Position numbers and translations under genes: made by a program
In this document: in pieces, positions 1-64,000 of the stretch
How the letters are laid out: each line of letters begins with the position of its first letter
How positions within the stretch are numbered: position 1 is the stretch's first letter
Assembly (NCBI RefSeq): GCF_000244895.1
Contig: NZ_CM001441.1
Location: 1,756,226-1,820,225, forward strand
Direction of reading: 5' to 3'
Length of the DNA: 64,000 nt
Source of the DNA: Desulfosporosinus youngiae DSM 17734
Lineage (GTDB): Bacteria > Bacillota > Desulfitobacteriia > Desulfitobacteriales > Desulfitobacteriaceae
Notes under the pieces: model-generated
What the model was told of the DNA's origin: nothing
Database searches by the model: none
The model's input: only the letters and a program-made list of their open reading frames with translations

Positions 1-1
1 A

Positions 2-838
2 GATTCCCATTTTATCTGCTTCCCTTATGAAACTCGCCGTACAGGAATTTATGCAGCTGGCAGCGTCAGAGCTCCGATGGATGAGTTATCCTCCGTTGAA
101 GATGCTGCCGGAGCAGCATTAAAGGCTATTCAATGTATGGAATCAAGCGCCAAAGGTGTGGCTGTACATCCTCGTGTAGGGGATATGTCTTTCCCGGACT
201 TCGCAATGTCAAGATGTACCCAATGCAAACGCTGTACAGTGGAATGTCCCTTCGGTGCGATTAACGAAGATGATAAATTCAATCCGTTGCCAAATCCTAC
301 ACGTTGCCGCAGATGTGGAATCTGCATGGGAGCTTGTCCGGAACGGATTATTTCATTTAAGAACTACTCGGTACCTATGATCGGTAACCTTATTAAAGCA
401 ATCGAAGTCCCTGATGAAGATGAAGAAAAACCAAGAATCCTCATCTTCGCTTGTGAAAATGATGCTTACCCAGCTTTGGATATGGCTGGTATTAATCGGC
501 TGAATTATAACGCTTGGGTTCGCGTTATCCCGCTAAGATGCCTTGGCTCATTAAGCTTGGTCTGGATTGCTGATTCAATGTCCCAAGGAATTGATGGGAT
601 CTTCCTATTAGGCTGCAAGCATGGTGATGATTATCAATGCCACTTCATTAAAGGTAGTGAGTTGGCTGAAATCAGGTTATCAAAAGTGTCAGAGACCTTA
701 AACAGGTTGGATCTGGACTCTGAACGTGTGCGGATGGATCAAGTCTCCATTACGGATTATGACAAGATACCTGCTATGTTAGATGACTTCGCTGAGAAAC
801 TGAATGAACTGGGCCCCAACCCCTACAAAGGGTTCTAA
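2..838 (+). CDS. qmoB: QmoB, C-terminal part (5' end outside window)
   Basis: Quinone-interacting membrane-bound oxidoreductase subunit B, which passes electrons towards APS reductase in sulfate reducers. The frame is open from base 2; the first ATG (77) is internal, because the preceding codons (YETRRTGIYAAGSVRAPMDE) read as the end of an HdrA-like flavoprotein domain. Then come two [4Fe-4S] ferredoxin motifs (CTQCKRCTVECP and CRRCGICMGACP) and an MvhD/FlpD-type domain with several cysteines (ACEND, PLRCLGS, LLGCKHGDDYQC). That order (HdrA-like, 2x4Fe-4S, MvhD) is the QmoB layout. It lies upstream of an Hdr-like gene, sat and aprBA, which supports the call. Part of a longer protein; qmoA is expected further left. 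Confidence 0.85.
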   Translation, partial: DSHFICFPYETRRTGIYAAGSVRAPMDELSSVEDAAGAALKAIQCMESSAKGVAVHPRVGDMSFPDFAMSRCTQCKRCTVECPFGAINEDDKFNPLPNPTRCRRCGICMGACPERIISFKNYSVPMIGNLIKAIEVPDEDEEKPRILIFACENDAYPALDMAGINRLNYNAWVRVIPLRCLGSLSLVWIADSMSQGIDGIFLLGCKHGDDYQCHFIKGSELAEIRLSKVSETLNRLDLDSERVRMDQVSITDYDKIPAMLDDFAEKLNELGPNPYKGF

Positions 839-861
839 GTAGATCTTAGGAAATAAGGAAA

Positions 862-974
862 GGGGACACATCCTCCTAATTAATGATTAACTTCGGGTGG
901 GAGGTATGTCCCCAATAGATACACCTCCTAATTAAGCCTTAAACTCCGGGTGGGAGGTATGTCTCCATTAGATA
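862..974 (+). repeat. 52-bp imperfect tandem repeat with hairpins
   Basis: Two copies with a period of 52 bp (about 872-923 and 924-974) share CCTCCTAATTAA and GGGTGGGAGGTATGTC. Each copy can fold on itself: GGGGACA (862-868) pairs with TGTCCCC (907-913) and CCTCC with GGAGG. It fills the gap between qmoB and the Hdr-like gene, so it could tune read-through or mRNA stability between them. Function is not known. Confidence 0.7.
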
Positions 975-990
975 GCAAAGGAGCAGTATT

Positions 991-2160
991 ATGGATGAAA
1001 TAAAAGAAGTATCTCTGGAGATGAGAGAATATATTATTTCTTCAGGGGCTGAAACGCTCAACTGGTGTATGCAGTGCGGTCTCTGCACCAATCTATGTCC
1101 TTATCGACAGGTTCCCGGTGAGCTTAGCGAAGTATTTAATATCCGTAAAATGCAACGACAAGGTCAGCTGGGTTTAGAAGGTTTTGATGATGAAAGTGTG
1201 CTTTTTGCCTGTGTTACCTGTGGCATGTGCCAGTCGAATTGTCCGAGAAGCGTAGAAATTATTAAAAATGTACGTTCTATGCGCAATACCATCGTTGGAG
1301 CCGGCATCTTACCGGGACATTTACGGCCTGTTGCCGGAAGTCTTCATGCTAATGGCAACCCATGGACTGGTCCTTCGGAGAAGAGAGCTGATTGGCTTGA
1401 AGGTTTGAATGTCCCAGCATTTTCTGAAGACACTGAATATCTGCTTTATGTCTGCTGTACGTCATGTTTTGACACTCGCAGCCAAAAAATCGCTAAAAGC
1501 GTTGTGAAACTCTTACAAAAAGCTGGAGTTAGTTTTGGAGTTTTGACAGGTGAAGAGAAGTGTTGCGGTGAGACCATTCGTAAAATCGGGGATGAGGAAC
1601 TCTTTACAAAACTCGCTGAATCAAATATTAACCTGTTTAATGGAAAAGGCGTTAAGAAAATCATCACGACTTCCCCACATTGCCTCTATGCCTTTAAAGA
1701 GGATTATCCGGAGCTGGGCGGAGAGTATGAAGTTATGCATTATGCCGAACTTCTGAGCAGTCTTCTAAAAGATGGAAAGCTTTCTTTACCTGGGGAACTA
1801 GCCAAGAAAGTTACATTCCATGATCCTTGTTACCTAGGACGACACAATTTGGTTTACGATGCTCCAAGAGAACTTCTCCAAGCAGTTCCGGGGGTAGAAT
1901 TTGTTGAATTAGATCGTGCTAAGAATAAGAGTCTTTGTTGCTCAGGCGGCGGCGGACGGATTTGGGCTGAAGTACCCTTTGGGGAGCGTTTCGGTGAGTT
2001 GCGAATCAATGACGCAGTGAAGCAAAGTGCCGATGTCATAGTTACAGCTTGCCCTTACTGCATCACAATGTTGGATGATGCCTGTGCTGGATTAGGAAAA
2101 GGCGATGTATTAAAAGTTATGGAAATGTCAGAATTCCTTTGTGAATCCATTGAGAAATAA
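991..2160 (+). CDS. HdrC-HdrB-like (HdrD-type) iron-sulfur protein of the Qmo complex
   Basis: A 389-residue soluble Fe-S protein. The N-terminus has two ferredoxin-type motifs (CMQCGLCTNLCP near residue 26 and CVTCGMCQSNCP near 74), as in HdrC. The rest resembles HdrB: a degenerate first CCG domain (CCTSC...KCCGE...SPHC) and a canonical second one (HDPCYLGR...CCSGGGGR...CPYC). Gram-positive sulfate reducers are known to lack the membrane subunit QmoC and to carry HdrB/HdrC-like proteins next to qmoAB; this gene fits that role, here as one fused chain. No transmembrane segment is visible. Good ribosome site (AAAGGAG) before ATG 991. Could also be annotated as a generic (Fe-S)-binding oxidoreductase. 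Confidence 0.75.
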   Translation: MDEIKEVSLEMREYIISSGAETLNWCMQCGLCTNLCPYRQVPGELSEVFNIRKMQRQGQLGLEGFDDESVLFACVTCGMCQSNCPRSVEIIKNVRSMRNTIVGAGILPGHLRPVAGSLHANGNPWTGPSEKRADWLEGLNVPAFSEDTEYLLYVCCTSCFDTRSQKIAKSVVKLLQKAGVSFGVLTGEEKCCGETIRKIGDEELFTKLAESNINLFNGKGVKKIITTSPHCLYAFKEDYPELGGEYEVMHYAELLSSLLKDGKLSLPGELAKKVTFHDPCYLGRHNLVYDAPRELLQAVPGVEFVELDRAKNKSLCCSGGGGRIWAEVPFGERFGELRINDAVKQSADVIVTACPYCITMLDDACAGLGKGDVLKVMEMSEFLCESIEK

Positions 2161-2188
2161 ACACAGGTTATTTTGAGCAAATATTGGT

Positions 2189-2257
2189 GTTAAACTAACC
2201 CCATGCTAGAAGTATATGAACACATTCAGATGGCTTATAGCTATGGGGTTGGTTAAC
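2189..2257 (+). terminator. Hairpin between the Hdr-like gene and sat
   Basis: GTTAAACTAACCCCAT (2189-2204) pairs almost completely with ATGGGGTTGGTTAAC (2243-2257), leaving a ~38-nt loop. There is no clear T-tract, so it may be a terminator or a processing/stability hairpin separating the qmo transcript from sat. Confidence 0.45.
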
Positions 2258-2423
2258 TGATATGGTGAAAAAAGACTCAAAGTGTTAGTGAAAGGGGGGA
2301 TGCCAGAAACGTTGTTTATATAATGTCTCTTCCGACAGGATTGTTGTTGGTGATGGGCAGGATAAACGCTTGTTTCTGTAGTAGACTCACATTCATTATA
2401 AAAAATTAAAGGAGGATTAGACG

Positions 2424-3590
2424 ATGTCAAAATTAGTACCACCCCATGGTGGAAAATTAACACCGGTGCTACTTCCTGAGGCACAAAGAGCAGATGCTTT
2501 AGCAAAAGCTAAAACATTACCAGTAGTTCGTATGACTTCCAGAGAAACTTCTGACTTATTAATGATTGGGATGGGTGCATTCAGCCCATTAACCGGGTTC
2601 ATGGACAAAGCTAATTATGAAAGTGTTGTAGAAACAAAACACTTAACCAATGGCTTAGCATGGCCTCTCCCGATTACCTTGTCAGTGACCCCGGAACAAG
2701 CTGAGACCATCAGCCTTGGGATGGAAGTTGCTTTAGTTGATGATGAAACAGATACGTATTGCGGCATTTTGACAGTTAATGATAAATATCAGTATGACAA
2801 AGTAAAAGAGTGCAAAGCAGTATTCTTCACAGATGACGCTGAACATGATGGCGTTAAAAAGGTAATGGCTCAGGGCGATGTTAACATCGGCGGAGAATTA
2901 GTAACCTTCAGCCAACTCGGCTATGCTTCTAAATACGGCGACTACTATGCTACCCCAGCACAAACCAGAGCAATCTTCGACGAAAAAGGTTGGGGAACCG
3001 TAGCAGCTTTCCAAACCAGAAATCCTTTACACCGCTCACATGAATTCCTCTGCAAAATGGGAAATGAAGTTTGCGATGGATTATTTATTCACCCAATCGT
3101 AGGTAAACTCAAAGCTGGAGATATTCCTGCTGAGACTCGTTTAGAGTGCTATGAAGTTCTCATGAAAAACTACTTCAATCCGAAAAACGTTGTGATGAAA
3201 GTATATCCAATGGAAATGCGTTATGCAGGACCTAGCGAGGCAATTCTTCACGCTATATTCCGCCAAAACTTCGGCTGCAGCCACATTCTTGTTGGTCGTG
3301 ACCATGCTGGTGTCGGCGACTACTATACAGCTTATCAAGCACAAGAAATCTTTGAAACCTTTAAACCAGGCGAGATTCTCTGCCAACCTCTGAAAGTGAC
3401 AGCAGCTATGTATTGCAATAAGTGCGAAGGCATGACTACTGAAAAAACTTGCCCACACGGCAAAGAAGATCATCTGAAAATCAGCGGCACTAAGCTAAGA
3501 GCTATGTTAGCAGCCGGCGAAGTACCACCTAGCAACTTCAGCCGTAAAGAAGTACTGGAAATTCTTCTTAAGTACTACTCCTCAAAATAA
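2424..3590 (+). CDS. sat: Sulfate adenylyltransferase (ATP sulfurylase)
   Basis: Activates sulfate with ATP to give adenosine 5'-phosphosulfate (APS), the first cytoplasmic step of dissimilatory sulfate reduction. The 388-residue chain has the family's ATP-binding motifs QTRNPLHRSHE (near residue 197) and GRDHAGVGDYY (near 291). A cysteine set CNKCEG...CPHG near residue 330 is the zinc-type site seen in bacterial and archaeal dissimilatory Sat proteins. No APS kinase domain is fused. ATG 2424 follows AAAGGAGG. It lies just upstream of aprBA, whose enzyme consumes APS. Confidence 0.96.
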   Translation: MSKLVPPHGGKLTPVLLPEAQRADALAKAKTLPVVRMTSRETSDLLMIGMGAFSPLTGFMDKANYESVVETKHLTNGLAWPLPITLSVTPEQAETISLGMEVALVDDETDTYCGILTVNDKYQYDKVKECKAVFFTDDAEHDGVKKVMAQGDVNIGGELVTFSQLGYASKYGDYYATPAQTRAIFDEKGWGTVAAFQTRNPLHRSHEFLCKMGNEVCDGLFIHPIVGKLKAGDIPAETRLECYEVLMKNYFNPKNVVMKVYPMEMRYAGPSEAILHAIFRQNFGCSHILVGRDHAGVGDYYTAYQAQEIFETFKPGEILCQPLKVTAAMYCNKCEGMTTEKTCPHGKEDHLKISGTKLRAMLAAGEVPPSNFSRKEVLEILLKYYSSK

Positions 3591-3671
3591 ATAATCATGG
3601 TTTGAAAATTAAACAAGAGAATTATTCTTAAGTTTAGTTTCAAAAATATATGAATGATGGAGGTTAAACGA

Positions 3672-4109
3672 ATGCCAAGTTTTGTAATGCAGGAAAAATG
3701 TGACGGATGTAAAGGGCAAGACAAAACAGCTTGCATGTATGCATGCCCAAATGACCTAATGTTGTTAGACAAAGAAAGAATGAAGGCTGTAAACCTTGAT
3801 CCTAGTCAATGCTGGGAGTGCCTGTGCTGTGTTAAGGCCTGCCCACAACAAGCAATGGACGTTCGCGGCTATGCTGACTTCGTTCCACTGGGCGCTTCTT
3901 GTGTACCACTTCGTAGTTCCGACAGCATTATGTGGACCGTTAAATTCCGTAACGGCATGACCAAACGCTTTAAATTCCCAATTCGTACGACCGAAGAAGG
4001 TTCCGCAGTACCCGATGGTGGTTATGAAATTACGACTGACATCAACAGCATCGAACTGTATACTGAACCCGCTTCAATGCATATGCCAGTATGGACTTAT
4101 AAGAAGTAA
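3672..4109 (+). CDS. aprB: Adenylylsulfate reductase beta subunit
   Basis: Iron-sulfur subunit of APS reductase, which feeds electrons to the FAD of AprA. Two [4Fe-4S] clusters are visible: CDGCKGQDKTACMYACP near the N-terminus and CWECLCCVKACP near residue 47. I chose ATG 3672 (MPSFVMQEKC), because GGAGG at 3659-3663 is correctly spaced for it; an in-frame ATG at 3654 lies upstream of that site. The product is 145 residues, the short form without the long C-terminal tail of deltaproteobacterial AprB. aprA follows 39 bp later. Confidence 0.95.
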   Translation: MPSFVMQEKCDGCKGQDKTACMYACPNDLMLLDKERMKAVNLDPSQCWECLCCVKACPQQAMDVRGYADFVPLGASCVPLRSSDSIMWTVKFRNGMTKRFKFPIRTTEEGSAVPDGGYEITTDINSIELYTEPASMHMPVWTYKK

Positions 4110-4148
4110 GCTCTTGTAAAAAGGGAATAAATAGGGAGGTTAAAATCA

Positions 4149-6038
4149 ATGCCAATCAACTTTGAAACAGTAGAAGTAACAACCGACCTTCTCATCATTG
4201 GAGGCGGAATGGGGTCCTGTGGTGCAGCTGTTGAAGCAGCCTATTGGGGCAAGAAACATGGACTTAAAGTAATTTTAGTTGATAAAGCGTCAATGCCGCG
4301 TTCCGGTGCAGTCGGAATGGGATTGTCCGCTATTAACTTATATGTAGGACTTGCAGAAGGCAAAAACACCGTTCAAGATTATGTCAAATACGTAAAGTAT
4401 GACATGATGGGGATTGCCCGTGACGACTTAGTCGCTAACATCGCACGGCACGTTGACAGCTCAGTCCATTTGTTTGAAAAATGGGGACTTCCTTTATGGA
4501 AAGACGAAGATGGCGGATATGTTCACGAGGGTAAATGGCAATTAATGATCAGCGGTGAATCTTATAAAGTTATCGTAGCTGAAGCTGCTAAGAATGCTTT
4601 AGGTGAAGAGAACATTTATGAGAGAGTTTTCATCACTGAGCCTTTGTTGAAAGATGGCAAATGCGTAGGAGCTGTTGGATTTAGTGTTCGTGAGAATAAA
4701 ATCTATGTCTTCAAAGCAAAAGCTACACTATGTGCTATGGGTGGTACGGTTGGAGTATTCAAACCTAAATCCACTGGTGAAGGCGCTGGACGTTCTTGGT
4801 ATCCTCCATTCTCCACAGGTTCTTCCGCATACTTCACCATGAAGGCCGGAGCAGAAATGACCTGTCAAGAAGTTCGTTTCGTACCTATTCGTTTTAAAGA
4901 CGCTTATGGTCCTGTCGGAGCTTGGTTCTTACTCTTCAAATCCCGTGCAACCAATGCTTTAGGCGAAAACTACATGGAAACCCGTGCCGAAGAATTGAAA
5001 AACTGGGGCAAATACGGCACAGCTAAGCCGATCCCAGCTAACCTACGTAACCTCCTTGGCTTAGAAGATATCAAAGAAGGTAAAGGGCCTCTCTACATGC
5101 GTACTGAGGAAGCTATCGCTAACTTAGCAAAAGCATATGAAGGGGACGAAAAAGCTTTCAAGAAGAAAATGAAAACTTTAGAAAACGAAGCTTGGGAAGA
5201 CTTCCTCGATATGACGATTGCTCAAGCCTTACTCTGGGCTGCTACTAACGTTGAGCCTGAAGTTAGATCTTCTGAAATCGCTGCTACCGAGCCATACTTC
5301 ATCAGTTCTCACTCGGGATCCTCAGGAGCTTGGGTTTCCGGTCCTGAAGACCTTTCCGCTGGAACAGATTATTTCTGGGGTTATGCTAACATGACCACAG
5401 TACCTGCACTCTTTGCTGCCGGAGACGCTACCGGTGCTTGCCCTCACAAGTTCTCCTCAGGAACTCATGCTGAAGGCCGCATCGCTGCTAAGTCAGCTAT
5501 TAAATATATCTTAGAGAACAACGTACTGATCGAACCAGATCAAGCGGCTATTGATGCAGTAAAAGCTGAAATTGTTAAGCCACTCGAAATTTTTGATGCT
5601 AACAAAGACTTCAGCACCGATCCTGAAGTTAACCCTGCTTACATTATGCCTAGGCAGTTCATGTATCGTTTACAAAAGCTTATGGACGAGTATGTTGGTG
5701 GAGCTAACGTATTCTTCAACATGAACTCAGCTTCCTTAACTCGCGCAGCAGAACTTTTCGAGTTCCTCAAAGAAGACTCCGAAAAAATAGCTGCCAGAGA
5801 TCTCTATGAGCTCCTGAGAGCTTGGGAAAATAAACACAGATTATGGCAAGCTGAATCTCACCTTAAAGCTGTATCCTTCCGTGAAGAAACACGTTGGCCT
5901 GGATACTACTTCAGAACAGATAAGCCAACCCTTGACGAAGAGAACTGGCATTGCTTTGTTAACATGAAGTGGGATCCAAACACAAAAGAGTGGTCAGTCT
6001 TCAAAAAGCCTGTCATCGATATGTTTGGCGTTGAGTAA
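4149..6038 (+). CDS. aprA: Adenylylsulfate reductase alpha subunit
   Basis: Catalytic flavoprotein that reduces APS to sulfite and AMP. The 629-residue chain starts with a dinucleotide-binding motif (LLIIGGGMGSCGA, residues ~14-26) of the fumarate reductase/succinate dehydrogenase flavoprotein fold. It also contains the family's RSGAVGMGLSAIN and SSGTHAEGRIAAKSA stretches, the latter closing the FAD domain. The ribosome site GGGAGG precedes ATG 4149. It follows aprB directly, and a hairpin after the stop suggests aprBA ends a transcript. Confidence 0.96.
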   Translation: MPINFETVEVTTDLLIIGGGMGSCGAAVEAAYWGKKHGLKVILVDKASMPRSGAVGMGLSAINLYVGLAEGKNTVQDYVKYVKYDMMGIARDDLVANIARHVDSSVHLFEKWGLPLWKDEDGGYVHEGKWQLMISGESYKVIVAEAAKNALGEENIYERVFITEPLLKDGKCVGAVGFSVRENKIYVFKAKATLCAMGGTVGVFKPKSTGEGAGRSWYPPFSTGSSAYFTMKAGAEMTCQEVRFVPIRFKDAYGPVGAWFLLFKSRATNALGENYMETRAEELKNWGKYGTAKPIPANLRNLLGLEDIKEGKGPLYMRTEEAIANLAKAYEGDEKAFKKKMKTLENEAWEDFLDMTIAQALLWAATNVEPEVRSSEIAATEPYFISSHSGSSGAWVSGPEDLSAGTDYFWGYANMTTVPALFAAGDATGACPHKFSSGTHAEGRIAAKSAIKYILENNVLIEPDQAAIDAVKAEIVKPLEIFDANKDFSTDPEVNPAYIMPRQFMYRLQKLMDEYVGGANVFFNMNSASLTRAAELFEFLKEDSEKIAARDLYELLRAWENKHRLWQAESHLKAVSFREETRWPGYYFRTDKPTLDEENWHCFVNMKWDPNTKEWSVFKKPVIDMFGVE

Positions 6039-6103
6039 GACTAATTCAGTCAGTTGCTAAGACAGATATTTAATTATCTCTTATTTTCAGACTGATTGCA
6101 AGA

Positions 6104-6151
6104 GGGGATGGATGCAGATTCTCGAAATATGTCGGAATTTGTATTCATCCC
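6104..6151 (+). terminator. Hairpin downstream of aprA
   Basis: GGGATGGATGCAGATTC starting at 6105 pairs imperfectly with GAATTTGTATTCATCCC ending at 6151. It lies about 65 nt after the aprA stop and has no strong T-tract. Likely the end of the apr transcript or a 3' stabilising structure. Confidence 0.45.
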
Positions 6152-6264
6152 TGTCATACTTAGCAGAAATCTAGATTCTTCCTTTAAGATTTTGTGGTAA
6201 TCAGTTATAATTTAATATCTAGGGAACTAACTTTATCGAATTAATTTAAAGGAGGAAATATTAT

Positions 6265-6612
6265 ATGGCTCAAGAAGAGGAACTTATGCAAATGAGCATT
6301 GAACTTGGTAAAGCAATTGCTCAAACAGATGTGTACAAAGAATTTAAGCGGGCAGAATATGAACTATTTCAAGATGCAGAAGCTCGTAAGTTGGTAGAAG
6401 ATCTTCAAAAAATGAAGCAGGAACACCGCGGAAAAATGATGGCGGGTCTGGAGTTAACTAAAGAAGAACAAGAACAGATTAAAGAATTGGAACAAACATG
6501 TATCCGAAATCGCCAAGTATTGTCTTCCAACCAGGCTAATACTAGTTTCCAGGAGTTTATGGAGAAAATATCCGGAAATATAAAGGCTGGAATACAAAGC
6601 GTCGATAAATAG
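6265..6612 (+). CDS. YlbF/YmcA-family protein
   Basis: A 115-residue, highly charged, all-helical protein (repeated E/K/Q-rich helices, no membrane segment) that reads like the YlbF/YmcA family. In Bacillus these proteins form a complex that works with RNase Y in mRNA processing and affects competence, sporulation and biofilm. ATG 6265 follows AAAGGAGG. It stands alone between the aprA hairpin and a terminator at 6747, so its placement beside aprBA may be chance or may reflect processing of the long sulfate-reduction mRNAs. The family call rests on length and helix pattern. Confidence 0.65.
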   Translation: MAQEEELMQMSIELGKAIAQTDVYKEFKRAEYELFQDAEARKLVEDLQKMKQEHRGKMMAGLELTKEEQEQIKELEQTCIRNRQVLSSNQANTSFQEFMEKISGNIKAGIQSVDK

Positions 6613-6746
6613 TACAATTAAGATAACTGATTATTGGTTATGACCTCTTTTGATTTAGATAATTCAGTGGTCTCGGAAGGAAATAAGCCCTAATAATACG
6701 AGCTCCTAATGAGCCTATAGAAATAATATTTTTCATTAAACGATAG

Positions 6747-6798
6747 CAATACATCACGCAGTAAGTTGTAACTCTTATTGTGTGATGTATTGTTATTT
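6747..6798 (+). terminator. Intrinsic terminator
   Basis: CAATACATCAC (6747-6757) and GTGATGTATTG (6782-6792) form a perfect 11-bp stem, followed by TTATTTTT. It ends the ylbF-like transcript. Confidence 0.75.
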
Positions 6799-7290
6799 TT
6801 GCCGGTTACAACTAAATAAATTTTTTCTTTGTAATAGGATATATTGATTGCAATAATATTGACTTGATATAATATCAATGCTAATCTAAATTTGAGAGAA
6901 CGATATACAATTTTTGTTAAGATTATTTGTGCATTTTATTACGTGTAATCAATTAGTTAAATGACGGCAAATATTCGGAAGATGTCATATATGGAAATTA
7001 TAGTGACTGGAGGTGGATCCCTGGCCTTACTTTTCAGTGGTTTTCCAAAGGGAGGAAGCGGTTCTTTTTATTTGTAACCATAATTGCTAAGATAAAGTTT
7101 TAAATTTTTTTAAATTATTTAGTGAAAAAAATCTCTTTTCAGCCATTGAGAACCCTTGGAGATCGAGAGGAGGATGCTTTTTATAGCTGTTTTATTTTTT
7201 GAAATCACTTGACGCTATTGTGACAATAAATTTTATTGATAACAGAGATGTAACGTGTATTAAGTTTTGTAATTGAAAGGTGGGAGTCCT
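6799..7290. other. Gene-free upstream region of the SulP gene
   Basis: About 490 bp without a credible gene. A 15-bp palindrome TTGATATAATATCAA (6864-6878) could be an operator or overlap a promoter. CTTGACGCTATTGTGACAA near 7208 contains a -35-like TTGACG. A 28-codon frame from ATG 6991 has no convincing ribosome site. Nothing else is recognised. Confidence 0.4.
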
Positions 7291-9099
7291 TTGTATTTAA
7301 CTCGATTTAAATATATTCCTTTGATTGGAACGATCGGTAATTATAAAAAGGAATATTTCAGTAAAGATTTAATTGCAGCCTTAACCGTGGCTGTAGTAGT
7401 AATCCCACAGTCTATGGCTTATGCACTGATCGCGGGCGTAAATCCTGTGTATGGACTTTATACGGCTATTGTATCTACCATTCTTGCCTCAGCCTTCGGC
7501 AGTTCGAATCATATCATTGCCGGACCGACGAATGCCATTGCTTTGCTTGTAGCAGGCAGTTTGGGCAGCTATATGGGGCAGGAAAATGTCTACGAGATGC
7601 TCTTCCTGATGACATTTATGGTAGGGGTCTTACAAATCCTATTTGGGGTTATCAAACTGGGTAAAGTCATCAATTTTGTGTCTCATTCCGTTGTTATTGG
7701 TTTTACGGCCGGTGCAGGCGTGTTGATCGGACTTGGTCAGCTCAGTACACTGCTGAGCATATCCATTAAAGATTCCTCACATATGTCTACCATGCAGAAG
7801 TTTTATTATGTGATGACTCATCTGAGCGAAACAAATTTATATGCCCTTGGACTCGGAGCCATGACAATGGCCATTATAATAATCTGTAAAAAGATTAACA
7901 AAAAGCTTCCCGGTGCGCTGATCGGAATTATCATCCCCATTATTTTTATCGTAATCTTTTCCTTAGATCAAAAAGGAGTAAAACTTACCGGCTATATTCC
8001 TTCCTCTCTGCCTCCTTTCAAAATGATTCAATTTGATCTGCAGGTAGCTCAAAATCTGTTCGGAGGAGCAGTAGCTATTGCAATCATAGGACTTGTTGAA
8101 GCAATAGCAATTGCTAAATCCATAGCCACTACCTCACGACAAAAAATTGATGCTAACCAGGAATTCATCGGGCAAGGTATAGCCAATGCCGGTGCTGCCT
8201 TCTTCCAGTGCTTTGCTGGCTCAGGGTCCTTTACACGTTCTGCTATCAATTACCAAAGCGGAGCAGTTACTAGAATTGCAGGAATGTTGTCAGGCGTGAT
8301 TGTTGCCTTGGTTCTATTGTTCTTCGCCCCTTTTGCCCAGTATATACCTAATCCATGTCTTGCCGGCGTAATCTTAGTTATTGCCTATAATATGGTGGAT
8401 AAAAAGGAAATAGCGCATATCGTAAAAGCAGGTAAATTCAAGTCGGATTCTCTGGCAATGTGGGCAACATGTATTGCAACCATTCTAATGCCTCATCTCG
8501 ATGTAGCAATTTATACAGGGATTGCGATTTCGATTGCCTTATATTTAAAAGATACAAACAAAGCACCCATGAAACTTCTCCTTCCTTCACAAGGAAAGAA
8601 TGGAGAAATTATTGAAAAAGAAGTCCGTACCATTAAGGAAAAACTAGATATTATCATTGTTCAGCTGGAAGGGAATCTTTTCTTTGGCTCAGCAGAGGAT
8701 CTTCAAAATAAACTTGATGATTTAGTTGATAAGTCTAAAGTATTCATTTTAAGAATGAAGTACGTTGCTAATATTGATTTAACCGCCTTAGGTGCTTTAA
8801 AAGTATTTATCAGAGCTGTAAAAGAATCTGGGGGACTAGTCATCTTCAGCGGTGTTAAATCTGAGTTTAATAACTTACTCATCAATTCTCATGTTACCTC
8901 CGACATTGGAGAAGACAATATTTTTATGTCAGAAAATGAAATCTTTGCATCTTCCACCAACGCCTTAAAGAAAGCAAGATCTGTTTTAGGCTGTGAACTT
9001 ATCGCTGATGATGATAAATCTGCGGCATGTGTACTATTAGAATCTGAGGTTCCTGAGACGGGCATCAATATGAGGAATAAGAACACGGTTTCTTTCTAA
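7291..9099 (+). CDS. SulP-family sulfate permease with STAS domain
   Basis: Inner-membrane anion transporter, probably for sulfate uptake. The first ~430 residues hold 10-14 hydrophobic segments with the SulP signature region (ALTVAVVVIPQSMAYALIAG near residue 30). The C-terminus (~450-560) is a STAS domain (IIIVQLEGNLFFGSAEDLQ...NIDLTALGAL), used in SulP proteins for regulation and assembly. TTG 7291 is preferred because AAAGGTGGG sits just upstream; an in-frame TTG at 7273 precedes that site. A Usp gene follows 36 bp later. Location next to sat/apr supports sulfate as substrate, but SulP proteins can also carry bicarbonate or dicarboxylates. Confidence 0.88.
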   Translation: MYLTRFKYIPLIGTIGNYKKEYFSKDLIAALTVAVVVIPQSMAYALIAGVNPVYGLYTAIVSTILASAFGSSNHIIAGPTNAIALLVAGSLGSYMGQENVYEMLFLMTFMVGVLQILFGVIKLGKVINFVSHSVVIGFTAGAGVLIGLGQLSTLLSISIKDSSHMSTMQKFYYVMTHLSETNLYALGLGAMTMAIIIICKKINKKLPGALIGIIIPIIFIVIFSLDQKGVKLTGYIPSSLPPFKMIQFDLQVAQNLFGGAVAIAIIGLVEAIAIAKSIATTSRQKIDANQEFIGQGIANAGAAFFQCFAGSGSFTRSAINYQSGAVTRIAGMLSGVIVALVLLFFAPFAQYIPNPCLAGVILVIAYNMVDKKEIAHIVKAGKFKSDSLAMWATCIATILMPHLDVAIYTGIAISIALYLKDTNKAPMKLLLPSQGKNGEIIEKEVRTIKEKLDIIIVQLEGNLFFGSAEDLQNKLDDLVDKSKVFILRMKYVANIDLTALGALKVFIRAVKESGGLVIFSGVKSEFNNLLINSHVTSDIGEDNIFMSENEIFASSTNALKKARSVLGCELIADDDKSAACVLLESEVPETGINMRNKNTVSF

Positions 9100-9135
9100 A
9101 AAACGGCAGTTAGGTATGATAAGGAGGAATATGGC

Positions 9136-9672
9136 ATGAGTGATTTTAAGTTTAATGTACTCCTTTATTCCGATGGGTCACAGCAGGCTTTTTCTGCAGC
9201 TGTTTATGCTGCCAACCTGCTGAAGAATATGCCGAATATGCATTTAACCATTGTGCAAGTTCAAGAAGGCGAAGATGGTTCTGCAGGGACGGAGTACAGA
9301 TGGATTGATACCTGGCCGGTTAGCCCTACTGCTGAATGGATGAAGAGGGTTATAGAAACCGATACGAATGTCAAAGAACTGTATACCGATATTCTAACAA
9401 CCACCAACGGAATTTTTACCGAAAGAGTACGGAATGTCAGTCACCATGTAATACATTGTAATCCCAGCATTACTGATACGGTAGATGCCCTGCTTGAGTA
9501 TGCGGAAGAAAATCATTTTAAGTTAATTATTATGGGGACACGGGGGTTGACAACTTTAAAGGGTTTGATTTTCGGCTGCTTGGCACACAACGTACTTAAC
9601 AGGTCTCCGATACCGGTGTTGTTAATTAAGAAGCTTCCTCAAGATTTTATCGACGGTTATTGCTCTGCCTGA
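9136..9672 (+). CDS. Universal stress protein (Usp copy 1)
   Basis: A 178-residue single Usp domain: N-terminal strand FNVLLYSDGSQQAF, C-terminal strand KLIIMGTRG and the ATP-loop GTRGLTTLKGLIFGC, close to the G-2x-G-9x-G-S/T motif of ATP-binding UspA proteins, with Cys in place of the last Ser/Thr. It has a longer middle than a typical ~140-residue Usp and ends in a KKLPQDFIDGYC tail. Copies at 25991 and 26825 carry tails related to this; the copy at 21678 is the most different. It is 36 bp behind the SulP gene with its own AAGGAGG, so it is likely cotranscribed. Soluble Usp proteins next to transporters can act as nucleotide-responsive regulators; that is inference here. Confidence 0.85.
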   Translation: MSDFKFNVLLYSDGSQQAFSAAVYAANLLKNMPNMHLTIVQVQEGEDGSAGTEYRWIDTWPVSPTAEWMKRVIETDTNVKELYTDILTTTNGIFTERVRNVSHHVIHCNPSITDTVDALLEYAEENHFKLIIMGTRGLTTLKGLIFGCLAHNVLNRSPIPVLLIKKLPQDFIDGYCSA

Positions 9673-9753
9673 TTAAGAGGAAATAGATTTATAATTAAGG
9701 GATAGCTTTGGATTGTTCGAATTAGCTTAAGTTAATTTAGTTAGGAGCAATTG

Positions 9754-9795
9754 GCCCCGCAGAGAAGTTGTCTCTTCGGGGCTTAAATTGTTTTA
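9754..9795 (+). terminator. Intrinsic terminator after sulP-usp
   Basis: GCCCCG (9754-9759) and AGAGA pair with TCTCT and CGGGGC (9777-9782), followed by a T-rich stretch (TTAAATTGTTTTA). It ends the sulP-usp transcript. Confidence 0.75.
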
Positions 9796-9961
9796 TCGAA
9801 TCAATATTCCAACTATTTTTGATCTATCGACAATAGGGTATAATAGTAAGTGCTCATCGGGTGTAAGAAATTGCAACCGGTTGTATAGAATAAGTTGTAA
9901 GCAAGCTCATTTACCGAAAGCTTGATGTATTGTAAAAGATTTAATCAGGAAGGTGAGAGAA

Positions 9962-10579
9962 TTGTCCGAAATAATACTTAATAATAAAGATAAGCCATTT
10001 GTGGGCCGGATGAATGAGTCGGGAGAAAAGTCCAATCCGATTTGGTTAGTATTTAATCCGAAACATCCTGCCGTTCGTCATTATATTTGGACCCCTGTAT
10101 TAGTTGTAATTCAAGATAAAGTGTATAGGGAGCTTCGCACACGAATAGACACTTCTAAGATTTACACCAGGAATGCTGTTGACGATAGCAGAATAGTGCC
10201 TAATACACGCAATTGGTGGGATAACCAAGTTGCTGAGGAAATCAAAGAGTTGAGGAATCTTGCCCTTGAATATCGCCCAAGGATTCTTATTTCCTTTGGG
10301 GCATTTCCCTTTGAATTTTTAAGAAGAGTCTATAAACTTAAACCGGAAAAGGGACCTAAGTTTTGGGGAACTGCTAACTTGGGTAATGAATTTGGAAAAT
10401 CGATGGAGAACTTTGATGTGGGGAAAACAAATATTGTTCCCTTGCTTCGCAGAGTCGTTACAAGTGAGAAGTTTATAGAAGAGTCCGGTAATTGGGACGA
10501 TTATTTTGCGTACGTCGGAACAAAGATCGCTGAAAAGATTATTGAAAATAAGGATAATCTCAATATATGGATGGATTGA
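9962..10579 (+). CDS. P-family protein 1 (conserved hypothetical, one of five paralogues)
   Basis: Product not recognised. The 205-residue soluble protein has no signal peptide or membrane segment. Shared family blocks in order: PIWLVFNPK near the N-terminus, IYTRNAV, an aromatic NWW block after IVPN, a hydrophobic strand ending in a glycine (ILISFGAFPFEF), a basic PLLRRVV block, and a C-terminal VGTKIAEKIIENKD helix. The order (NP-rich strand, N-a-V strand, helix, hydrophobic strand plus G, basic loop, C-terminal helix) resembles the uracil-DNA glycosylase superfamily fold, but catalytic motifs such as GQDPYH and HPS are not seen, so this is only a fold guess. TTG 9962 fits AGGAAGGTGAG; GTG 9953 overlaps that site. 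It follows the sulP-usp unit. Confidence 0.7.
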   Translation: MSEIILNNKDKPFVGRMNESGEKSNPIWLVFNPKHPAVRHYIWTPVLVVIQDKVYRELRTRIDTSKIYTRNAVDDSRIVPNTRNWWDNQVAEEIKELRNLALEYRPRILISFGAFPFEFLRRVYKLKPEKGPKFWGTANLGNEFGKSMENFDVGKTNIVPLLRRVVTSEKFIEESGNWDDYFAYVGTKIAEKIIENKDNLNIWMD

Positions 10580-11012
10580 AATAAGGAACTAACCATAGCA
10601 CAGCGATTATAATGTTCACTTTTTGTAAGTAGGTGCTCCAGGGTCTGTATCGACGGTGGGGATAAAGTGCTTAAGATGGCGCTGAAGTATTGATCAGTAG
10701 TTCCCAGAGTCCTGAAGATTTGTTCATAATATTATATCCTAATTAAGGAATTATTGATTTATTCAAGATCAAATAAACGTAATCAATATTAACAATCGTG
10801 GACAAAAGCCTTTTCAAACAATTAAAAGTAAACAACACCCATATATGTAAATATTTAAAGTAAAATTCTTTGGGGTTTACAAGTGAAGCTTACGTTATTC
10901 CAAAAACCATGACTTATGCAACGATTTGATGGCTTCTTTGCAGGTGTGCTCATCTGATTATCCATTCCTGAACTAAGTAGAAAACATTGTTATTATGTGT
11001 GAATTAAAAATA
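10580..11012. other. Gene-free stretch between P1 and leader A
   Basis: No gene found. A less AT-rich patch at about 10630-10725 (GTAGGTGCTCCAGGGTCTG and following) stands out from AT-rich flanks and may be a gene remnant or a structured RNA; no frame in it is convincing. Confidence 0.35.
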
Positions 11013-11014
11013 TT

Positions 11015-11198
11015 GATTATGAATATATTGATTTCCTCTAGACACAGTTATGTTGCAATGATAATCTCTAATTGTGATAAAAAACACATGTAAATCTGAA
11101 AGGGGTGTAGGATTAATTTAATGTGGTTCGCTCATGTAAGTTGGATCTTTATAAAAAATTATAAAGCTGCCTGAACGGCCGCTAAGAAATTTGATCGT
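11015..11198 (+). promoter_or_regulatory. Conserved leader element A (upstream of P2)
   Basis: One of four related leaders. Boxes: GATTA at 11015, then 16 nt, CTCTAGAC at 11036; a GATAATCTCTAATTGTGA block; a Shine-Dalgarno-like AAAGGGG (GG at 11102); and the hairpin AGCTGCC/GGCCGCT at 11165-11183 with a central T-C mismatch, followed by CTAAGAAATTTGATCG. A 17-codon frame from ATG 11121 ends at the hairpin but is not conserved in the other leaders. Reads as a promoter plus attenuator-like RNA leader. Confidence 0.6.
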
Positions 11199-11253
11199 AA
11201 ATTTTATATGCTTGGTCAGTTAATTGGCAGTACAGTGAAAGGTGGGGATGGTT

Positions 11254-11886
11254 TTGTCCTGCTTAACGTCTGATGGTGCGTTATCTAAAGGTGAGAATAC
11301 AAGGAGAGAATTGGGAGAAAGAAATTATCCGATATGGCTGCTAATAAATCCGAAATACCCTGCAGTTCGTCACGATATTTGGAGACCTGTATTGGATGAA
11401 ATCCAGGACAGAGTATTCAGAGAATTGCATACGAGAATAGATGCTTCTAATGTCTATATAAGAAGCGCTGTAAGCGATGGCGGAATAGTTCCCAATACCT
11501 TAAATTGGTGGGGGAGGGAAGTAGCAAAAGAAATCGAGTTTTACAGGGAAATTGTTCTAAAACACAAACCCAAAATGCTTATTTCTTTTGGGGCATTTCC
11601 TTTTGAATTTGCACGGCGGGTCTACGAAGTCAAACCGGAAAAAGGACCTAAAGCTTGGAGTTCAGCTATTCTAAAGGATGAATTTGAAAAAGCTATGGAA
11701 AACTTTGATGTTAATCAAACCAATAGAATTCCCTTACTTCGACGAGTGGTTCCCAATGATAGGTTCATGGAGAATCGCAGTCTATTGTCTCGAACGGAGA
11801 GGGAGACTTATTTTCAACATGTCGGGGCAAAGATTGCCGAAAAGATAATCGAGAACAAGGACTACTTGGATATTTGGATTAAGTAA
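11254..11886 (+). CDS. P-family protein 2
   Basis: Second member of the unknown family, about 210 residues, with all blocks intact (PIWLLINPK, VYIRSAV, IVPNTLNWWG, MLISFGAFPFEF, IPLLRRVV, VGAKIAEKIIENKD). TTG 11254 is preferred because GAAAGGTGGGG is correctly spaced; in-frame GTG 11242 and ATG 11248 lie inside or too near that site. P1 and P3 also start with TTG followed by a TCN serine codon. It is preceded by leader A and followed 114 bp later by an NtrC-type regulator. Function unknown. Confidence 0.7.
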   Translation: MSCLTSDGALSKGENTRRELGERNYPIWLLINPKYPAVRHDIWRPVLDEIQDRVFRELHTRIDASNVYIRSAVSDGGIVPNTLNWWGREVAKEIEFYREIVLKHKPKMLISFGAFPFEFARRVYEVKPEKGPKAWSSAILKDEFEKAMENFDVNQTNRIPLLRRVVPNDRFMENRSLLSRTERETYFQHVGAKIAEKIIENKDYLDIWIK

Positions 11887-12000
11887 AACATTGATAGTCC
11901 GGTCAGAATTTGGTGAAGAGTTGCCGGAATGCGAGTTATAAATCATAAGTCTGTGGGGATGTTTGCAACTCACTTTCTGTTAGTGAAGGAAGTGTTTTTA

Positions 12001-13356
12001 TTGAATAAGATACTTGTCATAGATGATGAAGAGCATCTGTGTTGGGCACTCGAGAGAGGCCTCCGTCAGGAAGGATATCAGGTAATGACTTCTACGCGGG
12101 GGAAAGAAGGCCTTGAACTAATTCAGAATGAAACACCTTCCTTGGTTATTCTTGATCTCAAAATGCCTGAAATGGATGGATTAGAAGTATTGGTCAAGGC
12201 CAGAGACCTCATGCCAAAGCTTCCCGTAATTATGATTACTGCCCATGGTTCGATAGATACTGCCATCGAAGCTATGAAATTGGGGGCAATTGACTATATT
12301 TCCAAGCCATTCGACCTTAACGAGCTTAAGATAGTTGTAAAAAAGGCCTTAATGGTTAGCCGGTTACGAGAAGAAGTTGTTTTTTTGCGTTCTGAACTGA
12401 ACAAAAAACATGGCCGGATTTTAGGTAATAGCCCGGCTATTCAAGAAGTTAACACTCTTGTGGAAAAGGTCGCTAACAGTAATGCTACGGTATTAATTAC
12501 CGGAGAAAGCGGAACCGGCAAAGAAGTTACGGCACTTTCGATTCATAATTTAAGTTATCGCCGGGAAAAACCTTATGTGGCGATTAACTGTGCAGCCCTG
12601 CCGGAGTCATTGCTGGAAAGCGAGTTATTTGGCCACGAAAAGGGAGCGTTCACAGGTGCTGTTGTTAGAAAATCAGGTCGTTTTGAATTAGCTGATCAAG
12701 GAACACTTTTCTTGGATGAGGTTACCGAAATGCCTTTGTCTATGCAAGTTAAATTGCTGAGAGTTCTGCAGGAAAGGCAGTTTGAACGGGTAGGTGGAAC
12801 CGAAAGCATTAAAGTTGATGTAAGGATTATTGCTGCAACGAATCGCGATCCTATGGAGTGTGTTAAACGCGGCACCTTTCGTGAAGATTTGTACTATCGC
12901 TTAAATGTATTGCCGATTTATATTCCCCCGCTGAGGGAACGATCAGAAGATATTTCTTTACTGACAATACACTTTCTTCAAAAATTTAATCCTTCTCAGG
13001 AAAAAATGATTTCTCCGGAGGCTATGGAGTTATTGATGAATTATAAATGGCCGGGAAATGTCAGAGAGTTACAGAACGTGATTGAAAGGTCCGTTATTCT
13101 TTCTCAGGGAAATCAAATTGAGGCAAGGCATTTACCAAAGGAAATTCAAAACGTTGAACACAAGAAACGAACTATTGAGCAAGGTTTGATTCTGAATTTT
13201 CCAGATAAAGGGATATCCTTTGATGAGGTAGAGAAGGAACTGATCCTTAAAGCTCTTGAAAAGAGTAAAGGGAATCAAACCAGAGCGGCTCAACTTTTAG
13301 GGCTTACTCGTTCAGCGCTTCTTTATAGAGCTCAAAAGTACCAATTAAAGCTATAA
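12001..13356 (+). CDS. NtrC-family sigma-54 response regulator
   Basis: A 451-residue activator with three parts. An N-terminal receiver has acidic D8/D9 and phospho-acceptor D52 in VILDLKMPEMDG, then MITAHGS and SKPFD. A central AAA+ domain has Walker A GESGTGKE, the sigma-54 contact loop GAFTGA and LFLDEVTEMP. A C-terminal Fis-type helix-turn-helix (GNQTRAAQLLGLTRSALLYR) binds DNA. TTG 12001 (LNKILVIDDEE) begins the receiver and has GAAGGAAG upstream; longer in-frame starts from 11929 would add an unstructured tail. Its probable kinase is encoded at 14748, separated by two minus-strand genes. I found no clear sigma-54 promoter in the transport island, so its targets are open. Confidence 0.88.
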   Translation: MNKILVIDDEEHLCWALERGLRQEGYQVMTSTRGKEGLELIQNETPSLVILDLKMPEMDGLEVLVKARDLMPKLPVIMITAHGSIDTAIEAMKLGAIDYISKPFDLNELKIVVKKALMVSRLREEVVFLRSELNKKHGRILGNSPAIQEVNTLVEKVANSNATVLITGESGTGKEVTALSIHNLSYRREKPYVAINCAALPESLLESELFGHEKGAFTGAVVRKSGRFELADQGTLFLDEVTEMPLSMQVKLLRVLQERQFERVGGTESIKVDVRIIAATNRDPMECVKRGTFREDLYYRLNVLPIYIPPLRERSEDISLLTIHFLQKFNPSQEKMISPEAMELLMNYKWPGNVRELQNVIERSVILSQGNQIEARHLPKEIQNVEHKKRTIEQGLILNFPDKGISFDEVEKELILKALEKSKGNQTRAAQLLGLTRSALLYRAQKYQLKL

Positions 13357-13422
13357 CCACACCATAAAATGATGAGGTTATTGTCACTTAAGCGAGGAGA
13401 GGACCATTAGTAATTTAATATT

Positions 13423-13484
13423 GATTAAAAGAGTAAAACTCCCAAGAGATCCACTGTCTTTTCGGGAGTTTTACTCTTTTAATC
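13423..13484. terminator. Bidirectional terminator
   Basis: Perfect 21-bp inverted repeat (13423-13443 with 13464-13484; GATTAAAAGAGTAAAACTCC in the left arm) and a 20-nt loop. A- and T-rich arms make it usable in both directions, for the convergent regulator gene and P3. Confidence 0.85.
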
Positions 13485-13524
13485 TCCGGAGTTAGCGATA
13501 ATCAATTGATTGAAAAATGTGTTT

Positions 13525-14136
13525 TTAAATCCATATATTTAGATTATCTTTGTTATTGATGATCATCTCAGCAATTTTTGCAGAAACATCAATAATGTAG
13601 CTATTGCCGTATTCCGGCCAATCATTTATGACCTTACTAGTATTCGCTTTCCGGCGAATTAAGGGAATCAAGTTTATTTGAGCAGAATTAAAGTTCTGTG
13701 TTGAATGTTTAAATTCATAATCTAAGTTTCTGGTATGCCAATACTGAAGGTCGTTTGGAAGTCTTTGAGCCAAGGCGCGATTCACATACTCGTTTGTAAT
13801 TGCGTCGAACGTAAATAACAGCCTGGGTTGATATTCAAAAATACTTTGCCGCAGCATTTCTATAGTTTTAGTCACTTCAGCTTTCGTTGACTCACTGTGA
13901 ATGCTGCCGATATCACTTACAATATTTTTTATAAAAATATTTCGGCTATTAATTCTAGCGTGAAGTTTACGAAAGACCGTTTCCTGAATTTCATACATGA
14001 TGGGATTCCATATATTAGTGATATCGTTAGGGTGTTTAGGATCAACTAACAGCCAAATCGGGAAAAACTTATCTCCGGATTCTTCCGTTATTCTTTCTAA
14101 AAACGTAGTATAATTATTAAGTAATGAGTTCGACAA
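13525..14136 (-). CDS. P-family protein 3 (divergent member)
   Basis: Minus-strand paralogue of about 203 residues and the most divergent of the five. It keeps PIWLLVDPKHP, IPLIRR and the C-terminal AKIAEMIINNKDNLNIWI. The NWW block is lost and the FGAF strand has become LLFTFDAITNEY, so a conserved glycine is an aspartate. TTG 14136 fits GAAAGGTGG, the same start context as P1 and P2; an in-frame ATG at 14148 overlaps that site. It splits the histidine kinase from its regulator and is transcribed against both. It may have changed function or be decaying. Confidence 0.65.
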   Translation of the reverse strand: MSNSLLNNYTTFLERITEESGDKFFPIWLLVDPKHPNDITNIWNPIMYEIQETVFRKLHARINSRNIFIKNIVSDIGSIHSESTKAEVTKTIEMLRQSIFEYQPRLLFTFDAITNEYVNRALAQRLPNDLQYWHTRNLDYEFKHSTQNFNSAQINLIPLIRRKANTSKVINDWPEYGNSYIIDVSAKIAEMIINNKDNLNIWI

Positions 14137-14270
14137 AACCAATTCCACCTTTCAGAAAGAAATTTCTAGAGTTGAAGGCTAAGCAATTCTGGTTGAAGAC
14201 AAACGGTTTCGTATGACCGTCAGGAAGATAGACTAAAAAAGCGCTTTTAAACGCAAAATGACCTAATTGA

Positions 14271-14405
14271 CTATACCTGTTCATTAGTGAGTGAATAAAA
14301 TTCCCTCATCACTTCCACAATAAGCTTGCTCGTTTCAATCTCATTATGAATATTACAAGAATCAAACGATTCTTGTACCCATAGGATGAATTGATTCGTG
14401 GTCAT
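14271..14405 (-). CDS. Small hypothetical protein (44 aa)
   Basis: Not recognised. The start at 14405 (MTTNQFILWVQESF) has a very good ribosome site, GGAGGT seven bases upstream, so I prefer it over a longer in-frame reading to 14615 (114 codons) that lacks one. The product is mixed polar and hydrophobic and has no membrane helix. It lies upstream of P3 in the same orientation, about 130 bp away, and could share its transcript. The 14406-14747 stretch otherwise holds only the in-frame extension and the kinase promoter region. Confidence 0.45.
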   Translation of the reverse strand: MTTNQFILWVQESFDSCNIHNEIETSKLIVEVMREFYSLTNEQV

Positions 14406-14747
14406 GACGCGTACCTCCAACCCTTTGAAGTATAAGTAAACCTTTGACTTTTTCTTTATAAAGGATACCCTGATTATGACCTTTTGTCTTAATTGAACTG
14501 GTTCTGTGTTTCCGCTGCTTAAGTACTTAGCTAATGCAATTTCTATGCCAGCCATTATTGTCTGTTTGCGGATTATTTTGTTCGTTTTCAGCCAGATTGA
14601 TCTGCATTTAAACAAATGCTTTGATTTTAAACATAAACGAAGAGCCTAAATGCCCTGCTCGTGCCCTTTGCTGCAAGTAATGACGGGTGTTTGTTATTAA
14701 ACAGTTATGAGTTCGTTGTCTGAATTCATACTATTGGAGGCTTCAAT

Positions 14748-16328
14748 TTGTTAAGAATTCTAAAAAATAAATCCTTTGCTACCCAAATAATGTTTACAGT
14801 TGCCGCCATTCTATTGATCCCTATTCTAGTGATGATGTATGACATAGTTTTTTCAGGGGCTAAGGATGAAATGCTGTTAAAAACAAAGGAAGAGCGGCTG
14901 GGGACCATGGTTAACGCGACTGTACAGAGCTTAACTGAAGTTATAGAGCGTTCAAATCTGGAAGACAGCACCCGTCTCTCGCCAAGGGATATAGCTATCA
15001 TTGCCAACGCTTTCGATATTATTGCCAAGCCACTGGCTGATGGTAATCCGGGAGTGCGCTTGGGGTTATATATCCCTGAAACGAATGATCTGTATGTTTA
15101 TGGCTTTCTTCATCAATACCGTCCTCAAACACCTGAGGAGATCCAAGCAAGAGAATATCGAATTTTAGACGAGGCTTCCTCAGGTCTAACGGCTGTGAAG
15201 GCAACCAAAGAGCCTCTTTCACGTATCGCGGGTTCACTAGGCAATCAAGCCTTTGAATATCTGATGCCAGTGATGAGAGATGGAAAACTAATTGCTATAG
15301 CCTGGGCAGACGAACAAGTTCATCCTGTTTTCGCTCAGAGCAGGCAATTTAGTCTGATCACCCGGTACTTGACGCTTATTGGGCTGATAATCGGCTTGGG
15401 AGCTGCTTTATATATCATTCATAACCTGGCAGCGGAGGTGCAATTGATTAAAAATGGAATCTTAAGTATGCAGGAAGATAGTGAAAAAAGACTTTCTTCG
15501 ATGCCTGGGGAAATCGGAGAGGTTGTTCAAGCCATAAACAACATGGCGGATAACCTGAAGGAAAAGAAACGGCTTGAGGAAGAATTGATGCGCTCTGAAA
15601 GACTGGTTGCCTTGGGTCGGCTTGTAACAGGAGTTGCCCATGAGCTGAGAAATCCTTTAGCGATTGTTAGAGCGACTGTCCAAGTCATGGAGGGAGAATT
15701 TAAAACAGCACCTGAGCTGCAGGAATATACCAAGGTGATTTGTGATCAGGTTGATCGGGGGAATCTTGTTATCAAAGAGTTGCTGGACTTTGGGCGTCCT
15801 AATAAACCGGTTGTTAGTCCGACTGAGTTGAATTGCTTATTGGAATCTGTTCTTACCTTTACTTACCCAATGTTAAGGCAAAATAAAATTGTGTTGGAAA
15901 AGCGGTTTGAAGCTGACATGCCTTTGGTAAATATCGATAGGGATCGCATGAAACAGGTTTTTGTCAATCTGATTCTAAACGCTATTCAGGCAATGCAAGG
16001 TGGGGGTAAACTCCTTATTGAATCATTCGTCAAAGGAGAGAACGTCGAAGTTCATTTTGCCGATACTGGCACGGGTATCGCCCTTAACGATCTTTCACGA
16101 GTATTTGATCCGTTTTATACGACAAGGGATGATGGGGCGGGGTTGGGGTTGTCAATCTGTTATCAAATCATACACATGCACAAAGGGAGAATTTGGGTTT
16201 CTGAAACCGCTCCTCAAGGGACTATCATGGCGGTGAGTCTACCGGTGGGGACTTATACTGAAGGTGCAGATCAATTGGCGAACATTTCTGAACCGAAGGA
16301 TAAGCTATATCCAACATATCATCAATAG
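14748..16328 (+). CDS. Sensor histidine kinase (NtrB-like), partner of the 12001 regulator
   Basis: Membrane sensor of 526 residues. TM1 lies at about residues 8-30, followed by an extracytoplasmic sensing region of ~170 residues. TM2 (LTLIGLIIGLGAALYIIHNL) is near 205-225, followed by HAMP. The HisKA box has the phospho-histidine in GVAHELRNPLA, and the ATPase domain has N box NLILNAIQAM, G1 DTGTGIA and G2 GAGLGLSICYQI. TTG 14748 follows TGGAGG. It should phosphorylate the NtrC-type regulator at 12001; the two are the only such proteins near each other, though separated by P3 and a small gene. The ligand is unknown; the setting suggests an anion or sulfur compound. Confidence 0.87.
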   Translation: MLRILKNKSFATQIMFTVAAILLIPILVMMYDIVFSGAKDEMLLKTKEERLGTMVNATVQSLTEVIERSNLEDSTRLSPRDIAIIANAFDIIAKPLADGNPGVRLGLYIPETNDLYVYGFLHQYRPQTPEEIQAREYRILDEASSGLTAVKATKEPLSRIAGSLGNQAFEYLMPVMRDGKLIAIAWADEQVHPVFAQSRQFSLITRYLTLIGLIIGLGAALYIIHNLAAEVQLIKNGILSMQEDSEKRLSSMPGEIGEVVQAINNMADNLKEKKRLEEELMRSERLVALGRLVTGVAHELRNPLAIVRATVQVMEGEFKTAPELQEYTKVICDQVDRGNLVIKELLDFGRPNKPVVSPTELNCLLESVLTFTYPMLRQNKIVLEKRFEADMPLVNIDRDRMKQVFVNLILNAIQAMQGGGKLLIESFVKGENVEVHFADTGTGIALNDLSRVFDPFYTTRDDGAGLGLSICYQIIHMHKGRIWVSETAPQGTIMAVSLPVGTYTEGADQLANISEPKDKLYPTYHQ

Positions 16329-16377
16329 ATAAAATTAATTTTGACCATAGTTTTTAGTTATAAATACATTGTGAAAA

Positions 16378-16418
16378 ATCTCCAAGAGAAATCATTTTTT
16401 CTCTTGGAGATTTTTTTC
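16378..16418 (+). terminator. Intrinsic terminator after the kinase
   Basis: Perfect 14-bp stem (ATCTCCAAGAGAAA at 16378-16391 with its complement at 16398-16411), 6-nt loop and a run of T. The 16419-16624 stretch holds no gene I can support. Confidence 0.9.
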
Positions 16419-16624
16419 ATAATAAACTTGATTTATTGAGATAAATTTGGCTGAATAATGTTTCCGCGTTTATTGATTGCGGTGAAGGTGATTTGAGGAG
16501 GAGAAACCCGGCTGTTAGCCTTATTGTTGATTAAAAATGGAACTGTGGAACCATAATATTAATAATTTTAGGCTATTACTAAGAAAAATCCGGAGGATTC
16601 ATTGTTTTGGCAATAGAGTAAATC

Positions 16625-16890
16625 GATTAAGAGCATTTTGATTTGCTATAGACGCGATGCTATCCCGATGATAATCTTTACTTGTGAGTAGAGTCACATA
16701 TCAAGAGAAAGGAGGGACTGATCTAATTTATAAGACTTGTGTAAATTTCTACCCTTTATGGATGTATAGGCTTCGAGTTATTGGAGGGATGAATGAACCA
16801 AACAAAGTAAGGAAGTGTTATAAAGCCGCAAAATATTGTAATTCATAAAAAAAGCAGCCTCGAAAGGCCGCTAAGAAATTTAATCGTAAT
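16625..16890 (+). promoter_or_regulatory. Conserved leader element B (upstream of the SLC13 gene)
   Basis: GATTA (16625), 16 nt, CTATAGAC (16646); GATAATCTTTACTTGTGA; Shine-Dalgarno-like AAAGGAGGG (GG at 16711); hairpin AGCAGCCT/AGGCCGCT at 16853-16872 with a central A-C mismatch, then CTAAGAAATTTAATCG. Between box and hairpin is a 19-codon frame (ATG 16789, with GGAGGG directly before it) that stops just before the hairpin's A-tract. TGTGAGTAGAGTCACA can also fold. Probably a promoter with an attenuating leader for the transporter at 17013. Confidence 0.6.
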
Positions 16891-17012
16891 GGTATTATAA
16901 CACAAAAATCCGGAGAAGTGTTAGATGGAGTAAGTAATTTTGTTTTATGTTGTTGTTAGAACACAATCCAGACAAGCAGCACCTAAAAGATGAAAAAGGG
17001 GTGTGTCAAAAA

Positions 17013-18470
17013 ATGAGTGGTAATAATGCAAAACGTATTTTCTTTATTATACTTGGAATTGCGTTATTTTTAGGATTTTACTCTGCACCACAGTTTGGAC
17101 CGGCAGTTGATCCTTCCGGCCAATCCTTTGCCTTAAGTCAAGAAGGCAAGGCAGCCATTGGTTTATTCTTCCTTGCCGCAATTTGGTGGGTCTTTGAAGT
17201 AACCCCTATCGGTGTTACCAGCCTCATGATTGGGGTTGTGCAGGCTTTGTTCCTGATACGGCCTGCTAAGGAAGCCTTTAGAGATTTTATGGATCCGACA
17301 GTCTTGTTTATTTTAGGTTCCCTGCTCATAGGTTTAGCCTTCACTAAGTCAGGGATAACTAAGAGAATCGCCTATAAAATGTTAGATATTGTAGGCGAAG
17401 ATACCAGAAAGATTCTATTAGGGGTATTTATTATTACGGCCTTATTAACCCATATCATGGCTCATACAGCCGTGGCCGCAACTATGTTCCCAATTTTATT
17501 GACGATCTTAGCCTTGTATAATGGTGATAATTCCGATGGAAAACCCTCAAAATTCGGTAAGGCTTTGTTCATAGGGATGGCTTACACTGCTGGTGCAGGG
17601 AGTATCTGTACTCTGCTTGGTGGAGCGCGTAACCCTGCTGCAGTTGGTTTCTATACAGAGTTTACCGGTATTGAAGTTTCTTTTGTTGACTTTTCCCTGC
17701 ACTTGGCTCCTTTTGGTTGGGCAACAGTATTTCTTATTTGGGCATTGTTAATGGTCATTTATAAGCCGGAAAAGTCTACGATACCGGGCTTACGTGAGAA
17801 GGCCAAATCAGAGTATGCAAAACTTGGACCCATTAAAAAGAATGAGATATTCGTAAGCGTTGTTGTTGCCTTTGCACTGGCTATGCTAGTGCTGCAAGCT
17901 GTTATTCCAGCCTTAAAGACGATGGATCGTTCCGTTCCGTTGTTGCTTGCCGGAGTATTGTTCTTCCTTTCCAATATATTGACGGTTGAAGATCTGGAAA
18001 AGAAAATTCCTTGGAATATCGTTTTACTGTTTTCGGGTGCTATGAGTATTGGTTTCTGTCTATGGCAAACAGGCGCAGCTCAGTGGATCGCTATCAAGTG
18101 GTTGGGAATGCTGGCTGGAGCACACTGGTTGGTTTTTGTGTTAGCGGTTTGTTTCCTTGTGATGCTTATGACTAACTTTATCATGAATGTAGCGGCTATT
18201 GCTATTACTCTGCCGGTAGCTCTCGTTATGGCTCAGTATCTTGGAGTGAATCCGGAACTTATCCTGTACGGTGCCACTGCTATGGCTGGTATGCCCTTCT
18301 TACTCTTGATAGGCGCTGCTCCTAATGCAATGGCCTATGAATCAAAGCAGTTTACAACTGGCGAATTCTTTGTAAGTGGTATTCCTGCCAGTGCTGTTCT
18401 TATGGGTGTCTTAGTACTCATGACCTTTACCTACTGGCCAATTGTAGGTTTATCTCCGCTTCTGAAGTAG
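17013..18470 (+). CDS. SLC13/DASS-family anion symporter
   Basis: Membrane transporter of 485 residues with about 12 hydrophobic helices, of the divalent anion:sodium symporter family (sulfate, di- or tricarboxylates). The conserved hairpin stretch with LLGGARNPAAVGF near residue 205 and MTNFIMNVAAIAITLPVA near 385 match the duplicated substrate-binding halves of the family. ATG 17013 (MSGNNAKR) has AAAGGGGTG upstream; an in-frame ATG at 16947 would add 22 polar residues without a good site. It is followed by an ArsB/NhaD-type transporter and P4. Given the sulfate-reducing context, sulfate or a sulfonate or dicarboxylate are all possible. Confidence 0.85.
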   Translation: MSGNNAKRIFFIILGIALFLGFYSAPQFGPAVDPSGQSFALSQEGKAAIGLFFLAAIWWVFEVTPIGVTSLMIGVVQALFLIRPAKEAFRDFMDPTVLFILGSLLIGLAFTKSGITKRIAYKMLDIVGEDTRKILLGVFIITALLTHIMAHTAVAATMFPILLTILALYNGDNSDGKPSKFGKALFIGMAYTAGAGSICTLLGGARNPAAVGFYTEFTGIEVSFVDFSLHLAPFGWATVFLIWALLMVIYKPEKSTIPGLREKAKSEYAKLGPIKKNEIFVSVVVAFALAMLVLQAVIPALKTMDRSVPLLLAGVLFFLSNILTVEDLEKKIPWNIVLLFSGAMSIGFCLWQTGAAQWIAIKWLGMLAGAHWLVFVLAVCFLVMLMTNFIMNVAAIAITLPVALVMAQYLGVNPELILYGATAMAGMPFLLLIGAAPNAMAYESKQFTTGEFFVSGIPASAVLMGVLVLMTFTYWPIVGLSPLLK

Positions 18471-18484
18471 AAAAAATTAAGAAA

Positions 18485-18515
18485 GATACATCTGGGTCAT
18501 TGATCCAGGTGTATC
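18485..18515 (+). terminator. Hairpin between the two transporter genes
   Basis: GATACATCTGG and CCAGGTGTATC pair over 11 positions with one G-T. There is no T-tract, so it may only attenuate read-through into the next gene. Confidence 0.45.
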
Positions 18516-18547
18516 ACCCATAAATCAGATTATTTAGAATTGAGGGA

Positions 18548-19837
18548 ATGTCTGTGGAAGGGAATAGCCAAGTAATCTTTGCTACAGCAGTATTTCTGAT
18601 CTCTTATGCTATTATAATTTCCGAAAAAATTCATCGTACAGTAGTTGCCTTGTTTGGGGCAATGATTATTATCATTGGTGGGGTTCTTAATCAGGAGCAG
18701 GCCATTGAAGCTATTGACTTTAATACCATCGGGCTATTGGTCGGTATGATGGTCATTGTGGGAATAGCCAGAAACTCCGGACTTTTTGAATACCTGGCAG
18801 TATGGGCTGCTAAACGTAGTAAGGGAGATCCGCTGAAAATTATGGTCTCACTGACAATTATCACTGCCATTCTTTCAGCACTCTTAGACAATGTAACGAC
18901 TGTATTGTTAGTCGTGCCTATTACCTTTTCAATTGCCAAGTCTTTAGAAATTAACCCAATGCCAATCTTGTTTTCAGAAATATTTGCCTCTAATATTGGT
19001 GGGACTTCTACATTAATTGGTGATCCTCCTAATATCATGATTGGATCTGCAACAGGCTTGGGCTTCATGGACTTTGTGATTAACCTTGCACCTGTGGTCA
19101 TTGTTATTATGTTCGTTACGATACTATTGCTTAAAATGCTATACCGTAAACAATTAGTTACCCGTGAAGAATTGAAGAATAACATCATGATGATGGATCC
19201 AGCCGATGAAATCAAGAATATGACTCTTTTGAAAAAATCCTTGTTAGCCATTGCTCTGACTGTCTTTGGCTTTTTTATTCACAAATATGTTCATCTTGAA
19301 TCTGCTACTATTGCCCTTACAGGAGCCGCATTCCTCTTGCTAATAACCCGTGATGACCCTGAGCATGCTTTGGGAGCAGTTGAATGGCCCGTGATATTCT
19401 TCTTTGCCGGACTATTTATGTTAGTTGGAGGATTGGAACATGTCGGAGTTATTGAATGGATAGCTATGGAAGCATTAAAACTTACGGGTGGAGCTATCTT
19501 GCCGACGGGAATGTTAATTCTTTGGCTCTCAGCGATAGCTTCTGCCTTTGTAGATAATATACCCTTTGTGGCCACAATGATTCCGCTGATTCAAGATATG
19601 GGCAGATTAGGCGGCATTGCAGATCTTAACCCGCTCTGGTGGTCATTATCCCTTGGTGCCTGTCTGGGCGGCAACGGTACAATTATCGGAGCATCGGCTA
19701 ACGTTGTAGTCGTGGGTATGGCAGAGAAGAGAGGTTTTAAATGGACCTTTGTAGGATTCATGAAAGTGGCATTCCCCTTAATGCTCGTTTCTATTGTCAT
19801 TTCCACCATATACTTGTATTTCTTCTACTTGACTTAG
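18548..19837 (+). CDS. ArsB/NhaD-type ion transporter (IT superfamily)
   Basis: A 429-residue membrane protein with ~11 helices. Paired motifs typical of the ArsB/NhaD/CitM group are present: LDNVTTVLLVVP and GDPPNIMIGS in the first half, DNIPFVATMIPL and GNGTIIGASANVVV in the second. Substrates in the family include arsenite, sodium/proton, citrate and sulfate-like anions; none can be fixed from sequence alone. ATG 18548 sits very near GAGGGA, so GTG 18554 is an alternative start. It is likely cotranscribed with the SLC13 gene at 17013, under leader B. Confidence 0.82.
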   Translation: MSVEGNSQVIFATAVFLISYAIIISEKIHRTVVALFGAMIIIIGGVLNQEQAIEAIDFNTIGLLVGMMVIVGIARNSGLFEYLAVWAAKRSKGDPLKIMVSLTIITAILSALLDNVTTVLLVVPITFSIAKSLEINPMPILFSEIFASNIGGTSTLIGDPPNIMIGSATGLGFMDFVINLAPVVIVIMFVTILLLKMLYRKQLVTREELKNNIMMMDPADEIKNMTLLKKSLLAIALTVFGFFIHKYVHLESATIALTGAAFLLLITRDDPEHALGAVEWPVIFFFAGLFMLVGGLEHVGVIEWIAMEALKLTGGAILPTGMLILWLSAIASAFVDNIPFVATMIPLIQDMGRLGGIADLNPLWWSLSLGACLGGNGTIIGASANVVVVGMAEKRGFKWTFVGFMKVAFPLMLVSIVISTIYLYFFYLT

Positions 19838-19849
19838 AATAATCCGGAA

Positions 19850-19896
19850 CTACATTTCAGAGGCAGAATGAATGTATTTTAGCCTCTGAAATGTAG
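19850..19896 (+). terminator. Hairpin between the transporter and P4
   Basis: Perfect 15-bp stem CTACATTTCAGAGGC/GCCTCTGAAATGTAG with a 17-nt loop. No long T-tract follows, so P4 may receive partial read-through. Confidence 0.6.
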
Positions 19897-19923
19897 ATCA
19901 AAACTTAAGAAAGGAGAGATTCG

Positions 19924-20547
19924 TTGGCTGGCTTATCACGCGATAAATATATCCCTTTAGTTGAAAGGGATTCTGGAGATAAAGCCTACCCCATCTGGCT
20001 GTTAATAAACCCCAAATACCCTGCCGTTGTCAATGATATTTGGAGGCATGTCTTAGATGAAATGCAGGATAAGGTTTATAGAGAAATACACTCCAGAATT
20101 GATACAACAAATATTTATATTAGGAGTGTAGTCAGTGATTGTGGAGTCGTTCCTAATTCATTGAATTGGTGGGGAAACGAAGTAGAAGCAGAAATTAAAT
20201 TGTTTAGAAAGATAATTCAAGAATATCATCCCAAGATCTTGATTTCCTTTGGCGGATTTCCGTTTGAATTTTTACGGCGTGTTTTCGAGATCAAACCACA
20301 AAAAGGCCCTAAGTACTGGAGTGCTCCAATTATAAGAGATGAATTTGAACAATCAATCAGGAATTTTGAAATTAACCAAACCAATGTGATCCCCTTGCTT
20401 CGAAGAATGGTTCCCTATGATAAGTTTATGGAGACTCAAAACCACTTTAATCGCAGTGACGCCGAACACTATTTTTATTATGTTGGCACAAAACTATCTG
20501 AAAGGATTATTCAAAACAAGGATAGTTTAAAGATATGGATTAAATAA
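19924..20547 (+). CDS. P-family protein 4
   Basis: Fourth member of the unknown family, 207 residues, all blocks intact (YPIWLLINPKYP, IYIRSVV, VVPNSLNWWG, ILISFGGFPFEF, IPLLRRMV, VGTKLSERIIQNKD). It starts with TTG after AAAGGAGAG. It closes the SLC13/ArsB-NhaD transporter locus, just as P1 closes the SulP-Usp locus and P5 follows the TauE locus. This recurrence is the main clue to a transport-related role; the biochemical function is unknown. Confidence 0.7.
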   Translation: MAGLSRDKYIPLVERDSGDKAYPIWLLINPKYPAVVNDIWRHVLDEMQDKVYREIHSRIDTTNIYIRSVVSDCGVVPNSLNWWGNEVEAEIKLFRKIIQEYHPKILISFGGFPFEFLRRVFEIKPQKGPKYWSAPIIRDEFEQSIRNFEINQTNVIPLLRRMVPYDKFMETQNHFNRSDAEHYFYYVGTKLSERIIQNKDSLKIWIK

Positions 20548-20551
20548 AAAA

Positions 20552-20587
20552 ACAGTACTATTACAACAAAAATTCTAAAAGTACTGT
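20552..20587. terminator. Small bidirectional terminator
   Basis: ACAGTACT (20552-20559) and AGTACTGT (20580-20587), with A-tract on the left, between the convergent P4 and the 80-residue minus-strand gene. Confidence 0.5.
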
Positions 20588-20817
20588 CCCAGAAATGTTC
20601 CAGCTTGTTTTAACTGATAAGGATCTCCGCCGTTTTCTAAAAATTGCTCATAGTGATAAACCCATTCATCAATTTCCGGAATCATTTCTTTCCAGGATTT
20701 ATTTCCTAAAACTTTGTAATACCAGTACATCATTTGAGAGTTTGCAAGTTTTGAAGAGCTGCAGTACTTTTTTTCAAATTCTAACAGTAATTCCAAGGAT
20801 CCACTTGTATTTTCCAT
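20575..20817 (-). CDS. Hypothetical protein (80 aa)
   Basis: Not recognised. A small acidic, aromatic-rich soluble protein (WYYKVLGNKSW, DEWVYHYEQFLENGGDPY) with likely helical structure. Start 20817 has AAGGAG about 11 bases upstream. It is the only minus-strand gene between P4 and leader C and ends inside the shared terminator. The proline/glycine turn near the end (ENGGDPYQLK) makes a folded domain more likely than a chance frame. Confidence 0.55.
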   Translation of the reverse strand: MENTSGSLELLLEFEKKYCSSSKLANSQMMYWYYKVLGNKSWKEMIPEIDEWVYHYEQFLENGGDPYQLKQAGTFLGQYF

Positions 20818-20929
20818 ATCAGTTATATTCTCCTTAGCTGCAAGGCTTGTAACCCCTTGCTCAGGTTTTCATGAGATAGCTTATAGTTTGCCTGATTTCG
20901 AAGCCTCTAAATGTGCGATTACTAAAATT

Positions 20930-21112
20930 GATTAAGAGCATTTTGTTTTGCTATATACGAGATTTAAATACAATGGTAGTCTTAAGTTGTAAGACTTTAA
21001 GACAAAATCGAATAAGGAGGCTAGATCATATCTATCGTCCCATACGAAATCGGATAGTATTCTCAGTAAAAATAAAAAGCTGCCTGAAAGGTCGCTAAGA
21101 AATTTAATTATG
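20930..21112 (+). promoter_or_regulatory. Conserved leader element C
   Basis: GATTA (20930), 16 nt, CTATATAC (20951); a GTCTTAA/TTTAAGAC inverted pair; Shine-Dalgarno-like AAGGAGG (GG at 21016); hairpin AGCTGCCT/AGGTCGCT at 21078-21096 with the central T-C mismatch, then TAAGAAATTTAATT. No leader frame with a start is seen after the Shine-Dalgarno-like box. It precedes the 156-residue gene at 21205. Confidence 0.6.
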
Positions 21113-21204
21113 TTATACGAATCAAGGAGGTTCAGGTTCGGGTTTAAAGTCTGGACGGAAATCCTTGGCACTAACGATAACTCCATGTTGAAGGAGGGGG
21201 AACT

Positions 21205-21675
21205 ATGAGAGAGGAGTCCTTGGATTATGGGATAAGATACACTCGGGGTAATTTTTTAAAAGTTGTACCAATCTCTTCACCTAAGGGTGAGAGGAATTAT
21301 AAGTTTGAACTCTATAATAATAGGGCGAGGGCCAGGCGGCCTGTAGCTATTCTTACCATAAGCGCGGGTACGGTTATCCGGGAAGGCATGTTCAAACGAG
21401 CCTTATATGCTACCTTGGATATCAGGCCGGATGTGCCATTTAGTCAGGAGGAATTAAACGATTTACCAAATGATATTGCCACACTCATGTTTCGGGAGTT
21501 AGAAGGTAACCCTTCAGAAGAAGAATTTATTATTAAAATAACTTGCTCTCTCCAGGGAGATTCAAGGGAAAAGAAAGAACACGTGATTTCAGAAACATGG
21601 ATCAGCGGGGCAATAGTTTTTAATCACTACAATATCTTTTCCTGCAATGCCTTAACAATGTCTTCAGGGTGTTAA
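21205..21675 (+). CDS. Hypothetical protein (156 aa) ahead of a Usp
   Basis: Not recognised. The soluble protein appears rich in beta-strands (FKLVVPISS-like start, YKFELYNN, VAILTISAGTVI, EFIIKITCSLQ, ISGAIVFNHY). There is no signal peptide or cysteine motif beyond three scattered Cys. ATG 21205 follows AAGGAGGGGG. The stop nearly touches the next Usp start, so the two are probably translated together. Controlled by leader C, like the other transporter-linked genes, but no transporter is directly attached. Confidence 0.6.
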   Translation: MREESLDYGIRYTRGNFLKVVPISSPKGERNYKFELYNNRARARRPVAILTISAGTVIREGMFKRALYATLDIRPDVPFSQEELNDLPNDIATLMFRELEGNPSEEEFIIKITCSLQGDSREKKEHVISETWISGAIVFNHYNIFSCNALTMSSGC

Positions 21676-21677
21676 AG

Positions 21678-22208
21678 ATGAATGGAGCCAAGTTTAACGT
21701 ACTACTTTATTCAGATGAGTCACGGTCAGCTTCCTTTGCTCTCGCATACACAGCTATGCTAATGACCAATATGCCAAATATGTCTTTAGCTGTGGTAACG
21801 ATCAAAGAAAGTAATCGTGGCTCTAACACTGAGACTATAAATCAAGATTCTTGGCCGGTCAGTCACCAATCTGAGCGTATGAAAATCATTCTGGATATAT
21901 TATCTGCCCGAAAAGCAGACATTCATCACCAGGTTATATATTGTAACCCGAACATTCCTGATACGGCAAACGCTCTTCTTGAGTATGCAAGAAAAAAATC
22001 GATTGATCTGATCGTTATAGGTGCAGGAGACGTTGGAACTTTGAAAGGCCTGATTTTTGGGAGTTTAGCTCACACCCTACAAAAGAAGTCGCCTATACCG
22101 GTATTACAGGTTAAGAACGTTTCTGAGGATTTTCTTGAACGTTACAAATCAAAGCCAAGCCAAGCTTTAAGATTATTGGAAATTGATAAGCAGAATGGGG
22201 ACTGCTAA
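21678..22208 (+). CDS. Universal stress protein (Usp copy 2, altered ATP loop)
   Basis: A 176-residue Usp paralogue (FNVLLYSDESRS, LIVIGAGDVGTLKGLIFGSL). In the ATP loop the second glycine of G-2x-G is an aspartate (GAGD versus GTRG in the other copies), so nucleotide binding may be altered. ATG 21678 (MNGAKFNV) aligns with the starts of the other copies and has AGGGTG upstream; GTG 21669 overlaps the preceding gene. A ~20-residue C-terminal tail ends in a polar stretch unlike the KLPQ tail of the other copies. Confidence 0.8.
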   Translation: MNGAKFNVLLYSDESRSASFALAYTAMLMTNMPNMSLAVVTIKESNRGSNTETINQDSWPVSHQSERMKIILDILSARKADIHHQVIYCNPNIPDTANALLEYARKKSIDLIVIGAGDVGTLKGLIFGSLAHTLQKKSPIPVLQVKNVSEDFLERYKSKPSQALRLLEIDKQNGDC

Positions 22209-22272
22209 GGGATTAGATCACAATCAGGCTAATTAATAGCTGCAATAAAAGAATTGAATATTTAGAATTATT

Positions 22273-22300
22273 AGAAGTGTCAGATGACGCTTCTTTTTTG
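22273..22300 (+). terminator. Intrinsic terminator after Usp copy 2
   Basis: AGAAGTGTCA/TGACGCTTCT stem (22273-22294) with one G-T-like mismatch, followed by TTTTTT. Confidence 0.8.
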
Positions 22301-22675
22301 TATTCTCCAATTTAAAATATTATTTACAAATTTGTACAAACTATTCATTGCATATATTGATTATTACGATCTGTTTTTTGTATTTAAGAAAGTTAAGTAT
22401 GAAAAACTCTCCTTCTACTTAGTCCATACTTGAAAGTAGTAAGAGAAACCATATGAAAATACCCCTCTTTGCTGACTTTTCAAGGCTTTTCAGTCAGGAA
22501 AGCATTATTTGGACAGAGGATTTATGCCGGAAAATCGCCATCAATGCAGGCAATACCTTTAGTTTTTTTAATTAATAAAATATTGTCCGGCGAGTAACAT
22601 GACTTGAATTTATTTGTGATAAGCTCAATTTCATGATTAAAATATGACTTCAACAAGGTCTCCATAGAAATGAGT
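22301..22675. other. Gene-free AT-rich stretch
   Basis: I see no gene, clear promoter or repeat here. It separates the Usp copy 2 transcript from leader D. Confidence 0.4.
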
Positions 22676-22965
22676 GATTATAGGGATATGGATACTCTAT
22701 AGACACATTTCTCAAGCAGTGCTACTCTTTACTTGTGAAAATAAATTCTAAAAGAAAGGAGAGTTAGTTGAAACAAGTTTGGGTTGATAAGTACTCTATT
22801 ATAATTGAGGAGGACCTAACTAGTTTAAACTTGGTAACCGCTGAAGAAAGTAACTGGTCTATTTTGTTCAATAATCACAAGAGGATTCACATTAAGTGGT
22901 TATAAGTATTGGTACCTCTTCAAGAAAAAAGGCAGCCTATAAAAGGCCGCTAAAAAAGGTTTTTC
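22676..22965 (+). promoter_or_regulatory. Conserved leader element D (upstream of the TauE/SafE gene)
   Basis: GATTA (22676), 16 nt, CTATAGAC (22697); CTCTTTACTTGTGA; Shine-Dalgarno-like AAAGGAGAG (GG at 22758); hairpin GCAGCCT/AGGCCGC within 22931-22951 with the central A-C mismatch, followed by TAAAAAAGGTTTTT. This is the longest of the four leaders because a 45-codon frame lies between the box and the hairpin. Confidence 0.6.
22768..22905 (+). CDS. Possible 45-aa leader peptide in leader D
   Basis: Frame from TTG 22768 to TAA 22905, with AAAGGAGAG correctly spaced. The peptide begins KQVWVDKYSIII and ends NNHKRIHIKWL; no family recognised. It stops 25 bp before the conserved hairpin, which would suit translation-coupled attenuation. 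No equal peptide is present in leaders A-C. Confidence 0.35.
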   Translation: MKQVWVDKYSIIIEEDLTSLNLVTAEESNWSILFNNHKRIHIKWL

Positions 22966-23057
22966 ACTAGTTATTATACCATATATTTCAGTTAAAGTGA
23001 GGTAATAACCAAAATTGCAAGCTTCGATTGAACGTTAAGATCGTAGAGGAGGGAAAT

Positions 23058-24344
23058 ATGACTATGAAAGGTTTATACAACTCTTTTATGTATGCAGCGC
23101 GGGCTCATGCTAAGTGGGAGATTGAAACATCTTTTAACATTATAAAAAACCGTAAGCAACTTTTAATACTGTTTATTATGGCCTTGCCCTTACTCATTCC
23201 TGCCATGGCTCATGCGGCCGATTTTATCGGCGGCAAATCAGCCTTCGGACCGTCCTTTTTTTCACCGACTACTTTTTATGGCTCCATAGCAGTGGGTGTC
23301 GTTGCAGGTCTTATTACAGGATGTATTGGGGCGGGCGGGGGCTTTGTAATCACACCTGCGCTCATGAGCCTGGGAGTAAAAGGAATCTTGGCAGTAGGTA
23401 CCGACATGTTTCACATCTTTGCTAAGGCCATCATGGGCACCACCCTGCACAAGAAAATGGGTAACGTTCATGCAGGTCTGGCCATCGCCTTTCTAATCGG
23501 TTCCGGACTAGGGGTTACAGGCGGCGGTATGATAAATCGTGCATTGTTTAACTATAACCCTGTAATGAGTGATTTATTAATTAGTTCTGTCTACGTTATT
23601 CTGCTTGGATTTCTCGGGTTTTTCGCTTTGAGTGAGTATATTGGCATGAGAAAAAAATCACCTAAAGGCGGCGACGCTCATGGCGGACCAGATGAGATGA
23701 CCGCTTTAGGCGCTAAACTCCAATCCATTAACTTGGCTCCTATGATTAAATTTGATGAGCATGTTGTTCCCGGCGGGAGAAGAATATCCGGTATTTTTGT
23801 AGCAATATGTGGAAGTGTAACTGGATTTTTGGCTTCTATACTAGGTGTTGGCGGCGGTTTTGTTACCTTCCCAATGTTTGTATACGGGCTGGGGATTTCG
23901 ACAGGAACTACAGTTGGAACCGATATTTTACAAATTATCTTTACAGCCGGTTACGGTTCTATTGCTCAGTATGCCATCTATGGTTATGTATTCTACACCC
24001 TGGCTATGGGTATGCTGCTGGGTTCCTTATTTGGCATCCAAGTAGGCGCTATCACCACCAAGGTGGTCCCGGGCACACAGATCAAGGCCTTTTATGCTTT
24101 AGCCATATTAGCGGGCTTTGTCAACAGACTCTTTGCTCTGCCGGAAAAATTAGCGCAGATGAACTATATTACCCTTGTGCCGTCTACGGCTGCCATAATC
24201 ACTAAGATAGGCGTATGGTTATTCTTTGGACTAGTGTCCATTTTCGCCTTCTGGATTATAGGTACCTTTATCGCAAATATACCAAAGCTGCGGGCTGAGT
24301 CCGGCTATGATGTTGAGGATACCAAAGGAGGTGTTTCCCAATGA
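23058..24344 (+). CDS. TauE/SafE-family sulfite or sulfonate exporter
   Basis: A 428-residue membrane protein with about 8-9 helices. The duplicated TauE/SafE motif is clear: GCIGAGGGFVITPALMSLG-type sequence near residue 95 and ILGVGGGFVTFPMFVYGLG near 265, each followed by a GTD motif (VGTDMF, VGTDIL). Family members move sulfite, sulfoacetate or taurine-related anions. ATG 23058 follows GAGGAGGG; an upstream start at 23028 lacks a site. The stop overlaps the next start (ATGA), so the pair is translated together. In a sulfate reducer, export of sulfite or uptake of a sulfur oxyanion are both plausible. Confidence 0.85.
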   Translation: MTMKGLYNSFMYAARAHAKWEIETSFNIIKNRKQLLILFIMALPLLIPAMAHAADFIGGKSAFGPSFFSPTTFYGSIAVGVVAGLITGCIGAGGGFVITPALMSLGVKGILAVGTDMFHIFAKAIMGTTLHKKMGNVHAGLAIAFLIGSGLGVTGGGMINRALFNYNPVMSDLLISSVYVILLGFLGFFALSEYIGMRKKSPKGGDAHGGPDEMTALGAKLQSINLAPMIKFDEHVVPGGRRISGIFVAICGSVTGFLASILGVGGGFVTFPMFVYGLGISTGTTVGTDILQIIFTAGYGSIAQYAIYGYVFYTLAMGMLLGSLFGIQVGAITTKVVPGTQIKAFYALAILAGFVNRLFALPEKLAQMNYITLVPSTAAIITKIGVWLFFGLVSIFAFWIIGTFIANIPKLRAESGYDVEDTKGGVSQ

Positions 24345-25051
24345 GTGTAGTTCGAAACAAAAAGACGTTAGGTATTGGTCTCACATTGCTCTTCAGTTTT
24401 GTACTAGTCTTTATTGGTATGATGTCTCCGAACTTCGGGAATGGCAGGAATGGTCTGGAATTCGCCGATGATATGTTTAACTCCTTGTCTAAGGGCTCAG
24501 CTTATTTCATTAAGGACGCTCAAATGGTTGCTGATGGTGAATTAGGGAAAAATATTAATCTCACTATTAAAGCATCATCACCCGCTGAAGCGGAAAAATG
24601 GGCTAAATTGTACACTACAGCCGGTGCCGAAGTGACTGTTAAAGAAGCTTCGCTGACCATCGACGGAGATTTTGGCAAAATTCTCGGCGCTGCCGTGGCT
24701 GACAGCGACTTCATGTATCACAATGATAAAGAATCAGTGGCCAAAAAATATGGTTACGATGGCAAAGAAGCAACCTACAACTGGAACGCTTCCTTAAAGA
24801 AAATTGACTCTGCACTGAAAGATAAATCCCAGTTTAGAGAAGAAGCTCAGCTGATTAAAGTACAGCAAAAGGCCGTTGAGCCGGCTTACAATTACTACGG
24901 AATTGAAATAAAGAAGGTTAGTGAGAATAAACTTACTCTAACATTCCTGCTCTCCTTCTACCTTATCTACACCATGTGGTACGGCTTTGGGCTCTTCTAT
25001 TTGTTTGATGGTCTGGGGATTGTTGTTGCAACGAAGAAGAAGGCAGCTTAA
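24341..25051 (+). CDS. Membrane-anchored partner of the TauE/SafE protein
   Basis: Not assigned to a named family. A 236-residue protein with a TM helix near residues 9-28 (GIGLTLLFSFVLVFIGMM), a soluble region of ~170 residues, and a second hydrophobic region near 203-228. By charge, the middle would lie outside the membrane: the N-terminal RNKK and C-terminal KKK stay inside. ATGA overlap with the TauE gene implies fixed stoichiometry. It could be an accessory subunit that captures substrate for the transporter. No cofactor motif is visible. Confidence 0.65.
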   Translation: MSVVRNKKTLGIGLTLLFSFVLVFIGMMSPNFGNGRNGLEFADDMFNSLSKGSAYFIKDAQMVADGELGKNINLTIKASSPAEAEKWAKLYTTAGAEVTVKEASLTIDGDFGKILGAAVADSDFMYHNDKESVAKKYGYDGKEATYNWNASLKKIDSALKDKSQFREEAQLIKVQQKAVEPAYNYYGIEIKKVSENKLTLTFLLSFYLIYTMWYGFGLFYLFDGLGIVVATKKKAA

Positions 25052-25108
25052 AATTAGGAATTCCAGCGTTGGCGTTTTGTAAGGGGAAATGATTGACACT
25101 TATTTTCT

Positions 25109-25262
25109 GCCAGTCCAGTCCGGGAATATTATGGACTCAACCTTTTGCAACAACTAGTGGTAGGGCAAGAGCTTCATTAGTTGAAGCAAAAGGTTTCATA
25201 ATTCTTGTCTGTTTTCTTCATAATTGCTGATTCTTTGCATGAAGGGACTGGCTATATTTTAG
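25109..25262. repeat. Nested inverted repeats, ~154 bp
   Basis: Outer arms GCCAGTCC (25109-25116) and GGACTGGC (25255-25262). Inner arms of 18 bp with two mismatches (25139-25156 and 25188-25205; AACCTTTTGC/GCAAAAGGTT). It lies between the TauE pair and P5. Could be a small non-autonomous element or a structured RNA. Confidence 0.55.
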
Positions 25263-25331
25263 GTCAGTATGCAAGACATTTAAATATCCCATTATTTATA
25301 TAAATTTACTCTGTGATGAGGGGATTGAGAG

Positions 25332-25961
25332 ATGATGATAAGAGAGTCAGGGGAAAGAGGTTATCCAATTTGGGTATTAATGAATCCTAAACACCCTATT
25401 AGTCATGATAATTGGACACCTATCTTAGATGAGATTCAAGACAAAGTATATAGAGAGATGCATACTAGAATTGAAACAAGCGATATTTATTTCAGGAATG
25501 CCGTGACTGATACCAGAATAGTTCCGAATACTTTAAATTGGTGGGGACCCGAAGTTGCCAAAGAAATTGAGTTGTTCAGGGAACTTGCCTTTGAATACAA
25601 ACCGAAGATCCTATTTTCTTTGGGGGCGTTTGCTTACGAATTTCTGAGACGTGTCTATGAGATCAAGCCAGAAAAAGGCCCTAAGGCTTGGAGTAATGCC
25701 ATCTTAGGAGATGAATTTGAAAGATCAATCGAGAACTTTGATATAAACAAAACAAATATAATTCCCTTACTCCATCGGGTTGGGGCAAGTACGAGTTTCG
25801 TTGACACGCAAAATTATTTCTGCAGGAAAGACGGAGAGAATTATTATCGTTATGTCGGTACTAAATTAGCTGAAAAGATTATCGAGAACAAAGACAAGCT
25901 CCATATCTGGATTAATAAGACATCAGTTTCGAAAAAGAATGTCACCCTCATTGCACCTTAG
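25332..25961 (+). CDS. P-family protein 5
   Basis: Fifth paralogue, 209 residues, with GYPIWVLMNPKHP, IYFRNAV, IVPNTLNWWG, ILFSLGAFAYEF, IIPLLHRVG (an H in place of one R) and VGTKLAEKIIENKD. Unlike the other four it has an extra C-terminal tail of about 14 residues (KTSVSKKNVTLIAP) and a shorter N-terminus. ATG 25332 follows GAGGGG. A Usp gene starts 30 bp after the stop, so this locus shows P-family and Usp directly adjacent, downstream of a transporter pair. Confidence 0.7.
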   Translation: MMIRESGERGYPIWVLMNPKHPISHDNWTPILDEIQDKVYREMHTRIETSDIYFRNAVTDTRIVPNTLNWWGPEVAKEIELFRELAFEYKPKILFSLGAFAYEFLRRVYEIKPEKGPKAWSNAILGDEFERSIENFDINKTNIIPLLHRVGASTSFVDTQNYFCRKDGENYYRYVGTKLAEKIIENKDKLHIWINKTSVSKKNVTLIAP

Positions 25962-25990
25962 GGCATCTTTTTAGGAAAGGGGTATTGGCT

Positions 25991-26563
25991 ATGAATGATT
26001 CTAAGTTCAAAGTGCTCCTCTACTTTGATGATTCACAGCAGGCTTTTTATGCAGCTGTTCATACGGCAACCTTATTAAGGAATATGCCTAATATGCATTT
26101 AACTGTAGTACAGGCACAGGAGGGCTGTGAGGATTCAAAGATTACGGAATATAGCTGGCTCGACACAAAAGATTTAGTCAATTGGGCCATGGCAAGAAGT
26201 AATGCCAAAGGTACTGAATATTATTGGCCGATTCGTGCGAATTCGGATTGGATGAAGAGAGTTACTAACGCTTCTAATTCCTCTGTTAAAGACAAGTATC
26301 ATGAAATTCTTTCTAAAACCAACGAAGTATTTTCAGAAAGAGCTGAGGATGTTAGTCATGTTATGATATATTGTAATTCCGGTATTTCCGACACTATAGA
26401 GGCACTCAATGATTATGCAGCAAAAAACTCCTATAATTTAATTATTATGGGGACAAGAGGTCTTAATACTTTGAAGGCTTTGCTTTTCGGTTATTTAGTC
26501 AATAACTCACCAATACCGATGATGTTGGTAAAGAAGCTCCCCCAAGCTTTTATTAAGCACTAA
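25991..26563 (+). CDS. Universal stress protein (Usp copy 3, with insertion)
   Basis: A 190-residue Usp paralogue (FKVLLYFDDSQQAF, LIIMGTRGLNTLKALLFGYL). It is longer than copy 1 because of an insertion near residues 48-75 that repeats the sense of the neighbouring TEY...W segment (TEYSWLD, later TEYYWPI), suggesting an internal duplication. The last Ser/Thr of the ATP loop is Tyr, so nucleotide binding is uncertain. ATG 25991 has AAAGGGG at the right distance; TTG 25985 is too close. Probably one transcript with P5. Confidence 0.8.
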   Translation: MNDSKFKVLLYFDDSQQAFYAAVHTATLLRNMPNMHLTVVQAQEGCEDSKITEYSWLDTKDLVNWAMARSNAKGTEYYWPIRANSDWMKRVTNASNSSVKDKYHEILSKTNEVFSERAEDVSHVMIYCNSGISDTIEALNDYAAKNSYNLIIMGTRGLNTLKALLFGYLVNNSPIPMMLVKKLPQAFIKH

Positions 26564-26600
26564 GTATTTGACAATGGCCGGTCAGCTAATTAAACTTTGA

Positions 26601-26641
26601 AACCACATGCCCTCGAATTTCATTAGGGCATGTGGTTTTCT
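26601..26641 (+). terminator. Intrinsic terminator after P5-usp
   Basis: Perfect 13-bp stem AACCACATGCCCT/AGGGCATGTGGTT (26601-26613, 26625-26637) followed by TTTTC. Confidence 0.85.
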
Positions 26642-26730
26642 AAATAGGATATTTTCCTAAATAAGATGTAGAATCATGGATATATGATTTCTTAATTATA
26701 TATTATATAGAAGGATTAATTGGAGGATTT

Positions 26731-26832
26731 ATGTCTGTACAGCGTAATGACCTGCCTGACATAATGATTAAACCTTATAAACATGATATAATCAATTTTA
26801 TAACTTTAAAAGGTGGAATTTGTTATGATTGA
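26731..26832 (+). CDS. Possible 33-aa peptide coupled to Usp copy 4
   Basis: ATG 26731 has a strong TGGAGG site. The frame ends at TGA 26832, overlapping the next start (26825) by 8 bp, and the next gene's ribosome site (AAAGGTGG) lies inside it. The peptide (MSVQRNDLPDIMIKPYKHD...) is not recognised. Arrangement suggests translational coupling or a leader peptide. Confidence 0.4.
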   Translation: MSVQRNDLPDIMIKPYKHDIINFITLKGGICYD

Positions 26833-27367
26833 CCCTAAATCTCTTAAGGTACTTCTTTACACGGATGGTTCCCCGCATTCGTTTTCTGCGACGGTATATG
26901 CTGCCAGCCTATTTTCTTATATGCCCAATATGCAATTGACTGTTTTGCAAATACGGGAAAGTGTCCAGGGGAATATTACAGGAGATTATAATTTGTTGGA
27001 AACTTGGTCTTCTAATCCGAACACAGACTGGGTGGAGCATTTGGTTGATGAGAAAGATCCGGATTCCGATCGGGGTATTCTTACAAAAACTAATAAAATC
27101 TTTTCTATGAGAGGACACAATGTCAATAGACAGGTGATATACTCCAACTACAATATACCTGATATAACCGATGCAATCATTGATTATGCAACTAAAAAGA
27201 ACTTTGAATTAATTATTATGGGCACGAGGGGATTGACTAGTCTGAAAGGTTTTATTTATGGGAGCTTAGCTCATAACATGCTTAGCAAGTCTGCAATACC
27301 GGTTTTGCTGATTAAAAAGCTGCCTCAGGAGTTTATTGATAATTACTGCTCTGAGGTTGATGCGTGA
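26825..27367 (+). CDS. Universal stress protein (Usp copy 4)
   Basis: A 180-residue paralogue (LKVLLYTDGSPHSF, LIIMGTRGLTSLKGFIYGSL) with the complete G-2x-G-9x-G-S ATP motif, so it is the best candidate for nucleotide binding among the four copies. It shares the KKLPQEFIDNYC tail with copy 1. ATG 26825 has AAAGGTGG upstream; GTG 26813 lies at that site. It follows copy 3 across a terminator, so it is separately transcribed from the short region at 26640-26730. Confidence 0.83.
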   Translation: MIDPKSLKVLLYTDGSPHSFSATVYAASLFSYMPNMQLTVLQIRESVQGNITGDYNLLETWSSNPNTDWVEHLVDEKDPDSDRGILTKTNKIFSMRGHNVNRQVIYSNYNIPDITDAIIDYATKKNFELIIMGTRGLTSLKGFIYGSLAHNMLSKSAIPVLLIKKLPQEFIDNYCSEVDA

Positions 27368-27780
27368 GCAAATGCTGCGCTTATGTTGGGATTATTATGA
27401 TTCAAAAGGTTTGGCCGCATTGAACGGAGCAGGGTAATTTTTGTTGAGATAATACCAGGGCTGACGATATCGGGGTAGCCGCCTGTGCCGCTGTCCAGCA
27501 CCATCAGAGGATGAAAATGAGAGCATCCGGGGTTGGGCAGCTTCGCCCACATCCGCTCACCGCAGCATTCCGAGGCTCGCCCACTCGCCGGTGCGGGACT
27601 CCGCCAAACCTCAGGGTAGTACCTGATGTGAACCCGTGGCTCCGTTTCCCCGCACCGTCTTGTGGGCTTTTACCGCCTCTCCATGCAATGGGTTCGCTTC
27701 TGTGGACGAAGCTGCCCTGCTTGCGGGTCGGTGAGATTTTTCAGGGTAGTTTTGGGAAGTGCTTTTCAAGATGAGTTTTT
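27368..27780. other. GC-rich anomalous stretch, possible mobile-element remnant
   Basis: About 27440-27740 is clearly richer in G+C than its neighbours. Only short frames exist on either strand (a minus-strand frame 27343-27552 and a plus-strand frame 27511-27774), with no family or ribosome site recognised. Best read as a decayed insertion or foreign fragment at the edge of the transport island. Confidence 0.4.
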
Positions 27781-27797
27781 CAGTGTAGAAATAGAAG

Positions 27798-27838
27798 CTA
27801 GCCCGGGAGAGATAACTTAGCTCTTCTGGGCTAGTTTA
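27798..27838 (+). terminator. Hairpin upstream of the TerD gene
   Basis: CTAGCCC/GGGCTAG outer stem (27798-27804, 27828-27834) with an inner GAGAG/CTCTT pair, followed by TTTACT. About 200 bp before the TerD start. Confidence 0.6.
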
Positions 27839-28039
27839 CTATGAATACTTCTTCAGGAGCATTAAGGAAGAGAATCTTAGAGAATGGATACTCAAGTTTG
27901 AGTGTTTGCTTGTGCTTGGCTTGATATGGTAAAATGCTCTTAATTAAGAAGGGATTGTCTTGTAAATCTTATTTTAAAAGAGAAATTTGAGTGCAAGTTT
28001 TTAATACTAGAGTATAGAGCAGGAAAGGCAGGAAACATA

Positions 28040-29470
28040 ATGGCAGTAAGACTTAGTAAAGGGCAGAAAGTAGACCTTACAAAAACTAATCCTAATCTCA
28101 AGGAAATTATCGTTGGGTTGGGGTGGGCTTCTAATCCGGCAGCCAGTAACTATGATTATGATTTGGATGCTTCGGCTTTTTTAGTAGGCTCTGATGGCAA
28201 GGTAAGGGATGAAAACGATTTTGTGTTTTATAATAATCCTTCCGGAGGTCAGGGTTCAGTCAAGCACAGCGGGGATCATAAGAAAGGTTCCGGCGAGGGG
28301 GATGACGAGCAGATTCGTATTAACCTGTCAGCGGTTCCCGGGCATATCCAGAGAATTTCGTTTACGATTACGATTAATGATGCTCAAATGAAGCGACAAA
28401 GTTTTGGAGATATAAAGAACTCCTACGTGAGGATTCTTAATGCCAGTACCAATGAATTACTTCTTAAATATGAACTGGGTCAGGAATTTTCTGTGGAAAC
28501 AGCCATTGTTGCTGCCGAAATTTACCGTCATGCCGGGGAGTGGAAATTTAATGCCATTGGGAGCGGGTTTCAAGGCGGCCTGGCTGCTCTATGCCGTAAT
28601 TTTGGCCTGGAAGTTGAGGGAGAACAATCCTCACAGGGTGTCAATAATTCCATGAATACGGGCTATGGAAATACTGCAAATCCGAACTTTGGCAGTCCGG
28701 GACCGGTCAGCTCCCCGGTGCCTTACAGCGGTTCCGGGAACACCCGGAATAGCTCCTATTCCCATGCTCAAAATAGTTCGTATGGGAATAATAACTCCCA
28801 ATCCTTTGGACAGAGCGGTGGGTATCGTCCGGATCAAGGGGGCATGGTCTGCCCGCGCTGCCATTCGCATCAGGTAACAGCCGGTAAGAAAGGGTTTGGT
28901 CTTGGCAAGGCTGCAATCGGGGGGGTTTTATTAGGTCCGGTCGGGCTCTTAGCCGGGTTTATTGGAAGTAAAAATATGGAGTTCGTCTGCATGAGCTGCA
29001 AAGAACGGTGGAATTCAGGCAGCAACGCGAACACTGCTGAATGGCTGCAAAGACAAACCGAAAATGCCCGCAATATCGTGAACAAATATATGGGGAAAGA
29101 TCTGACGGAAGCTTTGGTTGCCGGCAGCGCTTTGGTGGCTTTAGCAGACGGAGTTATCGAACCGGCAGAAAGGCAGAAGCTCATAGATTATTTCCGTACT
29201 AGCCAGGAGATGCGCGGCATTAATATTAATGAAGTAGATTCTCGTTTTAATTACTATATTCAGCGGATTCAAAGTGATCATATGCTGGGCAAGGCTGAAG
29301 CTTTAAGGACCATTGGCAAATTAGCGAGTAAACCTGAAGCTGCCCGCTTAGTCGTCCGATTGTGTTGTGCAATAGGTTTTGCTGACGGAGAATTTGCTCC
29401 GGTGGAGAAGCAAGTTGTCGAGGAGATTTGCCGCGAGGTTCACTTGGACCCCAGAGAGTTTGTATTTTAG
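28040..29470 (+). CDS. TerD domain, zinc ribbon and TerB-like domain protein
   Basis: A 476-residue stress protein of the tellurite-resistance group. Residues ~1-190 are a TerD domain, with the calcium-type acidic block YDLDASAFLVGSDGKVRD. Residues ~200-265 are a Ser/Asn/Gly-rich linker. Residues ~270-330 form a zinc ribbon with two Cys pairs (CPRC, CMSC) around a hydrophobic glycine hairpin (GGVLLGPVGLLAGFIG). Residues ~345-476 look like TerB (ADGVIEPAERQKL, ADGEFAPVEKQV). The start ATG 28040 has AGGAAAGG ahead. TerD and TerB are usually separate proteins, so this fusion is notable. YceG and TelA homologues lie 28 kb downstream. Confidence 0.85.
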   Translation: MAVRLSKGQKVDLTKTNPNLKEIIVGLGWASNPAASNYDYDLDASAFLVGSDGKVRDENDFVFYNNPSGGQGSVKHSGDHKKGSGEGDDEQIRINLSAVPGHIQRISFTITINDAQMKRQSFGDIKNSYVRILNASTNELLLKYELGQEFSVETAIVAAEIYRHAGEWKFNAIGSGFQGGLAALCRNFGLEVEGEQSSQGVNNSMNTGYGNTANPNFGSPGPVSSPVPYSGSGNTRNSSYSHAQNSSYGNNNSQSFGQSGGYRPDQGGMVCPRCHSHQVTAGKKGFGLGKAAIGGVLLGPVGLLAGFIGSKNMEFVCMSCKERWNSGSNANTAEWLQRQTENARNIVNKYMGKDLTEALVAGSALVALADGVIEPAERQKLIDYFRTSQEMRGININEVDSRFNYYIQRIQSDHMLGKAEALRTIGKLASKPEAARLVVRLCCAIGFADGEFAPVEKQVVEEICREVHLDPREFVF

Positions 29471-29480
29471 AGTGCTTAAA

Positions 29481-29508
29481 GGGCCGAATGATTTATATTC
29501 GGCCCAAG
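29481..29508 (+). terminator. Hairpin after the TerD gene
   Basis: Perfect 9-bp stem GGGCCGAAT/ATTCGGCCC (29481-29489, 29497-29505). Confidence 0.65.
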
Positions 29509-29551
29509 CTTTAACTATAAATTATAGCCTTTATGAAACAATATCTGGTTA

Positions 29552-29608
29552 GTTGCATAACTGATGCAATGTAGCTATTATGCAACTAAAATGTTGATCT
29601 AATGCAAC
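29552..29608 (+). promoter_or_regulatory. TTGCAT-type upstream activator sites
   Basis: GTTGCATAACTGATGCAA (29552-29569) is an inverted pair of TTGCAT. A second, looser pair ATGCAAC...ATGCAAC ends at 29608. They lie ~120-175 bp upstream of the sigma-54 promoter at 29725, the right range for enhancer-binding protein sites. Confidence 0.6.
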
Positions 29609-29645
29609 TTACCCATGAGAAAGGCCGACCGGAAACTGGACGAGA

Positions 29646-29696
29646 GCAGGCCCTAATTAACCTAATTTTCAGTAAATTAGGTTAATTAGGGCCTGC
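29646..29696. repeat. 23-bp perfect inverted repeat between enhancer and promoter
   Basis: Arms 29646-29668 and 29674-29696 are exact complements, with a 5-nt loop. It is not needed as the TerD terminator, which lies at 29481, and no T-tract follows. Confidence 0.8.
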
Positions 29697-29724
29697 TGTA
29701 ATTTTATAGTTTTGGTTCAGACTT

Positions 29725-29742
29725 TTGGTATGAATCTTGCTT
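29725..29742 (+). promoter_or_regulatory. Sigma-54 promoter of the MCP-like/PrpR-like operon
   Basis: TTGGTATGAATCTTGCTT: GG at 29727-29728 and GC at 29739-29740, exactly 10 bp between, as in -24/-12 promoters. The gene starts ~70 bp downstream. Confidence 0.8.
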
Positions 29743-29812
29743 AATTAATCTTTCAAGAGAATCATATCACCGAAGGAAGCTATAGTGCTCAATGCTGGGG
29801 GAGGACTAGAGA

Positions 29813-30634
29813 ATGAATCTGGAACAGGCAGTAGTCATGGCTCCATGGATGCAGGATTATTATGCTGAGGATATCACGGTTGTTGTCTCCGGTCTCGAAA
29901 AGGTTATACTGGCGATCAATCATAAGAATTTAGATTTAGGCGTACAGAAAGATGAACCTACGAGCGAAAAAACAGTTACTTATCGATGCATGAAAGAGAG
30001 GCGAAGACTTGTAGCCCGGGTACCGTTAGAAGCATCCCAGTTTGCCATCTCATATATAGCAATCGCCAACCCATTATGGGATAGCGGCGAGTTAGTAGGC
30101 GCCATGACCGTGGTAATATCCGATAAACGGTATGACACCCTGAAGAAAGTTGGTATAAATTTATTGGAGCTTGTAAAAAGCAGCCATACCGTGTCTGAGG
30201 AACTCGCTGCCTCAAGTCAGGAGCTTGCTGCCACAGCTAGGAGTATGGAGAGCGGGACCTCAATTGCTCAGCTTGGACTGGAAAAAATCAATCAGATATC
30301 CCAAGATATCCGTAAAATATCCACTCAAACCAGTATTCTGGGACTAAATGCCTCCATCGAGGCTGCAAGGGCAGGTGAGAATGGCAGAGGGTTTGCAGTT
30401 GTGGCCGATGAGATCAGGAAGTTATCTGAGGGTACAAAACAATCCACCTTAGGTATAGCTAAGGATATTGCAGAAGTGAATGTCACGATCAGCGGTTTAA
30501 TAGAGTACATTAATCAGTTGGCGCTGGTCAGTGAGAATCAAGCGGTTGAAGTTATCAATCTGACCCAGGCTTTGGGCGAAATAGCTAAGATGGCCAAAGA
30601 CTTAGTGAGCCATGGAGATTCGAAGGAAAATTAA
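29813..30634 (+). CDS. Soluble methyl-accepting-type signalling protein
   Basis: A 273-residue protein without membrane segments. The C-terminal half carries the chemoreceptor signalling hairpin (SILGLNASIEAARAGENGRG, VADEIRKLSEGTK). The N-terminal ~120 residues form a small sensor region that may be PAS/GAF-like. It is much shorter than a standard receptor (about 500-600 residues) and probably acts in the cytoplasm. It is first in a sigma-54-driven unit with the PrpR-like activator gene 33 bp downstream, so it may help cells respond to the substrate whose catabolism is encoded here. ATG 29813 follows GGGGAGG. Confidence 0.8.
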   Translation: MNLEQAVVMAPWMQDYYAEDITVVVSGLEKVILAINHKNLDLGVQKDEPTSEKTVTYRCMKERRRLVARVPLEASQFAISYIAIANPLWDSGELVGAMTVVISDKRYDTLKKVGINLLELVKSSHTVSEELAASSQELAATARSMESGTSIAQLGLEKINQISQDIRKISTQTSILGLNASIEAARAGENGRGFAVVADEIRKLSEGTKQSTLGIAKDIAEVNVTISGLIEYINQLALVSENQAVEVINLTQALGEIAKMAKDLVSHGDSKEN

Positions 30635-30667
30635 TCAAACTTAATCTATTGTCATGGAGGGGTGTAT

Positions 30668-32269
30668 ATGCTTGCTGAGATAGTCCTTACTTCGCCTAAC
30701 AAAGAAGTGACTCAACTCGTTGAAAAAATCCGTAAAGAGCTGAATGTCCAGGTGACTGTTGTTGAAACTTCATTTGAGGCCGCTGTTGCCGTGGTTAAGG
30801 GGATCTTATCCCAAGACCCTGACCGCATCAGAGTAATAGCCAGTGGAGGCGCTACTTTGGAGCTTTTACGCCAAGAATTCCCTTCCGCACATTTGGTTAG
30901 TGTACATCCAACTGAGTACGATATAGTCTTGGCGTTGGACCAAGCTAAAATGTTGGGCAAAGAAGTCGGTCTATTACTCGCGGGATCTGAGAATGTGCCT
31001 GTTATCGATAAGCTTAGCGCTGTCCTTGGCCTGGAGGTAAAGGTGTATGTCTATAATAGTTGGCAGGAACTTGAGCTTCAAGTTATCAAGGCCCGCCGGG
31101 ACGGCAATAAAGTTGTGCTGGGTGTGGGGGAAAAGATCTCATCTTTGGTAAGCAAGAAAGGCTTGCACTACATTCCTGTCTCAGCGGGAGAGAATACCCT
31201 CAGAAATGCGCTGGGATGGGCTAAAGCTATTATAGAAGCTGAGAGCCGAGAGAAAAGCAAAGTCAAAAAAGAATTCCCCGCCAGAGGATTAGTTGCTAAA
31301 TATTGTTTTAAGGATATCATCCATGTCAATAACAAAATGTCTGCCGTTATTGCCAAGGCAAAAAAGTATGCCGCCACTGATTGTACCGTGCTTATCCGGG
31401 GAGAGAGTGGAACGGGAAAGGAACTGCTTGCTCAAAGTATGCATAATGAGAATAGTGTGAGGCGTAAAGGACCATTTGTAGCGGTAAACTGTGCTTCTCT
31501 GGATGACAGCTTATTTAAAAGTGAGCTTTTCGGTTACACAGAAGGGTCTTTTACCGGTGCGAGTAAAGGAGGAAAACCTGGATTATTTGAATTGGCCAAT
31601 GGAGGAACTCTATTCTTAGATGAGATTGGGAAAATGAAAATGGAACAACAGGGTAACCTGTTGAGGGTGCTGCAGGAAAAGGAAGTGCGCAGGATTGGAA
31701 GTGATCGGACAATTTCGGTGGATGTTCGAGTAATTGCGGCTTCGAATGAAGACTTGGAAGATTTAATCAGTGAGAAACTATTCAGAGAAGATTTATATTT
31801 CCGTTTAAACGTCTTAAAGTTAGCCTTACCGTCTCTGCGCGAGAGAAGAGAGGATATTCCCAGTCAGGCCGCGTTCTTCCTGCGGAAGTTTTCTGATAAA
31901 TATGGCAAATCAATCTATAGTTTGCCGTCGTTTGTTTTGAAGAAGCTTGCCAATCTGGAGTGGCCAGGCAATAGCAGGCAGCTGGAGCATTTTTTGGAGA
32001 GATGCGTAGTGCTGGCTGATGATGAAAGAGGTATACCGGGTATTGTGATGGAATTATTGGAAGAGGAATTCTTGGAAACCGCCTTTCCCGGTAATGGTGA
32101 CCATAAAGCCGCCGAAGATCAAATCAGCGTATGTATCAGCACTTTAGCGGAAATGAACTCCGAAATTGTGCGCAGAATGAGTGCCAAGGCCAAACTAAGC
32201 AACAGCGAACTAGCTTTGAAGCTCGGCATTAGCAGGCCTACCTTGTCGAAAATGTTAAACTATAAATAA
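30668..32269 (+). CDS. PrpR-like sigma-54-dependent activator
   Basis: A 533-residue enhancer-binding protein. The first ~190 residues match the PrpR N-terminal sensor type (IRVIASGGATLELLRQ), which in PrpR senses a metabolite such as 2-methylcitrate. A AAA+ domain follows with GESGTGKE, the contact loop written GSFTGA (Ala to Ser at position 2) and LFLDEIGKM. The C-terminus is a short helix-turn-helix (NSELALKLGISRPTLSKML). ATG 30668 follows GGAGGGG; GTG 30662 overlaps the site. It is downstream of its own sigma-54 promoter at 29725, which suggests autoregulation, and adjacent to the TTGCAT sites it may bind. Confidence 0.87.
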   Translation: MLAEIVLTSPNKEVTQLVEKIRKELNVQVTVVETSFEAAVAVVKGILSQDPDRIRVIASGGATLELLRQEFPSAHLVSVHPTEYDIVLALDQAKMLGKEVGLLLAGSENVPVIDKLSAVLGLEVKVYVYNSWQELELQVIKARRDGNKVVLGVGEKISSLVSKKGLHYIPVSAGENTLRNALGWAKAIIEAESREKSKVKKEFPARGLVAKYCFKDIIHVNNKMSAVIAKAKKYAATDCTVLIRGESGTGKELLAQSMHNENSVRRKGPFVAVNCASLDDSLFKSELFGYTEGSFTGASKGGKPGLFELANGGTLFLDEIGKMKMEQQGNLLRVLQEKEVRRIGSDRTISVDVRVIAASNEDLEDLISEKLFREDLYFRLNVLKLALPSLRERREDIPSQAAFFLRKFSDKYGKSIYSLPSFVLKKLANLEWPGNSRQLEHFLERCVVLADDERGIPGIVMELLEEEFLETAFPGNGDHKAAEDQISVCISTLAEMNSEIVRRMSAKAKLSNSELALKLGISRPTLSKMLNYK

Positions 32270-32305
32270 GATTTGAATGAGTTTAAGAGTGTTAGTGCAA
32301 TCATA

Positions 32306-32350
32306 AGGGTTCTCATTCCACCGCCAAAGTGGAGTGAGAACTCTTGTAGT
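32306..32350 (+). terminator. Hairpin after the PrpR-like gene
   Basis: AGGGTTCTCATTCCAC (32306-32321) pairs with GTGGAGTGAGAACTCT (32329-32344) with G-T pairs. No long T-tract. Confidence 0.65.
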
Positions 32351-32430
32351 TTAGTTGTTTAGGATCAGCCCTTTAGGTATGTGCGTATAGAGTTGATGGG
32401 TGCGAGGAAAGTAAGCGAGTGGTAAAATAT

Positions 32431-32457
32431 TTTACAACAGATGTAAGAATATTTACA
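32431..32457 (+). promoter_or_regulatory. TTTACA-type upstream activator site 1
   Basis: TTTACAA, 6 nt, then AAGAATATTTACA. It lies 84 bp upstream of the sigma-54 promoter at 32541. The same two half-sites occur before three other sigma-54 promoters. Confidence 0.7.
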
Positions 32458-32540
32458 ATTTAAAAAAATTAATAGGAACTATTTTTCTTCGGACAAGCCG
32501 GAACAAGCTGAATTAAAGGGTTTTGTCAAGTTTAGGGGCT

Positions 32541-32558
32541 ATGGCATAGAACTTGCAT
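32541..32558 (+). promoter_or_regulatory. Sigma-54 promoter of the MFS gene at 32671
   Basis: ATGGCATAGAACTTGCAT: GG at 32543-32544 and GC at 32555-32556, 10 bp between. Confidence 0.8.
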
Positions 32559-32609
32559 CCTAACAATTAATTGAATAATTCAAAATAGTCAAAAAGAGAG
32601 GTGTGATTA

Positions 32610-32657
32610 ATGCTCAGTTTTTCCGACACTATTTCCGGCGAGATATTAGTAATATGA
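32610..32657 (+). CDS. Possible 15-aa leader peptide
   Basis: ATG 32610 with GAGAGGTG upstream encodes MLSFSDTISGEILVI and stops 13 bp before the MFS gene start. Too short to judge beyond its ribosome site; may couple translation. Confidence 0.25.
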   Translation: MLSFSDTISGEILVI

Positions 32658-32670
32658 GGAGGAAAGAGAG

Positions 32671-34050
32671 ATGAGCGATTTAAGGACAGACTTAACTGAC
32701 GAACGAGTTCCGGTATCCTGCCGTTTAGAGCGGCTTCCAAGCTCTTCATACCATGTTTTTTTAACCTTTTTATTGATTGTAGCCTGGTTTATAGAGTCCA
32801 TTGACTTAGGCGGTATGGGATATTTACTGCCGGTGTTAGGTAAACATTTTGACCTTCCGCCAAGTATGATGGGATTAGCTGCTTCGATGAGTTTTGCGGG
32901 AATGTTTGTTGGTTCCATCTTCTCCGGAGGCTTATCCGATAAGTTTGGGAGAAAGAAAATGCTTATTGCTGCCATGGCCTTTTGGGGAACTGCCGGCGCA
33001 TTGTTAAGTATTGCTTGGTCCGTCAATAGCTTGTTGATTTTCCGGTTTTTGCTTGGCATAGGGTTAGGGGCTCAGGTTCCGATCGGCATAACTATGCTCA
33101 GCGAATTAGTTCCCTCTCATTCACGAGGGAAGTATCTCTCTCTCTACCAGGCCTTTCTTCCCCTGGGAATTGCAACTGCAGGATTGCTAACCTATTCCTT
33201 GCTGCCGAGGTTTGACTGGCAAGGGGTATTCCTGGTAGAAGCTTTGCCGGCTTTATGGTTTATCGTTATTGGGAAATATCTCCCCGAATCTGCACGTTGG
33301 CTGGAGTCCAAGGGGAGATATGATGAAGCGGATCAGGTAGTCAGCGGAATAGAGGAAAAGGTTCAAAAAAGTATTGGCAGAGAGCTGCCTCCTATAGATA
33401 GTTCGGCTTGGTCCGGAAGAAAGGCTGTTGATGAAAGCGCTGCTGAAAAAGAAGCGAAAAGGGGCTTAAGTGAGCTAATGACCAGGTATTACACCCCACG
33501 CTTAATTATGAGCGGGGTATTAATGTTCACTACCATGGCGGCCTATTATGGATTGAGTATGTGGTTAAGTGCCCTGCTGGTAGCAAAAGGCTTTTCAGTT
33601 ACTAAATCAATAGGTTTTGTATCCCTAATAGCTCTTGGCGGGGTACCGGCATTTTTGATGGTTACTTATTTAGTGGAGCGTATTGGAAGAAAGTGGTCTG
33701 CCATAGTCACAATTGTGGCGATGGCCTTTAGTGCCTATGCTTATGGTTCAGCAATGACGGTCGCTTATGTAATCATTTTAGGGTTAATCTATCAGTTTTT
33801 TCAATGTGGTATGACAATGGTTAACAATGTTTATATTCCGGAATTATGGCCTACCCATGCCCGAGGAACCGGAACGGGTTTCGCTTATGGTATTGGGCGG
33901 GTGGGAGCTTTTCTTGGCCCGATGGCTTTAGGCGTCATTATGGGTGCATATGGCCCTCAAGCAGTGTTCATTTGCAGTTCGGGACTTTTATTATTTGGCG
34001 CTTTTGTAGTATTGATTTTAGGGCCTGAGACGAAAGGCAAGATATTTTAG
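32671..34050 (+). CDS. MFS transporter (organic acid type)
   Basis: A 459-residue protein with 12 hydrophobic helices and the MFS loop motifs GGLSDKFGRKK after helix 2 and LPESARWLESKGRYDEA after helix 6, typical of the sugar/aromatic-acid porter branch. It likely imports the carboxylate substrate catabolised by the neighbouring genes. ATG 32671 follows GAGGAGG. It has its own sigma-54 promoter and upstream site, and a repeated hairpin element after its stop, so it is a single-gene unit. The exact substrate cannot be read from sequence. Confidence 0.85.
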   Translation: MSDLRTDLTDERVPVSCRLERLPSSSYHVFLTFLLIVAWFIESIDLGGMGYLLPVLGKHFDLPPSMMGLAASMSFAGMFVGSIFSGGLSDKFGRKKMLIAAMAFWGTAGALLSIAWSVNSLLIFRFLLGIGLGAQVPIGITMLSELVPSHSRGKYLSLYQAFLPLGIATAGLLTYSLLPRFDWQGVFLVEALPALWFIVIGKYLPESARWLESKGRYDEADQVVSGIEEKVQKSIGRELPPIDSSAWSGRKAVDESAAEKEAKRGLSELMTRYYTPRLIMSGVLMFTTMAAYYGLSMWLSALLVAKGFSVTKSIGFVSLIALGGVPAFLMVTYLVERIGRKWSAIVTIVAMAFSAYAYGSAMTVAYVIILGLIYQFFQCGMTMVNNVYIPELWPTHARGTGTGFAYGIGRVGAFLGPMALGVIMGAYGPQAVFICSSGLLLFGAFVVLILGPETKGKIF

Positions 34051-34084
34051 GGGCCGTGGGAAACCATAATTCTCAAAATTCGAA

Positions 34085-34197
34085 ATGGGTTACGGGTAAC
34101 AGGAAGCGTTCTTCTCTCACGATAAACGTGGGATAAGGACGCCTTTCTTTCCTGATTATTCAGACGAAAGCGGGACTGGGATAAAACTATAACAACA
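34085..34197 (+). repeat. Dispersed repeat with hairpin, copy 1
   Basis: About 110 bp, closely similar to 54784-54895. GCGTTCTT and AAGGACGC arms flank CTCACGATAAACGTGGGA, followed by GACGAAAGCGGGACTGGGAT. It lies right after the MFS stop and probably ends its transcript. Confidence 0.65.
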
Positions 34198-34217
34198 ATC
34201 CGCGGCAGATAAAATTC

Positions 34218-34244
34218 TTTACAAGAAATGAAAGAATATTTACA
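34218..34244 (+). promoter_or_regulatory. TTTACA-type upstream activator site 2
   Basis: TTTACAA, 6 nt, AAGAATATTTACA; 72 bp upstream of the promoter at 34316. Differs from site 1 only in the middle. Confidence 0.7.
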
Positions 34245-34315
34245 TTTAGAAAATCCTTTTGGTGAGGGGTTAGCCTGGACTCCTTGCTACGAGAGGTTTT
34301 AGCTTCCTAATTATC

Positions 34316-34333
34316 TTGGCACGGTAATTGCAA
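34316..34333 (+). promoter_or_regulatory. Sigma-54 promoter of the CaiB-MFS-ACAD operon
   Basis: TTGGCACGGTAATTGCAA, a near-consensus -24/-12 element with GG at 34318-34319 and GC 10 bp on. Confidence 0.88.
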
Positions 34334-34388
34334 TTAAGGTTAATTAACTGAATAATGTGAAATTTATTCCGAAAAAGAAGGAGGATGG

Positions 34389-34478
34389 ATGAACAGATCA
34401 GGGCAGAAACCTTACAGCTTGGTGAGATTATTCAGTTTGCCGCCACAGGCGGCTTATGAAATTATTGTTAGATTTTGA
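34389..34478 (+). CDS. Possible 29-aa leader peptide
   Basis: ATG 34389 follows AAGGAGG (4-bp gap). The frame ends at 34478, 23 bp before the CaiB-type gene. A second frame from ATG 34385 overlaps it. Product not recognised; may be a leader or chance. Confidence 0.25.
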   Translation: MNRSGQKPYSLVRLFSLPPQAAYEIIVRF

Positions 34479-34501
34479 TTGTGAAAGGGGTAAGAAAGCA
34501 T

Positions 34502-35785
34502 ATGGGTAGATGGAAGGAAATTGAGCGTATTTCGGCACCGGCTATAATACCTAAGTATGGACCACTTACGGGAATGAGAGTCTTGATGACGGGGAGCATC
34601 GTCGCGGCTCCTTTTGCGTCATCTATACTCGCGGAATATGGGGCCGAGGTTATTCATGTTGAGCGGCCAAATATGGGAGACCCCTACCGCGCACAGGCTC
34701 CTGTGATTGAGCGTGGTGATAAAAGAGTTAGTGCCGGTTGGATTCAGGAGGGAAGAAATAAACTGAGTTTAACCCTTGAAATAAACTTTAAAATCCCTGA
34801 GTCCAAAGAGATATTTCTTTCTCTGATCAAAAACTGTGATGTTTGGGTGGAGAATATGGTTTGGACCGAGAAGTTGGGAATCACGGAAAAGATGTTGTTA
34901 GAAATAAACCCGAAGCTGGTCATCGCTCACATCAGCGGCTTTGGGAGACCTCAGTTTGGTGGCGTTCCCTCAGAGTGCGACCGGCCTTCCTACGATCCTA
35001 TTGGGCAAGCCGAGGGCGGATATATGTACCTTAATGGGTTTCCTGAGCCATCCCCTCCTTCACACGCGGCTACTTTTATTAACGATTACTTAACTGCCAT
35101 GTTCACAGTTAACGGGATTCTGATGGCTTACACCCACGCTCAAAAGACCGGCCAGGGTCAGGCAATTGACATTGCTCAGATCGAGGCAATGAGTAAGTGT
35201 CTTAACGACACATTCGTACAATATTTCCAGCTGGGCAAGGTCAGAGAAAGAAAAGGCAATAAGGTAGCTATTTTCCAACCTGGCAACGTGTTTAAGACGA
35301 AGGATGAGAAGTATTTAAACATTGGGGCATTTGGTGCTGCTGTTTACTATCGTTTTATTAAAGCTTTGGATCTCGACCCGAAGGTATACACCTATGAAGC
35401 GGCAGGTTGTTCGGCAGAAGCCATAAATTCCGAGCTTGGTCTGGAGCTTGATCGGATTGCCACTGAATGGGTAGCGGCACGTGAAGCAGAGGAAGCCCTG
35501 CAACACTTGTTGAGTTTAAAAGTGCCTAGTGGGATAGTGCGGACCTCTGCGGATTTGGCTGCCAGCGAACACTACCAAAAGAGGGGAAATTTTATTGAGT
35601 ATAAAGATGAAACCATCGGGGAAACAGTGAAAGCCTTTGGGTTCTGTCCTAAGATGAGCGAGACTCCTGCCCAAGTCTGGCGTGGAGCTCCGATTCTTGG
35701 TCAAGACACAGATGTTATTCTCAAAACCCTGCTGGGTTACACTCCGGGGGAAATTTCTTCTTTCCGGGAAATAGGGGTTATCTAG
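34502..35785 (+). CDS. CaiB/BaiF family III CoA-transferase
   Basis: A 427-residue cytoplasmic enzyme that moves CoA between carboxylic acids. Family features: the N-terminal GMRVLMTGSIVAAPFASSILAEYGAEVIHVE-type fold (residues ~24-55), the region after LVIAHISGFG, and DRPSYDPIGQAEGGYMYLNG, where the aspartate before the P is the usual catalytic residue (near residue 170). ATG 34502 begins MGRWKEIERIS; AAAGGGG lies 12 bp upstream, a little far, and in-frame TTG 34475 and GTG 34481 are weaker. It is first in an operon with an MFS transporter and an acyl-CoA dehydrogenase, so it likely activates the imported acid. Confidence 0.87.
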   Translation: MGRWKEIERISAPAIIPKYGPLTGMRVLMTGSIVAAPFASSILAEYGAEVIHVERPNMGDPYRAQAPVIERGDKRVSAGWIQEGRNKLSLTLEINFKIPESKEIFLSLIKNCDVWVENMVWTEKLGITEKMLLEINPKLVIAHISGFGRPQFGGVPSECDRPSYDPIGQAEGGYMYLNGFPEPSPPSHAATFINDYLTAMFTVNGILMAYTHAQKTGQGQAIDIAQIEAMSKCLNDTFVQYFQLGKVRERKGNKVAIFQPGNVFKTKDEKYLNIGAFGAAVYYRFIKALDLDPKVYTYEAAGCSAEAINSELGLELDRIATEWVAAREAEEALQHLLSLKVPSGIVRTSADLAASEHYQKRGNFIEYKDETIGETVKAFGFCPKMSETPAQVWRGAPILGQDTDVILKTLLGYTPGEISSFREIGVI

Positions 35786-35888
35786 AGGGAGTACTCAATA
35801 AGTGCAGGCGAATAATCCTGTGAATTTAAGGCAGGGAGTAATTGGGGGAACGAATCGGGAAACGAAAATACGGAGGAGGCGACAAAGA

Positions 35889-37232
35889 ATGAATAAGGTT
35901 TCAGTTTCTGAAGTTGTTGATGGATTAGGTGTTTCAAAATATACCTTTAAAATATATTTTTTAATTGGGCTTGCCCTGATTTTTGCAGGGTACAACTATA
36001 TGATTGTAGCCTATACAATGCCGCAGATGGCACAAGAATGGGCTTTAACAAAGATTCAAACCGGGAGCCTTTCATCGTGGAGTATTTTAGGCTTGTTGTT
36101 TGGAGGACTAAGCGCAGGGGTTATTTCCGATAAAATCGGGAGAAAAAAGGCGTTTACCATCTTTGTCCTCGTCTATTCCTTGTTGACATTTCCAGTTTAT
36201 TATGTGCAAGATTTTGAAACCTTCGCCCTCCTTAGAGTCTTAGGCGGCATTGGTTTTGGCGGCTGCATACCCATTGCCATCACAATGATGTCCGAGAGTG
36301 CGCCCACCAAAAACAGAGGATATTTTTCCGCCTCAATCATGGCGTTCTATGTCTTAGGCTGGGTAGTGGCGGGTATCGTGGCCATTTATATAGTCCCCGT
36401 ATACGGATGGCGGGTTTGCTATCTGGTCGGAGGAATTCCTGCTTTATATGCCCTCGTCTTAATAACCGCACTCCCCGAATCAACCCACTGGCTTTTAGGC
36501 AAAGGGCGGGAAAAAGAAGCCATCGACTTAATCAAACGAATGGAGATAGCGGCTAAGGGCCAAGCCAGCGAATGGATTCCGGATACTCTAATTGCCCCTC
36601 CTCCCCCTAAAAAAGTTGGAGTAAGTGCCCTCTTTTCTCCGGAATTTCGCAAGGCAACCATTGCTCTTTGGGTGATATATTTCATGGGTTCGGTGGTTAT
36701 TTATGGTATCAATGGCTGGCTGCCTACTCTTCTGGTGGGAAAAGGGTACGGGTTGGTAAAAGGTTATTCTTTCGCCGTACTGCAAAATGTTTTCGGAATG
36801 GTTGGCAGTCTTGTTACGGGTTATGTCGCAGATAAGATTGGGCGCAGAACAAATGTAATATTCGGCTGGATATTTACGGCTGTCGCTATTCTCCTGCTGG
36901 GATTTGCAACCAACCAATGGCAGGTGGTTATTTGCGGAATGTTAGTAGGTATGGCCATGAATTGGGGTCTAAGCGGCACCCAGCCGCTCCTTGCCGAGGG
37001 GTATCCTACTGAATTCAGAAATACCGGTGTTTCTTCAGCTCAGGCATTTGGCCGGGTCGGAGGATTCATGGGTCCAATCGTTGCCGGCTTTGTCCAGCAG
37101 ATGGGGGTTGGTTTTACAGGTCTTTTTATATTCTTTGCGATACCGGCAGTCATTGCTTCCTTTATAGCCTTTTTTATGATTGATGAAACAAAAGGCAGAA
37201 GTATAGAAAGTATCGGCCGGATTAAAGCCTAA
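35889..37232 (+). CDS. MFS transporter (organic acid type)
   Basis: A 447-residue, 12-helix MFS protein with GVISDKIGRKK after helix 2 and TGYVADKIGRRT in the second half; ALPESTHWLLGKGREKEA marks the central loop. Related in type to the transporter at 32671. ATG 35889 (MNKVSVSEV) follows GGAGGAGG; the open frame extends upstream to 35802 without a site. It is cotranscribed with the CoA-transferase and acyl-CoA dehydrogenase, so the transporter and activation enzyme for one substrate are probably made together. Confidence 0.85.
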   Translation: MNKVSVSEVVDGLGVSKYTFKIYFLIGLALIFAGYNYMIVAYTMPQMAQEWALTKIQTGSLSSWSILGLLFGGLSAGVISDKIGRKKAFTIFVLVYSLLTFPVYYVQDFETFALLRVLGGIGFGGCIPIAITMMSESAPTKNRGYFSASIMAFYVLGWVVAGIVAIYIVPVYGWRVCYLVGGIPALYALVLITALPESTHWLLGKGREKEAIDLIKRMEIAAKGQASEWIPDTLIAPPPPKKVGVSALFSPEFRKATIALWVIYFMGSVVIYGINGWLPTLLVGKGYGLVKGYSFAVLQNVFGMVGSLVTGYVADKIGRRTNVIFGWIFTAVAILLLGFATNQWQVVICGMLVGMAMNWGLSGTQPLLAEGYPTEFRNTGVSSAQAFGRVGGFMGPIVAGFVQQMGVGFTGLFIFFAIPAVIASFIAFFMIDETKGRSIESIGRIKA

Positions 37233-37267
37233 ATGCAATAATTCTATGGAAGTGAGGGTGAAACTCA

Positions 37268-39022
37268 ATGAGTAACTTGCCAAAAGGAGGAAGCTTCCTC
37301 TTCAGTCAAACTGATCCCCAGGATATTTTTACTCCCGAGGATTTTTCCTTAGAACACAAAATGCTTTACCGAATGGTTTCGGGTTTTGTGACAGATAGCG
37401 TCCTGAGCAGAATGGATGAACTGGAAGCGAAACAAGATGGTCTGATCAGAGAGCTTTTGGAGGCTGCCGGAGAGTTGGGTCTTAACGGAGCGGATATTTT
37501 CGAAGAGTACGGCGGCATGATAATGGATAAAATCAGCACCACAATTATTGCTGAGTGTATGGGTAAGTCCGGTTCCTTCGCCATGACCCAGGGTGGTCAG
37601 ACCGGGATCGGCAGCATGCCTATCGTTATGTTTGGTACCCATGAACAAAAGAAAAAGTACCTGCCGGGCATAGCCAGCGGCAAAAAGGTGGGGGCCTATG
37701 CTTTGACGGAACCGGGAGCCGGCTCAGACGCTCTGTCCGCTAAGACCAGGGCAGATTTAAGCCCGGACGGCAAATATTACATTTTAAACGGCACGAAACA
37801 GTTTATAACTAATTCCGCCATGGGTGATATATTCATAGTTTATGCCAAAATAGACGGGGATAAGTTCACGGCGTTTATCGTAGACGGAGATTCAGAGGGA
37901 CTTAGCACTGGGGCGGAAGAAAAGAAGATGGGCATTAAAGGTTCCTCAACCAGGTCTGTCATTCTGGAAGATGTCAAAGTTCCGGCGGAAAATCTGTTAT
38001 TTGAAATTGGCCGGGGACATGTGGTGGCTTTTAACATCTTGAATTTAGGCCGCTATAAACTAGCTGCCAATTCGGTAGGCAATGCTAAGTTTGCCTTAGA
38101 ATTAGCAGCCACCTATGCTAATGAGCGCAAGCAGTTTGGCACTCCCATTGCCAATTTTGGTTTGATCAAAGAGAAACTGGCCGAAATGGCGATCAAAATC
38201 TATGTGACAGAGAGCATGGTCTACCGCACAGGAGGCTTATTGGAAAACATGATGGAAAGCCTGGACACCTCAGGAGATGATGGGGGTCAAGTGGCTGCCA
38301 AAGGCATTGAGGAATATGCTCTGGAGTGCTCCATGAATAAGGTATTTGCCACAGAAGCCTTGGCCTATGCTGTCGATGAAGGAGTCCAAATTCATGGCGG
38401 CTATGGGTTCAGTGCGGAATACACCATTGAAAGGCTTTATCGGGATGCCAGAATTTATCGCATTTTTGAAGGAACCAATGAAATCAACCGTACGATAATA
38501 CCGGTCACCTTGATGCGCCGCGCCTCAAAGGGGGAGTTGCCTCTTCAAGAAGCGATAGCTAAGCTTAAGGAAGACATCACAGGGGGGAGTATCGTCAGAG
38601 AAGGAGAGGCTGGGTTGGTACAGGCAGCAAAGGATATTTTCCTGCTGACCATGGCTGCCGGTATGAAGAAGTATGGGAAAGATCTTCAGAAACAACAAGA
38701 GATTATTGGCAGGCTGGCAGATTTAGCGATGCAAGCGTTTGCCATGGAAAGTGCTTGGCTCAGGGCTCAAAAGGCTGTGGCAAATCAGGGAGAGGCAAAT
38801 GCCAAACTTAAGCTAACTATGACAATGGCCTATCTTAATTCAACCATCGGCCGATTGGAATATATCGCTAAAGAGACTTTGACAGCGCTGGCTGAGGGTG
38901 AAGAATTGGCAAATCTGCTGGAAGATCTAAAGAAGCTGACCCAATATAATACCAGGAACACCGTGGCTTTAAGACAGGAGATTGCCGCGGCTATTTCGGA
39001 AAACGGTAAGTTTGTCGTGTAA
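37268..39022 (+). CDS. Acyl-CoA dehydrogenase
   Basis: FAD enzyme that introduces the alpha,beta double bond into acyl-CoA. The 584-residue chain has ALTEPGAGSDALSAKT (FAD/substrate region, near residue 150), the C-terminal helix QIHGGYGFSAEY and YRIFEGTNEINR with the usual catalytic glutamate, then an extra ~160-residue C-terminal helical domain of the kind found in very-long-chain type acyl-CoA dehydrogenases. ATG 37268 follows GTGAGGGTG. It is last in the operon from 34316 and followed by a strong terminator. Confidence 0.9.
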   Translation: MSNLPKGGSFLFSQTDPQDIFTPEDFSLEHKMLYRMVSGFVTDSVLSRMDELEAKQDGLIRELLEAAGELGLNGADIFEEYGGMIMDKISTTIIAECMGKSGSFAMTQGGQTGIGSMPIVMFGTHEQKKKYLPGIASGKKVGAYALTEPGAGSDALSAKTRADLSPDGKYYILNGTKQFITNSAMGDIFIVYAKIDGDKFTAFIVDGDSEGLSTGAEEKKMGIKGSSTRSVILEDVKVPAENLLFEIGRGHVVAFNILNLGRYKLAANSVGNAKFALELAATYANERKQFGTPIANFGLIKEKLAEMAIKIYVTESMVYRTGGLLENMMESLDTSGDDGGQVAAKGIEEYALECSMNKVFATEALAYAVDEGVQIHGGYGFSAEYTIERLYRDARIYRIFEGTNEINRTIIPVTLMRRASKGELPLQEAIAKLKEDITGGSIVREGEAGLVQAAKDIFLLTMAAGMKKYGKDLQKQQEIIGRLADLAMQAFAMESAWLRAQKAVANQGEANAKLKLTMTMAYLNSTIGRLEYIAKETLTALAEGEELANLLEDLKKLTQYNTRNTVALRQEIAAAISENGKFVV

Positions 39023-39030
39023 ATAGCCAT

Positions 39031-39060
39031 AAAGGCTGCAAAGTTTTTTGCAGCCTTTAA
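39031..39060 (+). terminator. Intrinsic terminator
   Basis: Perfect 12-bp stem AAAGGCTGCAAA/TTTGCAGCCTTT (39031-39042, 39047-39058) with a 4-nt loop, just after the acyl-CoA dehydrogenase stop. Confidence 0.8.
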
Positions 39061-39087
39061 AACGAGAAAATAGCAAACGAAATTTTT

Positions 39088-39115
39088 TTTACAAATGCAA
39101 TAAAGAATTTTTACA
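39088..39115 (+). promoter_or_regulatory. TTTACA-type upstream activator site 3
   Basis: TTTACAA, 7 nt, then AAGAATTTTTACA; 72 bp upstream of the promoter at 39188. One base longer than sites 1 and 2. Confidence 0.65.
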
Positions 39116-39187
39116 ATTTTAAAAGGTTAAATGATGAGTTTTTTTCTTACCAGGTACGGCAAAGGGGTTTGGACGGGGTTGGAAGTT

Positions 39188-39205
39188 TTGGCACGGAAGT
39201 TGCAA
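39188..39205 (+). promoter_or_regulatory. Sigma-54 promoter of the HADH-thiolase operon
   Basis: TTGGCACGGAAGTTGCAA, an almost ideal -24/-12 element (GG 39190-39191, GC 39202-39203). Confidence 0.9.
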
Positions 39206-39403
39206 TAACTATAATTGGTTGAATAATGAAAACTTTCCTTAACTTAAATGTTGGTATCTTAGATACGCGGGGAACTAAGCAGCACAAGGGAGGAGGGAGC
39301 CTGAATCTGCGTCCGGGGTGCAAATAAGTTTAATTGATGAGTCACTTAATTAGTGAACATAAGAAATTAAAAATCAACAATCAACAAGATATAGGGGGTA
39401 TGA

Positions 39404-40261
39404 ATGATGTCAATTAAGAAAATCGGTGTTTTAGGTGCAGGATCAATGGGCGGAGGGATTGCCCACCTGGCAGCGGCCAGGGGCTTTGAGGTCGTGCTTT
39501 GTGATGTGGAACAGCGTTTTGTAGAAGGTGCCGTTAAGCGTATAGCCGGTTTCATGGATAAAAGTGTCGTGAAGCAGAAAATGACGGTTGATGAGAAAGA
39601 AGCGGCCTTGAAACGAATCACTATTACGACCAATATGGAGGATTTTGCTTCAGTGGATTTGGTAATCGAAGCTATTTTTGAGGATTTGGAGATTAAGAAG
39701 AGTGCTTTTGAAAAACTGGATAAAATTTGTGAGCCGCATACCATCTTTGGCTCTAATACATCCTCTATGTCCATCACTGCTTTAGCCGCTGCCACCAATC
39801 GTCCGGATAAGGTCGTGGGCCTGCACTTCTTCAATCCTCCCCTGATTATGCGGTTGGTGGAAGTGATCCGGGGTTATTACACCAGTGATGAAACCGTGAA
39901 GCTGGCTTCCGAGGTTTCTCAAGGTATGGGTAAGACTCCTGTGGTAGTTCAAAAGGATACCCCCGGATTCATTGTAAACCGTATAATGATGCCCCAATTC
40001 CTTGAGGCTATACGTATTGTGGAGGAAGGAATAGCTACTCCGGCGGACATTGATACAGCCGTTAAACTGGGGCTGAACTATCCGATGGGTCCTTTCGAAC
40101 TCATGGACTTCACCGGCGTAGAAATCTCAGTTCATGTAGCGGATTATTTATTCAATGAATCAAGAGACAGAAAGTGGAATGCTCCCGAACCTCTTAAAGC
40201 TCTGGTACGGGCCGGACGTCTCGGCAAGAAAACCGGTGCGGGATGGTATGACTATAAATAA
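39404..40261 (+). CDS. 3-Hydroxyacyl-CoA dehydrogenase
   Basis: NAD-dependent oxidation of 3-hydroxyacyl-CoA to 3-ketoacyl-CoA. The 285-residue chain begins with the NAD fold IGVLGAGSMGGGIAHLAA and has the family signature with catalytic His in GLHFFNPP, plus DTPGFIVNRIMMP and the C-terminal GAGWYDY. ATG 39404 is used; ATG 39407 is equally possible, with GGGGGT upstream. It is first in a sigma-54 operon with an atypical thiolase. Confidence 0.93.
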   Translation: MMSIKKIGVLGAGSMGGGIAHLAAARGFEVVLCDVEQRFVEGAVKRIAGFMDKSVVKQKMTVDEKEAALKRITITTNMEDFASVDLVIEAIFEDLEIKKSAFEKLDKICEPHTIFGSNTSSMSITALAAATNRPDKVVGLHFFNPPLIMRLVEVIRGYYTSDETVKLASEVSQGMGKTPVVVQKDTPGFIVNRIMMPQFLEAIRIVEEGIATPADIDTAVKLGLNYPMGPFELMDFTGVEISVHVADYLFNESRDRKWNAPEPLKALVRAGRLGKKTGAGWYDYK

Positions 40262-40311
40262 TAAGTTCCTAAGCCTTAAAAAGGCTAGTCTAAGTTTAGG
40301 AGGTCATTCAA

Positions 40312-41505
40312 ATGTATTCAAAAGCGTTTATTCCTTATGGCGGTTACTACAGCACACCTTTTGTCCGCTGGCAGGGAAGTTTGCAAAATGAACATGCTGT
40401 CGAGCTGGCAGGTTCAACCGCCAAGAAATGGCTGGCAAGCAGAGCCATTGATCCTAAGATCTTTGAATACCTGGTATTTGGTAAAACTATTGGACAATTG
40501 TGGACATTTTACGATGCTCCTTGGGCAGCCTCTCTGATGGGCAATCCGGACATTCCCGGTATGCACATCACTCAAGCCTGCTCTACTTCAACGACGGTTT
40601 TAAATCAAGCGGCGATGGCTCTGGAGGCAGGTCTTTATGAAACCTCATTTTGTTTGCTTACGGACCGCTGCTCCAATGGTCCTTTCACAGTTTGGCCGAA
40701 TCCCAAAGGCCCCGGCGGTGAACTGATCTCGGAAAGCTGGATGATGGATAACTTTGACGGTGGTCCCTGGAAAGGAGTTCCCATGGTACAGACCGCTGAA
40801 AACGTGGTCAATAAGGCCGGGGGGATCACCAAGGAAGATGTTGACCGGGTTACGGCAAGACGTTACGAGCAATATCAGGATGCTTTGGCCAATGACCGAG
40901 CCTTCCAAAAACGCTACATGATCCCGGTAGAATATAAAATAAGCAAAAAGAAAACGGGTCTGGTGGAGGCTGATGAAGGCGTAACTCCCACAACGCTGGA
41001 AAGTCTGACCCCCTTAAAGCCGGTTATCCCAGGAGGGGTACACTCCTTTGGTGCTCAGACTCACCCGGCGGATGGCAACTGTGGGTTGATCGTCGCCACA
41101 AAGGATAAAGCCCGGGAACTGAGCACGGATAAAAGCCTGGAAGTTCAGATATTATCCTATGGTTATGCCCGCGCCGAAGAGGCTCATATGGCTATGGCTG
41201 TAGTGCCTGCCGCAAGAATGGCCTTGGAAAAGGCAGGGATTGGGATTAAGGATGTAAAAGCGATCAAATCCCACAATCCATTTACGGCCAATGATCTCTA
41301 TATGGCTAACGAAATGGGTATCGATGTCATGACCATGAATAATTACGGCTGTTCTCTTGTTTACGGGCATCCTCAGGGGCCGACTGCCGGTCGGACAATT
41401 ATTGAAATGATTGAAGAATTAGTGATTTTGGGCGGCGGCTATGGTCTGTTCACAGGCTGTGCTGCCGGCGACACTGGCGCAGCCTTAGTTGTCAAGGTCT
41501 CCTGA
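40312..41505 (+). CDS. Thiolase family protein (atypical)
   Basis: A 397-residue thiolase-fold protein, expected to cleave 3-ketoacyl-CoA or condense acetyl-CoA. The nucleophilic Cys lies in TQACSTSTT (near residue 90), the GHP histidine in VYGHPQGPTAGR, and the C-terminal Cys in FTGCAAGDTGAAL. The usual NEAF box is replaced by SHNPFTAND, so substrate handling probably differs from standard acetyl-CoA acetyltransferases. ATG 40312 follows AGGAGG. It is cotranscribed with the hydroxyacyl-CoA dehydrogenase. It could act on a branched or otherwise unusual substrate. Confidence 0.82.
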   Translation: MYSKAFIPYGGYYSTPFVRWQGSLQNEHAVELAGSTAKKWLASRAIDPKIFEYLVFGKTIGQLWTFYDAPWAASLMGNPDIPGMHITQACSTSTTVLNQAAMALEAGLYETSFCLLTDRCSNGPFTVWPNPKGPGGELISESWMMDNFDGGPWKGVPMVQTAENVVNKAGGITKEDVDRVTARRYEQYQDALANDRAFQKRYMIPVEYKISKKKTGLVEADEGVTPTTLESLTPLKPVIPGGVHSFGAQTHPADGNCGLIVATKDKARELSTDKSLEVQILSYGYARAEEAHMAMAVVPAARMALEKAGIGIKDVKAIKSHNPFTANDLYMANEMGIDVMTMNNYGCSLVYGHPQGPTAGRTIIEMIEELVILGGGYGLFTGCAAGDTGAALVVKVS

Positions 41506-41561
41506 AGATACTAAGAGCCGGTAAAAACTCCAGGCTTATGCGCTAATATCAGTAAAACTTA

Positions 41562-41624
41562 CGGGGCCGGGATAAACTTGTTGATAGCTTTATCCCAGCC
41601 CTGCTTTCGTCTAAATAATCAGGA
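41562..41624 (-). repeat. Dispersed repeat, copy 2 (partial, inverted)
   Basis: The reverse complement reads GATTATTTAGACGAAAGC, GGGCTGGGATAAAG and a GGGATAAA/TTTATCCC hairpin, matching the second half of the repeats at 34085 and 54784. It follows the thiolase stop by 60 bp. Confidence 0.55.
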
Positions 41625-41633
41625 ACTTGAATC

Positions 41634-41680
41634 ACACCTACCTCAATGAGTCTTAATGAGCTTCTATGAGTAGGTGTTTT
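41634..41680 (+). terminator. Intrinsic terminator
   Basis: ACACCTAC (41634-41641) pairs with GTAGGTGT (41670-41677), then TTTT. Ends the HADH-thiolase transcript. Confidence 0.65.
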
Positions 41681-41721
41681 GTGTTCTCTTTTTGGATCAG
41701 GTTTTAGAGGGAGAAAAATTC

Positions 41722-41749
41722 TTTACTAAATTAGGAAAGAATTTTTACA
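41722..41749 (+). promoter_or_regulatory. TTTACA-type upstream activator site 4
   Basis: TTTACTA, 7 nt, AAGAATTTTTACA; 71 bp upstream of the promoter at 41821. Confidence 0.65.
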
Positions 41750-41820
41750 CCCTTTCATAGGCTGGAAACGCTATTCTCTCCAAATTAGGGTCTGCCAAGG
41801 GGTATTGAGATATTATTAAT

Positions 41821-41838
41821 TTGGCATAGAAATTGCAT
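41821..41838 (+). promoter_or_regulatory. Sigma-54 promoter of the thiolase-ECH operon
   Basis: TTGGCATAGAAATTGCAT: GG 41823-41824 and GC 41835-41836, 10 bp between. Confidence 0.85.
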
Positions 41839-41937
41839 TAATAATCAGTCATTAACTGAATAGTGGGAAACTTGCTTTAACATCGCAGCCAATACTCTAG
41901 TTTAGGTCAAGAACTAATGATACGAGGGGGAAGCAAG

Positions 41938-43149
41938 GTGAATAAAGTCGTCATTACAAGTTTTGCCAGAACTGCCGTAGGGGCCTATTGCGGCGGACTG
42001 AAGACGGTGCCCGTCGAAGAGCTGGCAGCTTTAGTTGTCAAAGAGGCACTGAACAGGTCTGAATTAAGCGATATGGATATTGATGGAATTATTTTGGGTC
42101 ATGTTATTTCTTCAGCAGATGCTCCAAACCTTGCCAGAACTGCGGCCCTGTTAAATGGATTGGAGGGAACTCCGGGATTAACGGTCAATCGCATCTGCGG
42201 CTCCGGAATACAGGCTATTATTAGTGCGGCTCAACAAATTCAAACGGGCGGCGGGGATATTATGGTGGCCGGCGGAGCTGAGGCACTGTCACGGATTCCC
42301 TACTATTTGCCCCTGTCGGTAAGGTATGAAGGTTTTTACAGGGGAACTCAAGAGATGAAGTGTTCCGACACAGGTTGCCAGGCCAATGCTCAGCCCCAGC
42401 AGATCTATCCCGCGATACAGCATATGGGGCACACGGCGGAAAATATTGTAGCCAAGTATCAAATCTCTCGTGAAGACCAAGATCTATTTGCCTACAATAG
42501 TCAGATGAGAGCTAAAGATGCGATGGATTCCGGGAGATTCGCCCAAGAAATTATCCCGGTAAAAATTAAAACCAAAAAAGCCGCCACTCTTTTTGATACT
42601 GACGAGCACCCCCGCCCGAATACGACCATTGAGTCACTAGCTAAGCTGAAGCCTGTGTTTAAAGAGGGAGGGAGTGTCACAGTAGGTAATTCTTCGGGTG
42701 CGAATGATGGTGCTGCAGCCCTTGTTTTGATGGCGGAAGATAAGTGCCGGGAGATGGGACTTAAACCCTTGGCTTATATGACTGATTATGCCATAACTGC
42801 TCTGAATCCGCATTACATGGGGCTTGGTCCGGTTAGCGCTATACAGAAATTGTTAAGAAAGACCGGCTTGCAGCTGGAGGATATTGATTTAATTGAAATT
42901 AATGAGGCCTTTGCCGGACAGATGCTGGGTTGCATGAAGGAGCTGGGAATGTATTTAGGTTCCCATATGTATCAACGACTGAATGTAAATGGAGGTGGAA
43001 TATCTCTGGGGCATCCATTAGGCTGCAGCGGCGCAAGGATTGCGGGAACTTTGGTTTACGAATTACAGCTTCGTCAAGGACGTTACGGGATTGCCAGTGC
43101 CTGTATTGGCGGAGGCCAAGGGATTGCAATCCTTATTGAAAAGGCTTGA
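41938..43149 (+). CDS. Acetyl-CoA C-acyltransferase (thiolase)
   Basis: Canonical thiolase of 403 residues that splits 3-ketoacyl-CoA with CoA. Catalytic motifs: [10 protein letters not shown] (nucleophilic Cys), INEAFAGQ (Asn), [11 protein letters not shown] (His) and CIGGGQGIA (second Cys). GTG 41938 has GAGGGGG upstream; ATG 41917 lies before that site. It heads a sigma-54 operon with a small protein and an enoyl-CoA hydratase. Confidence 0.93.
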
Positions 43150-43179
43150 AAAGAACGAAACAGAGAGGAGCTAAAATTT

Positions 43180-43332
43180 ATGAACCGAACAGAAATTTTG
43201 CTATTACAACGGGAAAAGGTTTTGACTCTCTTATCAGAAAACAAGGAGAATCGCGCTAAATGGCTGACCGAATTGATGGACATTGATGATGAAATGGAAG
43301 AGATGGAAGCGGCAAAGCTTAAAGCTAATTAA
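43180..43332 (+). CDS. Small acidic coiled-coil protein (50 aa)
   Basis: A 50-residue frame between the thiolase and enoyl-CoA hydratase genes. ATG 43180 follows AGAGGAG. The sequence (LLLQREKVLTLLSENKENR, DDEMEEMEAAKLKAN) reads as two charged helices. Spacing of 30 bp before and 47 bp after fits an operon member. No family recognised; its place among three beta-oxidation genes suggests an accessory or complex-forming role. Confidence 0.6.
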   Translation: MNRTEILLLQREKVLTLLSENKENRAKWLTELMDIDDEMEEMEAAKLKAN

Positions 43333-43379
43333 TTAGGTGTTTTATATCTATCACTAAACTACTAGGGAGGAAGAATATT

Positions 43380-44162
43380 ATGGCGGAGAATAAGGTCGTT
43401 GAACTTACCATTAGTGAAAGTGTAGGGATTATCACAATCAATAACCCCCCTGTAAACGCTCTCACCTTAGACGTCAGGGGGCAATTGAAGGAAGTCCTGC
43501 AGGAAGTCGAAGAAAATAAGGAAATCAGGGCTTTGGTAGTAACTGGAGCAGGAGCAAAGTTTTTTGTTGCAGGTGCGGACATCAAGGATTTTCCTAAGCA
43601 GATGGAAAATGGTCCTCGGGAGAATGCTACTATCTATAAGGATATGTTTACTTATTTGGAAGAAACTCCGATCCCTGTCATTGCAGCCGTAAATGGTCTG
43701 GCCTTGGGGGGAGGGTGTGAGTTGATTTTGGCCTGCGATCTCAGAATAGCCGACGAAAAGGCAAAAATGGGTTTGCCGGAAGTGACCCTGGGCCTGATTC
43801 CCGGACTGGGCGGCACCCAAAGATTGGCAAGATTGATTGGACAATCAAAAGCAAAAGAGCTGTTGTTTACAGGAACAACGATCTCCGCCGAAGAAGCCCT
43901 GCGGATAGGCCTGGTAAATCAGGTTGTCCCTTCGGGCACAGCGGTAGAGGAAGCTCTTAAGTTAGCCCACAAATTAGCTAAGGGAGCCGGCGTTGCCATG
44001 GCCTATGCCAAGCACCTCGTTAACAAAGGGCCTGAACTTCCTTTACAGGACGCCATGGAAATGGAAATGCAGCATGTGGAAAAGATCTTCAAGACAGAAG
44101 ATCTGCAGGAGGGTCTTGAGGCATTTATTAATAAACGCCCTGCAGTGTTTAAAAACAGATAA
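43380..44162 (+). CDS. Enoyl-CoA hydratase/isomerase
   Basis: Crotonase-family enzyme of 260 residues that hydrates enoyl-CoA to 3-hydroxyacyl-CoA. The oxyanion-hole loop AGADIKDF (near residue 65), the first catalytic Glu in GGGCELILACD (near 110) and the second in LPEVTLGLIPG are present, so it should be a true hydratase. ATG 43380 follows GGGAGG. Last gene of the operon and followed by a terminator. Confidence 0.93.
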   Translation: MAENKVVELTISESVGIITINNPPVNALTLDVRGQLKEVLQEVEENKEIRALVVTGAGAKFFVAGADIKDFPKQMENGPRENATIYKDMFTYLEETPIPVIAAVNGLALGGGCELILACDLRIADEKAKMGLPEVTLGLIPGLGGTQRLARLIGQSKAKELLFTGTTISAEEALRIGLVNQVVPSGTAVEEALKLAHKLAKGAGVAMAYAKHLVNKGPELPLQDAMEMEMQHVEKIFKTEDLQEGLEAFINKRPAVFKNR

Positions 44163-44186
44163 GCCAAGCAAATTGCCAATGTAATT

Positions 44187-44239
44187 CATAGCCTTTTAGG
44201 GGTAGGCAAGTTCCTTAGCCCTAGAAGGCTATGGTTTTA
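44187..44239 (+). terminator. Intrinsic terminator
   Basis: CATAGCCTT/AAGGCTATG stem (44187-44195, 44225-44233) with an inner TAGGG/CCCTA pair, then GTTTTAG. Confidence 0.75.
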
Positions 44240-44399
44240 GTATTTTGTAAGCGGGTAAGCGATTAATTTTTGGGGTTGGAGCAGGTATTGTTTTAAATAT
44301 ACAGAATATTCAATTATAACTTAGTTGCGTGATTTTCTTTCTTAGCTGGTTAATAGTTTGATTGGAAAATGGTTTATGAGGAGAGGACGGAGATAAAAA

Positions 44400-45854
44400 G
44401 TGCCTGTTGCTTCTGATCATGACAAACCACATCCTATCCAACAAGAATTACTGACCGGAAAATTAAGCACAACTCCGGGACAACAGTTTTTACAACAAAT
44501 CATTGATAATTCCTATGATTCAATATTTGTTACGGATAAATTCGGCAACGTGCTTTTAGCGAATGCGGGTACGGGACTATTTATGGAGCATAAGATCGAA
44601 GAATTGGTCGGTAAAAATGTAGAATATTTAGTAAAGAAAGGTACCTATGACTGGTCGCCTACTATGAAGGCCATAAAAACCCGGTCAGTGGTATCGGGGA
44701 TCGTCAGAAATAAACATGGAGTTCAGGAGATGGCTACCAGTAAGCCCCTGCTGGACGAAAATGGCGAGATTGTGATGGTTATCACCAATGCCCGGGATAA
44801 AGATTTGGTTGAGAATTATATAGCTGCTTTAGAAAAAGAACGAACAACAGTTCATCGCTATAAAACTGCAGTGGAATATTTAAGCGAGGTTGATTCGGGT
44901 AATAAGGAATTGGTGGCTGAGAGTCCGCAGATGAAACAAATTATTAAAACCAGCAATTTTATAGCCAAAGCTGACAGTACGGTCATGTTGATCGGAGAAA
45001 CGGGTACGGGCAAAGAAGTCATGGCCAGGTACATACACCGCAACAGTCTTCGCTCCAAAGAGCCCTTTATTCCCGTAAATTGTGCCGCCATTCCTCATGA
45101 GCTGCTGGAGTCGGAATTCTTCGGCTATGTGCGGGGAGCTTTCTCAGGTGCTAATCCCCAGGGGAAACCGGGCTTATTCGAAATCGCGGACAAAGGAACC
45201 TTGTTTCTGGACGAGATCGCTGAATTGCCCTTAGCGATGCAATCCAAGCTGCTCAGAGTCTTAGAATCCGGTGAAGTGCAAAGGCTGGGGGATACGAATG
45301 TTTATCGTGCCAATGTTCGATTTATCGCCGCCACCAATAGAGATCTGAAAGCAATGATGAGCCAAAAGCTGTTTAGAAGCGATTTATACTACCGGCTCAA
45401 TGTCATACCCCTTAGTTTGCCGGCTCTGAGAGACCGGCCTGAAGACATTTTGGCCTTTGCCCATAAATTTCTTGAGGAATTAAACCGGAAATATGCTTTG
45501 AAGAAGCAGTTTTCTGCCAAAGCAACCCAACTGCTGTTCAACTATAATTGGCCCGGGAATGTGCGGGAATTGCGTAATGTGATTGAGAGACTGGTTATAA
45601 CATCTTCCGGGGATATCTTGAATTTTGAGGAGGATTCCCTCGTCAATAGAAAAACAGGCTCAGAAACTGAACAAAGTTACCCGGAATCAACGAGGGTTTA
45701 TCAAGGGACGTTGAAAAGCGTTATTAAATCTGTCGAAGAAGACTATATAAATCAAGTTTTGGCTGAATGTGGAGGCCGGATAGGGGAAGCGGCCCGTCGC
45801 TTAGGGATTCACCGCACTATGCTGTATCGCAAGATGAATAACAAATGTATATAG
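44400..45854 (+). CDS. PAS-type sigma-54 activator, copy 1 (GAFSGA variant)
   Basis: A 484-residue enhancer-binding protein without a receiver domain. It has an N-terminal PAS domain (~30-135, starting [19 protein letters not shown]), AAA+ domain with GETGTGKE and [10 protein letters not shown], and C-terminal Fis helix-turn-helix ([20 protein letters not shown]). The sigma-54 contact loop reads GAFSGA (45135-45152), with Ser where Thr is nearly invariant. GTG 44400 follows GGACGGAG. First of three tandem paralogues, sitting between two sigma-54 operons, so it probably controls the TTTACA- or TTGCAT-type promoters here. Confidence 0.88.
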   Translation: MPVASDHDKPHPIQQELLTGKLSTTPGQQFLQQIIDNSYDSIFVTDKFGNVLLANAGTGLFMEHKIEELVGKNVEYLVKKGTYDWSPTMKAIKTRSVVSGIVRNKHGVQEMATSKPLLDENGEIVMVITNARDKDLVENYIAALEKERTTVHRYKTAVEYLSEVDSGNKELVAESPQMKQIIKTSNFIAKADSTVMLIGETGTGKEVMARYIHRNSLRSKEPFIPVNCAAIPHELLESEFFGYVRGAFSGANPQGKPGLFEIADKGTLFLDEIAELPLAMQSKLLRVLESGEVQRLGDTNVYRANVRFIAATNRDLKAMMSQKLFRSDLYYRLNVIPLSLPALRDRPEDILAFAHKFLEELNRKYALKKQFSAKATQLLFNYNWPGNVRELRNVIERLVITSSGDILNFEEDSLVNRKTGSETEQSYPESTRVYQGTLKSVIKSVEEDYINQVLAECGGRIGEAARRLGIHRTMLYRKMNNKCI

Positions 45855-46038
45855 ACTCCGGAAGGTTATTTCCGGCTCATTTGCCCCTGGTAATTTGTAC
45901 TTAAATATAGTAACCTTGAAGAATAAAGTCAGAATATAAAATATATTGGGAAAATGACAAGAACTTTCGATGGGGGCGGATCGCTTTTCGATAACTAAAA
46001 TTGTTCAGGTGCTAACCTTTAGAGAGGACGGAGATAAT

Positions 46039-47502
46039 GTGACTGCTGCTTCTGACCGCAAAGCCTCAAATGCCAGCCAGCAAGGATTAACACTCAAAGA
46101 AATGAGTCCGGCCTCAGGACAACAGTTTTTACAACAGATTATTGATAATTCCTATGATTCCATATTTGTCACCGATAAATTTGGCAACGTGCTCTTAGCT
46201 AACTCAGGGACGGAAGTATTTATGGGATACAACAAGACTGAAGATATGATCGGCAAGAATGTAAAAGATCATGTAAAAAGCGGTGTCTATGACTGGTCGC
46301 CTACTATGAAGGCTATAGAAACCCGGTCAGTGGTATCAGGGATCGTCAGAAACAAACATGGAGTTCAGGAAATGGCTACCAGTAAGCCTTTGCTGGATGA
46401 AAACGGCGAGATTGTTATGGTTATCACCAATGCCCGGGATAAAGATTTGGTTGAGAATTATATGGCAGCGTTAGAAAAAGAACGGACAACGGTTCATCGC
46501 TATAAGACTGCAGTGGAATATTTAAGCGAGGTTGATTCGGGCAATAAGGAATTGGTGGCTGAGAGCCCGCAGATGAAACAAATCATTAAAACCAGTAATG
46601 TCATCGCTAGAACGGACAGTACGGTCATGCTGATCGGAGAAACAGGTACGGGCAAAGAAGTCATGGCCAGACATATCCATCGCCATAGCCTCCGGGCCAA
46701 AGAGCCCTTTATTCCCGTAAATTGTGCTGCCATTCCTCAGGAGCTGCTGGAGGCCGAGTTTTTCGGCTATGCGAGAGGCGCTTTCTCAGGCGCAAATCAG
46801 CAAGGAAAACCGGGATTGTTTGAAATTGCTAATAAGGGAACCTTATTTTTGGATGAAATAGCGGAATTGCCCTTAGCCATGCAGTCTAAGCTGCTTAGAG
46901 TTTTAGAAGCTAAAGAAGCCCGAAGGTTGGGGGACACAAATATCTACCGGACCAATATCCGATTTATTGCTGCCACCAATAGAGACTTAAAAGCAATGAT
47001 CGGTCAAAAATTATTTAGAAGCGACTTATATTACCGGCTTAATGTTATACCTGTCAGTTTACCCCCTTTGAGAGAAAGGGCTGAGGATATTTTGGCCTTT
47101 GCCCATAAATTTTTAGAAGACCTAAATCGAAAATACTCATTTAGGAAGAGGTTTTCTCCTCAAGCGACTAAGCGGCTGTTTAACTATAATTGGCCGGGAA
47201 ATGTGCGTGAATTGCGTAATGTAATCGAACGATTGGTTATCACATCGGCCGGGGATATTTTAGATTTCGACGATGATTCCCTGGTTAATAGAAAAACACG
47301 CTCAGAAACTGAACAAAGCTACCCGGTACCTAAGAGAGTTTATCAAGGAACTTTAAAAAGTGTTATAAAAGCCGTAGAAGAAGACTATGTGAATCAAGTG
47401 CTCTCCGAATGCGGCGGGCGGATAGGGGAGGCGGCCCGCCGCTTGGGAATTCACCGCACCATGCTCTACAGGAAGCTGAATAAAAAAACATCAGCCGGAT
47501 AA
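46039..47502 (+). CDS. PAS-type sigma-54 activator, copy 2 (GAFSGA variant)
   Basis: Second tandem paralogue, 487 residues, nearly the same as copy 1 through the PAS linker and AAA+ domain. It also carries GAFSGA (46777-46794), so the Ser is not a random change in one gene. Fis domain [20 protein letters not shown] is identical to copy 1, so both probably bind the same DNA site. GTG 46039 has GGACGGAG, the same context as copy 1; an in-frame ATG at 45970 is unlikely. The sensory PAS domains differ more than the rest, suggesting different ligands. Confidence 0.88.
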
Positions 47503-47522
47503 TAGTTAGGAGTGATAGAGGA

Positions 47523-48923
47523 GTGGCTTCCGAACCTGAAAGGCTAAAGCCCAATGAACAACAGTTTTTACAACAGATTATTGATAATTCCTACGATTCC
47601 ATATTTGTCACTGATAAATTGGGCAATGTGCTCTTAGCTAACCCTGGAACCGGGATATTTATGGAATACAAGATTGAAGATCTGATAGGGAGAAATGTTA
47701 AAGAATTTGTAGATAAAGGTATATACGACTGGTCTACAACTCTGAAAGCCATTGAGACCCGTTCTGTTGTATCAGGAATCCTGAGAAACTCGCGTGGAGT
47801 TCAGCATCTGGTCACCAGTAAGCCTCTGCTGGATGAAAACGGGGAGATTGTCATGGTTATTACCAATGGGCGTAATGAAGATTTGGAAGATAATTATTTG
47901 GTGGCTTTAGAAGAAGAAAGAAAGAACGTCAGACGCTATAAAACCGCGGTAGAATATTTAAGTGAAACAGCAGAGACGAAAGAACCCATAGCTGAAAGCC
48001 AGGAAATGCGCAAGATTATTAAACTGAGTAATGTTATAGCGAAAACCGATAGTACTGTCCTGCTGGTTGGAGAGACAGGCACCGGCAAAGAAGTTATGGC
48101 CAGGCATATCCATCGCCATAGTCTGCGCTGCAATGAGCCCTTTATTCCGGTGAATTGTGCAGCGATTCCCCATGAGCTGCTGGAGTCGGAATTTTTCGGC
48201 CATGCCCGGGGAGCCTTCACGGGAGCAAATCCGCAAGGGAAACCGGGATTGTTTGAGATTGCCGATAAGGGAACCTTGTTTTTGGACGAAATAGCTGAAT
48301 TGCCTCTAACCATGCAGTCCAAGCTGCTCAGAGTCCTGGAATCCAGTGAAGTAAAAAGGTTGGGTGATACGAAGGTCTACCAGGCCAATGTACGGTTTAT
48401 TGCCGCTACCAATAGAGACTTGAATGAAATGATCAGCCGAAAACTATTCAGGAGCGATTTATACTATCGGCTTAATGTGATACCCATCAATTTGCCGCCT
48501 CTCCAGGACCGGCCTGCTGATATTCTGGCCTTTGCGCATGAATTTCTAGAGGAGCTGAATAGAAAATATGGTTTTAAAAAGACATTTTCCCCCCAGGTGA
48601 TTCAGGCTTTTTTAAAGTATAGTTGGCCGGGAAATGTCCGTGAATTGCGTAATGTTATCGAGAGATTAGTGATAACCTCCTTCAGTGACGTTATAAATTT
48701 TGGGAATGATTCGCTGGCAGAGACTAAGGCTGGTTCGGAAACGGTTCGGTGTTCGCCGGAAACAGGAAAACCCTATCAAGGGACGTTAAAGAGTGTTAAA
48801 AAATCCGTTGAAAAGGAGTATGTAAATCAAGTGCTGGCTGAATGCGGCGGTCGGGTGAGCGAAGCCGCTAAACGCTTAGGAATCCACAGCAGCATGCTGT
48901 ACCGGAAGAAGAACAGCGGCTGA
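47523..48923 (+). CDS. PAS-type sigma-54 activator, copy 3 (GAFTGA)
   Basis: Third paralogue, 466 residues, with the standard GAFTGA loop. The PAS domain starts almost at the N-terminus. The Fis domain differs from copies 1 and 2 ([20 protein letters not shown]), so its DNA target may differ. GTG 47523 starts 20 bp after the stop of copy 2, so the two are cotranscribed. It lies directly before TTGCAT-type sites and the sigma-54 operon at 49260. Confidence 0.88.
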
Positions 48924-48950
48924 CCCAGGAAATTAAAGCATGGCAGCAGG

Positions 48951-48996
48951 TTGCATTACGGACAGAATGTAGCCAAAACGCAGTAAAATGTTGCAT
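48951..48996 (+). promoter_or_regulatory. TTGCAT-type upstream activator sites
   Basis: GTTGCATTA at 48950-48958 and GTTGCATTT at 48990-48998, about four helical turns apart, 145-190 bp upstream of the promoter at 49142. Same core as the sites at 29552. Confidence 0.55.
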
Positions 48997-49052
48997 TTGC
49001 GAAATAAGGATTAAGGATTGTCACGGCAAAGATCGGATAACTATCAGTAATT

Positions 49053-49114
49053 ACACAAACAGACAAGGCTGAATTTACTAAATATGCGGTAAATTCAGCC
49101 TTGTCTGTTTGTGT
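49053..49114. repeat. 26-bp perfect inverted repeat between enhancer and promoter
   Basis: Arms 49053-49078 and 49089-49114 are exact complements with a 10-nt loop. It may end the activator transcript, but there is no T-tract, and the position matches the 23-bp repeat at 29646. Confidence 0.85.
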
Positions 49115-49141
49115 GAAAATTTAAATGATTACACCGCCCAT

Positions 49142-49159
49142 TTGGTATGGATCTTGCTT
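49142..49159 (+). promoter_or_regulatory. Sigma-54 promoter of the second beta-oxidation operon
   Basis: TTGGTATGGATCTTGCTT: GG 49144-49145 and GC 49156-49157. Nearly identical to the promoter at 29725. Confidence 0.82.
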
Positions 49160-49259
49160 ATATCTAACATCATGTGAGGCAAATAGACAATGACGGGGAG
49201 GGATCTGGTATTGTGCTCATTCTCTTTTGAAAACTTCAGATTAAAGGAGGCTTCCGAAT

Positions 49260-51074
49260 TTGGCAAGTAATTTTTTATATAGTTCCCAGGACCATAAGTT
49301 TATCATCAAGGAATGGCTGAAAGGTGAAAGGATTTTAGGGCTGGACCGTTTTAAGGATTATTTGAGTGTGGATGATGTAGAGCAGATTCTTGATCAGGCC
49401 CTGAAGGTTTGCAAGGATGTTGTGGCTCCGACTAATGACGATGGGGATCAGATAGGTACGATTTTCAGTGAAGGTAAAGTAGTTGTTCCGGAGTCCTTTC
49501 ATCATGCCTATAAATTTTTCCAGGAAAATGGCTGGGGTTCAAGCAACAAAGATGTGAAGGGTGAAGGAGCTCTCCCTGGAATTTTATTTGGCGCTGTGCG
49601 TGAGTATTTAATCGGGGCCAATCCGAGTCTGGAAACCTACATTGGGCTGACCGGCGGGATCACGGCTGTTATTCAAGAATATGGATCAAAGGAACAGGTT
49701 GAGTTGTTCACGGACAAAATGTTTCGGGGCGTCTGGAGTGCCACTATGGCCTTGACGGAATCGGGTGGAGGTTCAGACGTGGGTGATATGCTCTCAAAAG
49801 CCTATCCGACAGAAGAACCGTCAATTTATAAAATTAAAGGGACAAAATGTTTTATTTCTGCGGGAGACCATAACCTTACCGAAAATATCATCCATTTGGT
49901 ATTGGCCCGGGTTGATGGAGCGGCAAGGGGTACTAAGGGTCTGTCCTTGTTTATCGTGCCTAAGATTTGGGTTAACCCCGACGGTAGTTTGGGAGAAACG
50001 AACGATGTAGCAACGGTTGGAATAGAACACAAATTGGGATATAAGGGGTGTGCAACGGCTGTTCTAAGTTTCGGTGAAGAAGGCAGATGCCGTGGGCTTC
50101 TGTTAGGCGAAGCGCCTGATGCTAAGGGCATTGGACAAGGGATGGCTCAAATGTTCAAGATGATTAACGAGTCCCGGATCAACACTGGACAAAGCGCTAT
50201 GGCCGTGGCAACGGTTGCCTATAACAATGCCGTTGCCTATGCCCGGGAGCGGGTTCAGGGGAGGAAGTTCACTAATCCCAAGAGTGGAAGAGTTCCGATT
50301 ATTCAGCATGAGGATATAAGGCGCATGCTTTTAACCCAAAAATCCGTGTTGGAAGCTATGCGGGCAATGATTTTTAAAGGGCACTATTATATGGATCAAA
50401 TTACCTTCGGTCAGGATGAGTCTGAAGTGCGGGAAGCTAATCGCCGGATTGAGATCATAACCCCGCTGATAAAGGCCTATTGTTCGGATCAAGCTTGGAG
50501 TCTCATTGCTGATGCTATCCAGGTTTATGGTGGGTATGGCTATACCGAAGAGTATCCGGCGGCGCGCCAGGCCAGGGACAGTAAGATTTACTCCATCTGG
50601 GAAGGCACCAATTATATTCAATCCATGGATTTGGTCGGTCGAAAATGGAAACTTGACGGTGGCCATATATTCCAGGAGTGGTTTGCTGAGTTAGAAGAGT
50701 TCATTAGAGAAAACAAACATAATCATGAATTTGTCCGTGAATTTGAGATTCTATCTCAAGCCGTTCAAGCGTATAGAGAACTGCTTAATGTGGTACAGGG
50801 TTACTTTCTGAGTAAGCCGGGGTTTGTTCCTCTATATTCTACCCGGGTTCTCAGGGTTACCGCCGAACTGTATGCCGGTTGTCTTTTAATTGAGCAGGCT
50901 TTGGTGGCTGAGCATAACCTGCATAAATCCAGCGCCAATCAAAATTTTTATACGGGTAAAATCTATAGTGCCAGGTTTTACGTTAGAAATGTTGTTCCTG
51001 ATGTTATGGCCACTCTTCAGGTCATTAAAGAGGGGGACAACTCTGCCCTGGATATTCCTGAAGACGCTTTTTGA
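49260..51074 (+). CDS. Acyl-CoA dehydrogenase
   Basis: A 604-residue FAD acyl-CoA dehydrogenase of the long form with a C-terminal extension. Motifs: MALTESGGGSDVGDM (FAD region, near residue 165), YGGYGYTEEYPAARQARDSK and IYSIWEGTNYIQ with the catalytic Glu position. The extension (from ~residue 470) suggests the AidB/long-chain-like subgroup often found with thiolases in anaerobes. TTG 49260 follows AAAGGAGG. First gene of a four-gene operon: dehydrogenase, thiolase, hydratase, CoA-transferase. Confidence 0.9.
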   Translation: MASNFLYSSQDHKFIIKEWLKGERILGLDRFKDYLSVDDVEQILDQALKVCKDVVAPTNDDGDQIGTIFSEGKVVVPESFHHAYKFFQENGWGSSNKDVKGEGALPGILFGAVREYLIGANPSLETYIGLTGGITAVIQEYGSKEQVELFTDKMFRGVWSATMALTESGGGSDVGDMLSKAYPTEEPSIYKIKGTKCFISAGDHNLTENIIHLVLARVDGAARGTKGLSLFIVPKIWVNPDGSLGETNDVATVGIEHKLGYKGCATAVLSFGEEGRCRGLLLGEAPDAKGIGQGMAQMFKMINESRINTGQSAMAVATVAYNNAVAYARERVQGRKFTNPKSGRVPIIQHEDIRRMLLTQKSVLEAMRAMIFKGHYYMDQITFGQDESEVREANRRIEIITPLIKAYCSDQAWSLIADAIQVYGGYGYTEEYPAARQARDSKIYSIWEGTNYIQSMDLVGRKWKLDGGHIFQEWFAELEEFIRENKHNHEFVREFEILSQAVQAYRELLNVVQGYFLSKPGFVPLYSTRVLRVTAELYAGCLLIEQALVAEHNLHKSSANQNFYTGKIYSARFYVRNVVPDVMATLQVIKEGDNSALDIPEDAF

Positions 51075-51117
51075 ATTGCTGCCTGGATGAAGGATATTAA
51101 GAAAAGGAGAGGTTATT

Positions 51118-52299
51118 TTGCGTGAAGTTGTTATGGTAAGTGGCATGCGTACCCCTATTGGCGATTTTTTAGGTTCTTTAAAGGACTTTTCGGCTGTCGA
51201 ATTAGGGATTTTGGCTCTTAAAGCTGCCTTAAACCAAGCTAAGCTTGAACCAAATCTTATCGAAGAAGTCATAGCCGGAATGGGCAATGCGTCAGGGTGC
51301 AAGCCAAATCCTGCCCGGCAGATCGCCTTAGGCTCAGGTTGCTCAATTGAAACAGTGGCGGCCACGATTAATCAGCAATGTGCATCTTCAATGCGAGCGA
51401 CAGAAATTTTGGCTCAGGAAATAATGTTGAGCAAAGTGGATATTGGAGCAGCTGTCGGCCCTGAGAGCTTGTCAAATATACCCTACTTGTTGCCCGGATC
51501 ACGGAAAGGCTATCGCATGGGCCATGTTCAGGCTGTTGACGGGATGTTTGCCGACGGGCTGATTGATGCTTTTAACGACTATCATATGGGGGTTACGGCA
51601 GAAAATCTAGCGAAGATGTATAAGATTTCCCGCCTCGAACAGGATGAACTTGCCCTGCTGAGTCATCAACGGGCTTGTCAGGCCATCAAAGAAAATAGAT
51701 TTATTAATGAGATTGTTCCGGTTGAGATCAGGAAAAGGAAAGGGTCAGTGTTTTTTGACACTGACGAGCATCCCAAAGCCGACACGAATCTGGCTGACCT
51801 GGCCAAGCTGAAACCCGCCTTCGCAAGGGAAGGTACTGTTACTCCCGGTAATGCATCGGGTTTAAATGACGGAGGAGCAGCCTTGATATTAATGGAGATG
51901 GACAAAGCCAAGGAACTGGGGTGCAAACCTCTAGCCCGTATTGTGGCAACCGCTTCTGCAGCTGTAGATCCAAGTCTCATGGGGATAGGAGTGGTTCCGG
52001 CGGTTAAGCGTGCCTTAAAGTTTGCTAACCTGAAGCTGGATGATATTGGTTATTGGGAAATAAATGAAGCCTTTGCAGCCCAATTTATAGCCTGTAATCG
52101 GGAGTTAAAACTGGATATGGATAAAGTTAACGGCAATGGTTCCGGTATTTCATTAGGACATCCGGTCAGTTGCACAGGGGCCAGGTTAATAGTTTCCCTC
52201 GTCAATGAGATGCGCCGGCGCGGGGTTCAGTATGGATGCGCTTCTCTTTGTGCCGGTGGTGGCCCGGGAACGGCCATTATTTTGGAATTAATCATTTGA
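51118..52299 (+). CDS. Acetyl-CoA C-acyltransferase (thiolase)
   Basis: A 393-residue canonical thiolase: [10 protein letters not shown] (nucleophilic Cys near residue 88), [19 protein letters not shown] and [12 protein letters not shown] 51118 follows AAGGAGAGG. It completes the beta-oxidation spiral with the dehydrogenase before it and the hydratase after it; this operon lacks its own hydroxyacyl-CoA dehydrogenase, which may be supplied by the gene at 39404. Confidence 0.93.
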
Positions 52300-52317
52300 T
52301 AGATAGAGGAGGCAGCT

Positions 52318-53103
52318 ATGAATTTTAATAATTTGTTATGGGAACAGGATGGCAAAGTAGCCATCGTCTCGTTTAATCGTCCCCAGGCAATGAACGCTCT
52401 TAATCTGGAAACTCTCGAAGAGCTGGAAAGGGTTATCTGGAAAGTGGCCAATGATAACAGTATCGGTGTCCTCATTTTAACGGGAAGTGGCGGGAAGGCT
52501 TTTGTTGGAGGAGCTGATATCGCTGAACTCCGGGCCCTGGAGAGTTCTATTGAGGGGGTTGCCCTTTGCAGACGGGCCCAGGGTATAGCCGCCGGTTTGG
52601 AGGAGATGGGTAAACCGGTTATTGCCGCAATTAATGGTTTTGCCCTGGGCGGAGGACTCGAATTGGCCCTGGCCTGCGATATTCGCCTTGCTGCTGATAC
52701 AGCCCGGGTTGGGCTTCCGGAGATTAGCCTGGGAATAATTCCGGGAAACGGAGGTACTCAGCGTTTGGCAAGGCTGGTGGGCAAGGGATTGGCCAAATAC
52801 CTTATCTTTACAGGCAGTCATCTTACTGCCCAGGAAGCGTTGGAACTGGGAATTGTGGAAAAAGTCTATCCTGCCGGAGAGTTGCTTGGGAAAGCTAAAG
52901 AGCTGGCAGCTAAGTTAGCAAAGTGCGCACCGGTTGCTTTGGCAATGGCCAAGCGGGCAATCAATATCGGTCTGGATACTGACTTGGCTACAGCCTGCGC
53001 CATGGAGGCTTACCTTTTTGGAATCGCCGCCGGTACTGAGGATGCCAAGGAAGGAACGGGAGCATTTTTAGATAAACGTCAGCCCCAATTTATCGGACGT
53101 TAA
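52318..53103 (+). CDS. Enoyl-CoA hydratase/isomerase
   Basis: A 261-residue crotonase with GGADIAEL (oxyanion loop), GGGLELALACD (first Glu) and LPEISLGIIPGNGGTQRL (second Glu), so both catalytic residues are present. ATG 52318 follows GAGGAGG. Similar to the enzyme at 43380 but not the nearest copy in sequence detail, so the two operons probably serve different acyl chains or conditions. Confidence 0.93.
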   Translation: MNFNNLLWEQDGKVAIVSFNRPQAMNALNLETLEELERVIWKVANDNSIGVLILTGSGGKAFVGGADIAELRALESSIEGVALCRRAQGIAAGLEEMGKPVIAAINGFALGGGLELALACDIRLAADTARVGLPEISLGIIPGNGGTQRLARLVGKGLAKYLIFTGSHLTAQEALELGIVEKVYPAGELLGKAKELAAKLAKCAPVALAMAKRAINIGLDTDLATACAMEAYLFGIAAGTEDAKEGTGAFLDKRQPQFIGR

Positions 53104-53160
53104 GGGGTGAACCTGATAGTTACGGCTAGGGGTTCAACAATTTAAAAAGGAAGTGGGAAA

Positions 53161-54756
53161 ATGGCTAAAGTCATTGATCTTAAGGAAGTGGGAAATTTCG
53201 TAAAAGATGGTGACACCATTTATATAACAGGATTTGCAAGTGGGTATGCAGAAGACGTGATGATTGCCATTGAACAAAGTTTTCTCGAGACCGGTCACCC
53301 GCGTGAGATAACTTGTTACCATCCGGCAATAGGAAACTTTAATGATCGAGGTCTTCATCAGTTCGCCCATGAAGGGATGCTTAAGAGGGTGGTTGCGGCA
53401 CATTATAAGTGTACCGGGCCTAAGGTGTGCAAGTTCGTGAACGAAAATAAGTTTGAGGCTTATAACTTGCCTATGGGGATAATCTATACTATGTCCCGCA
53501 ACATTGCCGCTCGCCGGCCGGGAATATTGACAAAGGTAGGCTTGGGAACCTTCGTGGACCCTCGGGTCGAAGGAGGGAAGATTAACCAAAAGGCCAGGGA
53601 AAATGAAGATCTTGTCGAGGTTGTCCAATTTGACAACGAGGAGTGGCTCTATTACAAGCTGCCTAAAATTGATGTCACTCTCATCCGGGGTTCTGTGGCT
53701 GATGAAAACGGCAATATCTCATTTTATCGGGAAGCTATTCATGTAGATTGGTTTTCGGCGGCTCAAGCTGCCAAAGCCAGCGGCGGTATAGTCATTGCTC
53801 AGGTTGAAACGATTGTAAAAGCCGGAACCCTGCATCCTAAAGACGTGAAAGTTCCGGGGCTGGTCGTTGACTACCTGGTACTTGGCAAGCGGGAGCACCA
53901 CTATCAAACCGTATTAGACTATTTTAGCCCCGTCTACAATGGAGATATAAAGGTTCCTATTAATTCAGAGATACTGCTGGAAATGGATGAACGAAAAATT
54001 ATTGGCAGGAGAGCTGCTTTAGAATTAACCCTTGGTGCAGTTGTTAATCTGGGGATTGGAATGCCCGAGGCCGTATCGGCCGTGGCGGCAGAGGAAAATG
54101 TTACTCGGCTTTTGCATTTGACAACCGAGTCAGGCGCGATTGGCGGCGCACCGGCGCCGGGCTTGGAGTTCGGCCATGCGATTAACGCCGATGCTGTCAT
54201 TGGGTCCCCGAATCAGTTTGATTTCTATGATGGGGGCGGACTGGATGTAGCATTTCTGGGAGCAGCGGAGATTGACCGCTATGGCAATGTCAATGTCAGC
54301 AAACTAAAATCGGCACCGATTGGCTGTGGAGGTTTTATCAATATTACTCAAAATGCCAAAAAGCTGGTGTTTTGCGGGACCTTCACTACCGGCGGCTTGG
54401 CCGTCAAAATCGCTGATGGTAAATTAACCATTGTGCAAGAGGGAAAAAATAAAAAGTTTATTGCGGATGTACAACAAATAACCTTCAGCGGCAAATATGC
54501 TGCCAGTATTGGCCAGCGCGTTCTGTATGTAACCGAAAGAGCCGTTTTTTTGTTTACGGCGGAGGGCTTGGAATTGATTGAAATTGCTCCAGGAGTTGAT
54601 CTTGAAAAGGACATTCTGGGACTCATGGATTTCAAGCCGATTATAAAAAATGTAAGAATGATGCCCCGGGAGATTTTCCAAGAAGTATGGGGTGTATTGG
54701 CCGAAACGATCTCGCCGGCACAAGGAAACTCCTTAGAATTAGCAAGCCTTTCATGA
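53161..54756 (+). CDS. Fused acyl-CoA:carboxylate CoA-transferase (family I)
   Basis: A 531-residue single-chain family I CoA-transferase, alpha-type half first (ITGFASGYAEDV near the start) and beta-type half after residue ~270 (NLGIGMPEAVSAVA). The catalytic Glu323 lies in TTESGAIGG. Enzymes of this type move CoA from acetyl-CoA or another acyl-CoA to a free acid. ATG 53161 follows AAGGAAGTGGG. Last gene of its operon, and probably activates the substrate of the operon's dehydrogenase, as the CaiB-type enzyme may do for the other operon. Confidence 0.9.
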   Translation: MAKVIDLKEVGNFVKDGDTIYITGFASGYAEDVMIAIEQSFLETGHPREITCYHPAIGNFNDRGLHQFAHEGMLKRVVAAHYKCTGPKVCKFVNENKFEAYNLPMGIIYTMSRNIAARRPGILTKVGLGTFVDPRVEGGKINQKARENEDLVEVVQFDNEEWLYYKLPKIDVTLIRGSVADENGNISFYREAIHVDWFSAAQAAKASGGIVIAQVETIVKAGTLHPKDVKVPGLVVDYLVLGKREHHYQTVLDYFSPVYNGDIKVPINSEILLEMDERKIIGRRAALELTLGAVVNLGIGMPEAVSAVAAEENVTRLLHLTTESGAIGGAPAPGLEFGHAINADAVIGSPNQFDFYDGGGLDVAFLGAAEIDRYGNVNVSKLKSAPIGCGGFINITQNAKKLVFCGTFTTGGLAVKIADGKLTIVQEGKNKKFIADVQQITFSGKYAASIGQRVLYVTERAVFLFTAEGLELIEIAPGVDLEKDILGLMDFKPIIKNVRMMPREIFQEVWGVLAETISPAQGNSLELASLS

Positions 54757-54783
54757 TTGAAAATCCTAATTTTCAACTCCAAA

Positions 54784-54919
54784 ATGGGTACAGGTAGCAA
54801 GAAGCGTCCTTCTCTCACGCTAAACGTGGGATAAGGACGCTTTTCTTTAACGATTATTTTGACGAAAGTGGGGCTGTGATAAAACGATCAACAAGTTTTC
54901 GCACAGCCCCGTTATAATT
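54784..54919 (+). repeat. Dispersed repeat with two hairpins, copy 3
   Basis: First hairpin GCGTCCTT/AAGGACGC around CTCACGCTAAACGTGGGA. Second hairpin GGGGCTGTG/CACAGCCCC (54870-54878, 54902-54910) followed by GTTATAATTTTT, so it works as an intrinsic terminator for the CoA-transferase operon. Closely similar to 34085-34197. Confidence 0.7.
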
Positions 54920-55040
54920 TTTGGTCAAGCTTTTTGAGATGCTCCACCTGGTAACTGGGGATAATACCCAAGATCCTTCGGCAATGAAAATCATCATGCT
55001 TCAGCTCTGTTACGATTAGCAAAGGCTTGAAGGCAGGCAC
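54912..55040 (-). CDS. Possible 42-aa protein or gene remnant
   Basis: Minus-strand frame from GTG 55040 reading PAFKPLLIVTELKHDDFH and ending VEHLKKLDQKL. The frame is open upstream to 55106 (SKPNYFIIGDKV...) but has no ATG, GTG or TTG there. The residue mix looks protein-like, so it may be a small gene with a poor start or a truncated 3' end. Not recognised. Confidence 0.3.
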   Translation of the reverse strand: MPAFKPLLIVTELKHDDFHCRRILGIIPSYQVEHLKKLDQKL

Positions 55041-55132
55041 CTTATCACCTATAATAAAATAGTTGGGTTTGGATTGATAGTTAGACGGTGTTATTATGTA
55101 ATGAATTTAAATTAACCTAATTGGGAGGATTT

Positions 55133-55546
55133 ATGGATAACGTTGCTGGGAGAGGGATTACTAAAGATACTTTAATGGAGGCTTTAGGAATCCAGGTTGT
55201 GGAACTGAACGAACAGCGGGTTGTGGCAACGATGCCTGTCATGGAAGCAACAAGGCAGCCGTTTGGAATGCTGCATGGGGGAGCCTCGGTAGCTTTGGCG
55301 GAAACGGTTGCCAGCGTGGGAACCTTCAATTTGATCGACCAGGCTAATCAACGAGCGGTAGGGTTAGAGATTAACGCGAATCATATACGTGGCAAGCGAG
55401 ATGGAATCGTTACCGCAGTGGGTATCCCCCTACATAAAGGCCGGACGACAATGGTTTGGGATATTAAAATCATGGATGAAAACGAGAAGTTAATCTGTGT
55501 CTCCAGATGTACCATGGCCATAGTTAATATAAATAGAGAACGTTAA
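55133..55546 (+). CDS. PaaI/YdiI-type hotdog thioesterase
   Basis: A 137-residue hotdog-fold acyl-CoA thioesterase. GMLHGGASVALAET (near residue 45) holds the family's His-Gly-Gly and acidic catalytic positions, with the conserved ANHIRGKRDG later. Members hydrolyse aryl- or acyl-CoA to release CoA. ATG 55133 follows GGGAGG; TTG 55121 precedes the site. It stands alone downstream of the CoA-transferase operon and may relieve CoA trapping during acid catabolism. Confidence 0.88.
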   Translation: MDNVAGRGITKDTLMEALGIQVVELNEQRVVATMPVMEATRQPFGMLHGGASVALAETVASVGTFNLIDQANQRAVGLEINANHIRGKRDGIVTAVGIPLHKGRTTMVWDIKIMDENEKLICVSRCTMAIVNINRER

Positions 55547-55728
55547 GTTTTTGCCATAAAGCAGCGCCGCTTGCCTCCACACAGGTCAGGGGCGTTTAAT
55601 GTTTATTCGCTTCTAGAAAAGGGATTCAATAGCTTACTGTAGAATATTTAAAGAAGCCGAAGTATCACAAGGGATTAATATTGCCATAATTTAAGTAGAT
55701 AGTGATTTAAGGAGTAGACGGGTTAAGG

Positions 55729-56070
55729 ATGAATATTCAAATATTCGGGATTAAGAAATGCTTTGATACTAAGAAAGCTGAACGATATTTTAAAGAGAGA
55801 AAGATAAACTACCAATTGATTGATCTGACCCTAAAAGGCTTGAGCAAAGGTGAATTACAAAGCGTTAAAGGGGCTGTCGGATTAAAAAACCTGATTAATC
55901 CTAACTCTAAGGATTATAAGCGGCTGAATATGGACCGCATAATTTCCGAAAGCGGCAGGGAAGAGCTCTTGTTAAATAATCCCGGTCTTTACAATACCCC
56001 TGTGGTGCGGAATGGGAAACGAGCGACTGTGGGCTATGAACCGGCCATATGGGAGTCCTGGCAAGACTAA
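55729..56070 (+). CDS. ArsC/Spx-family protein
   Basis: A 113-residue thioredoxin-fold protein of the ArsC/YffB/Spx group: FGIKKCFDTKKAERYF at the N-terminus and LYNTPVVRNGKRATVGY near the C-terminus. Only one Cys is in the active loop (KKC), as in YffB/ArsC-like proteins, and the CXXC of Spx is absent. Likely a glutathione- or thiol-dependent reductase or a regulator; arsenate specificity cannot be claimed. ATG 55729 starts the frame. It lies 12 bp before the yceG frame, so it is probably in that operon. Confidence 0.8.
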   Translation: MNIQIFGIKKCFDTKKAERYFKERKINYQLIDLTLKGLSKGELQSVKGAVGLKNLINPNSKDYKRLNMDRIISESGREELLLNNPGLYNTPVVRNGKRATVGYEPAIWESWQD

Positions 56071-56081
56071 AGGAGTGAGAA

Positions 56082-58697
56082 GTTACGGAGACAAGTAAGG
56101 ACAATAGAACTATCTTAAAACAGTCCAATGATATTTTTAAAGACATACTGTCTCCTTTAGCAGAAAGGGGGACTAGTCCCTATACGTATTTTTATCGGAT
56201 CATAGGATACGAGGATCAAAGGGAATATCTGGCGAATATTAAAGAATTAGATGAGAAATTAAAATTAACAGGAAACTATATAGTTTTTGACAAAACTATC
56301 CCGGTCAGCACAGACTCGGTAACCATAGAGCGGGTCAGGAAATTGTTTGAGCCAGCGCCCCTTAAGGATTATAGAAATGGAGCGCTGATTAATGTCTTGG
56401 AATCGAAGGGCTTCTTTTCGGTCAGTTCAGATATTCGGGTCAATCAAAGAATCAAACAAGCATTTGGCATTGTACTTAATCACTATTTAAAGAATGAAAA
56501 ATCCCCAAACTTAAGTATTCTAATGAACTTTTGTACTAAGATTCTGCTTTGGTTTGGAGATTATGGCAAGCATAATCGTAATAAATCGCCCTATAATCCT
56601 AAGGTGATTTATTGGGGAAGCCCTCAAAAACATGAAATTTATTTTCTGATCCTGATGTCTCTCATAGGGTATGATGTGCTTGTTCTGAACACATCTTTTA
56701 AAGATAAGTTCGAGAAAGTAGATAAAGATAATCAGTTTTCGATGGTCATTAAACATTCCAAAGAACTGCTGATCGATGATTTTCCCGGCCGCAAGATTCA
56801 AGAGCAAGAAAATACAAAGACTGATACTAATACTAATACGGCTGCTAAGACCAGGACTGGGACTAGGGCGAACCCGAGTGGACTTGTCCGGCCAGCGTTA
56901 AACAGCGAAACGCCGGTGACGAAAGCTTCTGCTGACGATAGTATACGGCGGGTAGCATCGCCGAAGGAGGAGTCTGTCCCGACCAATCGCGCTTTAAACC
57001 GTCAAAAGGATTTAACGGCCCGCTTGCTGAACGATCCTGTCCTTGTGGTAAAACTGAAGAGAACTGAGAAGATATTTGAGGAAATCCTTGTTCCATTGAA
57101 CAGCAGAACGGGTTATGTGGGTGAGCCTTATCCTATTCTTCCAGCCTATTTCGTACGCTATATCGGAGTACCCAGCTCAACGGATGATTGGGAAGCGGAG
57201 TATTATAATAGTCTTTATAATTTGGACAAAACGTTGCGAATGTCAGGTTTGTATCTGAAATTTTCAGAAGGCATTCCCGCACCCAGTGCGGAGGAAAGTG
57301 CCTTAATTCCTCATAATCTAATCAGTTATGCGTTTCAGGACCGGTTTGAGATTATTGAACAAACTCTGAGGGCCAAGCTGCTTCCTCAAACCTATGATGA
57401 GCTTTTAGACAATACAATCAGAAAAACCTTTGTTGACATAGTCCATCTTTTCGCAGAGAAAAGCAGTAATGCTAATACATCCATCCTCTTAAATTTCTCC
57501 TTAAAACTAATCAGCTGGTTAAACCGATACGTGCCCCAACTATTTCCAAGGCTGAATCGCAACCGGAAATCCGGGAATCCAGGTCAGAATTATGAGCATA
57601 ATCCTAAAGTTTTATTCTATGGACCCATTAAAGCTCATGAGATCTTTCTTCTTACTGCCTTTCACAAGCTGGGATGTGATGTTCTTTATGTTCATTCTGA
57701 GGAAGAAGGAGACAAGCCGTTTCAAAGCTTTGATGAGGAAAATGCCTTAACTCATCTGATTAGAAACAGGCATAATCTATCCCTAGCCCCCTTTCCGCAG
57801 GGAGAGAGATTGATTCGCAAAAGTACTATTGCTTATAATGCATCTAAAGAAATCGAGGAAGTGATCTACAGCGAAGAGGTCGGACTTTTTAAACCGTGGC
57901 AGTTTGAGAGCTATGGCACTCAGCCTATAACCTTGAAAACAACCTATGACGAACTTAAAATACTTTGGAAAGAACCTGTAAAACTCCGGCCGGAGTTCAA
58001 AATTCAGAATAAGAAAGTCTATGTCCCCAACTTATTTGCCAAAATCAATGGAGTCAGCGAGGACCTGAATGACTATTGGCAGGACCTCAAAGAACTTTCC
58101 TCTGCTTCTAATACAAAGCTCATTGAAGCTGTGCCCTTCACAAAAATAACCTATTCCAAACAAGACCTCTATCAGACCAGTTATTTATTGAACAAAAAAG
58201 GGCTTTTAGAAGAATTCGAAGCTGCCAAAAGCCGTCATTACAAGTTTGGGCATCTTAAAGCGCCCTTACAGCATTTTCTAATCGCAAAGATTAATGAACT
58301 GTTATTATCTGAAATGTTCTTAGGAACCGTCGATAAAAAATTTAAACTAAAGATCATAATGACGATCCTGACGATGGATGATGAACTTCTCAGGCTCATT
58401 GAAGTATTTGATTATCCCCAAGAAGTTCCCAAAGTTATTGTTTATGATAATAAAAAAGAAACCTTCACTGAAAGTGATAGTATTATGCTTGCCTATCTTA
58501 ACTTAATTGGGCTTGATATCGTTGTCTTTACGCCTACTAACTATAAAACTATTGAACATTATATTAAGCCGAGTCTTTTTGATTGTCATCAGTTACCGTT
58601 CGTAAAATATGATTTACAGCTTCCTGCTTTAGATAGTATTCAGACGAATCCGACGCCAAAACTTGGGCTTTTGTCTCGTTTGTTCAAACTTCGTTAA
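56082..58697 (+). CDS. yceG: YceG-like toxic-anion resistance protein, three internal repeats, odd start codon
   Basis: An 871-residue reading of a YceG-like protein, found with TelA in tellurite/toxic-anion resistance loci. Three tandem repeats share a strand before a helix: NPKVIYWGSPQKHE, NPKVLFYGPIKAHE and VPKVIVYDNKKE. The first canonical start is TTG 56343, but the frame is open for 87 codons before it. Those codons (YTYFYRIIGYEDQ...) match the start of repeats 2 and 3 (ILPAYFVRYIG, VPNLFAKINGV), so they should be translated. AAAGGAG at 56069-56075 is perfectly spaced for GTT at 56082. Possibly a GTG changed by mutation or sequencing, or a rare start. A low-complexity Thr/Asn linker lies near residue 165 of the 56343 reading. 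Confidence 0.75.
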   Translation, partial: VTETSKDNRTILKQSNDIFKDILSPLAERGTSPYTYFYRIIGYEDQREYLANIKELDEKLKLTGNYIVFDKTIPVSTDSVTIERVRKLFEPAPLKDYRNGALINVLESKGFFSVSSDIRVNQRIKQAFGIVLNHYLKNEKSPNLSILMNFCTKILLWFGDYGKHNRNKSPYNPKVIYWGSPQKHEIYFLILMSLIGYDVLVLNTSFKDKFEKVDKDNQFSMVIKHSKELLIDDFPGRKIQEQENTKTDTNTNTAAKTRTGTRANPSGLVRPALNSETPVTKASADDSIRRVASPKEESVPTNRALNRQKDLTARLLNDPVLVVKLKRTEKIFEEILVPLNSRTGYVGEPYPILPAYFVRYIGVPSSTDDWEAEYYNSLYNLDKTLRMSGLYLKFSEGIPAPSAEESALIPHNLISYAFQDRFEIIEQTLRAKLLPQTYDELLDNTIRKTFVDIVHLFAEKSSNANTSILLNFSLKLISWLNRYVPQLFPRLNRNRKSGNPGQNYEHNPKVLFYGPIKAHEIFLLTAFHKLGCDVLYVHSEEEGDKPFQSFDEENALTHLIRNRHNLSLAPFPQGERLIRKSTIAYNASKEIEEVIYSEEVGLFKPWQFESYGTQPITLKTTYDELKILWKEPVKLRPEFKIQNKKVYVPNLFAKINGVSEDLNDYWQDLKELSSASNTKLIEAVPFTKITYSKQDLYQTSYLLNKKGLLEEFEAAKSRHYKFGHLKAPLQHFLIAKINELLLSEMFLGTVDKKFKLKIIMTILTMDDELLRLIEVFDYPQEVPKVIVYDNKKETFTESDSIMLAYLNLIGLDIVVFTPTNYKTIEHYIKPSLFDCHQLPFVKYDLQLPALDSIQTNPTPKLGLLSRLFKLR

Positions 58698-58756
58698 TCA
58701 TGGGAGAGTGGTTTAAGCGGGTAAGGGTAAAATTTTAGTAATAAGGGGGAAAAAAC

Positions 58757-59881
58757 TTGGAGATTCAAGGATTTACAACAAAGTTAACTGAAGATAAGAG
58801 CCTGGTGCCGGTACAAGTTCCTGACTTTGATCTTGAGAAGCAGAAAAACGAAGTCATGACGAAGGTCATGGACGGCCCTGAAGTACGCAGTATTGTACGG
58901 CAGATCAACATCGAAGATGTAAATTCGATCATGACATTTGGTAAAAATACGGCTGAAGAAGTGTCCAGGTTCTCAGATGCTATTCTTCATTCTATGCAGG
59001 CGACCAAGGTTGAGGATTCAGGGGAACTATTGATTCAGCTTAATAAAATTATGGATAAGTTTGATATCAAAGACTTTAAAGACAAACCACCGGGATTCCT
59101 GGAAAAAATCTTTTCCAAGGCTAAGAATTCCGTTGACGCACTTTTCAAGAAATATAATTCCATGGGTGATGAAGTCGATAAGGTATTTGTTACACTCAAA
59201 AAGTATGAAGCTGAAATCGGCACCGCTAATAGACACCTTGAGGACATGTTTAATAAAAACGTTGAATACTACGAGCAGTTGGGGCAATATATTTATGCCG
59301 GTCAGGTTGTCCTGGCCGAACTGAAAAATAATATCATCCCTACAGCTCAAGCCCAAGCCAATCAGTCGGGAAATCAACTCGATCAAATGAAGGTCAATAA
59401 CCTCTTGCAGGTGCAAGAAATCATGGAACAACGAATCTATGATTTGCAGCTCGCTGAAAATGTCGCTGTCCAAAGCATGCCAACGATTAAAGCCATTGAA
59501 TACGGTAATTATAACTTAGTTCGTAAAATCAACTCCGCTTTTGTCATTACTATGCCGATTTTTAAACAATGTTTGGTCCAGGCCATCATGTTAAAGCGCC
59601 AGTCAGTTCAGGCTAAGGCGATGAGCGCTTTAGATGAGAAGACAAACGAGCTTTTACTTAGAAATGCTGAAAACACAGCGCTTCAATCAAAAATGGTTGC
59701 CAGCCTTGCTACAGGAAGTTCCGTAAATATTGAAACCTTGGAAAAATCCTGGCAGACGATTGTTAAAGGGATTGAAGAAACAAAAGCAATCCAGGAGGAA
59801 ATGAGACAAAAACGCCTGGATGGGACTAAGCGTTTAGAGGTTCTCAAACAAGATTTTGTAAACCGCGGGATCGTCAGGTAA
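58757..59881 (+). CDS. TelA/YaaN-family toxic anion resistance protein
   Basis: A 374-residue, largely helical cytoplasmic protein of the TelA (YceH) family: long coiled-coil-like helices, LQVQEIMEQRIYDLQLAENV and AMSALDEKTNELLLRNAENT. Family members are linked to tellurite and other toxic-anion or antibiotic resistance. TTG 58757 is preceded by AAGGGGG, a little far. The yceG-telA pair is the arrangement known from Bacillus yceG-yceH. A terminator follows. Confidence 0.85.
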   Translation: MEIQGFTTKLTEDKSLVPVQVPDFDLEKQKNEVMTKVMDGPEVRSIVRQINIEDVNSIMTFGKNTAEEVSRFSDAILHSMQATKVEDSGELLIQLNKIMDKFDIKDFKDKPPGFLEKIFSKAKNSVDALFKKYNSMGDEVDKVFVTLKKYEAEIGTANRHLEDMFNKNVEYYEQLGQYIYAGQVVLAELKNNIIPTAQAQANQSGNQLDQMKVNNLLQVQEIMEQRIYDLQLAENVAVQSMPTIKAIEYGNYNLVRKINSAFVITMPIFKQCLVQAIMLKRQSVQAKAMSALDEKTNELLLRNAENTALQSKMVASLATGSSVNIETLEKSWQTIVKGIEETKAIQEEMRQKRLDGTKRLEVLKQDFVNRGIVR

Positions 59882-59892
59882 ACAATAAAACG

Positions 59893-59950
59893 AAAGCGTT
59901 CTCATTTCACTTTGACTCCGGTTTGACAGTGAAATGGGAACGCTTTTTAG
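59893..59950 (+). terminator. Intrinsic terminator after telA
   Basis: 19-bp stem (59893-59911 with 59928-59946; AAAGCGTTCTCATTTCACT in the left arm) with one G-T pair, then TTTTT. The gap to 60103 has no gene. Confidence 0.85.
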
Positions 59951-60103
59951 CGCCCATAATTTTCTGGGGTGAAAAGGAAATATTTTGAATCCAGGTCAGA
60001 CGATTTATAAAAAAACCTGGAATTGCGAAGGCCAATCTTGGCTAATGTGACTTAGGAATATCCATTGTTTTCCAAATAAGTATCGAAAAGCTTAGGTTTA
60101 TAA

Positions 60104-60147
60104 TTGACATTCATATAATTCCGGAGTAATATTCTTCGTGCACGAAG
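60104..60147 (+). promoter_or_regulatory. Promoter and palindromic operator of the MarR-ABC operon
   Basis: TTGACA (60104-60109), 17 bp, TAATAT (60127-60132) form a near-consensus sigma-A promoter. The palindrome CTTCGTGCACGAAG (60134-60147) covers the start-site region, the expected place for MarR repression. Confidence 0.8.
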
Positions 60148-60192
60148 TATTCGCATACAAAGGATATGGGTTGGAAATAAGGAGCTGAGAGA

Positions 60193-60624
60193 ATGGACAC
60201 TTTAAATGAAAGCACAAACGTCGCAAACCTTTTCCGGGAAGTAATGATACTTTTCAGAAACAGTATGGGTAAAGTGTTTGAGAATTCAGGCATAACCCCG
60301 CCGCAAGGTATGGTTCTGGGAATCCTGAGTAAGGAAACTAAACTGAAAATTACTGAACTCAGCAGTAAATTGAGTTTATCCAATAGTACCACATCCGGTA
60401 TTGTGGACAGGCTGGAAAAGCAAGGAATGGTAGAACGAGTCAGAAGTGAAACCGACAGAAGAGTTGTCTATGTTCGGATATCTCCGGAGTTTAAAGAAAT
60501 TCATCAAAGCTTTCATAATCAGTTTGAGAAAAATATTGAAAACGTCATGAGTAAAGGGACTTCAGAAGACTTGGCAAAGATATACGAAGGCTTGAGCACT
60601 CTTAAAAAACTGTTAAGTGATTAA
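60193..60624 (+). CDS. MarR-family transcriptional regulator
   Basis: A 143-residue winged-helix protein: recognition region LSSKLSLSNSTTSGIVDRL and wing RVRSETDRRVVYV, with N- and C-terminal dimerisation helices. Probably binds the palindrome at 60134 and represses its own operon until a drug-like ligand binds. ATG 60193 follows AAGGAG. The ABC exporter gene starts 17 bp after its stop. Confidence 0.92.
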   Translation: MDTLNESTNVANLFREVMILFRNSMGKVFENSGITPPQGMVLGILSKETKLKITELSSKLSLSNSTTSGIVDRLEKQGMVERVRSETDRRVVYVRISPEFKEIHQSFHNQFEKNIENVMSKGTSEDLAKIYEGLSTLKKLLSD

Positions 60625-60641
60625 TATTGGAGGTGATATCT

Positions 60642-62369
60642 ATGGTAAAGCTGTTTCGATTACTAAAACCGTATACTGCCTATATTTTTGCAATTGTCGC
60701 GCTGCTCTTTGTACAAGTAATGTCAGATCTCTATTTGCCGACGTTAATGGCCGACTTAGTCGACATAGGTATCGTCAATAAAGATATTAACTATATCATA
60801 AGAATCGGCAGTTTTATGCTGCTCATTGCAGCAGGAGGGACATTATGCGCAATTATCGCTGCCTTCCTGTCCTCAAAGACAGCCGTAGGCTTTGGGAAAA
60901 TAGTACGGGAAAAACTCTTCAGCAGAGTCGAAAGCTTCTCTCTTCATGAGTTTGATAGCTTTGGGACTGCCACGCTGATTACCAGGACAACGAATGATGT
61001 AACTCAAATCCAAAATGTGTCGGTTATGATCCTGACGATGATGGTGACCGCCCCGTTAACCTCGATCGGTGGAATTGTGATGGCGCTGCGGCAAGATACT
61101 TCATTAGCCTGGGTGCTTGTGGTTGTAATCCCCATATTATTCAGCATTATTGGAGTGACGCTGTATAAAGGACTGCCTTTATTCAAATTGATGCAGGAAA
61201 AGCTGGATAAATTAAATTTAGTTTTAAGGGAAAACCTTACAGGGATTAGGGTCATACGTGCCTTTAATCGTATCGATAAAGAAAAAGTGCGCTTCGATGA
61301 CGCTAACGCAGATCTTATGAACAACGCTATTAAGATTAATCTAATCATGGCTGCTTTGATGCCGGTCATGATGCTGGTCATGAACCTTACATCGGTAGCC
61401 CTTGTTTGGTTTGGTGCGATTAGAATTGACTCGGGAGATATGCAGATCGGATCTCTCCTGGCCTTTATTCAATATGCGACCCAGATTTTATTCTCTTTGT
61501 TGATGTTAGTGATGTTGTTTATTATGATCCCCCGTGCTGAGGTTTCCGCAGTCAGGATTAATGAAGTTCTTGAGACGGGATTGGATATTAAGGATCCTGA
61601 AACCCCAGTAAAAGCAGATCATGCCAAAGGAGTCGTTGAATTTAAGGATGTTTCCTTTCGCTATCCCGGTGCGGACCAACCTGCCCTCAGTAAAATAACC
61701 TTTACGGCGAAGCCGGGGGAACTGGTGGCAATTATCGGAGGAACCGGTTCAGGTAAAACAACCTTAATCAATTTAATCACCCGTTTCTATGATGCGGAAA
61801 ACGGATGTGTTCTAATTGACGGGACAGATGTCCGGGAAATGAGTCAGAAAGCCCTGCGCGCTAAGATAGGTTTTGTTCCTCAAAAGACAGTCCTTTTTTC
61901 AGGCACGGTTGCGGAAAATATTCGATATGGCAAGCAAGATGCCACTTTAGAAGAGATCAAGCATGCAGCCGATGTGGCTCAAGCGACTGAGTTTATCTCA
62001 GAATTGGAGAAGGGTTTCGAGTATACTATTGCCCAGGGGGGAACCAACCTTTCCGGAGGACAGAAACAACGTCTCTCTATTGCCCGGGCCTTGGTGCGAA
62101 AACCTGAAATCTATATTTTTGATGATAGCTTTTCCGCTTTGGACTTCAAAACAGATGCTAAGCTGCGGGCTGCTTTAAGACCTGAAATTGCTGAAGCTAC
62201 GGTATTCTTAATTGCCCAGAGTGTTTCAACGGTTAGGGATGCAGACAAAATTATAGTTTTAGATGAGGGACTGATCGCGGGAATGGGAACTCATACTGAA
62301 TTGTTAAATACTTGTGAGGTGTATCGTGAGCTTGTGGCTTCACAACTGTCCGAGGAGGAATTGAGATGA
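60642..62369 (+). CDS. ABC exporter half-transporter, degenerate-site subunit
   Basis: A 575-residue half-transporter: six TM helices (~1-310) and an ATPase with GGTGSGKTT, LSGGQKQRLSIARAL and IFDDSFSALD. The residue after Walker B is Asp instead of the catalytic Glu, as in the degenerate site of heterodimeric exporters such as TM287 and BmrC. ATG 60642 has GGAGGTGAT. It overlaps the next subunit by ATGA, so the two form a heterodimer that probably exports drugs or other hydrophobic compounds. Confidence 0.9.
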   Translation: MVKLFRLLKPYTAYIFAIVALLFVQVMSDLYLPTLMADLVDIGIVNKDINYIIRIGSFMLLIAAGGTLCAIIAAFLSSKTAVGFGKIVREKLFSRVESFSLHEFDSFGTATLITRTTNDVTQIQNVSVMILTMMVTAPLTSIGGIVMALRQDTSLAWVLVVVIPILFSIIGVTLYKGLPLFKLMQEKLDKLNLVLRENLTGIRVIRAFNRIDKEKVRFDDANADLMNNAIKINLIMAALMPVMMLVMNLTSVALVWFGAIRIDSGDMQIGSLLAFIQYATQILFSLLMLVMLFIMIPRAEVSAVRINEVLETGLDIKDPETPVKADHAKGVVEFKDVSFRYPGADQPALSKITFTAKPGELVAIIGGTGSGKTTLINLITRFYDAENGCVLIDGTDVREMSQKALRAKIGFVPQKTVLFSGTVAENIRYGKQDATLEEIKHAADVAQATEFISELEKGFEYTIAQGGTNLSGGQKQRLSIARALVRKPEIYIFDDSFSALDFKTDAKLRAALRPEIAEATVFLIAQSVSTVRDADKIIVLDEGLIAGMGTHTELLNTCEVYRELVASQLSEEELR

Positions 62370-64000
62370 GTGGAGAACGCAATACCAAAAAGGATAAAGG
62401 CTTTTCCGGCGGCGGGCCGGGAGGTCCAATGGGATCTCTCGGCAAACCAGTGGTAAAAGCTAAGGATTTCAAAGGAACCCTCTTAAGGCTTCTGAATTAT
62501 CTGAAGCCCCAGAGAACTAAATTTATTATCGTGTTTCTTTTCGCCGGACTGAGTACAATTTTTAGTATTCTCGGACCCAAAATTATGGGGAAAGGAATCA
62601 CTAAAATCGGAGAAGGCTTTGGGGCCAAAATGGCGGCGCTGCAGATGGGAAAGCCTGTTCCATCCTTGGATTTTACCTATATCGGGCATATCGTCCTGAT
62701 TCTTATTGGGCTGTATCTGATCAGTGCCGCATTTGGTTATATACAGCAGTATATTATGGCTGGAGTTGCCCAGAAAACAGTTTACAAGCTGCGTAAGGAC
62801 GTTGATGAAAAGCTTGCCAAATTGCCGCTGAGGTTCTTTGATGCCAGGACTCATGGCGAGATTTTAAGCCGGGTTACCAACGACATTGATAATATTTCGA
62901 CAACCCTGCAGCAAAGTCTCACTCAGCTCATAACCTCGATTGTCACCCTGATTGGGGTTGTGGTTATGATGTTGTCAATCAGTCCTTTGCTGACCCTGAT
63001 CGTAATTTTAACCTTACCGCTTTATATGATTGTCACGATGAGCGTTGCCAAACGTTCTCAAAAACACTTTGCGGCTCAGCAAAAATCCCTGGGCGAATTA
63101 AATGGACATGTTGAAGAAATGTATTCCGGTCACAAAGTCGTTAAGGCCTATGGGCGTGAGGATGAATCCATAGGAACCTTTAATAAGATTAATGAAAGAC
63201 TGTACTCGGCAGGCTATAAAGCCCAGTTTATTTCCGGCGTAATTATGCCTCTCATGAGATTCGTCAGTAACCTTGGTTATGTGATTATTTGCGTCGTCGG
63301 CGGAGTTTTTGCAACCAGAGGGCTGATAACTATTGGAGATATTCTGGCCTTTATTCAATATTCCAGGCAATTCACCCAGCCTATAGTACAGACCGCTAAT
63401 ATAGCTAATATCATTCAATCAACGGTTGCCTCGGCTGAACGTGTTTTTGAACTGCTGGATGAGGAAGAAGAAGTACCGGATTCAATGGAGGCCAAGGTGA
63501 TAACCTTCCCTAAAGGAAATGTTCGATTTGAAAATGTGGATTTCAGTTATAATGCTGAAGAATCATTAATTAAAGAAATCAATATTGATGTTAAACAGGG
63601 CCATACTATTGCTATCGTTGGTCCAACGGGGGCAGGCAAAACCACACTTGTCAATCTATTAATGCGGTTCTATGAAATAAATGCCGGCAGAATAACCATT
63701 GACGGAGTGGATATCAGGGATATAAAGCGCGGTGCTTTACGCAGCATGTTCGGTATGGTGCTTCAGGAGACGTGGCTGTTTAATGGAACAATTCTTGAGA
63801 ATATCGCCTATGGCCGTGAAGGGGCTACAGAAGAAGAGGTAATTCGGGCATCCAAAGCTGCTCATGCCCACCATTTCATCAAGACACTTCCCGATGGCTA
63901 TCAGACAATCTTAAATGAAGAAGCCTCCAATATTTCTCAAGGGCAAAAACAGCTTCTCACCATTGCCCGTGCTATCCTGGCTGATCCGGCTATTTTAATT
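62366..64000 (+). CDS. ABC exporter half-transporter (3' end outside window)
   Basis: At least 545 residues, running to the window end with no stop. A Gly-rich N-terminal tail (SGGGPGGPMGSLGKP) of about 35 residues precedes six TM helices, then an ATPase with GPTGAGKTT. The signature reads SQGQKQLLTIARAIL instead of LSGGQ. The sequence ends within Walker B, so whether the catalytic Glu is present cannot be seen. ATG 62366 overlaps the previous stop. Partner of the subunit at 60642. Confidence 0.9.
   Translation, partial: MSGERNTKKDKGFSGGGPGGPMGSLGKPVVKAKDFKGTLLRLLNYLKPQRTKFIIVFLFAGLSTIFSILGPKIMGKGITKIGEGFGAKMAALQMGKPVPSLDFTYIGHIVLILIGLYLISAAFGYIQQYIMAGVAQKTVYKLRKDVDEKLAKLPLRFFDARTHGEILSRVTNDIDNISTTLQQSLTQLITSIVTLIGVVVMMLSISPLLTLIVILTLPLYMIVTMSVAKRSQKHFAAQQKSLGELNGHVEEMYSGHKVVKAYGREDESIGTFNKINERLYSAGYKAQFISGVIMPLMRFVSNLGYVIICVVGGVFATRGLITIGDILAFIQYSRQFTQPIVQTANIANIIQSTVASAERVFELLDEEEEVPDSMEAKVITFPKGNVRFENVDFSYNAEESLIKEINIDVKQGHTIAIVGPTGAGKTTLVNLLMRFYEINAGRITIDGVDIRDIKRGALRSMFGMVLQETWLFNGTILENIAYGREGATEEEVIRASKAAHAHHFIKTLPDGYQTILNEEASNISQGQKQLLTIARAILADPAILI

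Follow-up and report, generated by a model that had tools for sequence, protein, structure and literature searches.

The window, the whole stretch of 64,000 bases that we analysed, covers positions 1756226-1820225 of the genome of Desulfosporosinus youngiae DSM 17734 (G000; complete, a single contig of 5,660,978 bases). It contains yceG, a gene for a protein with three YceG_bac repeats, which is flanked by an ArsC-family gene and telA. The open frame of yceG extends from TGA 56076-56078 to TAA 58695-58697, and the first ATG, GTG or TTG within it is TTG 56343. PF14266 matched the YceG protein in three stretches with 423.8 bits, against a gathering cut-off of 25. The features of the locus are as follows:

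55729..56070, + strand: ArsC-family gene, 5' neighbour of yceG (PF03960; upstream in 24/24 loci)
56070..56075, + strand: Shine-Dalgarno AAGGAG, 9 bases before ACG (invariant in 13/13 ACG loci, at -15 to -10)
56076..56078, + strand: in-frame TGA closing the frame upstream (at the equal place in 10/13 ACG loci)
56082..56084, + strand: GTT, proposed earlier as the start; leader, not start (variable in relatives)
56085..56087, + strand: ACG, inferred start codon of yceG (from the start column of 24 distinct loci)
56085..58697, + strand: yceG, 870 amino acids, three YceG_bac repeats (PF14266, E 3e-127, 3 stretches)
56088..56342, + strand: codons 2-86, N-terminal part of repeat 1, lost when TTG 56343 is taken as the start (purifying selection; PF14266 from 56121)
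56121-56822, 57060-57869 and 57936-58583, + strand: PF14266 repeats of YceG (profile match converted to window positions)
58757..59881, + strand: telA, 3' neighbour, TTG start in the window genome (PF05816; downstream in 21/24 loci)

The stop codon of the ArsC-family gene and the ribosome site of yceG share one base. By its neighbours, YceG belongs with the TelA/toxic-anion genes, in which PF14266 repeats stand beside TelA as they do in the window, and its function is putative; PF14266 also matches in B. subtilis. Set beside the YceG_bac/TelA genes generally, yceG of Desulfosporosinus is distinguished by an apparent ACG start in 13 of 24 loci. The three loci without telA (L012, L031 and L036) are cut by their ends. 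The telA start itself (58757-58759) is TTG in the window genome as against ATG in the 20 other loci with telA. Within YceG, residues 11-235 of repeat 1 are 32% identical to repeat 2. Rfam gave no match on 55500-60200, and no tandem repeats were found in 55700-60000. An AlphaFold model of repeat 1 had a mean pLDDT of 55.8 and was not used.

We compared the start of yceG in 24 distinct Desulfosporosinus loci, obtained from a contig scan (12 loci) and from whole-genome searches after repeated genomes and fragments had been removed. The whole-genome searches gave a match in 27 of 60 genomes and in 23 of the 29 genomes of the genus (the window's own genome is included in both counts), and all 12 named relatives found were Desulfosporosinus. 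Four distant homologues (L037-L040), which are unaligned at the N-terminus, do not enter this count of starts. All 24 loci have the N-terminal region, and the start column reads ACG in 13, ATG in seven and GTG in four, preceded by a ribosome site at a corresponding spacing. In 10 of the 13 ACG loci an in-frame TGA precedes the ACG by three codons, with two codons between, neither of them constant. The remaining three (L026, L008 and L010, the last from D. hippei) have GGA instead of this TGA, and their frame is open upstream with an in-frame ATG or TTG 12-24 codons before the ACG. Inside the gene, the first ATG, GTG or TTG of the 13 ACG loci is found at codon offsets 86, 70, 66, 24, 66, 61, 10, 10, 24, 24, 24, 24 and 19, and no such downstream place is common to all of them.

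An earlier note on this DNA had claimed that coding in the yceG frame begins before any ATG, GTG or TTG, and at the level of sequence comparison this observation is confirmed as real and not an artefact. There is indeed no normal start codon that could serve the extension, the residues before TTG 56343 form part of the first of the three repeats, and homologues that start at the TTG position with no upstream repeat, which the note had named as a reason to abandon the claim, account for 0 of the 24 loci. Between the window and ten other loci, pN/pS of codons 2-86 was 0.24-0.39 (0.24-0.31 for the comparisons with seven of the 12 other ACG loci), which is near the 0.20-0.28 of the rest of yceG and slightly higher. 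By this measure, codons 2-86 evolve as protein.

The note had further taken GTT 56082 as the start, possibly one base change away from a normal start codon and to be checked by resequencing, and this part does not hold. The ribosome site AAAGGAG is present as described (56069-56075), 6 bases before GTT 56082 and 9 before ACG 56085. At the position of GTT, the 13 ACG loci have 10 different codons (GTT, AGT, GAT, GAA, GGT, CAT, TGT, GCT, AAT and CGT), and this variability rules out GTT as a start, mutated or not. It is the next codon, ACG, that is invariant in 13/13 and aligned with the ATG or GTG of the other 11 loci. A sequencing error behind the ACG is untenable because the codon is identical in 13 separate genomes. 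In this alignment the conserved coding region begins at ACG 56085 and excludes GTT 56082, one codon away from the place given in the note. We are confident, short of certainty, that yceG starts at ACG 56085.

The conservation of ACG is that of a codon and not merely of a residue. In the part of the gene covered by all 13 ACG loci (L036 and L012 run off their ends), a single codon was kept in none of the 49 four-fold columns with a conserved residue, in none of the 10 Thr columns, and in 19 of all 192 conserved columns. Within the 11 members of the main ACG clade, two four-fold columns out of 55 kept a single codon, and one of the two was a Thr column. Between ACG loci, a median of 61% of four-fold sites differ, and the third base of the ACG shows no variation in the 13 loci. 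The ACG is fixed while four-fold columns vary; therefore, the codon itself is constrained. Its second base is C in 13/13. Among the 52 two-fold C/T columns of the same loci, none was C throughout and nine were T throughout, so that there was plenty of opportunity for the ACG to become ATG by a C-to-T change. As far as an alignment can tell, these comparisons show that ACG is held fixed at the codon level, beyond the residue.

Around the start, the positions invariant in the 13 ACG loci are -15 to -10 (AAGGAG), -8 to -6 (GAG) and 0 to +4 (ACGGA), and none is invariant from -30 to -16. The AAGGAG hexamer is present in 13/13 ACG loci versus 1/11 other loci. With an assumed 16S tail, the duplex energy of the site in the window is -10.8 kcal/mol, and the median energies of -10.8 for the ACG loci and -11.7 for the ATG/GTG loci, obtained with the same tail, do not differ (p 0.46). 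Compensation of the ACG by a stronger ribosome site is unsupported, despite the contrast in the hexamer, because the duplex energies do not differ between the groups and the loci are related. When the 24 leaders were folded one by one, the middle parts of the folds, compared by eye, showed no common hairpin.

In a protein tree built without the start residue, 11 of the ACG loci form a clade (support 99/98); the remaining two pair together at an uncertain position beside an ATG clade of four. The fewest changes between ACG and a normal start on this tree is two, and only one is needed in 26% of 200 bootstrap trees. Two changes mean that ACG either arose twice or arose once and later reverted to ATG, and hence the state would not be irreversible. 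A normal start was probably ancestral for yceG, because the homologue in G072, a genome of the same order but another family, has the N-terminal repeat and an in-frame TTG behind a G-rich site.

The start might be sought elsewhere in the frame, with the region around ACG conserved for another reason. On the downstream side, TTG 56343 is the first ATG, GTG or TTG and ATC 56112 the first codon of the wider table 11 list. We consider a start at either highly improbable, given that codons 2-86 evolve as protein and that the first ATG, GTG or TTG lies anywhere from codon 10 to codon 86 in the ACG loci. Moreover, PF14266 begins at 56121, and a start at TTG 56343 would therefore remove the first 74 codons of the first repeat. 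The place of ATC 56112, by ungapped count, is taken in the 12 other ACG loci by GTC or GTT in 10, AAC in L030 and ATT in L036. A true start further upstream, or entry into the frame from the ArsC-like gene by readthrough or frameshifting, would suit L026, L010 and L008, whose frame is open with an ATG or TTG at -12 to -24 codons. This reading is hardly tenable for the ACG loci as a group, as 10 of the 13 have the upstream TGA, the codon directly before the ACG varies, and the start codon lies anywhere between 16 and 123 bases behind the end of the ArsC-like match. The ACG could also be changed to AUG in the mRNA by C-to-U editing, as in plant chloroplasts. Chloroplast ACG starts resemble that of yceG in that ACG stands in start position in a bacterial-type translation system, and according to PMC9845219, which describes such start editing, they are commonly edited to AUG. 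An edited site would also be expected to show a fixed C where sister species have ATG. Direct near-cognate initiation with a good ribosome site, however, requires nothing extra, and we give editing very little credence.

Two further readings accept ACG as the start and explain its persistence differently. The motif ACGGA might be kept as a CsrA-type (ANGGA) site, paired with another within the ribosome site, so that the start codon is held only as a by-product. AAGGA and ACGGA (within 56070-56089), which we take to resemble a pair of such sites, are invariant in 13/13 ACG loci, and CsrA was matched in 25 of the 29 genus genomes. We nevertheless regard this reading as improbable: G023, a 94% complete genome in which yceG likewise has ACG, gave no CsrA match, the GTG loci do without the motif, ATGGA would fit equally, and ACG would still have to be the start. 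The other possibility is that ACG is a mildly harmful accident, tolerated without benefit, and it departs from the reading we prefer only on why the codon was kept. A good ribosome site may hold expression at an adequate level, and the change has at most a few origins. A single transition would restore ATG and synonymous sites are far diverged, yet there is no return to ATG or GTG in the 11-member clade, and we find a tolerated accident unlikely, although it deserves some weight. We favour the view that ACG is a genuine, long-maintained weak start that probably lowers YceG synthesis. The absence of any return to ATG, with synonymous sites so far diverged, also argues that the weakness itself was favoured, a point on which we hold the arguments to be about evenly balanced.

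Other near-cognate starts were sought in 800 kb each of G000 and G007, a baseline that detects only starts with a noticeably long coding extension. Of 378 ortholog pairs (including at least four rRNA-region ORFs), 308 had normal starts that were aligned and preceded by a ribosome site in both genomes and 70 did not, and in 13 of the 70 the first normal start in G000 was at least 12 codons inside the aligned region. By eye, the convincing near-cognate starts among these 13 were those of yceG, of a YabQ homologue (ATC) and of a glycosyltransferase-like gene (CTG). Four pairs were discarded as lying in 23S rRNA (G000 112244, 129991, 165608 and 1632964), and three as alignments apparently running into leaders or neighbouring genes (64186, 102003 and 274827); likewise by eye, 356238 looked like a repeat ORF, 1983151 like a frameshift and 1739777 like an in-frame TAG. 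In the control, 28 codon types were aligned behind a ribosome-like site in both genomes, in 1-4 of the 70 pairs each, and ACG was so placed in two, yceG and a 23S rRNA ORF (G000 165608). Since 28 codon types behave alike, the scan alone does not single out ACG, and the case rests on the column of 24 loci.

Two of the discarded pairs showed features of their own. At G000:C1 about 1983151 (L091), a long gene that is 94% identical to its G007 ortholog has its start out of frame by a one-base length difference, which is either a sequencing error or a real frameshift. At G000:C1 about 1739777 (L078), G000 and G007 share an in-frame TAG that immediately precedes a well conserved C-terminal region, in a gene that we presume to resemble a pyrrolysine methyltransferase.

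The start column of yabQ (PF09578; G000:C1:82494-83000, L156) reads ATC in 27 and ATT in one of the 28 genomes matched among the 29 of the genus, and the gene has a strong ribosome site. Among 30 yabQ loci of the order, nine of them from the genus, many of the others have ATT or ATA without a nearby upstream ATG, GTG or TTG; L217, L220 and L230 have ATG or TTG upstream. The glycosyltransferase-like gene (G000:C1:343532-344638, L184) has CTG in 12, TTG in eight and ATG in four of 24 ortholog-level genus loci, the other five of the 29 genomes having given only fragments or distant relatives. In these alignments near-cognate starts recur in the genus, and of the three codons concerned only ACG is outside the table 11 start list.

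A simple route to initiation can be proposed. The AAGGAG 9 bases upstream would position the 30S subunit at ACG 56085, where the ordinary initiator tRNA would read the codon with a second-position mismatch; the expected first residue of the protein would then be formyl-methionine. The normal initiator arm was found as an exact pattern in 28 of the 29 genus genomes. A dedicated initiator tRNA with a CGU anticodon was not found: the exact 13-base pattern of a CGT-anticodon initiator arm, which a diverged arm would escape, had 0/13 matches in the ACG genomes, and its single match among the 29 genus genomes, some of which are incomplete, was in G027, whose yceG starts with ATG. Judging from the weakness of the start, initiation at ACG would be inefficient and less YceG would be made. 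Near-cognate codons such as ACG are discriminated against by IF3, and the clade may keep this one because it is advantageous to make little of the large YceG protein, perhaps in an IF3-sensitive way, compared with the ArsC-like and TelA neighbours.

Precedents for such starts are found in E. coli, where infC and pcnB have an AUU start which, like that of yceG, is a near-cognate codon behind a ribosome site, and there it limits expression. The AUU of infC mediates autocontrol by IF3. The mismatch of AUU in infC and pcnB is at the third position, whereas that of ACG in yceG is at the second, and yceG is not known to act on translation. Non-ATG starts are conserved in lacI and other sugar regulators of Enterobacteriaceae, and an ATG allele of lacI is reported to be at a disadvantage early in gut colonization (PMC11445065). 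That case stresses GTG, a normal bacterial start, which ACG is not. Model mRNAs with aug, auu and acg starts are listed for IF3 kinetics in PMC8266586. Going by titles and the beginnings of abstracts, the literature matches on ACG starts were organelle, viral and eukaryotic, and none among the matches listed concerned a conserved bacterial ACG start; this is weak evidence, as the subscription literature lies mostly outside the search. The ACG of yceG would belong with the conserved near-cognate starts of bacteria, a known kind.

Table 11 does not list ACG among its starts, so gene callers limited to ATG, GTG and TTG would truncate YceG by 10 to 86 codons, depending on the genome, in those loci whose frame is closed upstream. 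We tentatively suggest, with more doubt than conviction, that yceG (ACG), yabQ (ATC) and the glycosyltransferase gene (CTG) keep their near-cognate starts as hard-wired translational attenuators, possibly tuned together by IF3 under stress or in sporulation, and that ACG is a working, selected start which listed-start gene callers cannot call. That this codon has stayed the same through the divergence of synonymous sites is evidence, of a comparative kind, that a weak start can be retained by bacteria and is perhaps even preferred. The ACG of yceG may offer a natural system for asking why near-cognate starts persist and whether the levels of initiation factors regulate a set of genes by way of such starts.
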